In this document: in pieces, positions 1-64,000 of the stretch | Layout of the letters: every line of letters begins with the position of its first letter | Position numbering within the stretch: position 1 is the stretch's first letter | Source: Nitrospirales bacterium | GTDB taxonomy: Bacteria > Nitrospirota > Nitrospiria > Nitrospirales > UBA8639 | Assembly: GCA_021604005.1 (NCBI GenBank) | Contig: BQIV01000001.1 | Location: 1 to 64,000, forward strand | Length of the DNA stretch: 64,000 nucleotides | Direction: 5' to 3' | Notes under the pieces: generated by a model | The model's input: the letters and a program-made list of their open reading frames with translations, nothing else | What the model was told of the DNA's origin: nothing | Database searches by the model: none | Program-made: the position numbers and the translations under genes

Positions 1-176
1 CTCTAGCGAAACCTCATCCGTTCTCAGGGAATACACATGCCCAATCGAACGCAAGCACACACGTCAACCAGATGAAAGAGTCGTGGCACGGCTAGAGCCT
101 GCAGGCGTCAGAGCATAGGTACTAAGAAAAAGTTAAAAAACAATAGTTTGAACTGTGTAGTTACCAGAAAGGAGCG

Positions 177-1067
177 TTGAAATTGACTGATCCAACACAA
201 GTCGAGGTCGGGCGTATCGCGTCGTTATGGCGATATCCAGTGAAGTCGATGATGGGTGAAGAATTATCTTTGTCTCAGGTAAAGGAACGTGGGATATTTG
301 GTGACCGGTCCTATGCGATTTTGGATCATTCGGACGGGAAAATTGCTACAGCCAAAAACCCCAGGAAATGGCCGACGCTATTTTCGTTTCAGGCGGCATT
401 CCCTGATGCAATGGATGCGGCTGACCACGTGTCTCCGGTTCACATCACATTGTCAAATGGAACGTTGCTGACTAGTGAGCGGGATGATGTTGATGATAAG
501 CTTTCCAAGGTGCTCAATCGCGAGGTCATGTTAGTGATGACTGAGAATGGTGTGGTAAAAGGTGTCCGGTCGCCGCTTCCTGCGTCCTGGACCGCTCACT
601 CTGAGGAATACTGGCCTGATGTCGATGGTCGCGATCATCGCGATACCGTGACAGATTTTTCGCTCCCTCAAGGAACATTTTTCGACGCGGCCATGGTCCA
701 TATTCTTACGACCGCCACAGTCTCTCAGCTTCATGAGAGCTATCCCGATGGACAGTTCGCCGTCTCTCGCTTTCGTCCCAATCTTGTGATCGAAACAACG
801 GAAGGCACCAAGGGATTTGCAGAAAATGCATGGATTGGACAGACCCTTTCCATTGGAGATCATGTTCGATTGAAAGTATCCGGTCCGTGTGCCCGTTGTG
901 TCATGACCACATTATCGCAGGGAGATCTTCCTAAAGACCCCGGTATCCTGCGTACGGCACTCAAGCACAATCACGGGAATGTCGGAGTCTATGCGTCAGT
1001 CATACAGGGAGGATCCATTCGACGCGACGACCGGATACATTTGGAGATGTCATCAGATGCGTTTTGA
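177..1067 (+). CDS. MOSC domain protein (YcbX-like)
   Basis: Predicted MOSC protein of 296 residues. The N-terminal part (about 10-130) looks like the MOSC beta-barrel domain, with the typical WRYPVKSMMGE opening. The C-terminal MOSC domain contains SRFRPNLVIE and the conserved cysteine region SGPCARCVMTT near residue 238. MOSC proteins bind sulfur or molybdenum cofactor and act in sulfur transfer or in reduction of N-hydroxylated compounds; the substrate here cannot be told. The start is TTG at 177, chosen because GAAAGGAG lies just upstream. It is convergent with the dehydrogenase that follows. No signal peptide is seen, so it is probably cytoplasmic. Confidence 0.85.
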   Translation: MKLTDPTQVEVGRIASLWRYPVKSMMGEELSLSQVKERGIFGDRSYAILDHSDGKIATAKNPRKWPTLFSFQAAFPDAMDAADHVSPVHITLSNGTLLTSERDDVDDKLSKVLNREVMLVMTENGVVKGVRSPLPASWTAHSEEYWPDVDGRDHRDTVTDFSLPQGTFFDAAMVHILTTATVSQLHESYPDGQFAVSRFRPNLVIETTEGTKGFAENAWIGQTLSIGDHVRLKVSGPCARCVMTTLSQGDLPKDPGILRTALKHNHGNVGVYASVIQGGSIRRDDRIHLEMSSDAF

Positions 1068-1138
1068 GGCTGGAGTTTCGCTATTCGTATTTTGAGTGCA
1101 TGGAACGTAATTAAAGCGGTTCAGAACGCATACACGCT

Positions 1139-1154
1139 GAAACGTGGGCGTTTC
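1139..1154. terminator. Short hairpin between convergent genes
   Basis: GAAACG / CGTTTC inverted repeat with a 4-base loop lies directly at the 3' end of the minus-strand dehydrogenase gene and after the MOSC gene. It has no clear T tract, so it is a weak candidate bidirectional terminator. Confidence 0.25.
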
Positions 1155-2048
1155 TTATCCTCGTCCGCGAAACGTGAGTTCCGCAATAGCAGACTTATCG
1201 AGTTCGCCTTTTCCTCGTTGGACTAGCCGACGGTATTGCTCGAGTGTGGCCGTTGCAAGTGGAAGTGTGAGCCCTTGTTCTTGTCCCATGTCAACAGCGA
1301 TGCCAGAGTCTTTCGCGGCATGTGCAGCTGAAAAGTAACATTCATGGTCTCTATTGACCATATCATTCCCATCGGTTTCCAGTACCCGCGAGGCAGCGCC
1401 TGTCTGAGCAAACACTTCTTGCAACATGGCGAGGTCAAGACCCAGCGCCTGGCCTAACCCTAGGCCTTCGGCGAGTCCTGCCGTATTAATGTTCATGACC
1501 ATGTTGACGAGTGCTTTGACTTTGGCGGCCTCGCCGGCTTGACCGATATGTCGAAGTGCTATGCTCATGGATTGAAGCAGCGGTTCGGCGCGTTGGAATG
1601 CTTCCGGTTTTCCTCCACACATCAGATAGAGCGTGCCTTCCCGGGCTTGCGTAATGCTACTGGCCATGCAGGCTTCGAGGCTTTGTCCGCCGTGTTGTTC
1701 GACTAATGTTTCAATTTCTATGTGAAGTGCCGGAGTATTTGTGGCGCAATTGATGAATAAGCAATGTGAGGCATGGGCTAAGAGACTATCAGGCGAGTTT
1801 GGTTTGTAAATATCCCGCATGGCTTGATCATCGCTCACGACCGTGATGACGATATTGGAGTGCTTGGCAACGTCTGCGGGTGTCGTGGCGGCCTCAACAA
1901 GCAACTCCTCGACTAACGACGTCATGGCGATGGGGTTTGTATCAAAGACTTTTGTTAACCTATAACCATGGTCATGAAGTCGCCGGGCCATATTGGCCCC
2001 CATTCGTCCGATTCCGACAAATCCTACCCGGAACTCAGTTTTATGCAT
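1155..2048 (-). CDS. NAD(P)-dependent beta-hydroxyacid dehydrogenase (3-hydroxyisobutyrate dehydrogenase family)
   Basis: 297 residues, the usual length of the family. The N-terminal Rossmann fold carries VGFVGIGRMGANMARRL (GxGxxG). The all-helical C-terminal part includes KALVNMVMNINTAGLAEGL, where the Lys is the conserved catalytic lysine of beta-hydroxyacid dehydrogenases. Members oxidise 3-hydroxyisobutyrate, tartronate semialdehyde, gamma-hydroxybutyrate or glyoxylate-related acids. The exact substrate is not predictable, and no pathway partner lies beside it. It is divergent from purE. Confidence 0.85.
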   Translation of the reverse strand: MHKTEFRVGFVGIGRMGANMARRLHDHGYRLTKVFDTNPIAMTSLVEELLVEAATTPADVAKHSNIVITVVSDDQAMRDIYKPNSPDSLLAHASHCLFINCATNTPALHIEIETLVEQHGGQSLEACMASSITQAREGTLYLMCGGKPEAFQRAEPLLQSMSIALRHIGQAGEAAKVKALVNMVMNINTAGLAEGLGLGQALGLDLAMLQEVFAQTGAASRVLETDGNDMVNRDHECYFSAAHAAKDSGIAVDMGQEQGLTLPLATATLEQYRRLVQRGKGELDKSAIAELTFRGRG

Positions 2049-2269
2049 CGGATAGTACTCCTTTACGCTGTCACCTTGAGGCTATAAATTTGATAGATGT
2101 GAGCCTGTGTGAACATTGATTCTACTATGTACCATTATTCGAATAGTGTTGCCAGTGCTATCTAAATTGACGGAAAATTTCTGGGTTTGTCTAGACCTCT
2201 TGTGAGCAAAACAGGTATGGTATCGTTTCGTGTTGTATCCTTCATCAACCTACAAGTAGGAAGACTGTC

Positions 2270-2776
2270 ATGACTCAACAGAGCCAAAGTGCACCACCTC
2301 GTGTCGCGATTCTCATGGGTAGTCGAAGTGATCTTGAAACAATGAATCATGCGAGCGACATGCTCAAGAAATTACAAATTGCTCATGAAGTAAGAATTTT
2401 GTCTGCGCATCGTGCGACAGATGCCCTTTTAGACTATATTGGGGATGCAGAGAAGCGTGGAGTGCAAGTGATCATTGCTGGAGCCGGTGGGGCTGCTCAT
2501 TTGGCCGGCGTCATTGCGGCCAAAACAATGCTCCCGGTTCTAGGAGTCCCCATGCAGTCCAAAGCGTTACAGGGGATGGATTCACTCCTGTCTATTGTGC
2601 AAATGCCCAAAGGCATACCGGTTGGGACGTTGGCCATTGGTTCAGCCGGGGCAGCGAATGCCGGACTGTTGGCGGCGGCGATCTTAGCCCTAGCCGATCA
2701 AGGCGTCCGCGATCGGCTGACGGCATTTCGTGAAGAGCAAACTCAAAAGGTTTTAGCCGATCAAATCGTAACCTGA
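2270..2776 (+). CDS. purE: N5-carboxyaminoimidazole ribonucleotide mutase PurE
   Basis: 168-residue class I PurE of de novo purine synthesis, which converts N5-CAIR to CAIR. The N-terminal phosphate/nucleotide-binding motif [14 protein letters not shown], the SAHR motif with its conserved His, and [14 protein letters not shown] and GVPMQS are all present. The partner PurK is not in this window, so purE stands alone; purA of the same overall pathway is far away at 44.4 kb. ATG start with AGGAAG upstream. Confidence 0.95.
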
Positions 2777-2833
2777 AGACGTATATCAGAAACTGTGTTT
2801 CAGCTGTTTCATTTGAAAGTTTCTGACTCGTCT
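2777..2833 (+). terminator. Hairpin after purE
   Basis: Nested inverted repeat AGACG..TCAGAAAC ... GTTTCTGA..CGTCT begins at the purE stop codon. It has a long stem with a 25-base loop and a modest T-rich tail. It probably terminates or stabilises the purE transcript. Confidence 0.45.
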
Positions 2834-3045
2834 TCTATAGCCGTTTCAGTTATGCCGAATCTATATGTCGTCGTACTGAATGCTGATTGGCCCTTCATTA
2901 TTGAACCGTCAATCGCCTGCAGGTCATCCAGGCGGGCATAACCTTCCTTGTGTTCACGTTGTACCGCGCTGGGCTATAGCCGATTCCATGAACTTTGACA
3001 CCTTGAAGTCCTTAATTCCGCAGGGAAAGTCAGGGTGGCTCAACT
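2834..3045. other. Intergenic, no gene seen
   Basis: Together with the flanking hairpin and repeat this makes about 330 bases between purE and the DUF1653 gene. I see no coding potential. Two short sequences related to the dispersed repeat below (TATAGCC..) occur around 2837 and 2969, possibly decayed copies. Confidence 0.4.
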
Positions 3046-3110
3046 GAAATGTATTAGGATTCGCTATAGTTGTATTTTCCTGTTTGGAATGTATTTGGAT
3101 TCGCTATAGT
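3046..3110. repeat. Dispersed repeat copy A (two direct units)
   Basis: Two 25-base units at 3046-3070 and 3086-3110 share GTATT.GGATTCGCTATAGT and are separated by a TTCCTGTTT-type spacer. The same unit and spacer recur at 11,027 and 38,684. The right-hand unit supplies the TAG stop of the DUF1653 gene on the minus strand. Confidence 0.7.
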
Positions 3111-3310
3111 CGTTGAAAGCGTGGAATCCGGCTTCCGTCTTTCTCAACGTCTTCTTCAAAGAGATGCCTCGGCCTGACCCACAGGCCGTGTTCGCCATAG
3201 AGCGCCCGGTAGACCACAAATTCTTCTTCCGTCTCACTATGCCTGGCGCATCCAATGACCTGATAGTCCTTCCCTTTGTAATGCCGGTATCGTCCGTTTT
3301 CAACCATCAC
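3104..3310 (-). CDS. DUF1653 domain protein
   Basis: 68-residue protein matching the DUF1653 family as I know it: GRYRHYKGKDYQVIG, ARHSETEEEFVVYRALYG, GLWVRPRHLFEE and a terminal PRF. These are small beta-rich cytoplasmic proteins without an established function. The start is an ATG at 3310. The stop codon lies inside a dispersed repeat, so the gene's end may have been set by the repeat insertion. A second frame overlapping most of this gene is a shadow. Confidence 0.8.
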   Translation of the reverse strand: MMVENGRYRHYKGKDYQVIGCARHSETEEEFVVYRALYGEHGLWVRPRHLFEEDVEKDGSRIPRFQRL

Positions 3311-3354
3311 GGTTCTCCTTTGTGTGCTCTCAATTCATGATCCAACTGTTGTTT

Positions 3355-4248
3355 TTAGGATGAAAGTGGAAATTGCTGTCGATAGGCGAACAGGGCAATA
3401 CTCGTGGCCATTGCCGCATTTAAGGAGTCGACGGTTTTGGCCTGAGGAATCATGACCGTGTGTTGAAACTGTGCATCTGGCAACCCAAGGCCTTCTTCTC
3501 CGACCAGCAGTCGAATATGTTCAGGCCATTGCCAGGTCGAAAGGTCGTTTCCCTTGAGATCCAGAGATACAATCCATCGACAAATTTCAGGGTGGCTCAG
3601 GTCACGAATCTCCGGACCTTCCCACAGCGATTGCTCGAAGATGGTTCCGCTCGATGCCCGGATCGTTTTGGGATGAAACGGGTTAGCCGCTTCCTGTAAC
3701 ACTATCAGTTTCTGTACGCCGAAAGCCGAGCAGCTACGTATGACCGTTCCGAGATTATTCGGGTTGCCGAGTGGGCACAGCACTTCGACTCCTTCCGGGG
3801 GAACAGAGAGATTGGCGGATGGGACCATGGGGGTATGACACACGAGAAGAGGAAACGCCGTTCCCGCAGTATCGAGTTGTTGAAAGAGTGTATCCGCCAG
3901 GTGAAACGCACGTACGTGTTCTGGTACCTCTGGCAGTTCGTGATGTTGTGAAGAGTAGAGATATTCCTTGCAAAGTGTTGGATGACGAGACACTGTTTCC
4001 TGAATAATCTTCCTGCCCGCGACAAGGCATTGTCCATGTTTCTGAATTCCTTTCCGCTCACATAATGATACCCAACGTTTGAAGTGGATATTTTTTGTGC
4101 TCGTGATGCGTCGTTCATGATCGACTGCAGGGCTTGAAGGACGAGGAGGCATAGTCTGAAAACGAGAAGTCATGGGTATCGTTGGGGTGTCTTTTTTGGT
4201 GTTCAGCTTCAAAGAGAATAATGCACAGCATTCTAACAGAACCAGCAT
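3355..4248 (-). CDS. TrmH/SpoU-family RNA 2'-O-methyltransferase
   Basis: SPOUT-fold methyltransferase. An N-terminal substrate-binding segment (RKGIQKHGQCLVAGRKIIQE, near residue 65) is followed by the knotted catalytic domain with PLGNPNNLGTVIRSCSAFGV (motif 1), LLVGEEGLGLP (motif 2) and IPQAKTVDSLNAAMATSIALF (motif 3). Such enzymes methylate ribose 2'-OH in tRNA or rRNA using S-adenosylmethionine; the target nucleotide is unknown. The first 25-45 residues do not look like the family, and starts at 4173 or 4152 are possible. None of the starts has a clear ribosome-binding site. Confidence 0.85.
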   Translation of the reverse strand: MLVLLECCALFSLKLNTKKDTPTIPMTSRFQTMPPRPSSPAVDHERRITSTKNIHFKRWVSLCERKGIQKHGQCLVAGRKIIQETVSRHPTLCKEYLYSSQHHELPEVPEHVRAFHLADTLFQQLDTAGTAFPLLVCHTPMVPSANLSVPPEGVEVLCPLGNPNNLGTVIRSCSAFGVQKLIVLQEAANPFHPKTIRASSGTIFEQSLWEGPEIRDLSHPEICRWIVSLDLKGNDLSTWQWPEHIRLLVGEEGLGLPDAQFQHTVMIPQAKTVDSLNAAMATSIALFAYRQQFPLSS

Positions 4249-4440
4249 TCAGAAACCGGTGTTTTAGCCGATAGAAACTATAGGTGAATCGAGGGGTGTG
4301 TGATGTGTGAGGGCTCTCACATTGTGGATGCGGCAGGTTTGCATAGGGACCGCCATGCCGACATTGACTATGAGCTGTGAGCGATGATGAGGCTACGGAG
4401 AGGATTGGTTATCAGCTATTTTTTGTAAGGAGACGGATGC

Positions 4441-5574
4441 ATGTTTAAGCTGTGGTCTGGAGACGACAAGAAATCGACAGAGGCAAAACTGGAAGACCGT
4501 CAATTGAGTGCGGTGGCGTACGTCGATGGACATGATGCCGCGGCTCAGGCTTCCGAAGCATTGGCTAAAATTTTACGTGTATTAGGCCGGTATTCATTCG
4601 ATCTCGATTATGCCGTGGTTGAAGATATTGAAAAAGACTTTGAACGGTGGGCGATGCACGTTCTGGTGGGGACGACGGCCGTGGAAGATGACGAGCCACT
4701 GACCGAGGGTCGACGGGATTGGGGAGGACTCAACCAATTCGTCAATATGCATCGGCAGCAGGAAAAAAAGTACGTCTCCGAAAGTTTGGGAGATCTTCGA
4801 GATGTCTTGTTAACCTTTACGCAAACCATTGGACAGACAGTGATTGATGATCAGGAGACTGATCGACAACTCGCGATGCATCTTGGAGAATTACAGACGG
4901 CTTCCGAAACCCATTCTGCGGAAGAAATGAAAAATGCCCTGCTTCTTGCGGTGCAAGGGATCAGTCAGGTCATTGTGGAGCGCAAAGAGCGTCAGCAAGC
5001 GCATGTCGAGTTATTGGGATCAAAACTGCAAAAAATGCAAGTGGAACTTGGGCAAGCGCGTGCGCAAATGACCCTGGACCCACTCACGAAGCTCTATAAT
5101 CGAACAGCTTTGGACACGCAGTTGGAGCGTGTCGTGGGCCTGCATCTTCTTGCGGGATCGGCGGCCAGTGTCTTAATGATTGATGTCGATCATTTTAAGC
5201 AGGTGAATGATACGTATGGTCATCGAGCCGGCGATGCCGTGTTGCAACAGTTTGCCGATCGACTGGTGTCGACCTTTTTGCGGAAATCGGATTTTCTTGC
5301 TCGCTATGGAGGCGAAGAAATGGTCGTGTTGCTTCAGAGCGATGGATTGGATGTGAGTACCAGAGTTGCGGAGCGGTTTTTAGAGACTATCAGAAGTACG
5401 CCCTTCGATCATGAAGGAACGGAGATTCCCATCACGGCTTCTATAGGGTTGGCGGAGCTTATGCCTGGAGAGTCCGCGGCGTCCTGGGTTGAGCGAGCAG
5501 ACCGGGCGCTCTATCAGGCAAAGGAAACGGGACGCGATCGTCTGTGTGTGGCACCCGGAACCGTAGCGGTCTAA
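4441..5574 (+). CDS. Diguanylate cyclase (GGDEF domain)
   Basis: 377 residues. The N-terminal part (1-200) is helical and unlike any sensor domain I recognise; it has no membrane segment, so the protein is probably cytosolic. The C-terminal GGDEF domain (about 210-370) makes cyclic di-GMP from two GTP. The active loop reads RYGGEEM (G290-M294), a GGEEF variant with Met in the last position. The RxxD product-inhibition site is intact (R281-D284), and DVDHFKQVNDTYGH carries the metal-binding Asp. Activity and feedback inhibition are therefore expected. It is convergent with an HDOD protein. Confidence 0.9.
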   Translation: MFKLWSGDDKKSTEAKLEDRQLSAVAYVDGHDAAAQASEALAKILRVLGRYSFDLDYAVVEDIEKDFERWAMHVLVGTTAVEDDEPLTEGRRDWGGLNQFVNMHRQQEKKYVSESLGDLRDVLLTFTQTIGQTVIDDQETDRQLAMHLGELQTASETHSAEEMKNALLLAVQGISQVIVERKERQQAHVELLGSKLQKMQVELGQARAQMTLDPLTKLYNRTALDTQLERVVGLHLLAGSAASVLMIDVDHFKQVNDTYGHRAGDAVLQQFADRLVSTFLRKSDFLARYGGEEMVVLLQSDGLDVSTRVAERFLETIRSTPFDHEGTEIPITASIGLAELMPGESAASWVERADRALYQAKETGRDRLCVAPGTVAV

Positions 5575-5604
5575 CGGAACGGGTTGAGAATCCATAACCG
5601 TTAG
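5571..5604. terminator. Shared hairpin between convergent GGDEF and HDOD genes
   Basis: CTAACGG at 5571 pairs with CCGTTAG at 5598. The hairpin spans the stop codons of both convergent genes. There is little poly-T, so this is a plausible but weak bidirectional terminator. Confidence 0.4.
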
Positions 5605-6635
5605 GTCTGTTCGGATTGCGTGTCCTGTGTGAGGCCAGAAGCCAGGATTGTCGTGGCGATGTGGAGGGGGCGTTCGATTTCTGCTGCGCTCCCGATGTGT
5701 GTTTGGAAAAATCCGGCGATTTCCGAAAGACCTTCAGGAATGTGCGTGACAATGGCCAGAACATCTTCAGGGCATAGGTCAAGCCATTCGTGTGCTGCCA
5801 GAGTAGCCTCCTGCACCGCCTCTTCCGTATCCGTGCGGCACCAGAGATCGGCGAGTCGTCCTGCGAGGGCCACACAGTACATGATGGCCTGTTGCTCCTC
5901 GGTGCAATCAGGTCTGTTATCAGGTTGGTGACTGGCATCGATGGCGAGTTGTAATGCTTGTGGAAGTTGCCAGGATTCCGCCATCCAACTTCCCATCTTG
6001 GCATGATCGCATCCAAAGTACTGTGTTTCGAGCATGTGGAGTTGTGTGTGGTTGTTTTTCGCATCCATGGTCAATGTCCGTGCGACTTCCGGTGCCACCT
6101 CGTTTAATGCCAAGAGCCCAATGTCTTGAAGCAGTGCAGCAATAAAGACCAGTTCGGGGTCGGGGAGTTTGCACCAATGCCCTAACGTTCGGCCGGCAAT
6201 GCTGGCAATGATAGAGCGGCGCCAGAATTTCGAATGGTCCATTCCGACATGCTCGGGATGATTCATGTCCTGACATAATCGATAGAAACAGAAAGACAAA
6301 GCCAGGGAGTTGACGGCATTGATGCCGAGCAATGTAACCGCTTGAACGATATTGCTGACGGTATGGCGAGTTCCGCCGTAATAACTGGAGTTTGCAATGT
6401 GCAGAAGCCTTGCAACGATTGCAGGATCTTGACTCATTAATGCCGCCAATTTTTCAAGGTCTGTATCTTCATTTCGGCACATTTTTAAAATGTGTGACGC
6501 AATTGGCGGAAGAGCCGGAAGGCCTAATGATTGCCGTAACCGGTCGAATAGCAACCCATGTTCGCCTGAATGCCAGAGTGAGTCTTCAGCGAGCTTCTGT
6601 GAGGCTTTCGGTGTGTGTATGCTGTTGTCGATCAA
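5601..6635 (-). CDS. HDOD domain signalling protein
   Basis: 344 residues. The HDOD domain spans about 30-230: LPALPPIASHILKMC at its start, PAIVARLLHIANSSYYGG, and AVTLLGINAVNSLALSF. HDOD domains resemble HD phosphohydrolases but usually lack the full metal site; they occur in regulators of chemotaxis, biofilm and stress. No additional domain is evident. Translation starts at a TTG with GGAGAA about 8 bases upstream. It lies opposite the diguanylate cyclase, which fits a signalling role, but a functional link is inference. Confidence 0.85.
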   Translation of the reverse strand: MIDNSIHTPKASQKLAEDSLWHSGEHGLLFDRLRQSLGLPALPPIASHILKMCRNEDTDLEKLAALMSQDPAIVARLLHIANSSYYGGTRHTVSNIVQAVTLLGINAVNSLALSFCFYRLCQDMNHPEHVGMDHSKFWRRSIIASIAGRTLGHWCKLPDPELVFIAALLQDIGLLALNEVAPEVARTLTMDAKNNHTQLHMLETQYFGCDHAKMGSWMAESWQLPQALQLAIDASHQPDNRPDCTEEQQAIMYCVALAGRLADLWCRTDTEEAVQEATLAAHEWLDLCPEDVLAIVTHIPEGLSEIAGFFQTHIGSAAEIERPLHIATTILASGLTQDTQSEQT

Positions 6636-6769
6636 TGCCGTGTTCTCCAGCGTTCAAATAATAGACGAGATGGCTTGCCTATAGTTTCGGTGAAAAATAT
6701 TCAGGCTTAAGTGGAAATTCGGCTAGGATGCCCTGACACCTATTCAGGCAGGCCACTTGGTAGGAACAT

Positions 6770-8815
6770 CTAGAGGGAATATTCTAGCCCCATTCTGAAA
6801 GAAAGACGGGGGCCGGGAAATCCAAGGTATTCTTCGTATGCGGCATTGGTGACATTTTCGAATATTCCGAAAAGACGCCAGGCGGGTGTAGGGCGGTACG
6901 TGATCGCAAGATCGGCTTTGACATACCCCCCGACCCTATCCTCTTCCGTCGGAATTTGGAGGTCAAAGCGTCTGCCGATGACTCGGACTTGAGTCCGTAT
7001 GGTCCATGCTGATGTGGGGTGAGCCGTCAGTATGACGCCGCCGCTCCACTCCGGTCGATTACGAAGGGGATCTTCGGTACCCTTAATGTCCGTATTCAGG
7101 TAGGTCATAAACCCTTTAACGGATAATCCTGTTAGCGGAGTGAAGAGGGTTGATAATTCAAGCCCTTGCGTATTGACGGTTTGAAGATTGACGAGGCGAA
7201 ATGTATTCATTCTCGCGAGTACGGGATCCAGGTCGATGAGTTGTGAAAAGCGATGGTGAAAATAGGTGAGTTCAATCTCCGGGCCGTCGTGCCCTAAGCT
7301 CTGGTGAATGCCAATGTCCCATCCTTGGCTACGTTCCGGCTTTAACTGCGGATTGCCGATTGCCGGATCACTGAGGCTCGCCATGCTCGGAAGTTTAAAC
7401 CCTTCTCCATATCCAGCACGTATGCGTGTCGAGGTCGTAGCATGATAGCTCAGAGCCACCCGTGGGTTTATCGCTACGTCAAACCCTTCTGGAATATCCA
7501 TTCGAAGACCTACCGTAGCCTGAATATCTGACAGGAGGGTCCCTGATATTTCCGTGAAGAGGGCATGGGTCGATCGTGTGTTGTGAAAATTCGTGTGTTG
7601 ATCTGTTGGAGCCCCGAGCGCTGTGAGTTTTTGAATGCCATCGCGCTTGCCAATTTCCTGGGTGAGTTGCATGCCGCCGGCAAGCGACCAATCTGGAGTC
7701 AGAGCCATCGTATGTCGCCAGGTTGGTTGAATGCGGGTATACGTTGTGCGAAACGTATGTGGAGGAATCCGAAAGATTGCCGGAGCTGACGCAACGCCTG
7801 GATTGTCGCTGTCTTGCGTACGTCGAAAGATATTGAGCGACAGGGTGTGTTTCCAATGATCTGTCGGATTATGGGTCAACTGAAGTCCCGACACGAGTTC
7901 GGCGGTACTGCGTTTTTCAGGTTCTCGAATGAAGGCTAAGCGTGGCCCACCGCTACCTTCTGGAAAGCTCTGGGTTGACGTGTGGGTGAATTGCCCGGTG
8001 AGGCGGAGCGTCACAGGAAGATCCGTGTTCCACTGTATATGCCAGCCTGCGGTTCCCAATTCAAACCGATCATGCTTGATCTGTTCATCATTTCGAGTGT
8101 GTGACAGAGATACCGCATAGGTGAGCGGACCAACGGGGCCATTGGCCTGGAGCAGCGCTCGAGTAAAACCAAACCGTCCGGCCGCACCACGGATAAGTTG
8201 ATGCGATTCCTGCCCTCCTGATTGTGTGATGATATTCACAGCTCCTGAAACGGCTTCAGACCCATACAGCGCTGATAGGGGACCACGAATGATTTCAACT
8301 TTCTCGATTCGTTCCGGCGTGAGCGTCGAGAGGTCAACCGAGCCACCTCGTTGATTGGTAGGGTCATTGATTGGGACGCCATCGAGCATAATTAACGTAA
8401 AATTTGGATCGCCTCCTCGAATATAGATTGAATTGATTCCTCCTCGCCCGCCCATCTCATCGACATGAAGACCGGGAACTTGCTGCAGGATTTCGCTGAA
8501 TCGATGGGCTTGTTGATCGACAATGTCCGATCGGGAAATGACGGTGACGCTGGCGGGCATACGGGAGATTGTGGTTGGGAGTGCTGTGGCACTGACAACA
8601 ACCGGATCGAGTTGGGCAATCTCTGAGTCCTCCGATGCCTGCGATATACCCGCGCTATAGAACAGGCAGGCCAGCAGAAGTAGGTGACCGAAGAGGAGCG
8701 TGAGCGGCCTATGGATGTGCCTGTTCAGACAGAATGATCGGCATGTAAAGAGGCGAAGCGTGTTATTACTGCAAATCCTACTTTTTCCTAATACATGAGA
8801 CAAAGACTTTATCAT
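6770..8815 (-). CDS. TonB-dependent outer-membrane receptor (BtuB-like)
   Basis: 681 residues. A long hydrophobic leader (signal peptide ending near QAS, residue 60) is followed by the TonB-box-like DPVVVSAT. The plug domain contains SRSDIVDQQAHRFSEILQQVPG, IYIRGG, LDGVPIND and EIIRGPLSALYGSEAVSGAVNI. A beta-barrel follows, ending in the aromatic terminal strand RLSFRMGLEYSL. It takes up a scarce ligand across the outer membrane using TonB energy. The plug resembles BtuB-type cobalamin receptors. A cobalamin-dependent ribonucleotide reductase lies at 55-58 kb, but no B12 riboswitch is seen upstream, so the substrate stays open. Confidence 0.88.
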   Translation of the reverse strand: MIKSLSHVLGKSRICSNNTLRLFTCRSFCLNRHIHRPLTLLFGHLLLLACLFYSAGISQASEDSEIAQLDPVVVSATALPTTISRMPASVTVISRSDIVDQQAHRFSEILQQVPGLHVDEMGGRGGINSIYIRGGDPNFTLIMLDGVPINDPTNQRGGSVDLSTLTPERIEKVEIIRGPLSALYGSEAVSGAVNIITQSGGQESHQLIRGAAGRFGFTRALLQANGPVGPLTYAVSLSHTRNDEQIKHDRFELGTAGWHIQWNTDLPVTLRLTGQFTHTSTQSFPEGSGGPRLAFIREPEKRSTAELVSGLQLTHNPTDHWKHTLSLNIFRRTQDSDNPGVASAPAIFRIPPHTFRTTYTRIQPTWRHTMALTPDWSLAGGMQLTQEIGKRDGIQKLTALGAPTDQHTNFHNTRSTHALFTEISGTLLSDIQATVGLRMDIPEGFDVAINPRVALSYHATTSTRIRAGYGEGFKLPSMASLSDPAIGNPQLKPERSQGWDIGIHQSLGHDGPEIELTYFHHRFSQLIDLDPVLARMNTFRLVNLQTVNTQGLELSTLFTPLTGLSVKGFMTYLNTDIKGTEDPLRNRPEWSGGVILTAHPTSAWTIRTQVRVIGRRFDLQIPTEEDRVGGYVKADLAITYRPTPAWRLFGIFENVTNAAYEEYLGFPGPRLSFRMGLEYSL

Positions 8816-9178
8816 TTACAAACAAATAGAGGAGAATGGGTTTGGTGACGATGGAAGCATAGATTATTGGAAGTGGCAACAAATAATTCAAAGGGTGGTC
8901 ACATTCTTTTAACGTCTTGCCATAAGAGATTTTCTGCTGTTCAGTATGACAGAGGCTTGTGGATGTCTTATATCTCTGACAGGCAATGCGAGAACATGAT
9001 ACCTTCTAGGTATACCATGTCGATACATCGGTGAGTCGAACGGGTCGGTCACGTCACCTCAGCAGGCTGCACGCATGTGCTGTCGTGACGCTCTTCATCG
9101 CACGCAGTCGAGGATTGCGGAAATGAGTTTTCATTGTAGGATTGTCGGCTCAAACCTGCCGTGGGTCAGGGAGTTATG
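8816..9178. other. Intergenic, divergent promoters presumed
   Basis: About 360 bases between the divergent TonB receptor and glycosyltransferase genes. I looked for a cobalamin riboswitch and a Fur box on both strands and found neither. AT-rich next to the receptor start; otherwise nothing recognisable. Confidence 0.4.
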
Positions 9179-9982
9179 ATGGGTCCAATACGTATACTTT
9201 CCGTCGTCATCCCGGTCTTTAATGAGCGGCGGACAATTGAGGAATTGCTGCGGCGTGTTCTGCACGTTGAACTCACCGGAGTGGCAAAAGACATCGTGAT
9301 CGTGGATGATGGATCAACTGATGGAACCACGGAATGGTTGCGAGCATTTCTGAATACGCAAGCGCGAACAGGAACACGTTCCACCTCATCTCACATTGAA
9401 GACATCGTGATATCTCAAAACGTGAAGGTTCTGTTTCATGCGCAGAATCATGGGAAAGGGGCCGCATTAGTTCGAGGTTTTCACGAGGTCAGTGGAGATA
9501 TGATACTTGTGCAGGATGCGGATTTAGAGTATGACCCTCGAGATTATGCCGATCTCATTGCACCACTTTGCCGCGATACTGCAGATGTGGTCTATGGTTC
9601 GCGATTTCTTTCTCGCACAACCCCGGCGTGGACAATGGCTGGGTATGTCGGGAATAAATTGGTGACCGCGGCTTCCAACCATATGACAGGACTGTCTCTG
9701 ACCGATGTGTGGACCGGATACAAGGTCTTCAAGCGATCGGTGATACAGCAGATAGTCTTGAAGGAATCGGGTTTTGAACTTGAGCTTGAATTAACGAGTA
9801 AGGTGGCGTATGGAGGGTGGAGGATTTGCGAAGTGCCCATTACCTATCAACCTCGTAGTCGAGCAGATGGGAAAAAAATTACATGGAAAGATGGCCTGAA
9901 AGCCATGCATTGTCTGTTTCGGTATCGTCGGAGCAAGCTTCTCGGTCAGCAAAGCAAAGTCCAGAAAATCTGCAACCCATAA
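9179..9982 (+). CDS. Family 2 glycosyltransferase (dolichyl/undecaprenyl-phosphate sugar synthase type)
   Basis: 267 residues. A GT-A nucleotide-sugar fold: VVIPVFNERRTIEELL, DIVIVDDGSTDGT, NHGKGAALVRGF, the DXD-like QDADLEYDP and VYGSRF. The C-terminal TGYKVFKRSV and ITWKDGLKA are typical of DPM1/GtrB-like enzymes that move a sugar to a polyprenyl phosphate. No C-terminal membrane helices are present, unlike GtrB. Start ATG 9179 is preferred over GTG 9161 because AGGGAG lies 5 bases upstream. Acceptor and sugar are unknown. Confidence 0.88.
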   Translation: MGPIRILSVVIPVFNERRTIEELLRRVLHVELTGVAKDIVIVDDGSTDGTTEWLRAFLNTQARTGTRSTSSHIEDIVISQNVKVLFHAQNHGKGAALVRGFHEVSGDMILVQDADLEYDPRDYADLIAPLCRDTADVVYGSRFLSRTTPAWTMAGYVGNKLVTAASNHMTGLSLTDVWTGYKVFKRSVIQQIVLKESGFELELELTSKVAYGGWRICEVPITYQPRSRADGKKITWKDGLKAMHCLFRYRRSKLLGQQSKVQKICNP

Positions 9983-10373
9983 GATCCTTAATTTCCCTTT
10001 TCCTACTCATGGCCTATATTTGATTATGATTCTCTTTATCATTTAATGATTTAATGAGTTTTGTATCGTTCCTCCTATCCTCCTATTCTCCGATTCTCCG
10101 ATCTGTCAGTCTGGTTGTCTGTGCCTTCGCGAAGTGTATGGTGAACCATACAGGTGCCATACTGACTTCATCTGCGTCATTGTGTCGCATAAAAATCCAA
10201 GTCATTGAATTGACTCGCCTTGTGGGTAGTGCTTGTTCTCTTGCTAATCAGGGAACGTCTTTTGCTGTCTCATATAGGAGGGTCTGTAGAGTTTATACAT
10301 CTTGTTTGAATTGACGTGAGGTTAAGGAGGACAAGGTCGTTCATTCGTAGGCTTTATTGTTGGAGGAATTTTC
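9983..10373. other. Intergenic, no supported gene
   Basis: A run of CTCCTAT/CTCCGAT tandem-like pyrimidine repeats at about 10,072-10,102 and otherwise no coding signal. An 86-codon open frame at 10,054-10,314 has no ribosome-binding site and composition unlike protein; I do not call it. Confidence 0.35.
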
Positions 10374-10487
10374 ATGGTAACGCGTATTGTTTCAGTATTC
10401 ATGATTGCTGCCATTGGCGGCATACTGAGTCTCTTCACGGCCAATGATAGACCGAATGGAGAGAAGCATTTCATACATATGCTTTGA
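10374..10487 (+). pseudogene. Truncated duplicate of the small secreted protein gene that follows
   Basis: 37-codon frame starting ATG after GGAGG at 10,362. Its N-terminus (MVTRIVSVFMIAAIGGILSL) mirrors that of the downstream gene (MAGRITSVLIIGTIGGMLSL), then it diverges and stops 13 bases before the next start. Most likely a degenerated tandem copy that kept only the signal-peptide part; a translated leader peptide is the alternative. Confidence 0.55.
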
Positions 10488-10500
10488 GAGGGAGGGGGTT

Positions 10501-10755
10501 ATGGCTGGTCGTATTACATCGGTACTCATTATTGGTACCATTGGTGGCATGTTGTCCCTTGTTCCAATCTCGGGTTTTGCCGGTTCTGCGCAGGATGCGT
10601 TCAAAAAGTTGCAAGGACAAAATGGCTCAGAGATTAAAGCCCAATCGAGCCGTTCGTCTGCCAAGACTGCAGGCAAGAATGGCCAGGTTAAAGAAAAAGC
10701 TCAGAAGGCCATGAAAGACGCTATGAATAAAGAGTCGAAGAAAATGAGAAATTAA
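10501..10755 (+). CDS. Small exported basic protein, unknown function
   Basis: 84 residues. The N-terminal 27 residues form a signal peptide (hydrophobic ITSVLIIGTIGGMLSLVP, cut likely after GFAG). The mature part is short, charged and low in complexity (Lys, Ser, Ala, Gln) with no cysteines and no domain I recognise. The start is ATG 10,501 with GAGGGAGGGGG just before it; an earlier in-frame ATG at 10,444 would overlap the truncated copy. A strong terminator follows. The strong Shine-Dalgarno suggests it is well translated. Confidence 0.7.
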   Translation: MAGRITSVLIIGTIGGMLSLVPISGFAGSAQDAFKKLQGQNGSEIKAQSSRSSAKTAGKNGQVKEKAQKAMKDAMNKESKKMRN

Positions 10756-10855
10756 AGAGTAATCGAGCAACGAAACGTTCTTGAAATAATAGGCAAACAG
10801 CGGAGAGCTGGCTTTTTCATACCCCTCATATTGTTGCTGGCTCTACCGGTATAAA

Positions 10856-10889
10856 GGGCTCATTTGGATAAATCCAGATGAGCCCTTTT
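10856..10889 (+). terminator. Rho-independent terminator
   Basis: Near-perfect 14-bp stem (GGGCTCATTTGGAT at 10,856-10,869 with its complement at 10,872-10,885), 2-base loop and TTTT tail, 100 bases after the small secreted protein gene. Confidence 0.85.
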
Positions 10890-11026
10890 CTTTGTCAGAT
10901 AGTATTTGGTGTTCTACGTATGAGGATTGCTTCACTGTTCGAGGCGAGACTTTTCAGGATTTCCTCTCTATGCTTTCCGTGTCTTCTGTGAATTGAGTTC
11001 AGTAGAGGACAACGTCCTTCATCGGG

Positions 11027-11065
11027 TATAGCGAATCCACATACGTTCCAAACGAGAAATACAAC
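11027..11065. repeat. Dispersed repeat copy B
   Basis: TATAGCGAATCCACATAC followed by GTTCCAAACGAGAAATACAAC. This is the same unit plus spacer seen at 3,046 and 38,727, in inverted orientation relative to copy A. It lies in the otherwise empty 350-base gap between the terminator at 10,889 and the next gene; nothing else is recognisable in that gap. Confidence 0.7.
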
Positions 11066-11236
11066 CGAAAAGGCCAAAAGGCTCTCGTCGCCACGAAAAC
11101 TTACCCTGTCAATCATGTGTAGAAAAAATTACTATGGTAGGACAAGTTTTGTGAAGATGCGAGTTGAACATGGTAGGCTGTCGGAGCAATCTTTTCATAA
11201 TTTCTTTATGAAAGGGGGGGGCATCGTCGTGGAAGT

Positions 11237-12157
11237 TTGTCTCTCGACATGAATGAAATTATGAATCCTTCTATCTCTCGTATACATTGTTTTCTCTCCG
11301 AACTTTTCAAACGTGTATTGTCAGCGGGTGGTGTGGCCGATCATCTACATGGACGTTTCCGCGTGGATGCGACTGCTTGGGCCATGATGGTTCTGAAAAC
11401 GCAGGATCTCGAATCTGAAGTCGTGAAAGTGGCTGGAGATCGATTGTTGGATTATCAAATGTCTGATGGACGTGTCGTGATTGCTGTAGATCATCCTGAG
11501 GCAGTGTGGCCGACGCCTTTGGCCGTCTTAGCCTGGCAGAACTCGGATGCACATTATGATGCATGGCAACGAGCGGTGAAATTTCTGCTTCGGTCAACCG
11601 GAGTTCATTGGAAGAAGCCAGACAATGATACTGTCGGTCACGACACGTTGATTCCCGGTTGGCCATGGATTGATCAGACGCATTCCTGGGTCACGCCGAC
11701 ATCCTTGTCGATGCTAGCCTTAACGGTGGCTGGGTATGGTGAGCATTCACGTGTCACGGCTGGTGCCGACTTACTCCTTGACCGGCAACTCCTGACAGGG
11801 GGATGGAATTACGGAAATTCGTCGGTGCTTGGAACGCAGCTTCGCCCATTTCCGGAAACGACGGGGATGGCCTTAAATGCCCTTGCCGGTCGAGTGCCGC
11901 GAGAGGCAGTTGCCCCGAGTCTTCGTTATCTTCAGGGGTGTCTCCCTACACTTCGAACTCCGCTGTCGTTAGGGTGGTCAATCTTAGGCTTACAAGCATG
12001 GTCGAGTTCTCCAGCACACACGGAAAAATGGATTTATGAAACGCTTGAGCGCGGGTCTCGCTATGGAGGACATGATACGGCTTCCTTATGTGTGTTATTC
12101 GCTGCGAGTCTTGCGACAAAAGGGTTGGAAAGTCTTGTCAGGCACAACGTTGATTAG
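11237..12157 (+). CDS. Prenyltransferase/squalene-cyclase-like alpha-alpha toroid protein
   Basis: 306 residues, about half the length of a squalene-hopene cyclase. QW-like repeats are visible: DGRVVIAVDHPEAVWPTPLAVLAW, WPWIDQTHSWVTPTSLSMLAL, DRQLLTGGWNYGNSS and SLGWSILGLQAW. The catalytic DXDD of type II cyclases is not seen, so it may be a binding or protein-recognition toroid. It is followed directly by an exported DUF362 protein, suggesting a shared role. The start is TTG 11,237 or ATG 11,249; neither has a well-spaced ribosome-binding site. Confidence 0.65.
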   Translation: MSLDMNEIMNPSISRIHCFLSELFKRVLSAGGVADHLHGRFRVDATAWAMMVLKTQDLESEVVKVAGDRLLDYQMSDGRVVIAVDHPEAVWPTPLAVLAWQNSDAHYDAWQRAVKFLLRSTGVHWKKPDNDTVGHDTLIPGWPWIDQTHSWVTPTSLSMLALTVAGYGEHSRVTAGADLLLDRQLLTGGWNYGNSSVLGTQLRPFPETTGMALNALAGRVPREAVAPSLRYLQGCLPTLRTPLSLGWSILGLQAWSSSPAHTEKWIYETLERGSRYGGHDTASLCVLFAASLATKGLESLVRHNVD

Positions 12158-12200
12158 GGCCAACATTCTCAGGAGATGTAAGGTGAAAGGAGTCCGTGGA

Positions 12201-13223
12201 ATGTTCTTTCGTTCGTATTCCAATTCGACATGGACGAGACGCACGTTTCTTAAGGTTCTCTTGGCCGGGAGTACGCTTGTGGCTTCGTCGCCGTGCACAG
12301 CTTCCATGAGCCGAGAGTCTCGCCTATCGGCTCAGGTCTTTATTGGCCGGACAGGTTCTTATGAAAGCAATCTTCGCAATGTGATAGAGCGAGGGTTGCA
12401 AGAACTGGGCATATCTGCCACGGAAATGAATGGGAAAAAGATTTTGCTTAAACCGAATCTCGTTGAAACCCATATGGCCAGTGCGCATATTAATACCCAT
12501 CCGTTGGTTATCCGGGCTGCCGTTGAAGCGTTTCTCAGCCTTGGAGCCAGGCAGGTGGTGGTGGGAGAAGGGCCGGGTCATCGGCGGGATGCCTTGCACA
12601 TTTTAGAGGAGTCGGGGCTTGGGGACGTCCTATACGAAGACCGTATTCCTTTTATGAATTTAAATGAACAGGTTGGCGATCCAGTGCAAAATCTGGGGCA
12701 ATGCACGGCTCTTTCTACGCTGACCTTTCCTGCCGTCTTTCGTGACATCGATTGGATTGTCTCGATGCCGAAGTTAAAAACCCATCATTGGGCCGGCGTG
12801 ACGTTATCCATGAAAAATCTTTTCGGCGTCTTGCCGGGTCTCTACTACGGATGGCCCAAAAACGTGTTGCATCATCAGGGAATTCATGAATCCATCTTGG
12901 ATATTTATGCCACGCTCAAACCGCACTTTGCGATAGTCGACGGCATTGTCGGCATGGAAGGGGATGGACCAATCATGGGCGATCCGAAGCCCATGGGCGT
13001 GGTTGTCATGGGACGTAATTTCCCCTCCGTCGATGCTACGTGTGCACGGCTCATGGGAGTGAATCCTCATAACATTCCGTATTTACGTGCTGCTGAGGGG
13101 TGGCTGGGTGCGATCAACGAAGCCGGTATTGAGCAACGAGGTGAACCCATTCGAGCACATCGACAAGACTTTGCGTTATTAGACCACATTCCCGCTCAGC
13201 AAGGCTTACGTTTGAACGAATAA
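12201..13223 (+). CDS. Tat-exported DUF362 domain protein
   Basis: 340 residues. The twin-arginine signal TWTRRTFLKVLLAGSTL indicates folded export. The DUF362 body contains KPNLVETHMASAHINTHP, VVGEGPGHRR, PKLKTHHWAGVTLSMKNLFGVLPG, IVDGIVGMEGDGP and VDATCARLMG. DUF362 proteins are widespread and often sit beside iron-sulfur proteins; the reaction is not known to me. No ferredoxin cysteines are present here. Start ATG 12,201 is chosen for AAGGAG 8 bases upstream; GTG 12,183 is also possible. It lies 43 bases behind the toroid gene, probably in one operon. Confidence 0.8.
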   Translation: MFFRSYSNSTWTRRTFLKVLLAGSTLVASSPCTASMSRESRLSAQVFIGRTGSYESNLRNVIERGLQELGISATEMNGKKILLKPNLVETHMASAHINTHPLVIRAAVEAFLSLGARQVVVGEGPGHRRDALHILEESGLGDVLYEDRIPFMNLNEQVGDPVQNLGQCTALSTLTFPAVFRDIDWIVSMPKLKTHHWAGVTLSMKNLFGVLPGLYYGWPKNVLHHQGIHESILDIYATLKPHFAIVDGIVGMEGDGPIMGDPKPMGVVVMGRNFPSVDATCARLMGVNPHNIPYLRAAEGWLGAINEAGIEQRGEPIRAHRQDFALLDHIPAQQGLRLNE

Positions 13224-13308
13224 GTCTCTGCTGATTGTTCGGTCGCACGGTTGTGTCTTCTCAATCAAACAGCTTCATCATATTAACTGCCGACGGTCTT
13301 TTCTTTAG

Positions 13309-13728
13309 ATGACGAGAATGCGTAAGCCCACTGATCAACTTGCCGGTTGTTGTTGGCTTCCACGATTTATAGACAAGGCCCGCTTGAAAATCTCCGGGAA
13401 ACTGCCCCTGTTTTATCGACTGGCGTTTTGTAGTCCGAAGGGATTAGATGGATATTTTTTACGTCACTTTCATATACGAAAGAACGATTTTCTGAAAGCC
13501 GTTCAGACCTCAGAGGTGGGTGACGATGGAATTGCTCAATGGTTTCTCGTACAGCCTGGAGTCACTGCGGAGCGGGTTGCCGAATGGAACGCATTTGCTC
13601 CTCGATTGGGTGAGCCGGGTCAGCCTGGTTCCTGGACATTTCACTTGGTGAAATGTGTGCTCTATCCCAAGGCTGTGGGTAGCCCAGTCAATAATCTCTT
13701 TGAAGCGATCATTCAAGATGAAGAATGA
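13309..13728 (+). CDS. DUF5069-like protein
   Basis: 139 residues. The pattern LAGCCWLPRFIDKARLKISGKLP, then CSPKGLDGYFLRHF and FLKAVQT, agrees with my memory of DUF5069, a small cytoplasmic family without known function. It is convergent with the egtE-like gene, 12 bases apart. Nothing links it to ergothioneine synthesis. Confidence 0.65.
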   Translation: MTRMRKPTDQLAGCCWLPRFIDKARLKISGKLPLFYRLAFCSPKGLDGYFLRHFHIRKNDFLKAVQTSEVGDDGIAQWFLVQPGVTAERVAEWNAFAPRLGEPGQPGSWTFHLVKCVLYPKAVGSPVNNLFEAIIQDEE

Positions 13729-13740
13729 CTTGCCGTATTG

Positions 13741-14829
13741 TTAAGAAGGCTGCACGGGGAGCGCTTCCCTGATTATATCTAATGTCTTCGTGACATTTTG
13801 TGTATCGGCTGAACCCAACCATGACATTCGCATGGCCGGTATTTCCCCCTCTGGATATTCCGTCAATGGTTTAACCACAATATTGTGTTTTTGGAAAATC
13901 TTCATGAGCATGGTGTGATGTTGATGCTGAAAGGTCAAGATGCCTGGCGCTTGCGGACCGTCCCATTCTCTTACCCGTGTGTCTTTCATCTGTCTTAGTT
14001 GCTGTTTGACTGCTTCCCGTATGTTCTGTAAGCCTTCAGTGTTGAGCCCTTCCTGATTGATGTGTTCGCACGCTTTTGCGAGCCCCGCAATGAGACCAAT
14101 ATTGTGTGAGCCAATTTCAAAGCGGGAAGCCAGCGGTTGTTCTGCCGGTGCTGGCTTTTCCTGTATGGACGGTGCATGCTCAAGCAGACGTTGAGAGATA
14201 ACGAGTCCTCCTGTTCCCAACGGGCCGCTACACCATTTGTAGCCTGAAAAAAAGTATGCATCACATTGTAGGGTATCGACATGTACGTCAATATGCCCAA
14301 CCGCTTGAGCTCCGTCAACGAGAAGCAGTGCGTGACGTTCTTTCGCCATGGCTGCGATTTCAGGAATAGGGAAGATCCTCCCATCGACATGTGACACATG
14401 ACTCAGGATGATCGCTTTGATTGGTTGTTCATGAAGTGCGTCATGAACAGATGTCAGAAATTGTTGTGGCGAAGCAGTTGGCGGTAAGAAACGTAGTTCA
14501 ACACCCCTGTGTGAGAGAGCGAGGAGTTTGTTGCGAATAGAAGGATTTTCATGAGTCGAACTGACAACGATATCTCCTTGCTTCCAATCAATTGAAGAAA
14601 GAAGTACATAATTGGCGGTAGACGCGTTCGGGACAAACGCGATGCAGGATGGATCGGGCACATGGAGTACGCGAGCAACGGTTTCGCGGCATTGTTGAAC
14701 TTTCGTGCGATACCACTGGATCCCTGTTGCAGAATATAAATATTCGTAAAATTCCGTCAGTGTTGTTTCGATTTCCTCTTTGGCGTCTGGGTGGATCGGG
14801 CACGAAGCGGCGTAATTGAGATATATCAT
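13741..14829 (-). CDS. egtE: Class V aminotransferase-fold PLP enzyme, probable EgtE (hercynylcysteine sulfoxide lyase)
   Basis: 362 residues. PLP fold type I with VPNASTANYVLL, SSTHENPSIRNKLL, the PLP-binding LLVDGAQAVGHIDVHVDTL (Asp and Gln) and SGYKWCSGPLGTGGLVIS carrying the Schiff-base Lys. Cysteine desulfurases of the same class have a mobile catalytic Cys loop that is not evident here. EgtE cleaves the C-S bond of hercynylcysteine sulfoxide to give ergothioneine. The assignment rests mainly on position next to egtD, on the same strand 110 bases downstream. A generic desulfurase-like lyase is the alternative. Confidence 0.72.
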   Translation of the reverse strand: MIYLNYAASCPIHPDAKEEIETTLTEFYEYLYSATGIQWYRTKVQQCRETVARVLHVPDPSCIAFVPNASTANYVLLSSIDWKQGDIVVSSTHENPSIRNKLLALSHRGVELRFLPPTASPQQFLTSVHDALHEQPIKAIILSHVSHVDGRIFPIPEIAAMAKERHALLLVDGAQAVGHIDVHVDTLQCDAYFFSGYKWCSGPLGTGGLVISQRLLEHAPSIQEKPAPAEQPLASRFEIGSHNIGLIAGLAKACEHINQEGLNTEGLQNIREAVKQQLRQMKDTRVREWDGPQAPGILTFQHQHHTMLMKIFQKHNIVVKPLTEYPEGEIPAMRMSWLGSADTQNVTKTLDIIREALPVQPS

Positions 14830-14939
14830 CGGGAGTTATTCGAATACGACAAAGACTCTACTTTGCCATCTTCCTGGAATGTGGACAACAGGCTATACCC
14901 GTTTTTTATGAAGAAAGGATTAAGAGGGGAGGTGGAGGC

Positions 14940-15926
14940 TTACGGCTTTCTTGCCAATGCAAGACCAATGAGTTCCTCGGAATCGGTATACCATTTGATC
15001 ATGTCGAACCCGGATTCCTTGAGAAGCGTTTCTGCGCGAGGATGATCATACTTTGTGCTGATTTCCGTGAGAATGTCCTCGCCTTTTTCTAAGTGAAACG
15101 AAAGGTCAAGGCCCGGGATCTGCACGTGTTGCGCTTCTTTTGAACGCAGCCGCATTTCTATTCGATGCGCCGTTGTATTATAGAGTGCGACATGTTCAAA
15201 CGCATCGGGATCGAGTGAAGCGCCTAACATCTCTTGCATGACGTGCAGAATATTTTTATTGAACGCGGCTGTGATGCCGGCAGAGTCATTATAGGCGGCT
15301 TCAATGCGCTTAATGCTGGTTTCCAATTGCACACCGAGTAAGAAAAAATCGCCTGAAGCCATTTCTGTATGGATAGATGAGACAAAATTGAGAGCGGCTT
15401 GAGAGTCAAGATTGCCGATCGTTCCACCCAAGATGACGACAAGTCTGCGACCACCGTCCGGTATATGCTCAAGATGAGCCAAAAAGTCCCCTACGACTCC
15501 ATGCACGTGAAGCCCTTCATATTCCTTGACAAGTTCCTGAGCCACGCGCCGAACAATGCCTTCGCTGACATCAAACGGCACATAAAACCGTAGTTGTTCA
15601 ACCCTGGCCATCGCATCAAGTAACACGCGGGTTTTCGTGGCGGCGCCCGAACCGAGTTCAACCAATTCCTCAGCTTCGGTCAAGCAGATGATTTGGTCGG
15701 CGCATTGATTCAGAAGGTGCCGTTCCGTGCGTGTTTGATAATATTCAGGGAGTTTACAAATGGCTTCAAACAGTTCAGATCCTCGATCGTCATACAAATA
15801 CTTCGTTGGTAATGTACGAGGCGTCGATGTCAGGCCTTCCCGTAATTCCGCTTGAACGTTGGCCGGTGTCTCCCCACTCAGATGTACATCAATGGTGATA
15901 TTCTGTGGTTCGGTCGTGCAGTCCAT
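14940..15926 (-). CDS. egtD: L-histidine N-alpha-methyltransferase EgtD
   Basis: 328 residues, typical length. EgtD trimethylates histidine to hercynine with three S-adenosylmethionine. Seen: PTKYLYDDRGSELFEAICKL, PEYYQTRTE, ELGSGAATKTRVLLDA (SAM binding), PFDVSEG, GGTIGNLD, AYNDSAGITAAFNKN and HRIEMRLRS, which holds the Glu and Ser that bind the histidine side chain in characterised EgtD. The usual LLGTDLVKD segment reads LLGVQLETS, a departure. The start ATG has GAGGAGG upstream. It is upstream of egtE on the same strand. Confidence 0.92.
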   Translation of the reverse strand: MDCTTEPQNITIDVHLSGETPANVQAELREGLTSTPRTLPTKYLYDDRGSELFEAICKLPEYYQTRTERHLLNQCADQIICLTEAEELVELGSGAATKTRVLLDAMARVEQLRFYVPFDVSEGIVRRVAQELVKEYEGLHVHGVVGDFLAHLEHIPDGGRRLVVILGGTIGNLDSQAALNFVSSIHTEMASGDFFLLGVQLETSIKRIEAAYNDSAGITAAFNKNILHVMQEMLGASLDPDAFEHVALYNTTAHRIEMRLRSKEAQHVQIPGLDLSFHLEKGEDILTEISTKYDHPRAETLLKESGFDMIKWYTDSEELIGLALARKP

Positions 15927-16274
15927 ACTTCCTCCTCATGGGGGTGGTGTGGGTAAATATGACGGATGATTGAGTGTGTTAGGGTTCCGACTGCAAGAAG
16001 CCCTGAGGGAGTTGCTGTACAAGAAGTCCTGCTCGGCACGCTGGCATGCTGCGAGGGCCGGTAGGCCTGCCGGTGTTGTGCCTGGAGACAACGGCTGTCA
16101 TGGATTGCTTGTCCCCTTGTGTTGCATTCAGCTAGTGGTGATTGGGAAAAAGGTATACGCTATTAAGGGGGAACATCACCGATGGGGAATAATTGATAGA
16201 ATACGCGTAGTATAAAAGGGAATAGGCATTGATGCAACACTTCCTCCTTCTTTTTTCATTTGCGTATATTGCAT
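15927..16274. other. Intergenic between egtD and the ABC permease
   Basis: About 350 bases. A small GC-rich inverted repeat (GCCGGTAGGCCTGCCGGT, near 16,057) and no convincing gene on either strand. It must hold the egtD promoter and the end of the transporter transcript, but no clear terminator is visible. Confidence 0.4.
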
Positions 16275-17858
16275 TTATCTTGCTGCCATTCCCTTTGGCT
16301 TGACCCACCGTTCAATCATGCTGAGCAGACCATCGACGCACAGGGCGAGCAAAGCGGCAGGTAGCGCCCCAGACAAGATTAACGTCGTATTGGCAAGTTG
16401 CAATCCTGATACGATCGGAACGCCCAATCCACCGGCGCCGATAAATGCCGCTAATGTCGTGGTGCCGACGGTAATGACGGCAGACGTGCGGATGCCAGAC
16501 ATAATCACCGGTGCCGAGAGCGGTAAGCGTACCCATGAAAGAATTTGCCAATCGGTCATACCTAGCGCCTTTGCAGCTTCGACGGCGGACGGTGCTGCGT
16601 CTCTGAGTCCTGTGTACGTATTGCGGAGAATAGGAAATAACGAGTAGAGCCATAATGCCATGATGGCTGGAAGAGCGCCTATGCCAAATATGGGGATCAT
16701 AAACGCTAGGAGCGCGATTGATGGAATCGTTTGCGTCATACCAATGAGGCGGATCAGGGGTTCTGCGAGCCTTCGCTGACGTTCCAGTACGAGTCCAAGC
16801 GGAACGGCCAGAAGAATGCCTAAGATCAATGCCAAACCGGCAAGACTCACGTGTTCCAGCGCATGAGATGCAAGAACTTGTTTTTGCTCCCAAAGATAGG
16901 GCAACAGATATGATGAGGGCAACTCGTCGGCAGAAGGCTTGTGTTCACGTGCTTGAAGAAGCTTGATTGAGACGAGCGCATCATGGGCTACGCGTGTGAC
17001 GGAGTCTCCCTTTTCCTGCAGCCGAAGGTTCAAGGTTTGCATGGCTTGCGTATCGAGAGAATTGGATAGAGCGGCTAAGACCGTTCCGAGTTGAGGGAAT
17101 CGTTTGAGTGTGTCCTCACGAATGAGTACTGCCGCTTCATAGGGTGGGAAGAAATGGCGGTCATCGTTTAAGACTTGTAAGTCATAGACTGCGAGCCGTC
17201 CATCGGTTGTGTAAACATCCAGCACATCGACGTCTCCCGTGTCGGCTGCTTGATATTTGATGGTTTGTTGCATGGTCACGATTTCTTTGAAGGTCAGTCC
17301 GTAGGTGTGTTGCAGTCCAGGAATTCCGTCCGGTCGTTTGACGAATTCATACCCCAGGCCTGCTCGCAACGTAGAGGAAATTTTTGTCAGATCGGAAATT
17401 GTGCGAATATTTAATTCTTCCGCTTGTCTTTTGGACATCGCTAACGCATAAGAATTTTCAAATCCTAGCGGACTCATCCATACCAGATTCCAGCGTGACA
17501 AAAATTCAGCCCGAACATGGTTGAGTGTGTCTTGTGGATTATGAAGAGGCGGGTGCCTAAGGATACTCACTAATCCTGTTCCCGTGTATTCGGGATAGAG
17601 GTCGATGGACCCGGATTTGAGCGCTTCGAAGGCGACTTGCGTACCGGCAAGCCCGAGGCGGCGTGTGACAGTGATCGTCGTTTTTGCTTCAATGAGTTGT
17701 GCCAGCATTTCTGCGAGTAGGCGATTTTCCACGAAGTTTTTTGAGCCCACGACGAGACGTTGCTTAGGTACGGACGCGTGCGGATTCGACGCGTACAGCC
17801 ATGCTGGCAAAAGACTGAACAGCAATGCACTGATGAGAAGCGCGTGCCGTGCAATCAT
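16275..17858 (-). CDS. Fused substrate-binding protein and permease of an OpuC/EgtU-type ABC transporter
   Basis: 527 residues. The signal-like N-terminus (ALLISALLFSLLPAWLYAS) is followed by an OpuAC-type binding domain (about 33-300: LVVGSKNFVENRLLAEMLAQ, IDLYPEYTGTGL, DGRLAVYDLQVLNDD). The BPD permease domain (about 325-525) has membrane helices and the EAA loop AAPSAVEAAKALGMTDWQIL. Such proteins import glycine betaine, choline, carnitine or, in EgtU, ergothioneine. The domain order is binding domain first and permease second, whereas described EgtU has the permease first. It forms an operon with the ATPase, 15 bases apart, inside the ergothioneine locus. Confidence 0.88.
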   Translation of the reverse strand: MIARHALLISALLFSLLPAWLYASNPHASVPKQRLVVGSKNFVENRLLAEMLAQLIEAKTTITVTRRLGLAGTQVAFEALKSGSIDLYPEYTGTGLVSILRHPPLHNPQDTLNHVRAEFLSRWNLVWMSPLGFENSYALAMSKRQAEELNIRTISDLTKISSTLRAGLGYEFVKRPDGIPGLQHTYGLTFKEIVTMQQTIKYQAADTGDVDVLDVYTTDGRLAVYDLQVLNDDRHFFPPYEAAVLIREDTLKRFPQLGTVLAALSNSLDTQAMQTLNLRLQEKGDSVTRVAHDALVSIKLLQAREHKPSADELPSSYLLPYLWEQKQVLASHALEHVSLAGLALILGILLAVPLGLVLERQRRLAEPLIRLIGMTQTIPSIALLAFMIPIFGIGALPAIMALWLYSLFPILRNTYTGLRDAAPSAVEAAKALGMTDWQILSWVRLPLSAPVIMSGIRTSAVITVGTTTLAAFIGAGGLGVPIVSGLQLANTTLILSGALPAALLALCVDGLLSMIERWVKPKGMAAR

Positions 17859-17873
17859 TGTGGGTTTCCGGGG

Positions 17874-18617
17874 TTATGGGGAGAGGACATGTTTCAATAA
17901 ACTTTCGACATAGGTATTCGAGGGATGAGTCATGAGTTCGTCGGGCGACCCAATTTGCATGATACGGCCTTGTCGCAATACGGTGATTCGATCCCCTAAG
18001 CGAAAAGCTTCACGAAGGTCGTGCGTGACAAGAACCATGGTTTTGTTGAGCCGTTGTTTGAGATCCAAAAATTGGTTCTGTATGTCGATTCGTGTGAGTG
18101 CATCCAGTGCCCCAAACGGTTCATCCAACAGCACGATGTCCGGGTTGCCGGCTAAGGCTCTCGCGACGGCGACGCGTTGTCGCTGGCCTCCAGACAATTC
18201 TATGGGATAGCGATGTCGGTATGCTTCAGCGTCAAGGCTCACGAGATCGAGCATGGTTGTGACCTGAGTGTCGCATTGCACTGGAGACCAGCCCAGCAGT
18301 GTCGGAACGAGGCTCACGTTTTGTGCAACGGTCCAATGTGGGAGCAGTCCTCCATCTTGCTGGACGTATCCAAGCCGTCGTCGAAGTTCAATAGGATTTT
18401 TATCATGTGCGGGTGTATCGTGAATGTGAATTTCACCGGATGTCGGGACATCGAGCCGGTTGAGAAGTCGTAAGAGCGTGGTTTTCCCAGATCCGCTTTC
18501 ACCGATCAAGGCCATGGTTTCCCCGGCACGCACATGCCAATTGATGTCCTCCAATGCAAAGGTGCCATTCGTAAACTGCTTGGTGACATGGCGGGCTTCA
18601 AGTGCGATGCTAGGCAT
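17874..18617 (-). CDS. ABC transporter ATPase, OpuCA/EgtV type
   Basis: About 247 residues from ATG 18,617. Walker A GESGSGKTTLL, Q-loop YVQQDGGLLPHWTV, signature LSGGQRQRV, Walker B VLLDEPFGALD and the H-loop VTHD are all intact. It energises the fused permease that follows 15 bases downstream. The usual C-terminal CBS domains of OpuAA/OpuCA are absent, as in shorter members such as EgtV. Upstream in-frame ATGs at 18,671 and 18,749 exist; none has a clear ribosome-binding site, and the ABC domain begins just after 18,617. Confidence 0.88.
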   Translation of the reverse strand: MPSIALEARHVTKQFTNGTFALEDINWHVRAGETMALIGESGSGKTTLLRLLNRLDVPTSGEIHIHDTPAHDKNPIELRRRLGYVQQDGGLLPHWTVAQNVSLVPTLLGWSPVQCDTQVTTMLDLVSLDAEAYRHRYPIELSGGQRQRVAVARALAGNPDIVLLDEPFGALDALTRIDIQNQFLDLKQRLNKTMVLVTHDLREAFRLGDRITVLRQGRIMQIGSPDELMTHPSNTYVESLLKHVLSP

Positions 18618-18865
18618 GGGTGAAGTTATGACGGGCCATATTGTGGGCGGCACATAAGAAATGTGGGTCATGATTGTGATAATTGTGCCGATGCTGTTCC
18701 CGATCAGAATACCAAGGACGGTGTTGTGTGGCCAGGGATTGTCACACATATGGATTGCTGAAAAGAATATCTTTGCAAATTATTGTCACGTTCGTGTGCG
18801 CTTTGCTACCCTCGTAGCGATGGCATCTTTGGATTGTTATCATAAAATGGTGAGTGTATTTGTCT

Positions 18866-18887
18866 AACCCCTTTTGAGGGGTTTTTT
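18866..18887 (+). terminator. Short hairpin with T tract upstream of egtB
   Basis: AACCCC / GGGGTT stem with a 6-base loop and TTTTTT directly after it, 47 bases before the egtB start. No plus-strand gene precedes it, so it may be a leader attenuator or an insulating terminator for antisense transcripts. Confidence 0.5.
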
Positions 18888-18933
18888 ATTGACGGCTTTC
18901 TACGTGAGTGTTGTCTGTGTGAAGGAGGAACAT

Positions 18934-20160
18934 ATGATCTCTTCAGCTGTACTCCCTGAGGCGTTGCATCACGTTCGTTCGCATATGGATGAGATGTTTG
19001 CACTTATTCATCCTGGCTCGTTTTATGAACGCGGGATTCCTGAACGGCATCGGCTCATTTTTTACCTCGGACATGTTGAGGCCTTTGACTGGAATCAAAT
19101 TGCTCGATGGACGTTAGGCAAGGCATCCTTTCATGAAGAGTTTGATCAACTATTTGAAGCTGGCATCGATCCAGCCTTCGGGACGTTGCCGTGTGATCAA
19201 CCGTCTGACTGGCCGGTCATTGATGACGTGTTGGCGTATAATCGACGAGTGCGAAAAGAAATCGATTGCAGTATTGATGACGCTCCCACCGATATGCTGC
19301 ATATTGCTATAGAGCATCGATGGATGCATGTTGAAACCACCGCCTTCATTGTCCATCATCTTCCCCAGGCCGCGAAACTCGTTCCCCAGCTCGCCGTGTC
19401 TCCCGTGTCTCCCGTGTCTCCACCTCCCGTCCATGAGATGATTGAAATTCCGGAAGGCACTGCGACGCTTGGATGTCATTCTTCCGATCAATTTGGATGG
19501 GATAATGAGTTTGATGGGTTTGAGGCGATCGTTCCCGAATTCTCTATCAGTAAATACAAAGTAACAAACCTCCAGTATCTTCAATTTGTTCATGACGGAG
19601 CGGTTCCTCCACCGTTTTGGGTACAACGCGGAGATGCGTGGTTTCTTCGCACCATGTTTGGAGAATGTCCGCTTCCCCATGACTGGCCCGTGTATGTTTC
19701 CCAACGAGAGGCGCAAGCCTATGCGTTGTGGGCAGGTATGGCCTTACCCACGGAAGCGCAATTTCATCGTGCGGCATACGGAACGATGGATGGTGAGGAG
19801 CGAATGTATCCTTGGGGCAACGAAGCACCACAAGGGTTTCATGGCAATTTTGGCCTAAAACGTTGGGACCCTGTTTCCGTCACGGCGCATCCAGTAGGAG
19901 AAAGTGATTTTGGCGTGGCTCAACTCGTTGGCAATGGATGGGAATGGACTTCCACGCTGTTTCACCCGTTTGAAGGGTTTACCCCGCATGACACCTATCC
20001 TGGGTATTCGGCCAGATTTTTTGATCAGGATCACTATGTCGTCAAAGGGGCTGGTCCTCAAACCGCCACCTGTCTACTCCGTCGATCGTTTAGAAATTGG
20101 TTTCGCCCGAATTATCCCTATGCGCATGTTGGATTCCGGTGCGTTCGAAATGCCTCCTGA
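18934..20160 (+). CDS. egtB: Ergothioneine biosynthesis protein EgtB (sulfoxide synthase)
   Basis: 408 residues. The N-terminal DinB-like helical domain holds the iron ligands: H47 (YLGHVEAF) and the HxxxHxE motif H128/H132/E134 (EHRWMHVET). The C-terminal formylglycine-generating-enzyme-like domain (about 165-408) has MIEIPEGTATLG, YPWGNE and GFRCVRN. EgtB couples hercynine to a thiol with O2. No egtA or egtC is present here, which suggests cysteine rather than gamma-glutamylcysteine as thiol donor (inference). The ATG at 18,934 with GGAGGA is clearly the start; the longer frame would begin inside a terminator-like hairpin. Confidence 0.9.
   Translation: MISSAVLPEALHHVRSHMDEMFALIHPGSFYERGIPERHRLIFYLGHVEAFDWNQIARWTLGKASFHEEFDQLFEAGIDPAFGTLPCDQPSDWPVIDDVLAYNRRVRKEIDCSIDDAPTDMLHIAIEHRWMHVETTAFIVHHLPQAAKLVPQLAVSPVSPVSPPPVHEMIEIPEGTATLGCHSSDQFGWDNEFDGFEAIVPEFSISKYKVTNLQYLQFVHDGAVPPPFWVQRGDAWFLRTMFGECPLPHDWPVYVSQREAQAYALWAGMALPTEAQFHRAAYGTMDGEERMYPWGNEAPQGFHGNFGLKRWDPVSVTAHPVGESDFGVAQLVGNGWEWTSTLFHPFEGFTPHDTYPGYSARFFDQDHYVVKGAGPQTATCLLRRSFRNWFRPNYPYAHVGFRCVRNAS
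19396..19422 (+). repeat. Three tandem 9-base repeats in the EgtB linker
   Basis: GTGTCTCCC occurs twice and GTGTCTCCA once in a row, coding Val-Ser-Pro repeats between the DinB-like and FGE-like domains. Slippage would change linker length in frame. Confidence 0.85.
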
Positions 20161-20224
20161 TTCAGGCGTGATGGGGATACTCGTCATTCCGTTCTGTCTA
20201 TGCATCTGAAGTACGTGGTCCATC

Positions 20225-22624
20225 ATGAATGATGGTCGCTCGGGTTGGCGTACGTGTGGGTGGGTGTCTGATTTGACATCTGTCTGGCAGGACACGACGC
20301 TGATTGTGTTGACTGCACAAATTGCCGCTATCTACGCGGCTATTCTTATTCCCTTCAAAGTTGGTATTCCTATTATTCCAGGATTTGTCGAGCTACGACC
20401 TGCGAATGCTATTCCACTCGTTGCCTCCCTTCTGTTTGGTCCTGCGGCAGCCTGGGGGGCAGGAATTGGCAATCTGATCGGCGACTGCTTTGGAACATTG
20501 GGGCCAGCCAGTCTTTTCGGATTCTTGGGGAATTTTTTTCTTGGCTGGGTTCCCTATCTCATGTGGGGAAACCTTGGCCCGCTTTCGTCGGGAAAACCTC
20601 CGTATTGGCAATCGTGGACGCAAGGTTTCGAATTGACGACGATTTCTGTGGTCTCATCTGCTGTGTGTGCGGTGACGATTGCTTGGGGCGTTGAACTGTT
20701 GGGCTTGCTTCCGTTCATGGTCCTTGCTCCTGCCATTTTTTTGAATAATGTTGTTATGGGATTGTTGCTCGGACCACCGTTGCTCGCGTTTTTGTATCCT
20801 CGGGTGAAGCGATGGGGGCTGTACTATCGAGATTTGTCCGATGCGCGAATACAACGAGAAGCCTCACCTGTTGTTCAAGTCGATTCTGAGCTTCTCGCCA
20901 AATCGCGTCGAAAGGCGATTCGGGATGAGTTCATGGTCAAGCTGGAGGATGTGACGTTTCGCTATCGTTCTGCCGACTCTCCTGCGTTACATCGCCTTTC
21001 GTTACAGATTCGAGCGGGAGAATGGATTGTCATTATGGGGCCACGGGATTCGGGAAAATCAACGTTGTGTCATTGTCTGAATGGACTTATCCCCCGCTTC
21101 GCCCCTGGCGTATTTTCTGGAGTCTTGTCGGTTGGTGAACAATGGGATGGAGTGCCGAGGCAATCCGAGTCTGTCGGGCTTGTTTTTCAGGATTTTGATA
21201 CGCAATTAATCGCAACAAATGTCGAGCAGGAAATTACCCATCCCCTTGAATATCTGGACCCACCTCTCTCAAGTGAAGAGGTGCGGAGGCGTAGAGAGTC
21301 GGTTTTGCATCAGGTTGGACTCGAGGGGCTTGCTTCCCGCGATCCCTTGACGTTGTCGGGCGGGCAACGTCAACGATTGGTCCTGGCTTCGGTCCTGGTG
21401 TGCCAGCCCAGGCTGTTGGTGTTGGATCAGCCGATGACGGACCTTGATCCTGATGCACGGCTTAGTTTGCAAAACTTGTGCGTCACGTTACGACAACAAG
21501 GCATGACAATTATTCTTGTGGAGCATGAGCCTTCGGAGGTGTTGCTGGCAGATCGTCTCTACGTGCTGGATCACGGCGAAATATGTTGGGAAGGAACTCC
21601 GCAAGCCTTGTTTCAATCGCCAGGCCTCCCCAAACAGTTTGGTCTTGCGTCGTCTCTACTCGCAGACTGTTTTGTTGATCTCGGCTTGTCAACGTTACCG
21701 ATAACGGTGGAAGAGGCATGGCGTGTGACAGATGAACGTGGGATTGTTCTTGATCCGGGAAACGATATGGCGATACGGGAGAACGGCATGGCCGAAGAAG
21801 GCGGGCAGTGCAATGGATCTTGCTCATCGATTCAATTTCAGAGTGTATCCTTTGAGTATGTCTCCGGTGTTCCGGTGCTCAAGGATGTGTCGCTGTCAAT
21901 TGCGCAAGGAGAATTTGTGGCCGTGTTGGGAAAAAATGGATCGGGAAAAAGTACGTTAGGAAAACTGGTGAGTGGGCTTCTGCTCCCATCTGACGGTTCT
22001 GTTCTGGTGAGGGACCAGAATACGACGGTTACGCCGATGACGGAATTGTCGCGTATGGTTGGGTATGTGTTTCAAAACCCTGACCATCAAATTTTTGCGG
22101 AAACCGTGTGGGATGAAGTGGGGTTCGGTATACAAAACCTTGGTGTGCCCGACGATGAATGTGAGCAACGTATTGTCGAGTCATTGCGGTCTGTCGGATT
22201 AGATGTCGGGCGGTATCGATTCGAAGATCCGTTTTCGTTGACCAAAGGTGAACGTCAGCGTGTGGCCGTCGCGTCGATTCTGGCCACGAAACCGGATATT
22301 CTCATTTTTGATGAACCGACCACAGGACTCGATGCACGAGAAACGGATCGAATGATGACGATGATTTGTGATTTGCATCGGCAGGGACATACGATTGTGA
22401 TGATTACCCATACGATTCACCTTGTAGCGGAATATGCGGCTCGCTGTGTACTCATGCACGATGGTACGGTCTTGGCTGATGCCTTCACACGGGTGATTTT
22501 TTCAGATCCTGCCCTCATGCGGGCTGCTGCGCTGAACGTTCCGGACCTCACGAGGTTTAGTCAACGTTGGGGGCATACATTGTTGACGGTTAACGAAGTG
22601 AAAGCGGCTTTGAGACTGCCATGA
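20225..22624 (+). CDS. ECF-type transporter: S component fused to two ATPase domains
   Basis: 799 residues in three parts. About 15-200 is an integral-membrane S component (IPIIPGFVELRPANAIPLVASLLFG and further helices). ATPase 1 covers about 238-475: Walker A GPRDSGKST at 272, LSGGQ at 377, Walker B LVLDQP at 401-402. ATPase 2 covers about 540-780: Walker A GKNGSGKST at 569, LTKGE at 672, Walker B IFDEP at 696-697. ATPase 1 lacks the catalytic Glu and ATPase 2 has a degenerate signature, so only one composite ATP site should be fully active. It probably imports a vitamin or other small molecule; ligand unknown. It overlaps the T-component gene by 4 bases. Confidence 0.88.
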   Translation: MNDGRSGWRTCGWVSDLTSVWQDTTLIVLTAQIAAIYAAILIPFKVGIPIIPGFVELRPANAIPLVASLLFGPAAAWGAGIGNLIGDCFGTLGPASLFGFLGNFFLGWVPYLMWGNLGPLSSGKPPYWQSWTQGFELTTISVVSSAVCAVTIAWGVELLGLLPFMVLAPAIFLNNVVMGLLLGPPLLAFLYPRVKRWGLYYRDLSDARIQREASPVVQVDSELLAKSRRKAIRDEFMVKLEDVTFRYRSADSPALHRLSLQIRAGEWIVIMGPRDSGKSTLCHCLNGLIPRFAPGVFSGVLSVGEQWDGVPRQSESVGLVFQDFDTQLIATNVEQEITHPLEYLDPPLSSEEVRRRRESVLHQVGLEGLASRDPLTLSGGQRQRLVLASVLVCQPRLLVLDQPMTDLDPDARLSLQNLCVTLRQQGMTIILVEHEPSEVLLADRLYVLDHGEICWEGTPQALFQSPGLPKQFGLASSLLADCFVDLGLSTLPITVEEAWRVTDERGIVLDPGNDMAIRENGMAEEGGQCNGSCSSIQFQSVSFEYVSGVPVLKDVSLSIAQGEFVAVLGKNGSGKSTLGKLVSGLLLPSDGSVLVRDQNTTVTPMTELSRMVGYVFQNPDHQIFAETVWDEVGFGIQNLGVPDDECEQRIVESLRSVGLDVGRYRFEDPFSLTKGERQRVAVASILATKPDILIFDEPTTGLDARETDRMMTMICDLHRQGHTIVMITHTIHLVAEYAARCVLMHDGTVLADAFTRVIFSDPALMRAAALNVPDLTRFSQRWGHTLLTVNEVKAALRLP

Positions 22625-23394
22625 CAATTTCTCTCTATCTCGATCATGATACATGGATGCATCGGTTGGATGCCCGTACGAAAATCCTGTCTGTGTTGGC
22701 GTTGTGTATTCTCGCATTGTTGTATAGCCATCCATTCTATCTTGCAGCAGTTTGGGGTTTGGTTTTTCTTGGTGTGGTCAGCGCTAAAGCCTTGGCCAAT
22801 ATGAAGAAAATTTCCATACTTCTCGTATTGTTATTTTTGTATAGTGCCATACTCTGGCCATTTTTTGTTGAAGGACACACCCATATCTTTCAATGGGGCT
22901 CCATACTGATCACGTCTGAAGGATTGACGTTTGGTCTTGGTATGGGGTTGCGGCTGAATGTCATGGTGATGAGTGGGATATTGTTACTTTCGACAACAAG
23001 GTTGGAAGATTTTGCACGCAGTCTTCAACGATTCGGCATTCCCCCATCAATGGGATTTGCCGTGACGCTTGCGTTTCGTTGGGTTCCGACGTTGCTCGGT
23101 TCGATCAGCATGATTGTTCAAGCCCAACGGTCTCGAGGGTTAGACCTCTCTGTAGGATCCTTCGTAGACAAGATTCGTGGGTATGCGCCATTGGTTGTTC
23201 CCCTCATTGGTCATACGATACGACAGACTATGCTATTGGCTATGGCTCTTGAGTCTAAAGGGTTCAGGCCGAGCCGTCGTCGTCATTCATACTCCCAATC
23301 ACACATGACAGGCCTCGATTACGGTGTGTTGTTCGTTGCCGTTGTCTGTGTTGGGGTGAGTTGGCGATTGCGAGTCATGGGGTATGGCGTTTGA
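22621..23394 (+). CDS. ECF transporter transmembrane T component
   Basis: 257 residues with several membrane helices (LSVLALCILALLYSHPFYLA, ILLVLLFLYSAILWPFF and others). The conserved EcfT signatures are the LDARTKIL start and the coupling-helix motif QAQRSRGLD near residue 160; the second, usually an Ala-Arg-Gly motif, reads ALESKGFRPS. It connects the fused S-A-A protein upstream, with whose stop codon its ATG overlaps (ATGA), indicating translational coupling. Together the two genes make a complete importer. Confidence 0.88.
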   Translation: MTISLYLDHDTWMHRLDARTKILSVLALCILALLYSHPFYLAAVWGLVFLGVVSAKALANMKKISILLVLLFLYSAILWPFFVEGHTHIFQWGSILITSEGLTFGLGMGLRLNVMVMSGILLLSTTRLEDFARSLQRFGIPPSMGFAVTLAFRWVPTLLGSISMIVQAQRSRGLDLSVGSFVDKIRGYAPLVVPLIGHTIRQTMLLAMALESKGFRPSRRRHSYSQSHMTGLDYGVLFVAVVCVGVSWRLRVMGYGV

Positions 23395-23445
23395 TCCGCG
23401 CTATCATCAGTGCAGGGTGGTCAAAGCCGATTCACAAAAAAACAA

Positions 23446-23473
23446 CGCCCTTTCCATGTTCATGGAAAGGGCG
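23446..23473 (-). terminator. Strong terminator for the PEP-CTERM gene
   Basis: 13-bp perfect stem (CGCCCTTTCCATG and its complement) with a TT loop. On the minus strand it is followed by TTGTTTTTTTG. It also sits 50 bases after the T-component gene and may act from both sides. Confidence 0.9.
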
Positions 23474-23500
23474 TGAATCTCTAGACTTCCAACGTCTTGG

Positions 23501-24073
23501 TTACGGTTTGGCCGATGGTCTATTTCGTAAACGCCAGGCGGCTAATCCCATCATTCCTGACCCTAATAAGATGACTGTGGATGGTTCTGGGTTTTGCACC
23601 AAATTCGCCCCGGCCTCAGTATTTGAAAAAGAAAAGATAAGGTCATTATAGTCACGATCGCCACCGCCGAGCAGGTCTTCAAAGCTGACTAATGTTTCAC
23701 CTTCTCCAAAAGAGTCATCGATGAACGCATGGGCGATCCCATCGATGTTATTGGCTGCCGCACCGGAGAAAAAAGTATGGCCGGTGTTGTGGACCTCTAG
23801 ACGAAAGTTTAGTTCCGTACCTGCACTAAAGTTTCCCAAGTTAAAGGTCGAGCCTGCAGCTTGGTTAGATGTAAATATTCGTGTATTGCCGAGATACAGA
23901 GAACTTGTATACCCGGCATTACTTCCCTGAAACGTTGCGGTGACATTCCCGTCATGTTGGACAATGATATTGCCTCCCAAGACCGAAGTAGCCATGGATG
24001 TCGCAGGGAATAAAAAGATGCCACATCCGATGAGTGTGAGAGTGAACCCTTTGAGATGTGTAAAGAGTTTCAT
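23501..24073 (-). CDS. PEP-CTERM sorting-signal protein with DUF4114 domain (paralogue 1)
   Basis: 190 residues. Signal peptide (FTLTLIGCGIFLFPATSMA); the middle contains a DUF4114-like segment (LVSFEDLLGGGDRDYNDLIFSF, about 130-150). The C-terminal PEP-CTERM signal is NPEPSTVILLGSGMMGLAAWRLRNR: Pro-Glu-Pro, hydrophobic stretch, basic tail. Such proteins are processed by an exosortase and end up in extracellular matrix or on the surface. No exosortase gene is in the window. Start ATG 24,073 has GGAGG upstream. It is a close paralogue of the gene at 24,551. Confidence 0.88.
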   Translation of the reverse strand: MKLFTHLKGFTLTLIGCGIFLFPATSMATSVLGGNIIVQHDGNVTATFQGSNAGYTSSLYLGNTRIFTSNQAAGSTFNLGNFSAGTELNFRLEVHNTGHTFFSGAAANNIDGIAHAFIDDSFGEGETLVSFEDLLGGGDRDYNDLIFSFSNTEAGANLVQNPEPSTVILLGSGMMGLAAWRLRNRPSAKP

Positions 24074-24550
24074 GTTTGCGATCCTCCATTGATAACACAT
24101 GATGAATGTTCCGGCTTACTCTCGCTAACCAAAAAAAACAGTAATATGGGTGATGTCGTCATTTGAGTAAGGGGTTGTTATTGTGTCGATAAGAGTAGCA
24201 ATTTTAAAGCCATAGTCTGGGGCTTAGGATAGTCATATGCAGTTATATGTTGCTGATAGGTTTTGGTTCTTGTTGTTAAGCGCTCGTGAACTATTTCGGC
24301 CCATACTGATGAATTAAAGGTATGCATGAAATGTGATAACTGGGAAAAAAGCTGACAGGTGCTTGTCAAGAAATATGGTCGAAATGGCAGGAATGAGCGG
24401 ATATATACTGGAACCACGATCAACGGCATTGAATATCGAGAGGTGTATGAGAAAAGATCTTGACGTGTTGTAGCCGGGGAAAACTCCCCGCTCATTTCGT
24501 CGCGTTGAAATGAGCGGGAGTTGCGAAATTCGCATGCACCTGTTACGAAA
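24074..24550. other. Intergenic between the two PEP-CTERM genes
   Basis: About 480 AT-rich bases with the promoter of paralogue 1 and the 3' hairpin of paralogue 2 (24,487-24,518). A 105-codon open frame at 24,178-24,495 lacks a ribosome-binding site and is probably not a gene. Confidence 0.4.
24487..24518 (-). terminator. Hairpin after PEP-CTERM paralogue 2
   Basis: 12-bp perfect stem CCCGCTCATTTC / GAAATGAGCGGG with 8-base loop. On the minus strand it is followed by GAGTTTTCC, a weak T tract. Confidence 0.65.
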
Positions 24551-25135
24551 TTATTGTATGCGGAGTTGGGCTTTTCTCCACCGCCACGCGGCTAATCCGA
24601 TAATGCCTGATCCAAACAGCAACACCGTAGCTGGTTCGGGATTTTGTACAAGGCCGTTGGTTGTTTCCAGTTCCGTGTTGGTGTTGGAGAACGAGAATAT
24701 CAAGTCATTGTAGTCCCGATCGCCTCCACCAAGCAGATCTTCAAAGCTGACAAGTGTTTCACCCTGCCCGAAGGCATCACTCACGATGGCATGTGCCAGG
24801 CCATCGGCATTGTTGGTCCCACTTCCCGTATAAAAAGTTTGGCCGGTATTATGAACTTCGAGCCGAAATTGGAGTTGAGTGCCGGCGGTAAAGTGTCCTA
24901 AGTCAAATGTGGAGCCGCTGGCTTGATTCGATGTAAAGATTTTCGTATCACCCAGATACAGCGAACTAATGTAGCCTGCATTGGATCCCTGAAATGTGGC
25001 CGTGACATTCCCATCCTGTTGCACCGCAAGCGATCCCCCCACTATTGACGTGGCGAGAGATGGTGTTGGTAGTAGACAAGAGAAACCGAAAAGCAAGACG
25101 AGTGTCGCTTTTGTAATATAGTGAGCAGTTCTCAT
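24551..25135 (-). CDS. PEP-CTERM sorting-signal protein with DUF4114 domain (paralogue 2)
   Basis: 194 residues, very similar to paralogue 1 over the whole mature region (VTATFQGSNAGYISSLYLG, FTSNQASGSTFDLG, SFEDLLGGGDRDYNDLIFSF). The C-terminal signal is NPEPATVLLFGSGIIGLAAWRWRK. The signal peptide is at the N-terminus (LVLLFGFSCLLPTPSLA). The Gly-Gly-Asp-rich loop resembles calcium-binding turns. The tandem arrangement on one strand points to a recent duplication. Likely secreted or surface-bound. Confidence 0.88.
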   Translation of the reverse strand: MRTAHYITKATLVLLFGFSCLLPTPSLATSIVGGSLAVQQDGNVTATFQGSNAGYISSLYLGDTKIFTSNQASGSTFDLGHFTAGTQLQFRLEVHNTGQTFYTGSGTNNADGLAHAIVSDAFGQGETLVSFEDLLGGGDRDYNDLIFSFSNTNTELETTNGLVQNPEPATVLLFGSGIIGLAAWRWRKAQLRIQ

Positions 25136-25957
25136 CGATTCTTCCTCCTCATTGTAATGTGTGTACCCTTTGCGTGGTAGGCTGAATAGCCTGCTATGTT
25201 CTCACTGTCATTCTTTGAAAACTCTTATTGATTCAACTGCTTACAGAAAAATTATTCGTAATGACTCTCTGTGTTCAACGGATGCTTACAAGAACTTTTT
25301 TGTGTTACTAGGTCACAATGCAATTCAGTAGAGGGGGAGTGATGAAGAATATCGATAGGTATGATTGCAGATGTTAATTTAGTAGAAGCAACGTTTATGC
25401 CACTTCATAGCTATTGAAAGAATTTACTCACAAGTGATTGATTATAATGAATATCTATGTATTATTCTGCTGTACAACAATGAGAACATACGAGAAGTGA
25501 ATTCGGAAATGACACAGAAAGTGAAAAAATAACCGACAAAATATGAACAATCTGAGTAAAAATATACAACAGCGGTAATTTCTAGAAGACGGTAATCCCT
25601 CTGCAAGGATTCCTGTTGAGTTTCAAAGACGGCGCAATTGCACACGTCGACAATCAGGAATGTCTTGGAACGGTATCCAATTTTTGGAAGTACGTCATAG
25701 CTAAAAAAGTTGACACTTCCATGAATGAGTTGTTTCATTCAAATTGTCCGGTATTCTTTCTATATACCTGTTTGTAGTCTTACTGTGCAGGAAAATGTGA
25801 CGAACTTAGCGAGGATAATGTCAACATGAGGAAGAGATGTCTGACAGGATGTCCTGCAGACAATTGACGATTCAGGCAATCGGCATTCAGCGGGGCGACA
25901 TGTAGATTTGGCCTAACTGATACAGCTAGAGGGTGCCAAGCGTGGATGTGAGAAGAT
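25136..25957. other. Long AT-rich intergenic stretch
   Basis: About 820 bases, markedly AT-rich compared with the neighbours. One 98-codon frame on the minus strand (25,442-25,738, starting MKQLIHGSVNFFSYDVLPK) is open but has no recognisable domain and no clear ribosome-binding site; it could be a gene remnant. I see no RNA gene or repeat. Confidence 0.4.
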
Positions 25958-27907
25958 TCAGTGAGGCCTGTTAAAGATATGGACAGGCTCAAGGGAATCG
26001 GCTGGAGAAAAAGAAAAAATCTTCGAATAAAAATAGAGTTCTGCGTCCAAGACCCGTTTAATGGTCTTGGCGTTTCGAAAACCATGCTGTTCCCCTTCAA
26101 AGGCCACATAGGCGACAGGAATCCCTTTTTCTTTCAGCGCTTCAACCATTTTTTCAGCTTGGTTGGGCGGGACAACTTTGTCTTCAAGTCCGTGAAAAAG
26201 AATAACGGGGCAAGAAAGTTTGTGTGGAAAATGAATCGGGGAGCGTTGACGATACAACTCTTGTTTCATCGGGTAGGGGCCAACCAACCGGTCTAAATAG
26301 CGTGACTCAAATTTGTGTGTATCGTGTACAAGGGTTTCAAGGTCAGAGACGCCGTAATAACTCGATCCGCCTGTAAACAGATCGTGGAAGGTCAGCGCAC
26401 ATAATGTGGTGTAGCCACCGGCACTACCGCCGGTAATGGCCACTCGCTTGGGATCAACCAATCCTCGATGAATCAGGTGTTCGGCGCCGTTGATGCAGTC
26501 AGTCACATCAACGACCCCCCATTGTCCATGTATCCGTTCTCGGTAGGCTCGCCCAAACCCCGTGCTGCCTCCATAGTTCACATCTAAGACGGCAAAGCCA
26601 CGACTGGTCCAGTATTGAATCCGCAGGTTGAGCGATTGCCCGCAGGCCGCAGTAGGGCCTCCATGACTTTTCACGATCAATGGAGGGCGTTCACCTGATG
26701 GTGCACAGAAATCTGTATTGTGGGGTGGATAGAAAAAGGCATGGGCATGTTTGCCGTCGTCTGTTGGATATTCAAGGGCCTTTGGAGTTGAAAGATAGTC
26801 TGGCTGGACAGGAGAGTTGAGTGAACGATGAAGGACGACAGAGTGCTGTGTGTTCAGATCAATCTGAATAATTGAGGTTGGTTCAGTCGGTGAACTTGCT
26901 GTGCAATACACCGAATGTCCCTCAACGTGAATGTTGTCGATGTCTGTGTAGGGCAGATTGAAAGGCCTGAAGGTTTTTAATTCTGTGTCCAGGTTGCCAA
27001 GGTGCCACGTGCCTGTTTGTGTGTAGGAGCATATGATATGACTGGAGTTGTGAAACGCATAGGTCGATAAGCCAAAAGTCCATTGAGGCTCTCCAAATTC
27101 AGCATCCAATGGATAGAGAGCTTCAATCTGACCCTCCTGAATTCTGTATATATTCCACCACCCGGTACGATCGGATATAAAATGAAGCACTCCTGAGGGA
27201 GACCATTTAGGTTGAAAAATTGACTCAGCTTTTCCTCCTGCCACACACCGGGCTTGTGAAATCGATCCATCTGGTTCAATAGTGGCGACCCATAATTCTG
27301 TACTGTCCCATGGCATATTGGGATGGTTCCATGAAAGCCAGCTGAGGTGACGGCCATTGGGGCTTAATCGTGGCGAGGCATAGAAGTCATCTCCAACGGC
27401 AAGGATCTGTCCATATGTCTCCTGGGAGTTGTCATGTAACGAAATGCTGACAATGGAATTGATTGGTTCACTGTGAGATGTCGAATGGTCTTCTCGAACA
27501 CCAATCAGTCGATTGTGTTTGTGGTCGATGACGTAGTCGGCATATCGGTACGGTCCTTCCGCCGTGACAGGTTTTGCCTTTTGGTCAAGTTGAGTTTGAT
27601 GGTAGATTCGTTGATCCGTGAAGTTGGAAAAATAAAGGACGCCCTGTGAAACGTGGTAGGCTCCTCCGCCATATTCGTGGACGCGTGTTCGAACGTTCAA
27701 TGGGGCTGGAGTCATTTCAGTTGTAGTGTTGTCTCGTGTTCGACGCACAATCACATTGCGGCCGCCTTCCGTTGGACGGCCTTCTATCCAGTAGAGAGCC
27801 TCACCATCCAAGCGTAGTTGCCCGAGTGTAATAGCCTCGGAAACAATCACGTCAGATGTGAGTGGGGATTTCCAGGAACCAAATGGTGCGCGTTGTGGGG
27901 TAAGCAT
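25958..27907 (-). CDS. S9-family serine peptidase (prolyl oligopeptidase / acylaminoacyl peptidase type)
   Basis: 649 residues from ATG 27,907. An N-terminal beta-propeller-like region (about 1-380, repeated WSPSG-type and SPNGRHLSWL-type segments) precedes an alpha/beta-hydrolase domain. Nucleophile Ser495 lies in GGSAGGYT, Asp in FHGLEDKVVPP, His in GEQHGF. The loop IVKSHGGPTAACGQSLNLRIQYW is typical of the family, which cleaves short peptides or acylated N-termini in the cytosol. Start 27,907 is chosen for GAGGA 8 bases upstream; the frame stays open to 28,003. Confidence 0.88.
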   Translation of the reverse strand: MLTPQRAPFGSWKSPLTSDVIVSEAITLGQLRLDGEALYWIEGRPTEGGRNVIVRRTRDNTTTEMTPAPLNVRTRVHEYGGGAYHVSQGVLYFSNFTDQRIYHQTQLDQKAKPVTAEGPYRYADYVIDHKHNRLIGVREDHSTSHSEPINSIVSISLHDNSQETYGQILAVGDDFYASPRLSPNGRHLSWLSWNHPNMPWDSTELWVATIEPDGSISQARCVAGGKAESIFQPKWSPSGVLHFISDRTGWWNIYRIQEGQIEALYPLDAEFGEPQWTFGLSTYAFHNSSHIICSYTQTGTWHLGNLDTELKTFRPFNLPYTDIDNIHVEGHSVYCTASSPTEPTSIIQIDLNTQHSVVLHRSLNSPVQPDYLSTPKALEYPTDDGKHAHAFFYPPHNTDFCAPSGERPPLIVKSHGGPTAACGQSLNLRIQYWTSRGFAVLDVNYGGSTGFGRAYRERIHGQWGVVDVTDCINGAEHLIHRGLVDPKRVAITGGSAGGYTTLCALTFHDLFTGGSSYYGVSDLETLVHDTHKFESRYLDRLVGPYPMKQELYRQRSPIHFPHKLSCPVILFHGLEDKVVPPNQAEKMVEALKEKGIPVAYVAFEGEQHGFRNAKTIKRVLDAELYFYSKIFSFSPADSLEPVHIFNRPH

Positions 27908-28098
27908 ATCGTGAGTCCTCACTCCTTCAGAACGATGATGGTAACGTATTGATGAGGCATGGTGGGAGGCGGAATAACCCTCTTTCATGCGCTCTGTTGT
28001 CAAAAGTAGGAAATTTGAATGACGGAGGCGTGTTGAGACGGGAATAGGCTCACACGAATAGGGACAACCGTGAAGGGAAAAACATCTGGGAACGAGTG

Positions 28099-28305
28099 TT
28101 AGGCCTTTACTGAAAACTTTGAACGAGAATGTTCATCGAAGGCAATTTCAACAAAGTTTGAGACATTTTTAATGCATCGACCACAACAACTATTTTTATC
28201 ATCGATTCCGAGCGTGGAAGCTAAGAGTTTCGGGCAGGTGATGCCTTCTCGCCCTAAGGTCCGAACATCTAATTCTTTGATGCCTTTGCAAACACAGATG
28301 TACAT
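28099..28305 (-). CDS. BFD-like [2Fe-2S] ferredoxin (bacterioferritin-associated)
   Basis: 68 residues. Four cysteines in the BFD pattern: CVC at residues 4-6 and CCGRC at about 41-45. Bacterioferritin-associated ferredoxin reduces the iron core of bacterioferritin to release iron during starvation. A Fur-box palindrome lies upstream (28,346-28,368), consistent with induction when iron is low. No bacterioferritin gene is in the window. Confidence 0.85.
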   Translation of the reverse strand: MYICVCKGIKELDVRTLGREGITCPKLLASTLGIDDKNSCCGRCIKNVSNFVEIAFDEHSRSKFSVKA

Positions 28306-28345
28306 GTCTTCCCTCTTGAATTAGTGTAGAGTGCGTTCGAATACG

Positions 28346-28368
28346 ATATTGATAACCATTTTCAATAT
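28346..28368 (-). promoter_or_regulatory. Fur box upstream of the BFD-like gene
   Basis: Read on the minus strand, ATTGAAAATGGTTATCAAT is a close match to the classical Fur operator, with outer symmetry ATATTGA / TCAATAT. It is centred about 50 bases before the start codon, where it would block the promoter when iron is plentiful. Confidence 0.8.
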
Positions 28369-28567
28369 ACATAATTGTACTCGTTCACTTTCATGCTGTC
28401 AACCTTTTACTCTTGAAAAGTGCATTTCATATTATTCTTGTAAGTATTTGAAAAATAAGAATTTATATTTTATATTTCTAGAGATAGTTTTCGTTTGTTT
28501 GACATTGTTCAGCAGAGAATTACGGGTAAGGAAATCATAATTTTCACATTTTCCATGAAATATCTGA

Positions 28568-28876
28568 ATGTTTGATGCCTGTATAGAGGAAACGCCAGAG
28601 GGAGTAATCTTGTCTGTCCACATTCAGCCCCGTGCTGCGAAAACAGAATATATAGGCCTGTACCGAGAGACGGCCTTTAAGTTTCGCGTAATGGCTCCTC
28701 CGGTTGATGGTGAAGCGAATGAAGCGCTTTGCCGATATCTGGCCAAACATTTTGGTGTAGCAAAACGTTCAGTGGTCATTGTGCGTGGGAGTAATAGTCG
28801 TCACAAACGTGTGTTGCTGAAAGGGGTATCGGTAGAGCATGTGACATTAGGGTTTACTCGTTGGCAATCGTTATGA
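28568..28876 (+). CDS. DUF167 / UPF0235 (YggU-like) protein
   Basis: 102 residues matching the YggU fold: VHIQPRAAKTEYIGLYRETAFKFRVMAPPVDGEANEALCRYLAKHFGVAKRSVVIVRGSNSRHK, written here only as family landmarks PRAAKTEYIG, APPVDGEANEAL and VRGSNSRHK. Small conserved cytoplasmic proteins of unknown role, often beside yggS/yggT, which are absent here. The start has no clear ribosome-binding site. It is convergent with the M28 peptidase gene. Confidence 0.85.
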   Translation: MFDACIEETPEGVILSVHIQPRAAKTEYIGLYRETAFKFRVMAPPVDGEANEALCRYLAKHFGVAKRSVVIVRGSNSRHKRVLLKGVSVEHVTLGFTRWQSL

Positions 28877-28900
28877 ATAGGACACGTCATGTCTCGTGTC

Positions 28901-30064
28901 TTACAGGAGAAATGCGGCAGGGAAATTGGCCAAGAGCCCTTGCATACGGAGTGAGGTTCGTTCTAATCGTTTAATGTCACGCTGAGAGGCGTGATCCACA
29001 TGAAGCGTCGTGAGCCATTTGGCATCGGCCTTCAATTTCAGGAGTGAAGCCAATGACGTATTGGGAATACAGGTATGCCGGCTTGCGGCTTGAGATATAA
29101 GGGGCGCAAGCGTCTTCACGTCCTCGGAAAAGTCAATGGAATTGGGTTGAAATGTATAGGGTTCACGATCCTCATTCAATAGATGAAAAAAGTTGATGAG
29201 CCACTTGGTGGTTAATGCCATGCGTTCGTAATGAAGTGTGTTGGGAAGATCCGTCGGTTGGTGATACCGAGGAGTACGACCTGCGGAGAGAAACAGAAAC
29301 GGAACGGATGCATTTCGAAAGGCATGATAATCACTGAACGGTGTTCGGCCTAAGATAGGAATTTCTTCGATCAGGTGCATACCTAATGGTTTAATCTGTA
29401 GCCCTAGATTGTCCGAGGCGTCGCACGTCTGCTGTGTGATATGCCGGTACAGTCCAGGGCTGTGTTCGGCTCCTGCTGCAAAGAGAACCTGTTTGAGTGG
29501 TTCCCAATGCACTCCTCCCATAAGCTCAAGAATGATCACAGTCTGCAGATGGCTTGTGCTGCCTATTTCACTGGGAAGATGATTGGCAAAGTGTTGCGAC
29601 CCCATCAGTGTGTATGGGGGCTCTTCGGCAGTAAAGGCGACGAATGCGACGGAATATCGTGTGAGCGATGGCAATGTTTTGGCGACTTCTAGGAGAATCG
29701 CTATGGCAGCCGCATTATCATCCGCTCCTGCATAGATTTTTCCTCCTGACGTGCCCAGGTGATCGTAGTGTGCGCCAAGAAGCAGCCAGCGATTCGTTGC
29801 TGCCGATGAATGGGCTTGACGAATACCGATGAGATTGTCCCCAATCTCAGGTAAGAGGTGTTGTCGGTATCCCTGTAAGGAAGGAAACGGTTCGAGTTCA
29901 GATTCCTGAAATCTGTTTACTATATAGTGAGCCGCCGCTTCATGTCCTGGAGTGCCTGGCTTTCTTCCCGCAAGCTCTTGGCTGGCAAGATACGCCACAT
30001 GACCCTGCAGGCGGTGAGCAAGGTCGGAGGTGAGAGTGAGTGACGTGGGGTCGATAGCCGACAT
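28901..30064 (-). CDS. M28-family zinc aminopeptidase
   Basis: 387 residues. Zinc site residues of the M28 family are visible: LLGAHYDHLG (His and Asp), YAGADDNAAA (bridging Asp), AFTAEEPP (catalytic Glu and zinc Glu) and a later FSDYHAF His. The domain covers about residues 20-280, followed by a helical C-terminal region. No signal peptide, so probably cytosolic. Start ATG 30,064 is chosen over the TTG three codons earlier. Confidence 0.87.
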   Translation of the reverse strand: MSAIDPTSLTLTSDLAHRLQGHVAYLASQELAGRKPGTPGHEAAAHYIVNRFQESELEPFPSLQGYRQHLLPEIGDNLIGIRQAHSSAATNRWLLLGAHYDHLGTSGGKIYAGADDNAAAIAILLEVAKTLPSLTRYSVAFVAFTAEEPPYTLMGSQHFANHLPSEIGSTSHLQTVIILELMGGVHWEPLKQVLFAAGAEHSPGLYRHITQQTCDASDNLGLQIKPLGMHLIEEIPILGRTPFSDYHAFRNASVPFLFLSAGRTPRYHQPTDLPNTLHYERMALTTKWLINFFHLLNEDREPYTFQPNSIDFSEDVKTLAPLISQAASRHTCIPNTSLASLLKLKADAKWLTTLHVDHASQRDIKRLERTSLRMQGLLANFPAAFLL

Positions 30065-30281
30065 GTCTACCAATTTTGTTAAATAGCGTTGAGGTTATTG
30101 GATCTGTGAGAAGAGCCAGTATTGTACAAAGCGACTCTTCTCATTCGCTAGATCATACCTTCGCCAGGGTGGGAAATTCTTATGCGATGATGTTAAGGTC
30201 TTGGAACGATGAAATGGCTCCGTTTACAAGCGAAACGCCCATTTCTATAATCTGCCAATCTTTTCACGGTGTATATCCTCC

Positions 30282-33200
30282 ATGAGCGCTCCATCTCCGC
30301 CAGACTCCACCTTGCTGACCTTGCTTTTAGACCGGCATGAGCACGAGATGGCCAGTCGTCTTCGAGACGACCTTGTTCATCTTGGCGTTGTGGATACAGT
30401 TTGGGAACTCTGTGAAGAACTTCGCGAGGCTTCATCGAAAATTGCGAGCGAAGCGGTCTGGACCTTGGCGGAGTTTCACCGGCGCTGCGGACTTGAAACG
30501 GTGGTGCCTTGGCTCGATCTTGGAATTAGTTTGACGCAATCTAAGGGAGCATTGGGACTTCGATACTTTAAGGAAAGTCCACTAATCCTTGGGGTCCTTG
30601 AGACTGCAGAGTCACGGAGAGTAATTCTGCAACTCACATTGGAGTTGGCGGATGGGCCGTCAGATGTCGCTCCAAACTGTGCGTTTGCATTCTTCAAGAA
30701 AGCTCCTGAACTCTTACTCGAAATTCCCATGATGCAACTTCAAGTCTGGGCCGAGATCGGCATGGATTTAGCGCAGTGGGATTATGTGTTGGGGAATGAA
30801 TTCTTTCATGAATGTCCGTCGATCGCCCACGTCATCCCTCAAGATTTAGTGAGAGAGTGGATTGGGTTTGGGATGAAGCTGGTGACGAACAATTCGTTGG
30901 GGAAAACCGACTATGTTGGCACCATCGAGTATTTCAGATCCAGCCCTGTTATTTTCAGTGCCATTCCAGAAGAGGGGGTGAAGAGTTGGGTGATCAAGTT
31001 GGGAACAGCCATTGCGGAGCAGTCTCCGTCTCTCGCTATTTCGTTCTTAGCGGATAGCCCTCGTGTCCTTGGACGTTTCCCGTCGACTGACTGGAAATTG
31101 CGTGTGTTAAAGCATGGGCTTCTGCTTGCTGATCGGGATGCTGAAGCGACAATTGCCTATGTCAATCGCGCCTCCGAAGTGCTTCGCTTGACGGGAGAGT
31201 CTGACGACGCAATTGAGGCATTCGAAGCATGGTATCGCAGTGGGATGGAGGTCTTAGAATATAGCGCGGAAGCGGCCCGCGCGTACTTTTCCCTTGAAAC
31301 CAAAAATGCCCTAGCGGCGGTTGAGCAGTCGATGCAGGGAGTGCCGCTTCGTCAAGTCGCACGTACGCTCAAGTTATTTGCGCAAGGTATGTGCGGAACG
31401 AATATTTCGATTGAGGCGTTGTCTGATTCCTTGCTTCCCACGACGACGTCAAGTGCCGAAGTGAAGCATTGTCGAGCACACGTGAGTCCTGATGGACAAA
31501 CCATTTTTCTTCCCGCTCTGATTCGTGAGAAGTCGTCGCGTGAACACAATATTCGACTGTATACGGTTATGACGGCGCATGAGGCAGGGCATTTAGAGTT
31601 TGGGACCTATCGCGTGGCATTCGATCGACTACGTAATCTTGCTCGTGCTGTGTGGATGCGCTATGCCTCAAAAACAGAACTTGATCAAGCACCCAAGCCC
31701 AAGACCCTCGGTGAGCTATTTGCCATATATCCGCAGCGTGGAGTTATTCAGGATTTGTGGGAGATTTTAGAAGATGCACGGATAGAGTTTTTATTACAGC
31801 AAGAATATCCCGGGTTACAACATGATCTGCGATTACTCACGAAAGAGGCAGTGAACACTCGATCATTTGTGCATGGCATGACGGTTCGTGAAATAGTGCT
31901 TGATGCGCTGCTGTTGAGATTTGCCGGAGAACCATCAGGGATTGGCGAACAACAAGACCTTCAAGACGTCGTCGCCAGAACATGGGAGTTGGCTCAAACC
32001 ATATTGCGTCCAGATGCAACGGCTGAAGATGTCATTGTTCTGGCCGACCGGCTCTACCAAATCTTAGATGAGATGATTGCTCAATTGAGCCCGTCTGATA
32101 AAAATCAGCTGCGAGAAGTCGATGAAGACGAGTCTTCAGATATTGGTGCAGGACCGCGAGCGGCTGAAGAGACATCCGATACATATCGGCCTATTACCAA
32201 TCTGACCTACCGGGGCGCGATGGATCCAGACTTGGTACAGGGGCAGGGTGATGACGATGCCGGTGGATCGTCATTGGCAGACGACGCGCTTGAGAAGAAA
32301 GCCGCAGCCTTAGATGATGGTCGTTCATCACAGCAGGAACATCCGACAGACCAAGCCTCTCGAAAAGATATGGAACAACGGGAAGCGGGAACGGCTCAAC
32401 AGGAGTATGGACAGTCCCCGCTTGAGCAATGGCTCGACGTGGACAAGGGGCAACGGCCTCTTCAGTACGGGACGCAAGAGGGGCCGCAGGAAATTTTTTA
32501 TGACGAGTGGGATGGCACATTGTACGATTATCGCCCTCGATGGTGCCGGGTGGTTGAACGTGTTGGTGAAGAGGGGCATTCGGAATTTGTCGACAACACG
32601 CTGACCACCTATGCTCAGGAGATTCGGTTGTTACGCCGCTATTTTGAAACGATTCGTCCGACGGCTCTTCGTCGTCTCGGGCGCCAAGACATAGGGGACG
32701 ATATTGATATCGATGCTGTTGTAACACGTATGGTCGATAAACGAGTGGGACGCGAACCGTCTGATCGCGTCTATCTTCGTCGTGAACGTCATGACCGTCA
32801 AGTGGCTGTGGCCTTTTTGATCGATATGAGTGGATCAACTGGACGGCAAATCGGTTCCGGATCTCGACGCGTCATAGATATTGAAAAAGAAGGTCTGATT
32901 CTTTTATCGGAAGCCCTGGGGGCCATTGGCGACGACTATGCGTTGTATGGTTATTCGGGTCAAAGGCGTGGACATGTTGAGATGACCGTGCTTAAAGACT
33001 TTGACGATGGATCGTTGAGCCGCGCGGCGTTGCGTATTGGGGCCATCGCACCGATGAAGCAGAATCGCGATGGCGCGGCGATTCGTCATGCCGTTCGTCG
33101 TTTGCTGCAACAGCCGGCCCGCACGCGGCTATTAGTGATTCTGAGTGATGGGAAGCCACTCGATGATGGCTATGGCGATGAATATTCATTGGAAGATACG

Positions 33201-33377
33201 AAAATGGCGCTGCGAGAAACTCGCATGAAAGGTATTCATCCATTTTGTATAACCGTCGATCATGAGGCGGGAGACTACCTTGCGCGCATGTACGGCGATG
33301 TTGGGTTTGTCGTGGTGGATGATGTGGGCGAATTGCCGACGCGACTTCCAGGTATTTATCAACGGCTCACAACATAA
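30282..33377 (+). CDS. Very long NorD/CbbO-like VWA protein
   Basis: 1031 residues, against roughly 600-700 for NorD or CbbO. About 1-400 is a helical region with repeats of similar design (FFKKAPELLLEIP, FFHECPSIAHVIP, YFRSSPVIFSAIP, FLADSPRVLGRFP). Then come an HExxH-like motif (H433-H437, followed by EFGTYR), the LEDARIEFLL segment, an acidic linker, and a C-terminal VWA domain with an intact MIDAS (D848-M-S-G-S-T). NorD/CbbO work with a MoxR-type AAA+ partner (NorQ/CbbQ) in inserting metals or activating enzymes. No such partner is adjacent. The next gene follows 17 bases later. Confidence 0.8.
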   Translation: MSAPSPPDSTLLTLLLDRHEHEMASRLRDDLVHLGVVDTVWELCEELREASSKIASEAVWTLAEFHRRCGLETVVPWLDLGISLTQSKGALGLRYFKESPLILGVLETAESRRVILQLTLELADGPSDVAPNCAFAFFKKAPELLLEIPMMQLQVWAEIGMDLAQWDYVLGNEFFHECPSIAHVIPQDLVREWIGFGMKLVTNNSLGKTDYVGTIEYFRSSPVIFSAIPEEGVKSWVIKLGTAIAEQSPSLAISFLADSPRVLGRFPSTDWKLRVLKHGLLLADRDAEATIAYVNRASEVLRLTGESDDAIEAFEAWYRSGMEVLEYSAEAARAYFSLETKNALAAVEQSMQGVPLRQVARTLKLFAQGMCGTNISIEALSDSLLPTTTSSAEVKHCRAHVSPDGQTIFLPALIREKSSREHNIRLYTVMTAHEAGHLEFGTYRVAFDRLRNLARAVWMRYASKTELDQAPKPKTLGELFAIYPQRGVIQDLWEILEDARIEFLLQQEYPGLQHDLRLLTKEAVNTRSFVHGMTVREIVLDALLLRFAGEPSGIGEQQDLQDVVARTWELAQTILRPDATAEDVIVLADRLYQILDEMIAQLSPSDKNQLREVDEDESSDIGAGPRAAEETSDTYRPITNLTYRGAMDPDLVQGQGDDDAGGSSLADDALEKKAAALDDGRSSQQEHPTDQASRKDMEQREAGTAQQEYGQSPLEQWLDVDKGQRPLQYGTQEGPQEIFYDEWDGTLYDYRPRWCRVVERVGEEGHSEFVDNTLTTYAQEIRLLRRYFETIRPTALRRLGRQDIGDDIDIDAVVTRMVDKRVGREPSDRVYLRRERHDRQVAVAFLIDMSGSTGRQIGSGSRRVIDIEKEGLILLSEALGAIGDDYALYGYSGQRRGHVEMTVLKDFDDGSLSRAALRIGAIAPMKQNRDGAAIRHAVRRLLQQPARTRLLVILSDGKPLDDGYGDEYSLEDTKMALRETRMKGIHPFCITVDHEAGDYLARMYGDVGFVVVDDVGELPTRLPGIYQRLTT

Positions 33378-33394
33378 GAGGTGAAGTGGTTTCT

Positions 33395-33826
33395 ATGAGT
33401 GAACAACAATCTTCAGATCGACAAGTACCGCCGTGGTTATATAAATTATTTACGGGTCATCAATATCCGTACGTGCGTCGTCAAGCGAAATTCGGACGAA
33501 AAGACCGGAAGCCTGGCGAAGAATCACGAGAGCCGACCCGTCAAGAAATTGATGAAAAATTTTGGGAGATTTACCCTGATTGCTGGGTGAAGGTTCTGCA
33601 AGAAGTCAAAACCGGAATGATCGTCAGTTTTATTGAATTAGGCAGTTATGAGCCGGGAACCTATCAAGAGCTTGTGGATAGTCCCGAAGCCTTTCTAGCT
33701 CGAGAATACGGAAAAAAGAAAATCAAAGTTAATTTTTATCAAGGCGACAACTTTGTGTGTACGATTAACTTCAAAGTCGATGGCTGGACAGACCATAACG
33801 ATGATCATGATGAGACGATTACATAA
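33395..33826 (+). CDS. Conserved-looking hypothetical protein downstream of the VWA gene
   Basis: 143 residues, acidic C-terminus (DHNDDHDETIT), no cysteines, no membrane segment. I do not recognise a family. Start ATG 33,395 (GTG 33,386 possible) with GAGGTGAAG upstream. The spacing puts it in one operon with the VWA protein and perhaps with mdh, 21 bases downstream. Confidence 0.65.
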   Translation: MSEQQSSDRQVPPWLYKLFTGHQYPYVRRQAKFGRKDRKPGEESREPTRQEIDEKFWEIYPDCWVKVLQEVKTGMIVSFIELGSYEPGTYQELVDSPEAFLAREYGKKKIKVNFYQGDNFVCTINFKVDGWTDHNDDHDETIT

Positions 33827-33847
33827 TCTCGCAATGAAGGTAAAAAC

Positions 33848-34786
33848 ATGAGAAGGTTAAAAATTACGGTCGTAGGTGCAGGGAATGTGGGAGGGTCGAT
33901 TGCTCAGAGACTCGCCGAAAAAAACTGGTATGACGTAGTCCTGGTGGACATCGTGGATGGCATGCCACAAGGTAAGGCGTTGGACTTAGCTGAAGCTGGT
34001 CCTGTGTGTGGCTACGATTCCAAGATGATCGGCGCGAATCACTATGATGAGACAACTGGGTCTTCCGTGGTGGTGATTACATCTGGTATTGCGCGAAAAC
34101 CCGGAATGAGTCGTGATGCGCTCATCGAGACGAACACAAAAATTGTATCTTCTGTGGTGAAGGACATTGTTCAGCGTTCTCCTGAGGCCATTATTATTAT
34201 TGTAGCCAATCCACTCGATGCGATGACCTATGTGGCGTATCGAGCGAGTCAGTTTCCGAAACAGCGTGTCGTGGGTATGGCTGGTGTGCTGGACTCTGCC
34301 CGCTTTCGAACCTTTATTGCTGAAGAATTACGTGTCTCCGTTGATAACGTCCAAGCCATGGTGCTGGGAGGCCATGGTGATGCGATGGTGCCGTTGATTC
34401 GCTATACCACGGTAGCGGGACGTCCGCTTGATGAGTGGATGTCACGTGATCGGCTTGAGGCATTGGTCAAGCGGACTCGGCAGGGTGGCGCAGAAATCGT
34501 CAATTTACTCAAGACCGGGAGTGCGTACTATGCACCTGCCGCATCTGCCGTTGAAATGGTCGAAGCCATTGTGCGGGATCAAAAGAAAATTCTTCCGTGT
34601 GCGACATTGTGTGAAGGTGAATACGGGTTTCAAGGCGTATTCATGGGAGTTCCAGTGAAATTAGGCGGCAGCGGAGTAGAAGAAATTATTGAATATCAAC
34701 TCACGCCTGAGGAAGACGCAGCCCTGAAAGTTTCGGGTAAGGCAGTTCAAGATCTCTGTCAAAAAGTCGATCAATTGTTGAAGTAA
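33848..34786 (+). CDS. mdh: Malate dehydrogenase
   Basis: 312 residues of the LDH-like MDH type. [18 protein letters not shown] (NAD binding); the Asp in [18 protein letters not shown] prefers NAD. The active loop is [11 protein letters not shown] with both substrate Arg residues; [12 protein letters not shown] holds the third Arg and [10 protein letters not shown] the catalytic His. The Arg in the active loop marks malate rather than lactate. It converts malate and oxaloacetate in the oxidative or reductive TCA cycle. It is 21 bases behind the hypothetical gene. Confidence 0.95.
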
Positions 34787-35210
34787 GTGACGGTATACCC
34801 TTCAGATATTTTCTGATTCACTGTGTTTGTCTGAATCCTTCCGCCTGCCCGCGAATGCGGCGCTAGCCAGTTCATCTCTCGGTCTCTAGTTTAGGAAATC
34901 GGAATGTTTCTGCGAGGCTCGTGCGTAATAACTCCATGATAATTTGAGGAATTGCACTGCCCAACTATGATTCCCGACTCCTCAATTTCTTCATACAGCA
35001 GTCTTGTCGAATTTCCTTATTAAAATGTCTGGGGTTTCTCGTCCAATTGGAAAAAGTCTCAGAAGACACATCGATGTAGTTCTCTAGCCCTAACACATTG
35101 ACTGTACTATAGTTTTCTCAAGTCACCTGCTTGACTGATTTAGAGAATGCACCGTATAGTTGTTGAACTGTAGCCGGTTACTCAAATCACGTACGTAAAA
35201 TTATTAGAGG
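34787..35210. other. Intergenic between mdh and nuoF
   Basis: About 420 AT-rich bases. No open frame with coding character, no clear hairpin terminator and no copy of the dispersed repeat were found. It presumably contains the promoter of nuoF. Confidence 0.4.
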
Positions 35211-36491
35211 ATGAGCGAACAACAAACCATCTCCCCCCGTGTACTTGTAGGGGCTGAAGACGAGCCTTGGAGCGTCGAGCCATACGTCCGCCGTGGTGGC
35301 TATGAGGCTTGGAAAACGTGTGTGTTGAAAGAGGATCGCGAGTCAGTCATTGCTGTTCTCAAGCATGCCCATCTTCGCGGTCGAGGCGGGGCAGGCTTTC
35401 CGACAGGCATTAAATGGGAAAAGGTATACAATCACCGGGAGCACGAACGGTATTTTGTGTGCAATGCCGGAGAGCATGAGCCGGGAACCTTCAAGGACCG
35501 GTATCTGCTGAAGCACCATCCCCATCAATTGCTTGAAGGCTGTCTTATTGCGGCATTTACCGTGCGCGCCAAACAAGCCTTTATTTATTTGAATGCCGAA
35601 TTTGAAGAAGAACGAGCAAACTTTGAGCGGGCTATTGAGGAAGCCCGGTCCAAGGGGTTGATTGGGAAAAACATTCTTGGGACGTCTCTTGATCTCGATC
35701 TTGAAATATTTGACGGGCATGGCAGTTATGTAGCGGGTGAAGAAACGGCTATGTTGGAATCCATGCAGGGCCGTCCTGCGCAGCCAAAACAGAAACCGCC
35801 ATTTTACCCAACGGAATTTGGGCTCTATGGCAAACCGACGTTGGTGAATAACGTGGAGACGTTATCAAATATTCCCGCAATTCTGCGAAATGGCGCCGGA
35901 TGGTTTATGCAGGTTGGAACCGAAAAAAGTCCAGGAACGATGCTGTTTTCACTCAGCGGGGCGGTGAATCGGCCCGGTGTGTATGAGCTGCCGATGGGGA
36001 CCCCGATTCGTTATCTCATCGACGAATGCGGTGGGGGGATTCCAGATGGACGGGGACTCAAAGCCGTCTTTCCCGGCGGACCATCTTTTTCTATGATTGG
36101 TCCTGATCAACTTGACTTACCTATGGATTTTGATTCGCTCAAAAAGGCCGGGACAGGTCTCGGGTCTGCCGGGGTCATTGTGGTTGATGATGCAACGTGC
36201 ATGGTGGCCCAGACATTGAAACTCTCCAAGTTTTTTGAAGTCGAGAGTTGTGGGCAATGCCCGCCATGTCGAATCGGAACCGGAGAACTGGCGAAGTTCG
36301 TCGAAAAAATCGAGCAGGGCAAGGGTACGCAAAAAGACCTCGATCAGCTCTTACAAATTTGCGGGTTTGTCAAAGGCACAGGGTTCTGTACTTTGGTGAC
36401 AGGAGCATCCGTCTTGGTGCAAAACAGTCTGCGAATGTTTAAGCACGAATATGAAGAACATATCACACGTCAACGTTGTCCCTTTGCGTAA
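35211..36491 (+). CDS. nuoF: NADH-quinone oxidoreductase subunit F (NuoF/HoxF family)
   Basis: 426 residues. FMN/NADH-binding motifs GRGGAGFPTGIKWEKV and NAGEHEPGTFKDR, and EETAMLESMQGRPAQPKQKPP. The [4Fe-4S] ligands are ESCGQCPPCRIGT plus a later Cys in CGFVKGTGFCTL. It oxidises NADH and passes electrons via FMN to the N3-type cluster. No nuoE or nuoG lies beside it. A [2Fe-2S] ferredoxin follows 33 bases later, which suggests a reduced NADH dehydrogenase module feeding a ferredoxin. The exact complex cannot be told. Confidence 0.9.
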   Translation: MSEQQTISPRVLVGAEDEPWSVEPYVRRGGYEAWKTCVLKEDRESVIAVLKHAHLRGRGGAGFPTGIKWEKVYNHREHERYFVCNAGEHEPGTFKDRYLLKHHPHQLLEGCLIAAFTVRAKQAFIYLNAEFEEERANFERAIEEARSKGLIGKNILGTSLDLDLEIFDGHGSYVAGEETAMLESMQGRPAQPKQKPPFYPTEFGLYGKPTLVNNVETLSNIPAILRNGAGWFMQVGTEKSPGTMLFSLSGAVNRPGVYELPMGTPIRYLIDECGGGIPDGRGLKAVFPGGPSFSMIGPDQLDLPMDFDSLKKAGTGLGSAGVIVVDDATCMVAQTLKLSKFFEVESCGQCPPCRIGTGELAKFVEKIEQGKGTQKDLDQLLQICGFVKGTGFCTLVTGASVLVQNSLRMFKHEYEEHITRQRCPFA

Positions 36492-36524
36492 ACCGCTACC
36501 AATGATTCACGCCGTGTAATTGCG

Positions 36525-36869
36525 ATGCCTCGTGTGACGTTTATACATCCTGAAGGGAAGAGTGGAAACGTTGAGGAGAATCTGACGCTGTTGGAAGCGG
36601 CTGAAGTTCTCGGATTTCCTCTCACACATGATTGTGGCGGCAACGCCTCCTGCACGACTTGCCGGGTTGATGTCGCAATGGGTGGCGAGAACCTTTCCGA
36701 AATTGATTTTGAAGAGCAAGACCTTCTAGACCGTGAAGCCCTTACTGAAGCGTACCATCGATTGGGATGTCAGGCTCGCGTATTAGGTGACGTCATGGTC
36801 CAAGTCCCTGAGCAAAAATGGGGAGACACCACGTTGAGCGATCAAGATTCTAGTGAGAATGCATCATAA
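36525..36869 (+). CDS. [2Fe-2S] ferredoxin
   Basis: 114 residues. Cysteine ligands in the pattern DCGGNASCTTCRV (C-x5-C-x2-C) with the fourth in LGCQARV, as in adrenodoxin/Isc-type ferredoxins. It sits 33 bases behind nuoF, so it is a likely electron partner of NuoF; an Isc-like role in cluster assembly is the alternative. Confidence 0.9.
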   Translation: MPRVTFIHPEGKSGNVEENLTLLEAAEVLGFPLTHDCGGNASCTTCRVDVAMGGENLSEIDFEEQDLLDREALTEAYHRLGCQARVLGDVMVQVPEQKWGDTTLSDQDSSENAS

Positions 36870-36963
36870 GTCATTTCTTTGACCGGCACATATTCATCAA
36901 CTTCTCCCTCTCGCCTACGAACCATTTCAATTGTTATCTTTATTGATAGGGTCACGTCACGAC

Positions 36964-37365
36964 ATGGCAACCAAGGTAACGATCACGCAAGCCTTTCACT
37001 TTTCAGCCGCACACCGGTTGCATACTGAGCAGTTAAGTCTGGAGGTGAATCGGCAAATTTTTGGAAAATGCAATAATCTTCACGGCCATGGTCACAACTA
37101 TACCGTTTTTGTGACCGTGTGTGAGGATGGGGCGTCTCCTCTTCTTCGCGGCGAGCTCAATCGACTTGTTACCGAACGGATTGTTCGCCGGTTTGATCAT
37201 CAACATTTGAACTATGATCCAGCCTTTCAGGATGTCGTGACGACGGGCGAGAATCTTGCCAAACTCATTTGGGGATTACTGGTGAAAGAAATTCCTGATC
37301 GTCGATTACAAAAAATTGGTGTGCTCGAAACGCGCGATAATTATTTTGAGTATGTTGGTGATTGA
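36964..37365 (+). CDS. 6-pyruvoyl-tetrahydropterin synthase / QueD family protein
   Basis: 133 residues. Zinc ligands: FHFSAAHRLH and LHGHGHNYTV. Catalytic Cys in FGKCNNLHGHGH; terminal ETRDNYFEYVG. The family converts dihydroneopterin triphosphate to 6-pyruvoyl-tetrahydropterin or 6-carboxytetrahydropterin (queuosine path). The folE gene 77 bases downstream makes its substrate. No queC, queE or sepiapterin reductase is present to decide the pathway. ATG 36,964 is preferred to a start 11 codons earlier. Confidence 0.87.
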   Translation: MATKVTITQAFHFSAAHRLHTEQLSLEVNRQIFGKCNNLHGHGHNYTVFVTVCEDGASPLLRGELNRLVTERIVRRFDHQHLNYDPAFQDVVTTGENLAKLIWGLLVKEIPDRRLQKIGVLETRDNYFEYVGD

Positions 37366-37442
37366 TTGCCGAATTGCTTCTTCACATCGTGTTCACAAAC
37401 ATGATGCTCATAAGGAGAAGGAGAAAGGATTAACTCACGTCT

Positions 37443-38072
37443 ATGGCTAAAAAACGGGTTGATGCGAGTTCGCGAAAAGCCAGAGTTGTCTCTGTGCCTC
37501 CAGACACAGCGGTCCAACAATCTCATATAGAATCAACGGTGCACACCTTGTTGACGCAACTCGGCGAAGACCCTGCACGTCATGGGCTGCACGATACGCC
37601 TAAGCGGGTTGCCAAGGCGCTCTCGTTTTTAACAAAAGGGTATCAGCAAGATATTGATGTCCTCCTGAATGGGGCATTGTTTCCAATTGATTATGACGAA
37701 ATGGTGATCGTCAAAGACATCGATTTTTATAGTTTATGTGAACATCATATGCTGCCGTTTTTCGGGAAATGTCATGTCGGATACATCCCTCGTAAACATG
37801 TGGTGGGACTCAGCAAAATTCCTCGATTGGTTGATGCGTTCAGCCGTCGGCTTCAAGTGCAAGAACGTCTCACCGTACAGATTGCCAAGACGCTTCAGGA
37901 AAAACTCAATCCCCATGGCGTCGGGGTGGTGATTGAAGCTCGGCATTTGTGTATGAGCATGCGTGGGGTGGAAAAACAGAATACGATTGCCGTCACGAGT
38001 GAAATGCAAGGCGTCTTCCGGAAACAACAACAAACTCGGGAAGAATTCCTCAAACTCATTCGTCAAAGTTAA
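37443..38072 (+). CDS. folE: GTP cyclohydrolase I FolE
   Basis: 209 residues. Zinc ligands in LCEHHMLPFFGKCHVGY and RHLCMSMRGV. Also DTPKRVAKAL, GLSKIPRLVDAFSRRLQVQERLT and QNTIAVTSEM. It converts GTP to dihydroneopterin triphosphate, the first step of folate, biopterin and 7-deazaguanine synthesis. It follows the PTPS-family gene on the same strand, likely in one operon. Confidence 0.95.
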   Translation: MAKKRVDASSRKARVVSVPPDTAVQQSHIESTVHTLLTQLGEDPARHGLHDTPKRVAKALSFLTKGYQQDIDVLLNGALFPIDYDEMVIVKDIDFYSLCEHHMLPFFGKCHVGYIPRKHVVGLSKIPRLVDAFSRRLQVQERLTVQIAKTLQEKLNPHGVGVVIEARHLCMSMRGVEKQNTIAVTSEMQGVFRKQQQTREEFLKLIRQS

Positions 38073-38214
38073 CGAACTTCTTCTCCACGAGCAGACCCGA
38101 TTGACCTCTTTCAACGAAAAGAGTATGATCGCCTCATTATTTGGGTATTTTCATATTCCACGGATGGACACGTTGCGCAGGAAGCGCAGGTCTCATCAAG
38201 GTTTATAGCATTTT

Positions 38215-38436
38215 CTAGACTTTCAGCAAGTTGATTAAGCGTGTGCTCACGTACTGCTTCGAGTCCTGCTCACTTGAGGTGGTTGGTTGTTCATAACAGA
38301 GGGGCAAGCCTTCTACCATCTCCGTTACCTTTTTTACGTGTTCGTATAATTCTTCTTTCAGCGATTTCGCGTCTTTCCGGAGTGCTTCTCTAAAACTTGA
38401 GACTTTTTCTCCGCATGAGCCTGTGGGATATTTCAT
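38215..38436 (-). CDS. Small hypothetical protein
   Basis: 73 residues from ATG 38,436 (open to 38,508). The central part (FREALRKDAKSLKEELYEHV) is a charged helix; no known domain. The ribosome-binding site is poor. It could be a genuine small gene or chance; nothing on the other strand competes here. Confidence 0.3.
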   Translation of the reverse strand: MKYPTGSCGEKVSSFREALRKDAKSLKEELYEHVKKVTEMVEGLPLCYEQPTTSSEQDSKQYVSTRLINLLKV

Positions 38437-38508
38437 TCCATTACATCTCGTGTAAGCAAATGAAGCAGGCATGAGTTGTGATGAAGGCCTGACTTGAACA
38501 CCTGTCAT

Positions 38509-38855
38509 CAGAGCATCATTAGCTATCTGGGCTCAGAGTAGACTGCCTTTCAAGCGCTCTTTCACACACAACAATCGTGTTCAAGCACACCTGTCATACA
38601 GAGATCAGTTTCGATGATTGAGTGACGCTGTCGAATGTCTGTGAGAACCACGGGGCCTTGCATGTATCGTGTCCAAGCATTCTGATATGTATGTGGATTC
38701 GCTATATCTTCGGAAACTGTTGGGTAATATAGCTAATCCACATACATTCCGAACAGGAAAATACACCTATAGCGAATTTCAATTCGGTCCAGTTAATGCC
38801 TAAGGACTTTTAACGCGGTGTCAAACGCTCAATAACGGTTTTGCTATTGAAAGAA
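38509..38855. other. Intergenic holding the dispersed repeat
   Basis: About 350 bases between the small hypothetical frame and the hydrolase gene. Apart from repeat copy C (38,684-38,779) no gene or RNA is seen. Confidence 0.4.
38684..38779. repeat. Dispersed repeat copy C (palindromic, most complete)
   Basis: GTATGTGGATTCGCTATAT at 38,689 faces ATATAGCTAATCCACATAC at 38,727, forming a large inverted repeat around a 19-base centre. It continues with ATTCCGAACAGGAAAATACACCTATAGCGAAT-type sequence, the same unit-spacer-unit order as copy A. Confidence 0.75.
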
Positions 38856-39647
38856 CTATAAGAATGATTCCAGTGCCTGATTGAAGGCGTCAGGTTGTTC
38901 TAGGTTCGACAGATGTCCTGCGTCAGGAATAGCAACGAGTGTGGCTTGTGAGATGCGTTCTGCCATGTAGTGGGATTCGGAGGGTGGGGTTGCGACATCA
39001 TTTTCACCTACGATGATCAACGTGGGACAGGTAATTTTTGATAAGAGTGATGTCGAGTCTGGTCGTGCGGCCATGGCCATGAGATCGACGACGATGCCCG
39101 GTGAGTGATTGTTCAGAATCATTGAACGGACCTGTTTCACGAGATCTTCTCGATGTTCAACAGTCTTCGCCGAGAGAAGTTTCGGGATCATCATATCGGC
39201 AATCGTGGCTGACCCTTCTTTATAGGCTGTTTGCGCCATGGCTAGGCGCCCGGCCTTTCCTTCTTCATTGTCAGCTTGTGCACGCGTGTCAGCGAGCACA
39301 AGTGTCTTCACCATGTTAGGGAACAATCGATAGTACGCAAAAAGGACATACCCTCCCATTGAAAGTCCAATGAACGTCGCTTGTTGTACGTTCAGATGAC
39401 GTAAGAGTTCATAGACATCTTTCGCATAGTCTTCAAGTGTGAAATTCCACAAGAATGTATCAGACTCTCCATGTCCTCGAAGATCGATGGTGATGACTCG
39501 ATACTGTTTCGATAAGGTTTCAACTTGGGGTTCCCACATGAGTTGAGATAGAGGAAATGCATGGAGAAAGACAAGTGGTTGGCCTTTTCCTGAATCTGTG
39601 TACGCTAAATGAATCCTGTTAACGTGTGCCTTCACAACATCCTCCAT
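38856..39647 (-). CDS. Alpha/beta hydrolase
   Basis: 263 residues. Oxyanion segment VFLHAFPLSQLMW, DLRGHGESD, nucleophile in GLSMGGYV, acid in VGENDVATPP and His in PDAGHLSNLEQP. The pattern resembles 3-oxoadipate enol-lactonase or esterase-type enzymes, but no aromatic-degradation gene is nearby, so the substrate is open. Cytoplasmic. Confidence 0.87.
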   Translation of the reverse strand: MEDVVKAHVNRIHLAYTDSGKGQPLVFLHAFPLSQLMWEPQVETLSKQYRVITIDLRGHGESDTFLWNFTLEDYAKDVYELLRHLNVQQATFIGLSMGGYVLFAYYRLFPNMVKTLVLADTRAQADNEEGKAGRLAMAQTAYKEGSATIADMMIPKLLSAKTVEHREDLVKQVRSMILNNHSPGIVVDLMAMAARPDSTSLLSKITCPTLIIVGENDVATPPSESHYMAERISQATLVAIPDAGHLSNLEQPDAFNQALESFL

Positions 39648-39928
39648 AATGCCGGTAACTCAGTCTCACCTGTTTTCAGTATTCCTCTTCAAAATAAGCC
39701 TCCTAATAGAGGGGAGGAAATATGATGATTCTACTCAGTCTGATTTGCGTGTCATAGATGAATGGTTATAGCATACTATAGCGAAACCAAAGAACATCTA
39801 GCCGAATTGGATACACTGACACAGCGCGAATAGCCACTACAGAATTTACAAAGCGTATAGGGATGGCTATAGCAACCTTTTTCAACCTAAACGGCCCATA
39901 ACGAATCTTTTCACGGATAGAACCGTTA

Positions 39929-41257
39929 ATGAATGAAGTTGGACAGTCTGAGTTGTTTCCAACTCTCGGTGAAACGCCATCTGTGTCAGCCCCATTGGCT
40001 GATCGCATGCGCCCACGAGATTTTTCGGAGTTTGTTGGTCAAGATGATGTCTTAGGTTCAGATACACCATTACGGCGAGCAATAGAAAACGACAAGCTTC
40101 CCTCCTTGATTCTCTGGGGGCCTCCAGGTTCTGGTAAAACTACGCTGGCAGGGTTGATTGCGCGAAAAGTTCGCGGAGCGTTTGTGCCTTTTTCTGCGGT
40201 ACTAAGTGGAGTGCCAGAACTACGCACGATTTTGAAAACTGCCAAACAGCGTCAAACAGTTTCCGGACAGCGAACGGTTCTTTTTGTCGATGAGATTCAT
40301 CGATTTAACAAGGCGCAGCAAGACGCCTTCCTACCACATGTTGAACGTGGTGAGATTACGCTGATTGGGGCGACTACCCAGAACCCGTCGTTTGAGATCA
40401 TTGCTCCATTACTCTCACGTTCACTTGTTGTGACCTTGGAGCAACTTTCAGAAGAAGCCATGAGTCAAATAGTGGATCGTGCGTTGACGGATACGGAACG
40501 GGGATTTGGAGCAGCCAATCTTGCTCTGACGAAGGAAGCCCGTTCGATCATCATCCGGTATGGAAACGGCGATGCCCGCTCCATGTTGACGGCCTTAGAG
40601 TTTGTCGTCAATCAAGCGAAATCATCGACAGCAGAGTCTGTGGTGATTGAGCCGGCAGCCGTTCAAGTGGCGCTTCAAAAAAAGGTGCTTCGCTATGATC
40701 GAGATGGTGAAGAACATTACAACCTGATTTCAGCCTACATCAAAAGCCTGCGTGATTCGGATCCGGATGGAGCCTTGTATTGGCTTGCGCGGATGTTGGA
40801 AGGAGGAGAAGATCCCAAATTTATCGCTCGACGCATGGTGATCTTTGCATCAGAGGATGTGGGAAATGCCAATCCCCAAGCTTTACTCATTGCGACCGCG
40901 GTCTTTAAGGCTGCTGAAGTGATTGGCCCGCCGGAAGTGCACATCAACTTGGCGCATGGCACGACCTATCTGGCCACAAGCGCAAAAAGCAATGCGTCAT
41001 ATGTAGGATTAAAAGAGGCCTTAAGCGACGCTCAGGATCTTGGCAACCTTCCCGTTCCTATGCATCTTCGAAATGCCGTCACGTCCTTGATGAAGGGGAT
41101 GGGCTATGGCAAGGGGTATCGATACGCTCATGACGATCCCAAAGCGAAGGAGGAACAAGGTCATTTACCAAAAGAGCTGCAAGGTCGAAAGTATTACAGG
41201 CCTGTTCAAGATACAGAAAAGTTAACAAATGAAGAAGATGATGAGGTATCCTGGTAA
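39929..41257 (+). CDS. rarA: Replication-associated recombination protein RarA (MgsA)
   Basis: 442 residues. AAA+ domain with WGPPGSGKTTLAG (Walker A), VDEIHRFNKAQQDAFLPHVE (Walker B and sensor region) and ATTQNPSFEI (sensor 1). The C-terminal tetramerisation domain includes EDVGNANPQAL and AMHLRNAVT-like PMHLRNAVTSLMK. It acts at stalled replication forks and works with SSB and RecA-dependent processes. The gene stands alone. The 280 bases upstream are AT-rich, with a partial repeat-like TATAGCGAA at 39,777. Confidence 0.95.
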   Translation: MNEVGQSELFPTLGETPSVSAPLADRMRPRDFSEFVGQDDVLGSDTPLRRAIENDKLPSLILWGPPGSGKTTLAGLIARKVRGAFVPFSAVLSGVPELRTILKTAKQRQTVSGQRTVLFVDEIHRFNKAQQDAFLPHVERGEITLIGATTQNPSFEIIAPLLSRSLVVTLEQLSEEAMSQIVDRALTDTERGFGAANLALTKEARSIIIRYGNGDARSMLTALEFVVNQAKSSTAESVVIEPAAVQVALQKKVLRYDRDGEEHYNLISAYIKSLRDSDPDGALYWLARMLEGGEDPKFIARRMVIFASEDVGNANPQALLIATAVFKAAEVIGPPEVHINLAHGTTYLATSAKSNASYVGLKEALSDAQDLGNLPVPMHLRNAVTSLMKGMGYGKGYRYAHDDPKAKEEQGHLPKELQGRKYYRPVQDTEKLTNEEDDEVSW

Positions 41258-41370
41258 TTCAAAGAATTCAACTTGTCCCTTCTGAAGGTTCAGCCCTTCT
41301 GCCCTCGTGGATCTTTCGTTCGATTTTCAACTTGCAAATAAGAACCTTGTTAGTTGTGGAATTTGAGTTA

Positions 41371-41401
41371 CACGTAATTATGTGATATACATAATTACGT
41401 G
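41371..41401. promoter_or_regulatory. Palindromic operator of the toxin-antitoxin operon
   Basis: Perfect 13-bp inverted repeat CACGTAATTATGT / ACATAATTACGTG separated by GATAT, 25 bases before the antitoxin start. It overlaps a TATACA-type -10, so binding of the ribbon-helix-helix antitoxin would repress the operon. Confidence 0.8.
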
Positions 41402-41426
41402 AATAATTGTTTTTCAGGAGGCTGTG

Positions 41427-41672
41427 ATGGAGCATCAAAATGTTACCCTTTCTCTCCCCAAAGCCCTTTTAAAGAAAGCCAAAATTGTTGCAGCGCAGGA
41501 AGAAAAGTCTCTGAGCGAATTGATGAGAGAAGTGTTACGAGGGAAGGTTGAGCAACAAACAGGTTATGAAAAGGCCAAGCAGCGGCATCTCACGCTACTG
41601 AATCGGGGGTTGAATCTAGGAACAAACGGACGTTCCTCCTATACTCGAGAGGAACTGCATGGCCGTACCTAA
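41427..41672 (+). CDS. Ribbon-helix-helix antitoxin (VapB/CopG type)
   Basis: 81 residues. VTLSLPKALLKKAKIVAAQEEKSLSELMREVLRG (cited here by its parts VTLSLPKALL and SLSELMREVL) is a typical ribbon-helix-helix DNA-binding segment; the C-terminal tail likely wraps the toxin. ATG 41,427 follows AGGAGG by 5 bases. It overlaps the toxin gene by 14 bases and sits behind a perfect palindromic operator. Confidence 0.85.
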   Translation: MEHQNVTLSLPKALLKKAKIVAAQEEKSLSELMREVLRGKVEQQTGYEKAKQRHLTLLNRGLNLGTNGRSSYTREELHGRT

Positions 41673-42084
41673 GATTTTTGTAGATACGAATGTGTTGGTG
41701 TATGCTCATGACAAGACGGCTGAGCGAAAACATGATGTCGCAAGAGAAGAAATTCGAAAGCTGTGGGAGACGGAAACAGGAGTAATCAGTACTCAGGTCC
41801 TTCAGGAATTATTCGTCAGTTTGACCCAAAAAATTCCAATGCCCATTGAGCGGCGAAAGGCTCGCACTATTCTTGAAGATCTTTGTGTCTGGGAGGTCGT
41901 TGTGAATGATGAACAGTCCGTGCTTGGAGCTATTGATTTGCAAGCGAAGTTGCGCTTGTCCTTTTGGGATTCCCTTATTCTTGAATCGGCATGTCGAAGC
42001 GGGGCCACGACTCTGTATTCCGAAGATCTCTCGAATGGTCAACAGATAGGGCAAATGACTATTGTGAATCCTTTTGAAATTTGA
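41659..42084 (+). CDS. PIN-domain toxin (VapC type)
   Basis: 141 residues. Acidic active-site residues of the PIN ribonuclease fold: D9 (FVDTNVLVY), E50 (TQVLQELF), D104 (SFWDSLILESA) and D123 (YSEDLSNGQ). Such toxins cleave tRNA or rRNA when released from the antitoxin. Translation is coupled to the antitoxin by the 14-base overlap, with GAGGA before the ATG. Confidence 0.9.
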   Translation: MAVPKIFVDTNVLVYAHDKTAERKHDVAREEIRKLWETETGVISTQVLQELFVSLTQKIPMPIERRKARTILEDLCVWEVVVNDEQSVLGAIDLQAKLRLSFWDSLILESACRSGATTLYSEDLSNGQQIGQMTIVNPFEI

Positions 42085-42182
42085 TGCTGAACCTCTTTCC
42101 CCAATCGAGTATTTTTGAGGTACTTTGATGAGTAAATTAGTCTGATTTAAGTACGAGGTGTGAGATAGACAGAGATATGAAG

Positions 42183-44039
42183 TTAGAGCTCTTCGAATTG
42201 ACTCTTCGACGATTCTAGCTTCGTCGAGAGCTCAGACCATTTTGTCGTCAATTTTTCGAGCTCTCTTCCCCACGTTTCCCGTTCCTGGTGAAGTGTATTC
42301 CAGCGGCTATAATCTTGATATGTCGACGGATCGGCCAATTCTTTATCCCGCTGGCCAATCCGTTCTTCAAGCCTTGTAATTTCTTCTTCAGCTTTGCTCA
42401 CTTGCTTCTCAAGCCGAGCGACCGTTTTCGACAGTTCTCGTCGCGAAGGTCCTGGCGGTGCGAGTGGAGCTGGCGATGCTTTGGCCGTTTGACCCTTGGG
42501 TTGTTTATGCTGTGTATGGTGTTTGGTGGGTTTTGCTGAGTTGATGGCTTTGGTCGATTGTTTGATCGATTCCCATTCCTGAGCGCGTTTCCAGAGGTAA
42601 TACTCATAGTCGCCAATGTAGTCGCGGGCTTTTCCTTCATCGATTTCCACCACACGGGTGGCGGCACGAGAAAGAAAGACCGGGTCATGTGAGATAAACA
42701 CGATTGTTCCCGGAAATGTGGTGAGCGCATCGGTTAGGACGTCGACCGAAGTCGGGTCTAAATGGTTCGTGGGTTCGTCTAAGAGGAGTGTGTTGGCGGG
42801 TTCGATCAGCATGCGTGCTAGAGCGACACGATTGCGTTCGCCCCCACTGAGGGCTTTAATCGGCTTTTTTTGATCATCCCCTGAAAATAAAAAGACGCCA
42901 GCGATACTGCGCAAGAAATTTCTTTCGGCGCGTGGAGCCGCTTCTTCAAGAGAATCAAGAATGGAATGCTCGGGGTTCAGGATTTCGGCTTGATGCTGTG
43001 CAAAATAATGCACCGTGACTTCGTGCCCTAAGGTCCGAGCGCCCTGTTCAAACTCCAAGACGCCGGCGAGTATTTTTAAGAGCGTGGATTTTCCCGCACC
43101 GTTTTCACCAACCAATGCGACCTTTTGCCCTCTCGCGACGGAAAAGTCGATCCCGTCGTAAATAACTTTTTCTCCGTAGGCTTTGTGAATGTTTTGTAAC
43201 TCTATCACCTGTTTCCCGCTAGGGCTCGGTTCCGGGAATTTAAAGCGAATGCGTTTGCCGTCACGCTTCCGTTCGATCAGTTTGACTTTTTCAAGTTGTT
43301 TAATCCGAGATTGCACTTGACTGGCTTTGTTGGCTTGGTAGCGAAACCGGTCGACAAAGGTTTGAACGCGCGCGACTTCCTTGGCTTGCCGGTTCGCGGC
43401 TGCTGCCTCTTGTGCATCTCGCTCTGCGCGAAGCTTTTGAAAGGTTGTATAATCGCCTCGGTATTCTTGGATAGTGTAATTCCGTAATTCCCAAATGTGC
43501 GTCACCATTCGGTCGAGGAAAGCGGTATCATGGCTAATCATGACCAATGTCATTCGGGCGGATAATAAGAAGTTCTCAAGCCATGCTTGCGTGGCCTGAT
43601 CGAGGTGGTTCGTGGGTTCGTCCAACATGAGGACATCCGGTTCTGACAGCAGGAGGTGAGCGAGGGCCACGCGCATACGATATCCGCCAGATAACGTGTG
43701 CATGCTCCTTTCCCAGTCACCTTCACCCATCCCCAGGCCGGCGAGGATTCGTTTGGCCTCATGTTCGGGATATTCATTCCGATGAGTGGCTTCAATAATG
43801 GTTCGACCGGGAAGGGTTTCGAGTTCCTGGGGGAGATAGCCTATTTTAAGATGCGGGCGTTTCCGGACTCTGCCTTCGTCAGGTTCGTCGGTGCCATGAA
43901 TGATACGCAGTAACGTAGTTTTTCCTGTGCCGTTGGGGCCAACGATTCCCACGCGCGTATCTGGGCGCAGATGAGCCGAGGCTTGGTCGAATAGGGTTTT
44001 CGTTGGATATTCCTTTGTGAGGTTTTCGATATGAAACAT
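42183..44039 (-). CDS. ABC-F family ATPase (YdiF/Uup-like)
   Basis: 618 residues, no membrane segment. Two ABC domains: Walker A GPNGTGKTTLL and GENGAGKSTLL, signatures LSGGYRMRV and LSGGERNRV, Walker B MLDEPTNHLD and LLDEPTNHLD. They are joined by a charged linker (about 205-290) and end in a C-terminal coiled coil (about 540-615). ABC-F proteins bind the ribosomal E site and relieve stalled or drug-bound ribosomes; this one is a housekeeping type rather than a clear resistance factor. Confidence 0.92.
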   Translation of the reverse strand: MFHIENLTKEYPTKTLFDQASAHLRPDTRVGIVGPNGTGKTTLLRIIHGTDEPDEGRVRKRPHLKIGYLPQELETLPGRTIIEATHRNEYPEHEAKRILAGLGMGEGDWERSMHTLSGGYRMRVALAHLLLSEPDVLMLDEPTNHLDQATQAWLENFLLSARMTLVMISHDTAFLDRMVTHIWELRNYTIQEYRGDYTTFQKLRAERDAQEAAAANRQAKEVARVQTFVDRFRYQANKASQVQSRIKQLEKVKLIERKRDGKRIRFKFPEPSPSGKQVIELQNIHKAYGEKVIYDGIDFSVARGQKVALVGENGAGKSTLLKILAGVLEFEQGARTLGHEVTVHYFAQHQAEILNPEHSILDSLEEAAPRAERNFLRSIAGVFLFSGDDQKKPIKALSGGERNRVALARMLIEPANTLLLDEPTNHLDPTSVDVLTDALTTFPGTIVFISHDPVFLSRAATRVVEIDEGKARDYIGDYEYYLWKRAQEWESIKQSTKAINSAKPTKHHTQHKQPKGQTAKASPAPLAPPGPSRRELSKTVARLEKQVSKAEEEITRLEERIGQRDKELADPSTYQDYSRWNTLHQERETWGRELEKLTTKWSELSTKLESSKSQFEEL

Positions 44040-44140
44040 GATTTAACGCATTTTTCCTATAATACGGCGGTCTCAGCGTCCGTCCTAATGTAAAAAAGAG
44101 AAGGTAAAGCGTGCTGAAGGGTTTGTTACTGAAGAAATAG

Positions 44141-44216
44141 TGGTGGAGCTGGCCGGGATTGAACCGGCGACCTCGTGAATGCCATTCACGCGCGCTCCCA
44201 ACTGCGCCACAGCCCC
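44141..44216 (-). tRNA. tRNA-Ala (anticodon GGC)
   Basis: Full 76-base cloverleaf on the minus strand: acceptor GGGGCTG / CAGCTCC, D arm GCGC..GCGC, anticodon stem CGTGA / TCACG with loop ATGGCAT, T arm GCCGG / CCGGC, encoded CCA. Confidence 0.95.
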
Positions 44217-44326
44217 ACTCGCAAGGATGATGCTAACATGGGATAGTATACCGGTCAAGGTAAAGACGTGCGTACGTCTCGACAACACAGCATAAAAAAC
44301 ATACATGGTAATAATGTACAGCGATA

Positions 44327-44355
44327 TTGACAAAGTTTACGGTCCGACCTACGAT
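44327..44355 (+). promoter_or_regulatory. Probable purA promoter
   Basis: Consensus -35 TTGACA at 44,327 and TACGAT at 44,350 with a 17-base spacer, 85 bases before the purA start. Confidence 0.65.
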
Positions 44356-44364
44356 GACACTGGT

Positions 44365-44396
44365 AGCTCTGGCAAGGCGTTTGTCAGAGCTTTTTT
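44365..44396 (+). terminator. Hairpin with T tract in the purA leader
   Basis: AGCTCTG / CAGAGCT stem with extra pairs inside and TTTTTTG after it. It begins only a few bases after the expected transcript start of the purA promoter, so it may be an attenuator or a 5' stabilising hairpin. Confidence 0.6.
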
Positions 44397-44439
44397 GTTT
44401 GGGTTTTTTTGCATCGGACATCAACGGTAGGATGGATCT

Positions 44440-45759
44440 ATGGCGAATCTAATTGTAGTAGGCTCTCAGTGGGGCGATGAAGGAAAAGGCAAAATTGTTG
44501 ATTTGCTTGCAAAAGAAGCGAAAGTCATCGTCCGGTTTCAGGGAGGGTCCAATGCTGGGCACACCGTTATCACAAATCGAGGGACGTTTATTTTCCATCT
44601 TGTTCCCTCAGGTATTTTGTATCGAGGGAAACTCTGTGTCTTGGGTAATGGTGTCGCCATCGATCCAGGTGGATTTATTGAGGAGCTCGATGGATTAATT
44701 GCAAAAGGCGTGAAGGTCGGACGAAATCTCGTCATTAGCCATCGTGCGCATTTAATTATGCCGTATCATAAGGCGATTGACCGGGCAGCGGAAGAAGCCA
44801 AGGGGGCTCGTCGTATCGGAACGACAGGGCGAGGCATTGGTCCGGCTTATGTCGACAAGATGGCTCGAATTGGCATGCGGGTTGGCGATTTATTAAATCC
44901 AGCAGGATTTAAACGAAAACTAGAAGATAATTTGGTTGAGATCAATAGTCTGCTACGTCACATCCACAAGACCAATGGTTTTCATGTCGACAAAATCTAT
45001 GAGCAGTATATGAGATATGCCCAACGGTTGCAGGGGTACATCGCCGATGTCTCACTGCTCCTGGATAAGTCGATCAAGCAGGCTCAACCGATACTCTTTG
45101 AAGGGGCGCAAGGCACACATTTAGATGTCGACTTCGGAACCTATCCGTATGTGACTTCATCAAGTTCTTGCGCTGGAGGTGCCTGTACCGGGACTGGAGT
45201 CGGGCCAACGAAAATTGATGCGGTGCTCGGTGTGACCAAAGCCTATACCACGAGAGTGGGGGGCGGACCCTTTCCATCCGAATTAACGGATGATGTGGGT
45301 GAAAGCCTAAAAGCCAGGGGCCAGGAATTTGGCGCAACAACGGGCCGGGCCCGCCGATGCGGGTGGTTTGATGCGTTGTTGCTTCGGCATGCGGTGCGTG
45401 TCAATGGGCTGACTTCGTTAGCCGTAACCAAACTCGATGTGCTGGATGGATTTGAAGAATTAAAGATATGTAATGGCTATCGGTATAACGGCAAGTTGTA
45501 CAAAGAAATGCCGGAAGACCTTGATATCTTAACCAACTGCACGCCGGTCTATGAACGGTATCCCGGGTGGAGTTCTGATACCACGGGCATCGTCTCTTAC
45601 AAAGCGCTCCCGACACAAGCGAAACGGTATTTAGCCAGGATTGAAGAACTGACAGAATGTCCAATTGACATGATTTCCACTGGATCGAAACGAGAGCATA
45701 CTATCGTTTTGAAAAATCCATTGGTTGCCAAAAAGAAAACGTCAAAGTCTCGCCGTTGA
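44440..45759 (+). CDS. purA: Adenylosuccinate synthetase
   Basis: 439 residues. GSQWGDEGKGKIVDLL (P-loop and catalytic Asp), QGGSNAGHTV with catalytic His, TGRGIGPAYVDK, FEGAQGTHLDVDFGTYPYVTSS and TRVGGGPFPSEL. It joins IMP and aspartate using GTP, the first step to AMP. Mono-cistronic, with its own promoter and leader hairpin, followed by tRNA-Lys. Confidence 0.97.
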   Translation: MANLIVVGSQWGDEGKGKIVDLLAKEAKVIVRFQGGSNAGHTVITNRGTFIFHLVPSGILYRGKLCVLGNGVAIDPGGFIEELDGLIAKGVKVGRNLVISHRAHLIMPYHKAIDRAAEEAKGARRIGTTGRGIGPAYVDKMARIGMRVGDLLNPAGFKRKLEDNLVEINSLLRHIHKTNGFHVDKIYEQYMRYAQRLQGYIADVSLLLDKSIKQAQPILFEGAQGTHLDVDFGTYPYVTSSSSCAGGACTGTGVGPTKIDAVLGVTKAYTTRVGGGPFPSELTDDVGESLKARGQEFGATTGRARRCGWFDALLLRHAVRVNGLTSLAVTKLDVLDGFEELKICNGYRYNGKLYKEMPEDLDILTNCTPVYERYPGWSSDTTGIVSYKALPTQAKRYLARIEELTECPIDMISTGSKREHTIVLKNPLVAKKKTSKSRR

Positions 45760-45822
45760 TACTCACGTCGTATAGATATTGTTTGACAACGTGCAAGCCG
45801 GTTGTTTAGCATCGCCTCAGGT

Positions 45823-45898
45823 GAGCCGCTAGCTCAGTTGGTAGAGCATCGCCCTTTTAAGGCGAGGGTCGAGCGTTCGAGCCGCTCGCGGCTCACCA
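45823..45898 (+). tRNA. tRNA-Lys (anticodon TTT), integration target
   Basis: 76-base cloverleaf: acceptor GAGCCGC / GCGGCTC, D arm GCTC..GAGC, anticodon stem TCGCC / GGCGA with loop CTTTTAA, T arm GAGCG / CGCTC, encoded CCA. The integrase gene on the opposite strand runs through this tRNA. Confidence 0.96.
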
Positions 45899-47028
45899 TT
45901 TTTCAAGGACTTAGAGAGTCCGACTGTTTTGATCGGTCTTTCATAGACCAAACTATCGACCAAATCATTGGCTAAAAAGGGCGAGGCCGCAAGTTTCGTG
46001 ACGGCCTGCCGCAGCTTCTGCTGCCATTCTTTTCCCCCGTGACTATATTCTGCCGTCAGCCCTGGCATCTTGTGCCCCAACAACGCTTGTCGGATTTCAT
46101 AAGACACATCGAGTCGTTGTAACCACGTCGTAAAGGTGTGTCTCAAGTCATGAAAGTGTAAATCCACGACTTTGGCTCGCCGACAAGTCGCTTCCCAGAG
46201 CTTGCGGAATGACCGGATATGCTTCCATCGACGAAAGACACGTCCATCGGCCAGAGCTTGTACATCCACATTCAAGGCGGCTACAGCAATGCTATTGAGG
46301 GGGATCGAAGCGGGATGACCTTTTATGCGGGACTTTGGCGGGGGCAGGTGCAGCCATAAGCCATCTTCATGACGACGGATCCAATTGCGGTCGATGGAGA
46401 GGATTCGACTTGATCGGAGTCCTGTGGTTAGTGCCAGTAAGATGATGCGCCACAGTTCAGGATCGGCTTTTTTCTTGAGTGCAGTGAGTTCGTCATGTTC
46501 GGCCACACGCGTGCGTTTGTCGGCGTCAGGAAGTTCGACGGCTTTCAGCCGGTTGCGGTCCAGCTTTTCGTACGCCACACACAAATTGAGTATGCGATGT
46601 AAAACCTGAAACTCTCGCCTGATTGTACCAGCAGTAGCCTTTTCTTTTAGGCGGGCCACCACATAGTTGAGTCCATCCTCCGCTGTGATCGACGTCAGCG
46701 GTCGATCCCCAAAGAAGGGCAGAAGATAGTGGTCAATAATGCCACGTGGTCGGACCTGATCAATCCGACCTCTGGCTTCAAAGCTGTTCCAAAAAAGCGG
46801 CAAGGCGTCTCTGAAAGTGAAGGTCGCCATGACCGCTTCACGCGTCGCGCCACTTTCACCACGCTGAATGCGCTTGATCAAATCAAACGCACGACGCTCT
46901 GCTTCTTTGGGTGATAAATTATAGCCCAGAAGCGGGCGATATCGTTTGCCTTGCCATCGGTAATCCAGATCGTGGGCGACACCATGCCGCTGGGTTCGGC
47001 GTGTGCGAATTTGGATCTTGATATCCAT
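45829..47028 (-). CDS. Tyrosine recombinase (integrase) of a tRNA-Lys-inserted element
   Basis: 399 residues. N-terminal arm-binding part (RTRRTQRHGVAHDLDYRWQGKRYRPL) and SAM-like core-binding domain (about 70-170). The catalytic domain has Arg in LTTGLRSSRILSI, HDLRHTFTTWL (H-x-x-R), LLGHKMPGLTAEYSH with the Tyr nucleophile. The last 23 codons are the tRNA-Lys gene read antisense, ending MLYQLS and a TAG made by the D arm. That is the hallmark of integration at the 3' part of a tRNA gene. Confidence 0.93.
   Translation of the reverse strand: MDIKIQIRTRRTQRHGVAHDLDYRWQGKRYRPLLGYNLSPKEAERRAFDLIKRIQRGESGATREAVMATFTFRDALPLFWNSFEARGRIDQVRPRGIIDHYLLPFFGDRPLTSITAEDGLNYVVARLKEKATAGTIRREFQVLHRILNLCVAYEKLDRNRLKAVELPDADKRTRVAEHDELTALKKKADPELWRIILLALTTGLRSSRILSIDRNWIRRHEDGLWLHLPPPKSRIKGHPASIPLNSIAVAALNVDVQALADGRVFRRWKHIRSFRKLWEATCRRAKVVDLHFHDLRHTFTTWLQRLDVSYEIRQALLGHKMPGLTAEYSHGGKEWQQKLRQAVTKLAASPFLANDLVDSLVYERPIKTVGLSKSLKNGEPRAARTLDPRLKRAMLYQLS
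45852..45898. other. Presumed attachment site (attL)
   Basis: The anticodon-arm-to-CCA part of tRNA-Lys is the expected crossover region. No second copy of GTTCGAGCCGCTCGCGGCTC was found to the right within the window, so the other end lies beyond 64,000. The limits are inferred. Confidence 0.5.
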
Positions 47029-47046
47029 CGTGCTGAAAAAGGGGGG

Positions 47047-47343
47047 TCATCGGTAACGTGGATTACGATGGTATACCGCTTCGGCTGAAAAGTCTATTTC
47101 TTGGTTGTGCTGTCTGGAGTGCGGCTCATGGCCACTCTGGTCGCCGCGTTCTGATGGGAGTCGGCCTCGAAGCCAGGCCTCAAGCTCTTCCTGAAAAAAC
47201 CGAACTCCCCGTGAGCCAGGAATACGATGACGGGGAACATGCTTGTTCTGGTACAGCCACGATCGAGAGACTTTCAAATAGGCTGCAGCTTCCTCAATAG
47301 TAAGAAGAGGTATAACTGCTGACTTTACAGTGTTTTCTGTCAT
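47047..47343 (-). CDS. Excisionase/AlpA-like helix-turn-helix protein
   Basis: 98 residues. MerR-like HTH_17 segment LLTIEEAAAYLKVSRSWLYQ followed by HRIPGSRGVRFFQEELEAWL. Such small proteins act as excisionases or regulators of element integrases. Start ATG 47,343 has AGAGGA upstream. It lies 18 bases in front of the integrase gene on the same strand. Confidence 0.85.
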   Translation of the reverse strand: MTENTVKSAVIPLLTIEEAAAYLKVSRSWLYQNKHVPRHRIPGSRGVRFFQEELEAWLRGRLPSERGDQSGHEPHSRQHNQEIDFSAEAVYHRNPRYR

Positions 47344-47507
47344 TGTGCATCCTCTGCTGAACATAGGCGTCTGCGGAGCGATCGCAGGAATCTGTTGCCC
47401 AGATATAGATCATGAGACGGATACCTTCTTCCTGACGTAGTCCCTTGTCGATGTATTTTATTATATTGTAGTACGATCTTCCGATTTAATTCTTCGGCTT
47501 ACCGGTC

Positions 47508-47790
47508 GAGCGTATCGCGAGTTCGATTTACCTGATGCGAGGAGAAAAGATCATCATGGATCAGGATTTGGCTTCCTTCGTATCGAGTTGAAAGAGGTGC
47601 ACTCGTTCGTGCCATGAAACGTAATAGTGACGGGTTTCCGAAGGAATTTACCTTTCAATTGACCAAAGAGGAATTTGAAAACTTGAGATGCCAATTTGGC
47701 ACCTCACGCCAGTAGAGTGGGAGACGTTATCCACCCTATGCCTTGACAGAACAGGTTGTCTTCCATTCGACCGATGTGAAGAATGTCATA
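47508..47790 (+). pseudogene. Broken ORF6N-domain protein gene
   Basis: Reading across frames gives ERIASSIYLMRGEKIIMDQD, then after a frameshift YRVERGALVRAMKRNSDGF, PKEFTFQLTKEEFENLRCQF, then an in-frame TAG and SGRRYPPYALTEQV. This is the order of the ORF6N domain found in phage and island proteins. At least one frameshift (near 47,578) and one nonsense codon (47,713) make it a remnant. The surrounding 540-base gap (47,365-47,905) holds no other gene. Confidence 0.8.
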
Positions 47791-47905
47791 CAAGTTGCAA
47801 AACGGTCATTATGCAGTTTTTGTGGATTGTGCAGATCGGCTTTGTTCGTCATTGGTGATAGGGCGAGTCTTTTTCTTCGTTTTTACGAGGATTTCCTAGA
47901 TGGTT

Positions 47906-49048
47906 CTATGACATTCGCACTGGCATCAGCACGTGTGTCCAGTGGGGATCTTCTGACGAGATCATGACGCACGGAGCCGTAGGGGAATCCATTGACCATT
48001 CGATGTGTTTTGCCTCTGTTGTTCCCAATCCATCGAGCAAGAACTTTCCATTAAATCCGAGGGTCATTGAACTATCTTGAATCGTGGCTTCCACGCATTC
48101 GTGAGCTTCCCCCACCTGTGCGTTGACAGTGGACAGGGAGAGTTCTGATTCATTGACTTTGATATTAACGGCGTGTGAGATGGGATCACTGATGGCCTCC
48201 ATGCGACGGAGGGCTTCTATCAAAGCAGCTCGTGAGAACTTGACCGTAGGAGACAAGCGTTGAGGCATGATGGCCATGTAGTTGGGAAAGGCGCCGGAGA
48301 GATTCTGTGTCCGGATTTCTCCGTCTGGAAAGAGGAAAATCCAGGTTGATGTAGTCAGCGTGAGTGAAACCGTGATGTCATCTTTGATCTGACGGGCGGT
48401 CTCGACCAGAAGACGGGCAGTACGTTTGGGAATAAGCGCGGTTTCAGGTTGCTTGGGCTTCGTGATCCAAGATCCAGTTTCCTGTGTGATTCGTGTCAGA
48501 CGCTGACCGTCCGTGCCCACGGCGATGAGCGTGGGCGGTTCAGTCGGCAAGACTTGCACCTGAACCGCTTGCAGAAGGTAACGTCCATTTTCTTTTGCCA
48601 CAGACGAAAGCACGGGTTCGAGCAAACACGTCAGAACATTGATGGGGATATTGCATTGTGCGGGTGTGCCGTCAGGGAGAGGTGGGGCAAGAAGGGACCA
48701 ATCTGCTTCGACAGGAGGGAGGATCAGTTGACTTGATTCTGCTTGGATCTGATTCTTTCCCTTTATGGTCGCGATGGAGAGAGTGAGAGTTTTGTGGGAA
48801 ATCGTCTTGATGAATTCGAGTATCACGTCGAAAGGCAGAATGGTTTGACCTTCCATCAAGATCGTAGCTGGGACAGTGACATGGAAATGTTGATCATGGG
48901 TGGTTGCGCGAAGCGTAAGATGGTCTTGGTGAGTGGACATGCCGATGGCGTAGTGCAGAGCATGACTATCAGAGCTTCGTTTATCCAGGGCGTGCGAAAA
49001 GAGTTGAAGCGATTTAAGAAGAGTCGGGCGCGCGCAGGTAAATTTCAT
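47906..49048 (-). CDS. DNA polymerase III beta subunit (sliding clamp) homologue on the element
   Basis: 380 residues, clamp length. The start MKFTCARPTLLKSLQLFSHAL, the repeated domain pattern (RYLLQAVQVQ, IAVGTDGQRLT), FPNYMAIMPQ, and the diagnostic C-terminus HVLMPVRMS (compare VMPMRL in DnaN). It would load on DNA as a ring and tether polymerase. Cellular dnaN usually lies near dnaA; here the gene sits in a mobile element, so it is likely a dedicated or decoy clamp. AGAGGAG precedes the ATG. Confidence 0.88.
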   Translation of the reverse strand: MKFTCARPTLLKSLQLFSHALDKRSSDSHALHYAIGMSTHQDHLTLRATTHDQHFHVTVPATILMEGQTILPFDVILEFIKTISHKTLTLSIATIKGKNQIQAESSQLILPPVEADWSLLAPPLPDGTPAQCNIPINVLTCLLEPVLSSVAKENGRYLLQAVQVQVLPTEPPTLIAVGTDGQRLTRITQETGSWITKPKQPETALIPKRTARLLVETARQIKDDITVSLTLTTSTWIFLFPDGEIRTQNLSGAFPNYMAIMPQRLSPTVKFSRAALIEALRRMEAISDPISHAVNIKVNESELSLSTVNAQVGEAHECVEATIQDSSMTLGFNGKFLLDGLGTTEAKHIEWSMDSPTAPCVMISSEDPHWTHVLMPVRMS

Positions 49049-49136
49049 GTACTGTCTCCTCTGGGGAAATGAGATGTAAGCGACGTGGATAGTGTGAAAA
49101 CCAGGTGAAGAAATCTGGATCCGAGAGGGTGCCTTA

Positions 49137-49862
49137 CTAGGATTTCGCTGATTCGGGCGGGAAAAGCGCCTTCAATGTGACAAGAAACTTCGAGATCATG
49201 GGTAGCGGACCGGAGCAATCAAACGAGCGAGTCTCCGTTGCTGATACGTTCGTCACATCAAGTTGAAAACTGCTTGCCAGATTCTTTATGAAGGTTTCTT
49301 CAACGTTTTGAGCATGTGACCCTCCCTCGGCAGTGTCTTCGCCATGAAGAGGAATGGAAACGGTGATACGAGGGATGCCGGATTGCGAGAATGGTCCTTT
49401 GTGGAGTGTGATCGGTTGTATAAGGTCCGCTGAAACATTGGATAGCGCTTCTGCCTCACGAGTCGTTTCATGGGCAGGCGTAAAATCGTGAACTAATCCG
49501 AGAACATGCCGATGTAACGGAAGAAATCGTATGATGATGGTGGTCAGTCGATCATCGATTGTGAGCGAATAGGTACCAATGACCGGTTTCTGGGACTGCG
49601 CGGCTTTGCTAATGGCCGCGAAGACGTGTTCGCCCAGCTCACCAGGCAGAACGGTTTGGATGGGTGAGCCTAGAAACGTCCAGGCACCCTTGAAATGTGG
49701 GACCTCTGGATCAGGATAGCCATAGTCGACGTAGACGCCAGGGTTGTTCCATAGGAATATTTTTGTGGGCACAGATGTGCCCCATTGTGTTTCGTCAAAT
49801 ATTTCCTGCCATGAACATGGGAACTGGCGAGGCGTAGTAGACGAATCTTCGGATTTAGGCAT
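49137..49862 (-). CDS. Hypothetical element protein, PAS-like
   Basis: 241 residues from ATG 49,862 (open to 49,913). No cysteine motif or membrane segment. The segment around WNNPGVYVDYGYPDPEVPHFKGAWTFLGSPIQTVLP and the following beta-rich part could be a PAS-like fold, but I do not recognise a family. It lies between the clamp and primase-like genes on the same strand. Confidence 0.6.
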   Translation of the reverse strand: MPKSEDSSTTPRQFPCSWQEIFDETQWGTSVPTKIFLWNNPGVYVDYGYPDPEVPHFKGAWTFLGSPIQTVLPGELGEHVFAAISKAAQSQKPVIGTYSLTIDDRLTTIIIRFLPLHRHVLGLVHDFTPAHETTREAEALSNVSADLIQPITLHKGPFSQSGIPRITVSIPLHGEDTAEGGSHAQNVEETFIKNLASSFQLDVTNVSATETRSFDCSGPLPMISKFLVTLKALFPPESAKS

Positions 49863-50057
49863 AGGTAGCCCCTCGTTTCTTGTACATGTACGTGCCGATT
49901 CGTGAGATATCAATTCCTAATTTGAGGGGTATGGGAGAACTAGACTGAAAACCCTATTGGGTATTTTGATTAACATGATGATCAAACAATCTCCTCTGCT
50001 TTCCGAACCACATACTAGAGATCTGTTTGTTCTGTTCCGGAAATGAGGTGAGAAGGC

Positions 50058-51125
50058 CTAACGTGAGGTGATGTTGCGCAGGTGCCGATCTACTGAGACA
50101 TTGGCGGGATTGTGTCGAATACCGGTGCGGTCGAGGATATGAGGATCGATGCCCTGTGGGAATCGATGTAGAAGTTTCACAAGGTCTTTGACACGCGCCT
50201 GAGTATGTACTCTCACATCGATAGCAGGAATTCCCAATCCCGTAATCATCTGTATAGCTTCTTGTTGGGACTTTGGTCCACGGTCACGACTGCGGTCGTT
50301 ATCGAGCGCGACATACACAGCTGGTGGCTCCAAGCGTGAAAGGAAAGATGGCAGTTGTGGCAGCATTGCGAGCCCATTTAAAGCGAGGAGACTACATCGT
50401 GGACCGATCAGCGCGTCGCCCGCGAGGCAATCAAAGATGCTTTCGGTAAGAAGAATTGGTTGTCCTGGTCGTGGGAACATCCACAGTGTTTTTTGTGGAC
50501 CCCTGGTGCGGCGTTGATATTTGCGTTCGACGGAACGAAGGGCGCGACATTCGAATCCCTGAAGCGTGCGGACGTCAGACGTAGGAAACGGGAAGGCAAG
50601 GTAGGGAACGCGGAACCGGGGTCTGCTACAATCTGGTTGCAAGAGCATCCACACAGCACCGAGCTCTTCATACCACGGCAGGTGGTGACGGGCGAACACA
50701 TCCTGTAGGGCTCGATACCGTGCCGGAGTCATCGCGGCTTTGGCCCGTGTGTATCGATGACGTATTGATGCGACTGCTTGCTGGCTCTGCTGCGTATGAG
50801 GCTGTGGGGACCGATAATTCCTGGGCTGTGCGCGTAACGGTTGATCAAGTATCTCTCGAACCGCTTCTCGAAACGCGATATTCCGACGTTGTCTGACAAA
50901 GTCGATGATGTCGCCTTTCTCCTTCGTCCCGAAGTCGTGCCAGAACCAACCTTTCTGTAATCGTGAAACCGAAAAGGACGGATCGGCATCTTCTCGCAAG
51001 GGAGAATGAAAGAGTGCGCGCGACGACGTTCTCGATGTTGGCTGAAATCCTAAGGCGATCAAGTAATCAACAAGGTCGATGTGACGTGCGCGCGCGATCT
51101 CTTCGTCGGTGATTGGTCGATCCAT
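50058..51125 (-). CDS. Primase-like protein with Toprim domain
   Basis: 355 residues. The N-terminus (about 15-90) follows the CHC2 zinc-finger layout of DnaG (FHSPLREDADPSFSVSRLQKGWFWHDFG, then GDIIDFVR) but lacks the zinc cysteines. The C-terminal half has Toprim motifs: ILLTESIFDCLA with the catalytic Glu and VYVALDNDRSRD with the metal-binding acids. It probably acts as a mobile-element primase or nicking-closing enzyme in element replication. The cysteine-less finger recalls mobilisation primases. Confidence 0.8.
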   Translation of the reverse strand: MDRPITDEEIARARHIDLVDYLIALGFQPTSRTSSRALFHSPLREDADPSFSVSRLQKGWFWHDFGTKEKGDIIDFVRQRRNIAFREAVREILDQPLRAQPRNYRSPQPHTQQSQQAVASIRHRYTRAKAAMTPARYRALQDVFARHHLPWYEELGAVWMLLQPDCSRPRFRVPYLAFPFPTSDVRTLQGFECRALRSVERKYQRRTRGPQKTLWMFPRPGQPILLTESIFDCLAGDALIGPRCSLLALNGLAMLPQLPSFLSRLEPPAVYVALDNDRSRDRGPKSQQEAIQMITGLGIPAIDVRVHTQARVKDLVKLLHRFPQGIDPHILDRTGIRHNPANVSVDRHLRNITSR

Positions 51126-51193
51126 GGTCGCTCGCAGCTGAAATGAGTGGCTCTCTCTTCGATTCCCTTGAATATTCTACGCCTCTGTGGGCA

Positions 51194-52171
51194 TTAACTG
51201 GCGAGGACTGATGGAGGTGTAAGGGTATCGTCCGCGGCGTCGTCTCCCTCCTCATCGAATGTGATGAGTCTCGAGGGGACATTGATTAACAAGTCATCCA
51301 GCTGGGATTTGATCCGACCCAGTCCATCACAAACTGTGTTTGAGAGATGGTCGTCATTTTTTAGGTGAGTGGCGGTGACCCCACTCAGTAGTGTCTTTGA
51401 TCGTTCCACCAATTCTTGGAGTTCGTGATCCTGCCCGAGATTGCGCGCGTCAAAGCGATTCAAAAAGTCCATAAGGTTCGTGACGGTTGAGGATCGAAAC
51501 GTTTTGCGCTTGCCGACTTCATCGGGAGTCAGTCGATTGATCAAATGTGACACTAAATCCGCCATCGCGGCGCGCAAGGTCCGCTGGATTTCCTGAATCA
51601 TGTCCCTAACCTTATTTGCGGCTTGGGTTTTTTCTCGCGCAAAGACTTCGGAACTGATGGTTTCGAGGACCGCAGGGAGGTCAAAACTCAGATATTGGCA
51701 ATCCACGCGGAACTCGTTTCGAATATCCTCGACAGGCGGATAGTCGTCGGTATCGAACAATGTGCCGAGCCGCAACAAGGCTTCCTGTTTCCGAGTAGGG
51801 TAGACGCCACAAAATGTCTCGATGAGACTGTCACGCTGGCTTTTGTACGTGGTGATGAGTTCATCTAATTCGTGAATGAGCTTGGCCGGTACCAAGGCCA
51901 TGCCCTTGCATAGCGAAGAGGGAAGCGCGATCTGAAACAAGCGGCGGCGGGTTTGGTTGTCCAGCCGCGTGATAGCCTGATATTCGGGACAGTCTAAAAT
52001 GCGTTTGGTGACGCCAATCAGTGCGGGATCTGCTGTGACGGGAAACTCGGTGGTTTCAACTTTTCGACGGATCCCAAACTTTCGGACTGAGAAAAGAAGC
52101 AAGACGGCGTTTTTCAGGAGTTCGGAAAATGGGGAGCGAGACATTGATGCTGTGACTGACGAATTCGTCAT
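51194..52171 (-). CDS. DUF3150-like protein
   Basis: 325 residues, mostly helical. MALVPAKLIHELDELITTYKS, LFDTDDYPPVEDIRNEFRVD and a middle coiled region (KTQAANKVRDMIQEIQRTLR) match my memory of DUF3150, a family that travels next to AAA+ ATPases. Function unknown. AAGGAG precedes the ATG. It is 41 bases behind the AAA+ gene on the same strand, so the pair probably works together, possibly as an ATPase and its adaptor. Confidence 0.6.
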   Translation of the reverse strand: MTNSSVTASMSRSPFSELLKNAVLLLFSVRKFGIRRKVETTEFPVTADPALIGVTKRILDCPEYQAITRLDNQTRRRLFQIALPSSLCKGMALVPAKLIHELDELITTYKSQRDSLIETFCGVYPTRKQEALLRLGTLFDTDDYPPVEDIRNEFRVDCQYLSFDLPAVLETISSEVFAREKTQAANKVRDMIQEIQRTLRAAMADLVSHLINRLTPDEVGKRKTFRSSTVTNLMDFLNRFDARNLGQDHELQELVERSKTLLSGVTATHLKNDDHLSNTVCDGLGRIKSQLDDLLINVPSRLITFDEEGDDAADDTLTPPSVLAS

Positions 52172-52212
52172 GATGGACTCCTTGGGTTTCTAATTGTTGG
52201 CAGTTGATTGGG

Positions 52213-53736
52213 TTAATCCGGTAGCGTGATCGTGCGCGAGTGTATCTCGTTCGCACTCACTGCATGATCATCGAAGCGATAAGGACCGGGATAGTTGGCG
52301 GAGAGAAAACGGCCGTTGGCTTGACTGCGAAGGAGTTTGATCTGCTCAGCGGCACTTTGGGCAATCGGAACGATGTAGCGTGCGGCTTCGGTCACAGAAC
52401 ACCTGAGGCGCCAGGCGAGGTCACAACATTGGCGGATTTCTGAACCAGTCCAGCCGTTGTCGTTGGGAAGAGTGGAATCCTCAAGTTGATACTGCGAGAG
52501 GTAAATACGCCAGATCGCCGATCGTTCTTCGGCGGACGGGAGGTCAAAGTACATGATCCCGAGCGTAAAACGTCGTCGTAACTCTGGAGACAACGCCTGC
52601 AACGAATTACATGTGGCCAGGAACAATGTCGCGTCGTCTGAAACGGCAGAGATGACCTTCAACGCCTGACGGAGATTAGACTCACTGGATCCGACGAGAG
52701 AATCTTTCATGCTACCGAGATCAAGCGCGATGGTTGGAATGTTCGCTTCATTTCCTGCAGCTTTTGCGACAAGGGACTTACTCGTTCCTGGTGGCCCCAC
52801 GAACAACATCCCGGTGGCGTTCGTGTTTTGCATGTACGTGAGGAGCATCCCGTGGAAAGCTTGTGCGATTCCGCTCGTATCGTGTGCCTGACCGCTCGTT
52901 CCCGCCATGGCCTTTTCGATTTCATCAATAAAGACAATGGATCGAGGTGGCGCGTTCCCCGTCAACAGTTGAGAGATGAACGTCTTGATGGCCAAGACCC
53001 CTCCGATGTCTGCGAACCGCTCAGATCCACCCCAAACTGTTAGTCCTGGCGTCGATTCAATAAGTTGGCGCTTACGGTCCCATAGACGGCTTAAGTCCAC
53101 ACCTTTTTTGGTCAGGCACATGGCGGTAATCTGCTCAGCGGAAAAGGATGCCAGTCCGCGCACGGCATCGACGGCGAGGGTGAGCGTCTGCGGGTCTGGT
53201 GCCTCTAAGTCAGCCGCGATATACTGGTCACAGACAATTTCTTGTAAGTCTTTGGGCGTCGGGAGTGGCTCGTCAACGATGAGGATATCGTGCCGTAGCT
53301 CTTCGGGAATGCTGATTGAGGGGGCGAGGAGGATGAGCATGCGCTGGTTTTGTTTGAATTGGTCACGCAGGTTCCACATCGATTGTGCGACGACCTCGTG
53401 ATGAATGAACCGATGGGCGTTTTGAAAAAATAGGATGGTGCCTTGAGGGAATTGTCGCGCCATTGAAAGCGCATCTTGAGGTCGAATGGTTGCAAAGGGG
53501 TCATGTGTGCTGTCGCCCTTGCCGAGCGCGTCCTGACCGGCTTCATTATGTGCAAGGATCCCGTTCACGAAATCCCATTTCAATATAGGAGGGGGCTGGT
53601 CAGAGTTTCTGAGGATACTGGCCAAGATAGTTCTGATGCAGTGGGCTGGGTCAGAGGTGGTTACCGCGATCAGCGGAACCGAGACTCGTCTGGCCGCGCG
53701 GATTTGTGTGAGCCACAATGGCATAAAAGAAGACAT
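52213..53736 (-). CDS. AAA+ ATPase with Walker B before Walker A (Ycf46-like, apparently permuted)
   Basis: 507 residues. The N-terminal half (about 1-200) resembles the divergent RecA-like half of Ycf46-type ATPases (GTILFFQNAHRF, LILLAPSISIPEELR). The catalytic half has an unusual order: SIVFIDEIEKAMAG (Walker B, D271-E272), then MLFVGPPGTSKS (Walker A, 314-321), LFLATCNS (sensor 1, N377) and ELRRRF (387-389). In ordinary AAA+ proteins Walker A comes first. All key residues are kept, so it should still bind ATP; Walker A has Ser for the last Gly. AAGGAG precedes ATG 53,736. Confidence 0.88.
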   Translation of the reverse strand: MSSFMPLWLTQIRAARRVSVPLIAVTTSDPAHCIRTILASILRNSDQPPPILKWDFVNGILAHNEAGQDALGKGDSTHDPFATIRPQDALSMARQFPQGTILFFQNAHRFIHHEVVAQSMWNLRDQFKQNQRMLILLAPSISIPEELRHDILIVDEPLPTPKDLQEIVCDQYIAADLEAPDPQTLTLAVDAVRGLASFSAEQITAMCLTKKGVDLSRLWDRKRQLIESTPGLTVWGGSERFADIGGVLAIKTFISQLLTGNAPPRSIVFIDEIEKAMAGTSGQAHDTSGIAQAFHGMLLTYMQNTNATGMLFVGPPGTSKSLVAKAAGNEANIPTIALDLGSMKDSLVGSSESNLRQALKVISAVSDDATLFLATCNSLQALSPELRRRFTLGIMYFDLPSAEERSAIWRIYLSQYQLEDSTLPNDNGWTGSEIRQCCDLAWRLRCSVTEAARYIVPIAQSAAEQIKLLRSQANGRFLSANYPGPYRFDDHAVSANEIHSRTITLPD

Positions 53737-53819
53737 CAAGAGACTCCTTTTGAAAAGGTGAAAGCTAAACTCGGTTGAAGCGGTGAGAGAGATGAGGGAG
53801 CGAGCGAAACCGCTTGAAG

Positions 53820-54077
53820 TTAGGCGACGCGGACAGGTTCTGGCGGATTGTTTGGAATTGTCCACGAGGCTTCGGATGCGATCAGTGCCCGTAGCCGTCT
53901 ACCGGCTTCGACAAATTGTTTGTCGTTCCGATCACGATAGGCGGCGTCGCAGTCGTTCAAAATAGTGTGAATGGCGGGAAGACGGTGATCATCAGGCTCA
54001 ATGTTCGCTGTGAGTTCTGCGACCCGTGACCACCGCCGGATCCAGATCTCAGTAAGTTTCAGGGTAGGCGAAGGCAT
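53820..54077 (-). CDS. Small hypothetical protein
   Basis: 85 residues, helical and charged (IWIRRWSRVAELTANIE, KQFVEAGRRLRALIASE). It overlaps the end of the Pal-like gene by 29 bases and lies 83 bases ahead of the AAA+ gene. No family recognised. The start ATG 54,077 (alternative 54,107) has no obvious ribosome-binding site but may use translational coupling. Confidence 0.5.
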   Translation of the reverse strand: MPSPTLKLTEIWIRRWSRVAELTANIEPDDHRLPAIHTILNDCDAAYRDRNDKQFVEAGRRLRALIASEASWTIPNNPPEPVRVA

Positions 54078-54822
54078 ACGATTTAGGTTGAGTGGAAATG
54101 TCGGCATTCTTTTCCCGTGGAGCTTTGATGAGGACGAACGCCCGACGATTGATCGTGTGACAGAGATTATTGTCAGAGGAGCAGATGGGCTTGGCTTCGC
54201 CGTAGGAAATGGTTTCTAACCGTGACTCGTCGATACCCATATCATGGAGATATTCTTTGACGGAAAGCGCACGTTTGTGCCCGAGTGCCAGATTGTAGGC
54301 GTGAGTACCGCGGAGATCACAATGTCCTTCAATGACAAGTGGACTTTTCGGGTCCTTTCTGAGCCAATCTGATGCGTCGGCGAGGATTTCTTGACCATGC
54401 GGCGTGAGGAAATACTGATCATAGTCGAACAGAACCACGGGGACATATTTGCCCCCGGGCCACATGCGTGAAGCAGAAGGTCCAACCTGTTGCTGCGGGT
54501 CCATGGTGGTATTCTCAGCGTCTTGACTCCCGGGATCGGTTGAAATGAATGCCGAGAGTAACTCCTTCCATGGAGTTGTTTCTGGCTCGGCGCGGTATGG
54601 TTCAGGAGTCGTATCGATCGGAGGTGATGGTGATATCGTCAGTAACGCCTGTTCTTCAATCTGTTCCTCGATCAGTGCGTAATTGGGGACGGACGGAGTC
54701 TCTGATGAAGACACATCAGTGTTCGCTGAGAACTCTTCTCCACTACCTTTCACAGATAGGCTTTGACATCCTGCCATGGCGGAAACAACACACAGTAGAG
54801 ATAAAAGGAGCATCGACCTCAT
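54049..54822 (-). CDS. Pal-like OmpA-family lipoprotein
   Basis: 257 residues. Lipoprotein signal with lipobox VVSAMAGC (Cys19); a Ser/Pro/Glu-rich linker (20-125); C-terminal OmpA peptidoglycan-binding domain (about 128-235: VVLFDYDQYFLTPHGQEIL, VIEGHCDLRGTHAYNLALG, ISYGEAKP). It would anchor the outer membrane to peptidoglycan. Its presence between replication-type genes suggests a conjugation or envelope role for the element. GAGGAGG precedes the ATG. Confidence 0.88.
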   Translation of the reverse strand: MRSMLLLSLLCVVSAMAGCQSLSVKGSGEEFSANTDVSSSETPSVPNYALIEEQIEEQALLTISPSPPIDTTPEPYRAEPETTPWKELLSAFISTDPGSQDAENTTMDPQQQVGPSASRMWPGGKYVPVVLFDYDQYFLTPHGQEILADASDWLRKDPKSPLVIEGHCDLRGTHAYNLALGHKRALSVKEYLHDMGIDESRLETISYGEAKPICSSDNNLCHTINRRAFVLIKAPREKNADISTQPKSYAFAYPETY

Positions 54823-54940
54823 GACGGACCTCCTCGGAAATAACAGTGGGCAAATAGTGCGAGCGACTATTGTCTTATTACGTTCCAGCTAAAGGTTTCG
54901 AATGAGGAAATGTTACATCTGATGAAATATCTGCACCCTT

Positions 54941-57900
54941 TTACGAACACCCACTGGTCGCACCGCAGCTCACGCATTTAAGGCACGTGCCGTTCCGCAC
55001 CATCGTAAAATTCTTGCATTCCAGACACGGATCGCCTTCGTAGCCGGATAGCCGTGCCTGCTCGATGAGGTCATGTGTCGGATGACCGTTTAGGGAAGAC
55101 GTGTTGGCCTGATTGTAGGCTTGCTTGTCCTTGCCCGTGGAAGACGCCTGTGCAGGTGATGAACTCACGAAATCGCCGCGCAGGTCGTCTAGTGGCACAT
55201 GAGCCAGATCATGGCGACCAAGGTAGGTAATGGCGAGTTCGCGAAAGATATAGTCAATGATTGACGTGGACATTTTGATCTGAGGGTTTAATGTGACCGG
55301 ACCATTGGGTTCGAAACGTGTGTGAACGAACGCATCGACGAATTCGTCTAATGGCACGCCGTGCTGAAGGCCCAGGGAGATGGCAATCGCAAAACAGTTC
55401 ATCAGACTCCGAAAGGCGGCGCCTTCCTTGTGCATATCCACAAAAATTTCTCCTAACGTGCCATCTTCATATTCGCCTGTTCGCAAGTAAACTTTATGGC
55501 CGCCAACAACCGCTTTTTGCGTGTAACCTTGACGCCGGGTGGGTAAGGTGCGCCGGTTGGCCAAGTTCTGAATTACTACATGGGAGGCCGTAGCTTCGAC
55601 GGTGTCTCCTGCTGGGGTTGATTCATGATGCATAGGCTTATCCGTCATGGAGGTGGAGAGTGGTTGACTGAGCTTTGAGCCGTCCCGATAAAGGGCCACT
55701 GCTTTTAACATTGACTGCCAGCCCAATAGATAGGCATCTTTGACAGCTTCGACAGTAGACTCAGACGGCATATTGATGGTCTTGCTGATGGCGCCGCTGA
55801 TGAATGGTTGGGCTGCAGCCATCATCCGAATGTGCGCATGAACTGGGATAAATCGTTGGCCAATACGTCCGCACCGGTTAGCACAATCAAAGACTGGTAA
55901 ATGTTCTGATTTCAGGTGAGGGGCACTCTCGACCGTCATGGTTCCACAGCAGTAATCTGTGGCGGCTATGATTTGCTCCTGGGTAAATCCTAATGCCTTC
56001 AACATGTTGAAGTGAGGATCATTCAATTGGCTGTCGGTGAGCTTGAGTTCCTCCCTGCAAAAATCTTCTCCTAAGGTCCATTTGTTAAAGGCAAATTGGA
56101 TGTCAAAGGCTCCCTCCAGTGCCACTTCAATGCGCTCAAGGGCCTGGTTATCAAACCCCTTGGCCCTCAAGCTTTCATGATGAATGAAGGGAGCGTCCCG
56201 TAAGGTGCGAGTCCCTGTGGCATACGTCACGATATCCTGAATCTGAATTTGAGAGTAGCCCAGAGATTCTAAAGCTGGGGGAAGACTTTGGTTGATGATT
56301 TTAAAATACCCTCCTCCAGCTAATTTTTTAAATTTCACCAAGGCAAAATCTGGTTCAATGCCCGTTGTGTCACAATCCATGACCAATCCAATCGTACCGG
56401 TTGGAGCGATCACCGTGGTCTGGGCGTTCCGGAATCCATGTATTTGGCCCAACCCCAAGGCACGGTCCCAAGCCTGGCGGGCGGCCAGGAGCAGATCAGG
56501 TGGGCAATGTTCCGGATTGATACCCATGGGGAAAATTGTCAAGCCTTCGTATTCTTCATGTGAAGCGTTATAGGCGGCGCGCCGGTGATTCCACATGACC
56601 CGAAGCATGGCCTCTCGATTTCGAGGGAAAGCCTCGAATGGACCGAGTTCAGCGGCCATTTCGGCCGATGTCGCGTATGCCTCGCCCGTCATGATAGCTG
56701 TGATTACTCCGCAGATGGCCAAGGCTTTAGGAGAGTCGTAGGGAATTCCTTGGCGCATGAGGATAGAACCAAGGTTGGCGAAGCCTAAGCCAAGGGTTCG
56801 GAAGGCAAAGCTTTTTTCAGCAATGGCACGGCTGGGAAAGCCAGCCATGAGCACGCTGATTTCTAGGACAATTGTCCATAATCTCACCGCATGGCGGAAT
56901 CCATCGAGATCAAATTGCCCATCTGGTGTGATGAACTGGCCCAGGTTTAATGAGGCAAGATTACAGGCCGTGTCATCCAGAAACATATATTCACTGCAAG
57001 GATTCGAAGCATTGATACGGCCATCTTCGGGACAGGTATGCCATTCGTTAATGGTGCTGTCATATTGGACTCCAGGATCGGCACACACCCATGCAGCCCA
57101 GGCGATGCGATTCCACAGATCGCGAGCCTTAACGGTTTTACAAACGACTCCATCCGTTCTTCGAGTGAGGGACCAGTCGCCGTCGTGCTGTAAAGCCTCA
57201 AAAAATTCATTGGGAATGCGGATGCTGTTATTCGAGTTTTGTCCGGAAACGGTTTGGTAGGCTTTGCTATCCCAGTTCGTATCGTACTCGTGAAAGACAA
57301 AATGAGTGAACCCTGCTAGAGCGTAACCAGACATACGTTGGATATAGGCCTCGGGAATGGCGACTTCACGGGCGGTATGAATGGCTTCTTTCAAAGCTGG
57401 ATTCATATGTGGATCAGTTTCCACCTTGGAGGACCCATCAGCTTGAGGAATATGGCAGGCCATTAAGATGGAGTTTAACCGCTGAGCACAGAGCTTAGAG
57501 CCAGTGACCATAGCTGCGACTTTTTGTTCTTCGATGACCTTCCAGTCGATGAATTCTTCAACGTCGGGATGATCAAGATCGAGGCAGACCATCTTGGCCG
57601 CACGACGTGTGGTTCCACCGGATTTAATGGCACCAGCCGCACGATCCCCAATTTTTAAGAATGACATAAGCCCGGAGGAACGACCTCCACCTGATAGGGG
57701 CTCTCTGTCTCCTCGCAATTTGGAAAAATTCGTGCCGGTTCCAGATCCATATTTGAACAGGCGTGCTTCCCTCTGCCAGAGATCCATGATTCCTCTTTCA
57801 TTCACTAAATCATCAGAGACTGATTGAATGAAACAGGCATGCACTTGCGGACGTTCATAGGCAGTGGCGGTTGGATGACACTCACCGGTCGATGGATTGA

Positions 57901-58366
57901 CGGCGTAGTGTCCTTGTGCTGGTCCCGTGATTCCATAGGTCCAATGCAAGCCCGTATTAAACCATTGAGGGGAATTGGGGGCGGCCATTTGATGGGCAAG
58001 CATATAACAACATTCGTCGTAAAATGCGTGGGCGTCTTCATCAGAATCGAAATACCCATAGGTTTTTCCCCAATGTGTCCAACAGCCCGCCATTCGATGA
58101 AAGACTTGACGCGCGTCATGTTCTCCAGAGGCCTCGGCAGAGAGAGGGTTCCCATGTTGGTCGCGTCTCGGGACGCCGGCTTTGCGGAAAAACTTTTGCG
58201 CTAGGATATCGACAGCTAAGGGTGACCACTGTTCTGGTGTCTGAATGTTTTCTTGGTGGAACACGACGGAACCATCGGGATTTTTTATTGTGGATGTTCG
58301 AGAGACAAACGACAGACCGATGTAGGGGTCCTGATCTGCGACGGTGAAGAAACGAGCGATTTTCAT
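54941..58366 (-). CDS. nrdJ: Vitamin B12-dependent (class II) ribonucleotide reductase
   Basis: 1141 residues from ATG 58,366 (GAGGAG upstream). The catalytic barrel has [19 protein letters not shown] (C457), the N-terminal [25 protein letters not shown], and [24 protein letters not shown]. The C-terminal zinc-ribbon-like tail ([21 protein letters not shown], then GCS) carries the redox cysteines. The enzyme makes dNTP precursors using adenosylcobalamin and needs no oxygen. It lies inside the tRNA-Lys element, on the same strand as the clamp and primase-like genes, divergent from the TraD-like gene. Confidence 0.95.
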
Positions 58367-58450
58367 AAACGGACTCCTCAAAAAGACAACACTGCCCTCT
58401 ACTGATGGTAGTACGAGGGCGCGTTGAGACCTGACAGAGCTGAAGGGACT

Positions 58451-59845
58451 ATGACGAGCTGGGAGCGCTTAGCGCGGATCAATCAGGAGGGCTTTCTACG
58501 CCCCCTCTATAAGGACATGACGGTGCTGGGCCATGGCGCCGATCTCCAACACGTGCAATCCGAGGGACTGATCGGGTTCCCTGATCGCGAACGGTCTGGC
58601 CACCTGGGATGCTTAGGTACCACTCGAATCGGGAAGACGCGGTTGATGGAGTGGGTGATCGAACAAGATATGCGGAAGGGGTATTCCGTAGTCGTCGTGG
58701 ATCCTAAAGGTGATCATGAGCTGTTTTCGAAAGTGATCCAAGTGGCTGCTGAGTGTGGGCGACTGGAGGAAGTCATGTTGCTCACGCCGATTTTCCCCGA
58801 CCAGAGTCTCATGATCGATCCATTAGCCAATTACTACATGGAAGATGAACTCGTGAGCCATATTACGAGCAGCATTAAGCCTAAAGACGAGTATTATCTC
58901 AACGTAGCCACCGAAGTCGCGCAATTTGTCGTCGCGGGCTTGTGTCGGCTGGGGAGAGTCAGCGGCGGGTCCCAATCGTTGACATTTCAGGATATCAAGA
59001 ATCGTATCGGGTTTGAGGATCTTCGGCAATTGCGTGACGCGTTGGAAGCGCTAGGTGATGCGGAAGAGTTGTGTCATGGGATTGATCAGATGGTACAGAA
59101 CCCCGGGTTGGCGGAATTTTATGGAAAAGTGTCGTCTTCGCTACGCACGACATTATCGGCCCTGACGTTCGGATCGACGGGGCATATTATTGGGAAAGCG
59201 TCGTCCAACGTCTTCATCGATCGGCTCGAACGGGGGCAGTCTGTGCTCTTGTACTGTAACACAGGGAGTTTGCTCACACGGAGGACCGCAAACATTATTG
59301 GCAAAGTGTTTGTCAGTATGGTGCAAAGCTTGGTGGGGCGCATCTTTGCTTCTGGGCGGAAACTGTCACCTCCACTGTGCCTGCATATCGACGAGGGCCA
59401 TAACGTGCTCTATCCCGGTATGGAGGAGTTGATGAACAAAGGTGGTGGGGCGGACGTCTGGCTTTCGCTCTACACGCAATCCCTCGCGCAAGTGGAGGAT
59501 GCCGTGGGCCCGACAGCCGCGAGGAGCATCGTGGATAATATCAATAGCTGGGTCTATTTCTTGGTCAATCACCCCATGACCGCCGATCACATCGAACAAA
59601 CATCTCCACTCATTCAGCGGCATGAACCGGTCATATCGCTAGGCGGTGGCATCACGATGAGAACCCTAGATGTCCCCTTGGTGCGTGCCCACAAAGTCTC
59701 GAGCTTGCCAAAACAATGGTTCTATTTTCGCTCGCAGGGGCGCTTTGCCAAAGGTTGGACGATGAAAGTCGTGCCCGCCAAGGTTTCAGTGAAGTTTCCT
59801 CAGATCCGTCCCATGGACTCGGCGGCGCCAGCGGTGGGTGAATAA
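58451..59845 (+). CDS. TraD/TraG-like coupling ATPase
   Basis: 464 residues. [19 protein letters not shown] (Walker A), [13 protein letters not shown], a Walker-B-like [19 protein letters not shown], and [14 protein letters not shown]. No N-terminal membrane helices, unlike F-type TraD, so it resembles soluble or helper coupling ATPases of integrative conjugative elements. It would bring DNA to a type IV secretion channel, but no other transfer gene is in view. AAGGGA precedes ATG 58,451; an earlier ATG at 58,424 exists. Confidence 0.83.
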
Positions 59846-60994
59846 CCAATCATTCCACGTGGGTGTCACCGGGCGCGCGGCTTGGGTTCTCAGCCGGTTG
59901 AGCGTCGCTCGCGTCAGGATCCCGCACCACTGATCTCCTTCCCAAACAAACAAGCAGGGCGCGTTCAGCATGACACATTGGTCAAAGGCGCTGGCTAAGG
60001 GCATCTGTGGAGAAACCTTCAGAACCGGTGACAGCGATTCCATCTTGTGTTTGATGGTCGCCTCAGGAGGGTGTGATTGGAAGTTGAAATCCGGGTAAGC
60101 GTTGACGAAACCTACAATGTGATTCTCTTCACAGACAAGGAGCCAGTGATACCCGTATTGTACGTAGACATGATGGAGCGTCTGTATCGTGTCAGTGGGG
60201 CGCAGGGTAATGACATGGGAAGACGGAATCATCCACGGCTCCACCGTGCCATGTAACAAATGGCTGTGCTGGACTTGGCGTTTGGTGTGACTTGCCAGGA
60301 CGAACACGATTAAACCCCCGAGGAGATACCAGCCAGTATGCTGAAGCGTCAGAAACCCAGTGATGCCGTAGAGGATGAAGACGAGACTGACGGCTTGGCT
60401 CCAGCGCGCGGTGAGCAGCGTGGCTTGGGCGTAGGAAGTGACGCGCGTCCAAATGATTGCGCGAAGCAATCGTCCACCGTCGAGCGGGATGAGTGGAAGG
60501 AGGTTCAAGCCTCCAACGAGAGCGTTGATCCGGGTGAGATATGCGGCGACCGGATTCGTGTCAGCGCCCCAGAATCCCGCGGCGAGGACGAGCGAGCAGA
60601 GAGGGCCGGCGAGCGCGACTCGGATTTCATGGCGAGGATGCGTGAGTTCTTGATCGAGGCTGGTCCAGCCACCGAGGAGATGGAGGGTGATGTTGCCGAC
60701 CGATCCTCCGCACCACCGAGTGACGAGGGCGTGTGCTAACTCATGAAACAACAGTGAGAAGAAGATGAGGATGGTTGCGGTGGTTCCGGCTGTCCATAAC
60801 GTCCATGGAGCTGCTCCTGGATAGGCTTGCGGAAAATACTGTGTGCTGAGTCCCCACATCATGAGTGCGCCGGCTAGGATCCACGATTGGTGAATATGCA
60901 CTGGAAATCCCGCAAGCTGCCAGGTAAACGGTGTCATGACTTGGCTGAACATGGCTGGGTTGGCGGGTGTGACGAGTTGCCCGATGCTTTCCAC
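59786..60994 (-). CDS. M50 site-2-protease-like membrane protease with CBS domains
   Basis: 402 residues. About six membrane helices; zinc motif FHELAHALV, second ligand region LLPLIPLDGGRLLR with Asp. The C-terminal pair of CBS repeats (about 255-370) usually binds adenine nucleotides and controls the protease. Such enzymes cut membrane-bound regulators. The 3' end overlaps the TraD-like gene by 60 bases in antisense, and the 5' end overlaps the next gene. Start GTG 60,994 is assumed; ATG 60,952 is possible. Confidence 0.88.
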   Translation of the reverse strand: MESIGQLVTPANPAMFSQVMTPFTWQLAGFPVHIHQSWILAGALMMWGLSTQYFPQAYPGAAPWTLWTAGTTATILIFFSLLFHELAHALVTRWCGGSVGNITLHLLGGWTSLDQELTHPRHEIRVALAGPLCSLVLAAGFWGADTNPVAAYLTRINALVGGLNLLPLIPLDGGRLLRAIIWTRVTSYAQATLLTARWSQAVSLVFILYGITGFLTLQHTGWYLLGGLIVFVLASHTKRQVQHSHLLHGTVEPWMIPSSHVITLRPTDTIQTLHHVYVQYGYHWLLVCEENHIVGFVNAYPDFNFQSHPPEATIKHKMESLSPVLKVSPQMPLASAFDQCVMLNAPCLFVWEGDQWCGILTRATLNRLRTQAARPVTPTWNDWLFTHRWRRRVHGTDLRKLH

Positions 60995-61518
60995 AGGTCA
61001 TAAGGGGTTGGATACATTGATCGCAGAAGCGCCGCAGCTTTTGCGAACGTTCTCGGTAACCATGGGGTGCTGAAAGACTTGGCCAGGTGGAGGCTTGCTC
61101 GCGCAAACTGTTGCAACGGATTACTGATGGAAACGGTGAGTTGGACTTGGGGGGAAAAAGCATACAGGACGATCGGGAGGTCCGGTTGAATCGCGAGATC
61201 TCCCAACAATTTTGGTCCCATTAAGTCTGGACTGAAGAGATTGACATTCGTGGTGAACCAGGCTTGGTGGCGAGCACCGCGTATCTTGGTCGTAATGGTC
61301 AAGACGGTGACAGGACCAATCGACCAAGCTGACGTGCGAAACGCGATCGTGGCCCCATGTTCCCAATCGTGTAAGAACGTGGAAGTGGACCGCGCGATCC
61401 ATTCGATCGTCGACGGGGAAGATGGGCATTGCTCCCTGACCAAGAGGACGGTACCCAGAGACTGGTTGCGAAGGATCTGCACGAACGGGTCCTCAACAGG
61501 AAGATGACGGGAGCTCAT
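60934..61518 (-). CDS. Hypothetical protein upstream of the M50 protease
   Basis: 194 residues, soluble, beta-rich (SIGPVTVLTITTKIRGARHQAW). No family recognised. Its 3' end overlaps the start of the M50 gene by 61 bases, indicating co-expression. Confidence 0.55.
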   Translation of the reverse strand: MSSRHLPVEDPFVQILRNQSLGTVLLVREQCPSSPSTIEWIARSTSTFLHDWEHGATIAFRTSAWSIGPVTVLTITTKIRGARHQAWFTTNVNLFSPDLMGPKLLGDLAIQPDLPIVLYAFSPQVQLTVSISNPLQQFARASLHLAKSFSTPWLPRTFAKAAALLRSMYPTPYDLWKASGNSSHPPTQPCSAKS

Positions 61519-61596
61519 CGAGTATCGAATAGAGAAAAGCGGATGAGGCCTTGCCTAGAATTCTACGCGCAGGCCTGGCGATCAGAGAGGCGTCGA

Positions 61597-62160
61597 TCAT
61601 GCATCGGTAGACGTATGCTCACCAAATGGGGCACCGACGTATGCGCAGTAATGAGGATTGCTGGCAGAGGGGAATAAGAATGGCGAGAAGTGCGTGCAAT
61701 ATCGGCACAGCTGATCGATCTGAATCTCACCAGTTTGTTGTTTTTGTCTGATCGTGGTGATGAGCGCGCGATGCAGTGCTTCTTGAAGCTTCGTATCCAA
61801 TTGGTGTATTTGCCGGAACAGCCAATCGCTGGGCGTTTCCAGAGCTTGGGCGTGGATCACGCCATTTTCCGTGAGATGTACTGTACGGTCACCAGAAGAC
61901 GGTTCGTCGATGGAAATTTCATTTTGGTGTAGGAGGAGGTGATGGGCACGGTCGAACATTTCCGGTGTGACGCGGACGAGTCGTGAAAGCAGGCATTCGG
62001 GGATTGTCTGGCCAGGATGAGTGTGGATCGTGATTAGCATAAGATGGGCGAGATGGATTTCCGGTGGATCTTTAGGCGCTTGCTTGTGGCGGTGAAGCAG
62101 ACCGAGATCGGTAAGTCCATTGTAGATACTGGTGAGGAGATTCTCTGACTGCGTGGCCAT
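61597..62160 (-). CDS. Winged-helix protein with C-terminal zinc motif
   Basis: 187 residues. The middle (IHTHPGQTIPECLLSRLVRV, MFDRAHHLLLHQNEISIDE) looks like a MarR-type winged helix. The end carries CRYCTHFSPFLFPSASNPHY and then CAYVGAPF, a C-x2-C...H-x-C metal site found in some MarR-like regulators. It likely regulates element genes. Start ATG 62,160 follows AGGG. Confidence 0.65.
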   Translation of the reverse strand: MATQSENLLTSIYNGLTDLGLLHRHKQAPKDPPEIHLAHLMLITIHTHPGQTIPECLLSRLVRVTPEMFDRAHHLLLHQNEISIDEPSSGDRTVHLTENGVIHAQALETPSDWLFRQIHQLDTKLQEALHRALITTIRQKQQTGEIQIDQLCRYCTHFSPFLFPSASNPHYCAYVGAPFGEHTSTDA

Positions 62161-62205
62161 GGTGCCCTTCAATTGCAACATGTTAAAGGGATCGGGAATT
62201 GCTGT

Positions 62206-63204
62206 CTACTGGCGGCGAGCCGGCTGGGATGGTTTATGGCCGTTTAATACCCGTAGATTTTTGGTTCTTCGCGTTCTCCGGCCTTGGTCTTCCAGTAGAT
62301 TGTGAAGCTGTCCGATGGCTCGGTCAATCTTTCCCTGAAATTCATCAGTCGCGTTGGGCAGCTGGGCTGTCCATTCTAGAAGTAGGCGGACGAGCTGCGT
62401 CAGCGTGTTGAATCCGTCAACGATGATGCCAGGAGTAATGGTGAGAGGGTCCTGCAATTCAAAGGCATGGAGCAGCGCTTCGGCATCCGTTATCTTTCGC
62501 TTCTGAGCTTCCAGTGCTTCTTCTAATCGTTCAATCTCCTTATCTCGCTTTTGCACTTCCCTCGAAAAGCCAACGGCGGTTCGCCTAAGTTCTTCCATCT
62601 CTTTTTCTATATTGTTGTGTTTCTTCGTGACAGGTTGGGGCATGCGAGACCTCGTCTGATCGAACTTTTTCACGGCTTGATTGGACGCATCGGTTTTTAC
62701 ATCATCTAGGACGCGTTGTAGCGACCTTGTCATTTTATCTAAGGTGTCTGATGAAGAGGCAATAAGCTGCGACCACAAACTCTTCGGCAAGATGTCCTCA
62801 AGAGGGAGCTCGGCGCACAACGATCGGAGGGAGGCTGGGACCTGTTTGATGCTTTCTTCACGCCACTTGTGTTCTACGTCTTTCAAACGTTTCAATTCGG
62901 ACGAGGATAGCTGGCGGCGATAGAGGTTATCGAATAAGGCCGAGATCTGCTCGTCTTGGGTTTCCACGATTTCGCATGGCACCTGCTTGAGTCCGAGTTC
63001 CTTGGCGGCCTTCAAGCGGTGATGTCCCGAGAGGACACAGTATTCGTTAGCGACGTGTTCCAGGATGAGCGGGACTAGAATGCCGACGTTTTGAATATCA
63101 TCGCGTAGGCTTCTGTACTCATCGCTGGATAATGCGGGGAAAAGTGTTTGATATTTGGTTTCGGTGACGATGCTATCGGTTGACAACCACACTGACGTTT
63201 TCAC
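62206..63204 (-). CDS. ParB/Srx-fold partition or regulatory protein with coiled coil
   Basis: 332 residues. The N-terminal ParB-like domain: LRDDIQNVGILVPLILEH, VLSGHHRLKAAKELGLKQVPCEIVE, FDNLYRRQLSSSELKRL. A long coiled coil (about 195-245) follows, then a helical end. No typical ParB HTH domain is seen. It may serve element partition or regulation; no ParA is in view. GTG start with GAGGAGG. It overlaps the upstream gene by 32 bases. Confidence 0.78.
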   Translation of the reverse strand: MKTSVWLSTDSIVTETKYQTLFPALSSDEYRSLRDDIQNVGILVPLILEHVANEYCVLSGHHRLKAAKELGLKQVPCEIVETQDEQISALFDNLYRRQLSSSELKRLKDVEHKWREESIKQVPASLRSLCAELPLEDILPKSLWSQLIASSSDTLDKMTRSLQRVLDDVKTDASNQAVKKFDQTRSRMPQPVTKKHNNIEKEMEELRRTAVGFSREVQKRDKEIERLEEALEAQKRKITDAEALLHAFELQDPLTITPGIIVDGFNTLTQLVRLLLEWTAQLPNATDEFQGKIDRAIGQLHNLLEDQGRRTRRTKNLRVLNGHKPSQPARRQ

Positions 63205-63769
63205 GATCGGCCTCCTCTGGGAATGGATGAGTCGGATGAATGGTTTTGATGATTTTCCAAACGGTTTGACGAGAGTATTGTGGGAATGTCTCTCGTGCTT
63301 TTCGCATCACAGTCCTGTGATCGTCGAGCGATCGAAGTCTTTCGCGAACAAATTCTCTCAGGGCCATGCGGGCCGGAGCGGTGTAGGGCTGTGCTAAGTT
63401 CTTTTGGGTGACGATTCCGCGAACATGTGCCTGTAGAAAGTGGACAGGAATGATATATCTATGCCCGGTGTTTCCTCCACGAATGCTTGGAGAAACGATA
63501 TACCATACCTGTTCGTGAACGCAGAAAAACGGGGATAACGGATGATTCGGCGTCATCAATGGATATCGCAAGTATTCCCTGAAACGTCGTCGCGATACTC
63601 GTCTGCCGCAGTACCCAAGGAGGTTCTGAAATTGTGTGGGCGTCATATAGAGGTCGCCGGCATTGATGGACAGATGGGCGTTCTCTTTCTCGACACTCTC
63701 TAACAGGGTTTTGGTGATGTCGATAATCTGCTGCCGCACATCTTCGTGAATGTCAGTAATCGTTGTCAT
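63173..63769 (-). CDS. Hypothetical protein upstream of the ParB-like gene
   Basis: 198 residues from ATG 63,769 (open to 63,805). Basic, with MTPTQFQNLLGYCGRRVSRR and a C-terminal helix-turn-helix-like YSRQTVWKIIKTI. Probably DNA-binding, but no family recognised. Overlaps on both sides indicate an operon. Confidence 0.6.
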   Translation of the reverse strand: MTTITDIHEDVRQQIIDITKTLLESVEKENAHLSINAGDLYMTPTQFQNLLGYCGRRVSRRRFREYLRYPLMTPNHPLSPFFCVHEQVWYIVSPSIRGGNTGHRYIIPVHFLQAHVRGIVTQKNLAQPYTAPARMALREFVRERLRSLDDHRTVMRKARETFPQYSRQTVWKIIKTIHPTHPFPEEADRENVSVVVNR

Positions 63770-64000
63770 ACGTGAAAGGCTTTCTTGTCGTTCCGTATCG
63801 TTCAAGGTTCTCCGATGGCAGGGGAAGAATTCGTGTACAAATGCGATAGGAAAATCCAGGTGGAACTAAGCGTCTTCTGGATTTTCTGAATTGTGCGTAG
63901 GTGACTTCGTTTACGACATGCAGTTCCTGGTTGAGTATTTGCACAATCTTATTCTTTCCCGGTATTTTTGCTTGGAAGCGCTTTTGAATAAAGAAGTAGT
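63753..64000 (-). CDS. Partial hypothetical protein running off the right edge
   Basis: The frame is open from its stop at 63,753 to the window edge; the last visible residues include KRFQAKIPGKNKIVQILNQE and VTYAQFRKSRRRLVPPGFSY. The true start lies beyond 64,000, or at an internal ATG at 63,944. It overlaps the next gene by 17 bases. Confidence 0.5.
   Translation of the reverse strand, partial: YFFIQKRFQAKIPGKNKIVQILNQELHVVNEVTYAQFRKSRRRLVPPGFSYRICTRILPLPSENLERYGTTRKPFTYDNDY

Follow-up and report, generated by a model that had tools for sequence, protein, structure and literature searches.

A Ycf46-type AAA+ ATPase from a mobile element of a Nitrospirales bacterium with two adjacent core segments exchanged

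The window analyzed here, a stretch of 64,000 nucleotides from contig BQIV01000001.1 of a Nitrospirales bacterium (assembly GCA_021604005.1, positions 1 to 64,000), contains in its right part the left end of a 213.6-kb element inserted in tRNA-Lys. The element carries F-type conjugation genes (TraC, TraG, TraU, TraH, and TrbI) in addition to RND and P-type metal efflux genes. Because conjugation genes are carried, the element is most likely an integrative conjugative element; a prophage as the carrier is not supported, given the presence of the same Tra and Trb genes. The features of the locus are collected in Table 1. Beyond these, a long ribonucleotide reductase (1146 aa) with a match to a large-subunit phage family is encoded at 54941-58381, upstream of the OmpA-like and ATPase genes. 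The genes for the primase and the clamp are separated by 49137-49913, which encodes a conserved 258-aa protein for which no match is found in Pfam or PHROG; copies with 66-70% identity are present in two related genomes (L004 and L005). A TraD/TraG-like coupling-protein homologue (58424-59845) lies on the opposite strand; its identity to the counterparts in the related elements L004 and L005 is approximately 91%, and it is far more conserved than the genes around it.

Table 1. Features of the locus and of the ATPase P0001 (window coordinates)
Feature	Coordinates	Strand	Evidence
Putative attL, 38-bp 3' end of tRNA-Lys	45861..45898	+	exact repeat 213.6 kb on, G000:C1:259513-259550
Tyrosine integrase, left end of the mobile element	45829..47028	-	Pfam Phage_integrase, 48 bits
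DNA polymerase III beta-clamp homologue	47906..49048	-	Pfam; PHROG processivity factor
CHC2/Toprim primase-like gene	50058..51125	-	Pfam Zn_ribbon_DnaG, 31.8 bits
Partner gene, 325 aa, DUF3150-named family, next gene downstream of the ATPase	51194..52171	-	profile built from permuted loci
P0001 CDS, 507-aa Ycf46-type AAA+ ATPase with core segments swapped	52213..53736	-	translation; Pfam AAA; order kept in 98 sequences
N-terminal domain and helix α0, residues 11-256, usual place	52969..53706	-	canonical Ycf46-type profile positions 17-260
Moved block β3 (Walker B) and α3, residues 265-304	52825..52944	-	profile 337-377 = residues 265-306; E266-270 and H290-304 in the model
Walker B FIDEIEK, residues 269-275 (D271, E272)	52912..52932	-	D in 97/98, E in 98/98 of the permuted family
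β1 (Walker A)-α1-β2-α2, residues 305-366, after the Walker B block	52639..52824	-	profile 278-336 = residues 308-366
Walker A GPPGTSKS, residues 314-321 (K320)	52774..52797	-	K320 in 98/98
β4/sensor 1, arginine-finger region, β5 and lid, residues 367-481, usual place	52294..52638	-	profile 382-507 = residues 372-481
Sensor 1 ATCN, residues 374-377 (N377)	52606..52617	-	T375 and N377 in 98/98

The feature by which AAA+ proteins are recognized is a chain in which Walker A comes first, Walker B second, and sensor 1 third. The minus-strand frame at 52213-53736 gives a stop-free translation of 507 codons, here called P0001, which matches the Pfam AAA model with 63.5 bits (cut-off 21.2), and the best stretch of this match begins at the P-loop. 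An earlier note on this DNA had placed the Walker B residues D271-E272 ahead of the P-loop (314-321), with 43 residues from D271 to G314 and 63 residues from G314 to N377 of sensor 1, and all of these positions and spacings are exact in the translation. The Walker B motif reads IVFIDE and fits the AAA+ pattern hhhhDE. The linear order of P0001 is not the β1(A)-β2-β3(B)-β4(S1)-β5 of AAA+ proteins but β3(B)-β1(A)-β2-β4(S1)-β5 instead.

The anatomy of this change is revealed by a profile of the ordinary order, which was built from 17 Ycf46-type proteins. The profile matches P0001 piecewise, in four segments of which the second and third are out of order (Table 1), in agreement with the kinship to Ycf46 that the earlier note had recognized, and the other permuted members show the same out-of-order four-segment pattern. 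The Ycf46-type N-terminal domain (82.8 bits) and the C-terminal lid (42.7 bits) are both in their normal position, whereas the AAA core, continuous and in ordinary order in the Ycf46 family, matches as two exchanged pieces. Since the core matches are out of order while the flanks are in place, the blocks β1-α1-β2-α2 and β3-α3 have been exchanged, so that an ordinary arrangement α0 / β1(Walker A)-α1-β2-α2 / β3(Walker B)-α3 / β4(sensor 1) would have become α0 / β3-α3 / β1-α1-β2-α2 / β4. When the two blocks of P0001 are exchanged in silico, the best single profile match rises from 82.8 to 264.3 bits and becomes continuous, which bears out the earlier reading that the Walker B block stands in front of the P-loop and refines it: two adjacent internal segments are exchanged, which differs from a circular permutation, in which the domain as a whole would be affected. 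A full scan of breakpoints has its optimum at 264/304/366, positions that lie in the loops before β3, between α3 and β1, and between α2 and β4, and random swaps score best when they fall near these breakpoints. Remnants of a duplication were sought with the profile, and each core piece is found once in the members listed.

The search for relatives covered bacterial genomes, viral contigs, phages, and plasmids, and the removal of duplicates left 98 permuted sequences. Their sources are bacterial genomes and contigs of uncultivated viruses, together with one isolated phage and a conjugative element. This homologue search, which the earlier note had proposed, reveals that the order is shared by a monophyletic family in phages and other mobile elements; the swapped order is not limited to this element but belongs to a family of single origin, most members of which lie on phage contigs. 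The nearest relatives of P0001 (36-86% identity in the AAA domain) all have Walker B first, and gp103 of the isolated soil phage Tunturi_3 is a permuted member that is 39% identical to P0001. With these queries, a permuted protein was found in five of the approximately 250 genomes of the phylum that were examined. The residues E272, K320, and N377 follow one another in this order in all 98 sequences, with 43-50 residues from E272 to K320 and 57-60 from K320 to N377. Conservation at the catalytic positions is nearly complete: 97 of 98 sequences keep the aspartate of Walker B, and every sequence has the Walker B glutamate, G317 and K320 of the P-loop, the polar sensor 1 residue N377, and the arginine R389 in the finger region (the putative arginine finger). 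A second Walker B-like motif, hhh(D/E)(D/E), which the earlier note had named as evidence against its reading, is absent between the P-loop and sensor 1 of P0001 and is found there in 0 of the 98. Divergent Walker B motifs are observed in a few permuted members (RMDEIQR in L147, LWDEIEK in L093, and EE for DE in L135).

The two orders separate the relatives cleanly: approximately 140 of the fetched relatives have the ordinary order, in which Walker B follows Walker A by approximately 55 residues. The permuted members form one clade, with a support of 1.0 when the tree is built solely on the N- and C-terminal regions outside the swap and of 0.98 when it is built on the swapped core. The nearest relatives with the ordinary order are L144-L150, which are encoded on viral contigs, and a protein of a Manganitrophus plasmid, and the lid and C-terminal part of one of these (L145) are visibly the same as in P0001; the sister-group placement of the permuted clade is weak (support 0.60 in the full tree).

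AlphaFold2 models were obtained for the full protein (15 sequences, pLDDT 85.4) and for the AAA domain (40 sequences, pLDDT 91.1, pTM 0.86). The elements of the AAA-domain model follow one another as β3, α3, β1, α1, β2, α2, β4, and β5. In the full-protein model, the β1-α2 block comprises E308-313, H320-331, E335-338, and H350-366, and the monomer model is confident throughout the β3-α3 region except for the loop 280-286. In the canonical AAA+ sheet, the strand order is 5-1-4-3-2. Direct couplings were computed in the 98 permuted sequences, an alignment of modest depth (Neff 82), and the four strongest of the ten strand pairs are β1-β5, β1-β4, β3-β4, and β2-β3, which are the canonical sheet neighbors and place β3 between β4 and β2. 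If every possible set of four pairs had the same chance, an exact hit would occur with a probability of 1 in 210. Of 16 subsampled runs, 9 recover all four canonical pairs and 14 recover three or more; column-shuffled data yield one or two canonical pairs, with some single scores as high but the correct pairing pattern absent. Additionally, the residue pairs 265/367 and 266/366, which lie on either side of the junction where the chain of ordinary members runs on unbroken, rank fourth and fifth among the couplings. Foldseek matches solved AAA+ domains with a probability of 1.00 but with a TM of approximately 0.5 and a high rmsd, as expected of a sequential aligner that meets swapped segments, and these values speak neither for nor against a shared pocket. 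The confident model has the Walker B-first order, and together with the coevolution signal it indicates that the moved β3-α3 block most likely sits in its usual place in the fold. The segments would then pack canonically (5-1-4-3-2), and Walker A, Walker B, and sensor 1 would come together in one predicted pocket.

We consider it highly probable that P0001 is an active Ycf46-group AAA+ ATPase, as predicted, with two adjacent core segments exchanged and packing as usual, and other accounts of the order were weighed against this reading. An artefact of assembly, a frameshift, or a fusion of two genes is so improbable that it can be set aside: the frame is uninterrupted, and the order recurs in about a hundred independent assemblies from genomes, viral contigs, and an isolated phage, which argues against chance or assembly error, and the artefact was rejected on these many independent occurrences. 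A quite different possibility is that the swap has ended ATP hydrolysis and that the protein, with a degenerate catalytic core, has been kept as a binding or scaffold protein. The divergent member L147, in which DEIQR replaces DEIEK, could be read in this way; however, the Walker A lysine, the Walker B glutamate, the sensor 1 asparagine, and R389 are invariant in the 98 sequences, some of which are only 36% identical to P0001 in the AAA domain, and this invariance across diverse members makes a loss of catalysis improbable. We give a similarly low probability to a segment-swapped ring in which β3-α3 completes the ATP site of the neighboring subunit, so that each pocket is built from two chains. 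Such an arrangement would suit the position of β3-α3 at the head of the domain, from which the linkers must cross extra strands if the block packs in cis, and the couplings do not separate cis from trans. The linkers of P0001 are nevertheless short and span a few residues near 260-266 and 304-308, and apart from the loop noted above the prediction for the monomer is of high confidence across the region, which favors packing of the exchanged segments within one chain.

The 325-aa partner is encoded by the gene that follows the ATPase gene (51194-52171). A Pfam search of the partner gave no match, and a profile built from the permuted loci finds it at 50 of 52 permuted loci and at 7 of 7 of the nearest ordinary loci. 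Among other loci with the ordinary order, it is found at 27 of 46 on viral contigs and at 0 of 76 on genome contigs, mostly of Nitrospira. In all 42 permuted loci where clustering found it, the partner family (approximately 310 aa) is on the same strand as the ATPase. The partner matches the gene annotated DUF3150 in an operon of a Manganitrophus plasmid, AAA-DUF1257-DUF2997-DUF3150, the ATPase of which has the ordinary order. Ycf35-like (DUF1257) and DUF2997-like genes are present at 20-21 of the 52 permuted loci and also in this ordinary-order plasmid operon and at 7 of 7 of the nearest ordinary loci. As the partner accompanies both the permuted and the nearest ordinary ATPases, the operon appears from its gene content to be much alike with either ATPase order and to have kept its role. 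Further neighbors of the permuted loci are genes of early functions or of DNA metabolism, which encode helicases, DNA polymerase A, DnaB, RecT, and a RecE-like exonuclease; in the window, the primase-like gene and the beta-clamp homologue are the corresponding neighbors. At some loci (L084, L115, L132, L133, L137, and others), an approximately 107-aa protein starting with MPC and an approximately 70-aa histidine-tailed protein are often encoded beside the ATPase gene, at the position that the Ycf35-like and DUF2997-like genes take elsewhere, and perhaps replace them. The DUF3150 gene of the Manganitrophus plasmid (L114:7949-8835) is seemingly split into two overlapping frames, both of which match the partner profile.

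Ycf46 itself has, to our knowledge, no firmly established molecular function that could be carried over. From the operon and its neighbors, the ATPase probably forms a ring that uses ATP to remodel proteins on behalf of the mobile element; the ring may act with the approximately 310-aa partner, and often with the Ycf35-like and DUF2997-like proteins, and would work in the early or DNA-metabolism region of the element. An alternative that bears on the function of the protein and leaves the swapped order untouched is a role in anti-phage defense or as a toxin-antitoxin ATPase, in the manner of IetA or of the SGI1 antitoxin; we give it a low probability beside such a remodeler. The AAA domain of IetA and the SGI1 antitoxin is related to that of P0001, and a defense search with PADLOC returned weak IetA matches of about 44 bits and nothing stronger; the score of 44.7 is far below the curated cut-off of 510 bits. 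A related ATPase of the SpoVK/Ycf46/Vps4 group encoded on SGI1 pairs with a toxin that is a subtilisin-like protease, as IetA does (PMC10954446). Such a protease is not among the annotated or conserved neighbors of the P0001 loci, where the conserved genes are those of the approximately 310-aa partner and the Ycf35-like and DUF2997-like proteins, which favors the remodeling role.

The position of the breakpoints in loops suggests a duplication-deletion route to the swapped order. A unit of approximately 100 residues from β1 to α3 may have been duplicated in tandem, and the first β1-α2 half and the last β3-α3 half may then have been lost; we infer that duplication with partial loss is the most likely route. 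The simplest account of the single clade would be that the exchange occurred once, in an ancestor carried on a phage or plasmid.

A comparison with known systems reveals how closely P0001 resembles its relatives apart from the order. The ordinary branch of Ycf46-type proteins on phages and plasmids (L144-L150 and L114) shares with P0001 the N-terminal domain, the GG-containing helix α0, the P-loop, the DEIEK Walker B, sensor 1, a lid with WTGAEI, the partner, and the Ycf35-like and DUF2997-like genes. In ordinary Ycf46-type proteins, however, Walker A lies approximately 55 residues before Walker B, whereas in the permuted proteins the glutamate of Walker B comes 43-50 residues ahead of the lysine of the P-loop. 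In sequence and structure matches, p97/Cdc48, Vps4, and spastin likewise share the P-loop, Walker B, sensor 1, arginines, and lid but differ in segment order, with no continuous alignment of the core to P0001; p97/Cdc48 chains match as separate P-loop and Walker B pieces in the wrong relative order. Among P-loop NTPases, the circularly permuted GTPases RsgA/YjeQ and YlqF are a precedent for reordered motifs. These GTPases are permuted over the whole domain, whereas in P0001 two internal AAA+ segments are exchanged and both ends are in place.

The earlier note had known of no described permuted Ycf46-type AAA+ protein, and no earlier description of a swapped AAA+/Ycf46 order was found in the open-licence literature searched. 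P0001 is plainly akin to the AAA+ and Ycf46 proteins but lacks the linear order that defines them, so that, judged by its sequence, it is a structural variant of this kinship that is new in its linear order. It is probable that the permuted proteins are working AAA+ motors that form a large family of single origin with a non-circular exchange of two segments, a kind of rewiring not described before among AAA+ ATPases, and that this family has replaced the ordinary Ycf46-type ATPase in a conserved phage and plasmid operon with a dedicated partner. The finding points to a widespread, uncharacterized phage and plasmid module that comprises a Ycf46-type ATPase, its dedicated partner, and Ycf35-like and DUF2997-like proteins, and the swapped order accounts for the fragmentary matches that such proteins give in profile searches. 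In approximately 100 diverse members, the order is broken and the catalytic residues are kept, which indicates that the fold can accommodate a change of three of its internal connections and suggests that a common motor fold can be rewired and stay in use. The family thereby offers a natural test of how far topology can shift without loss of function and of how such shifts arise.
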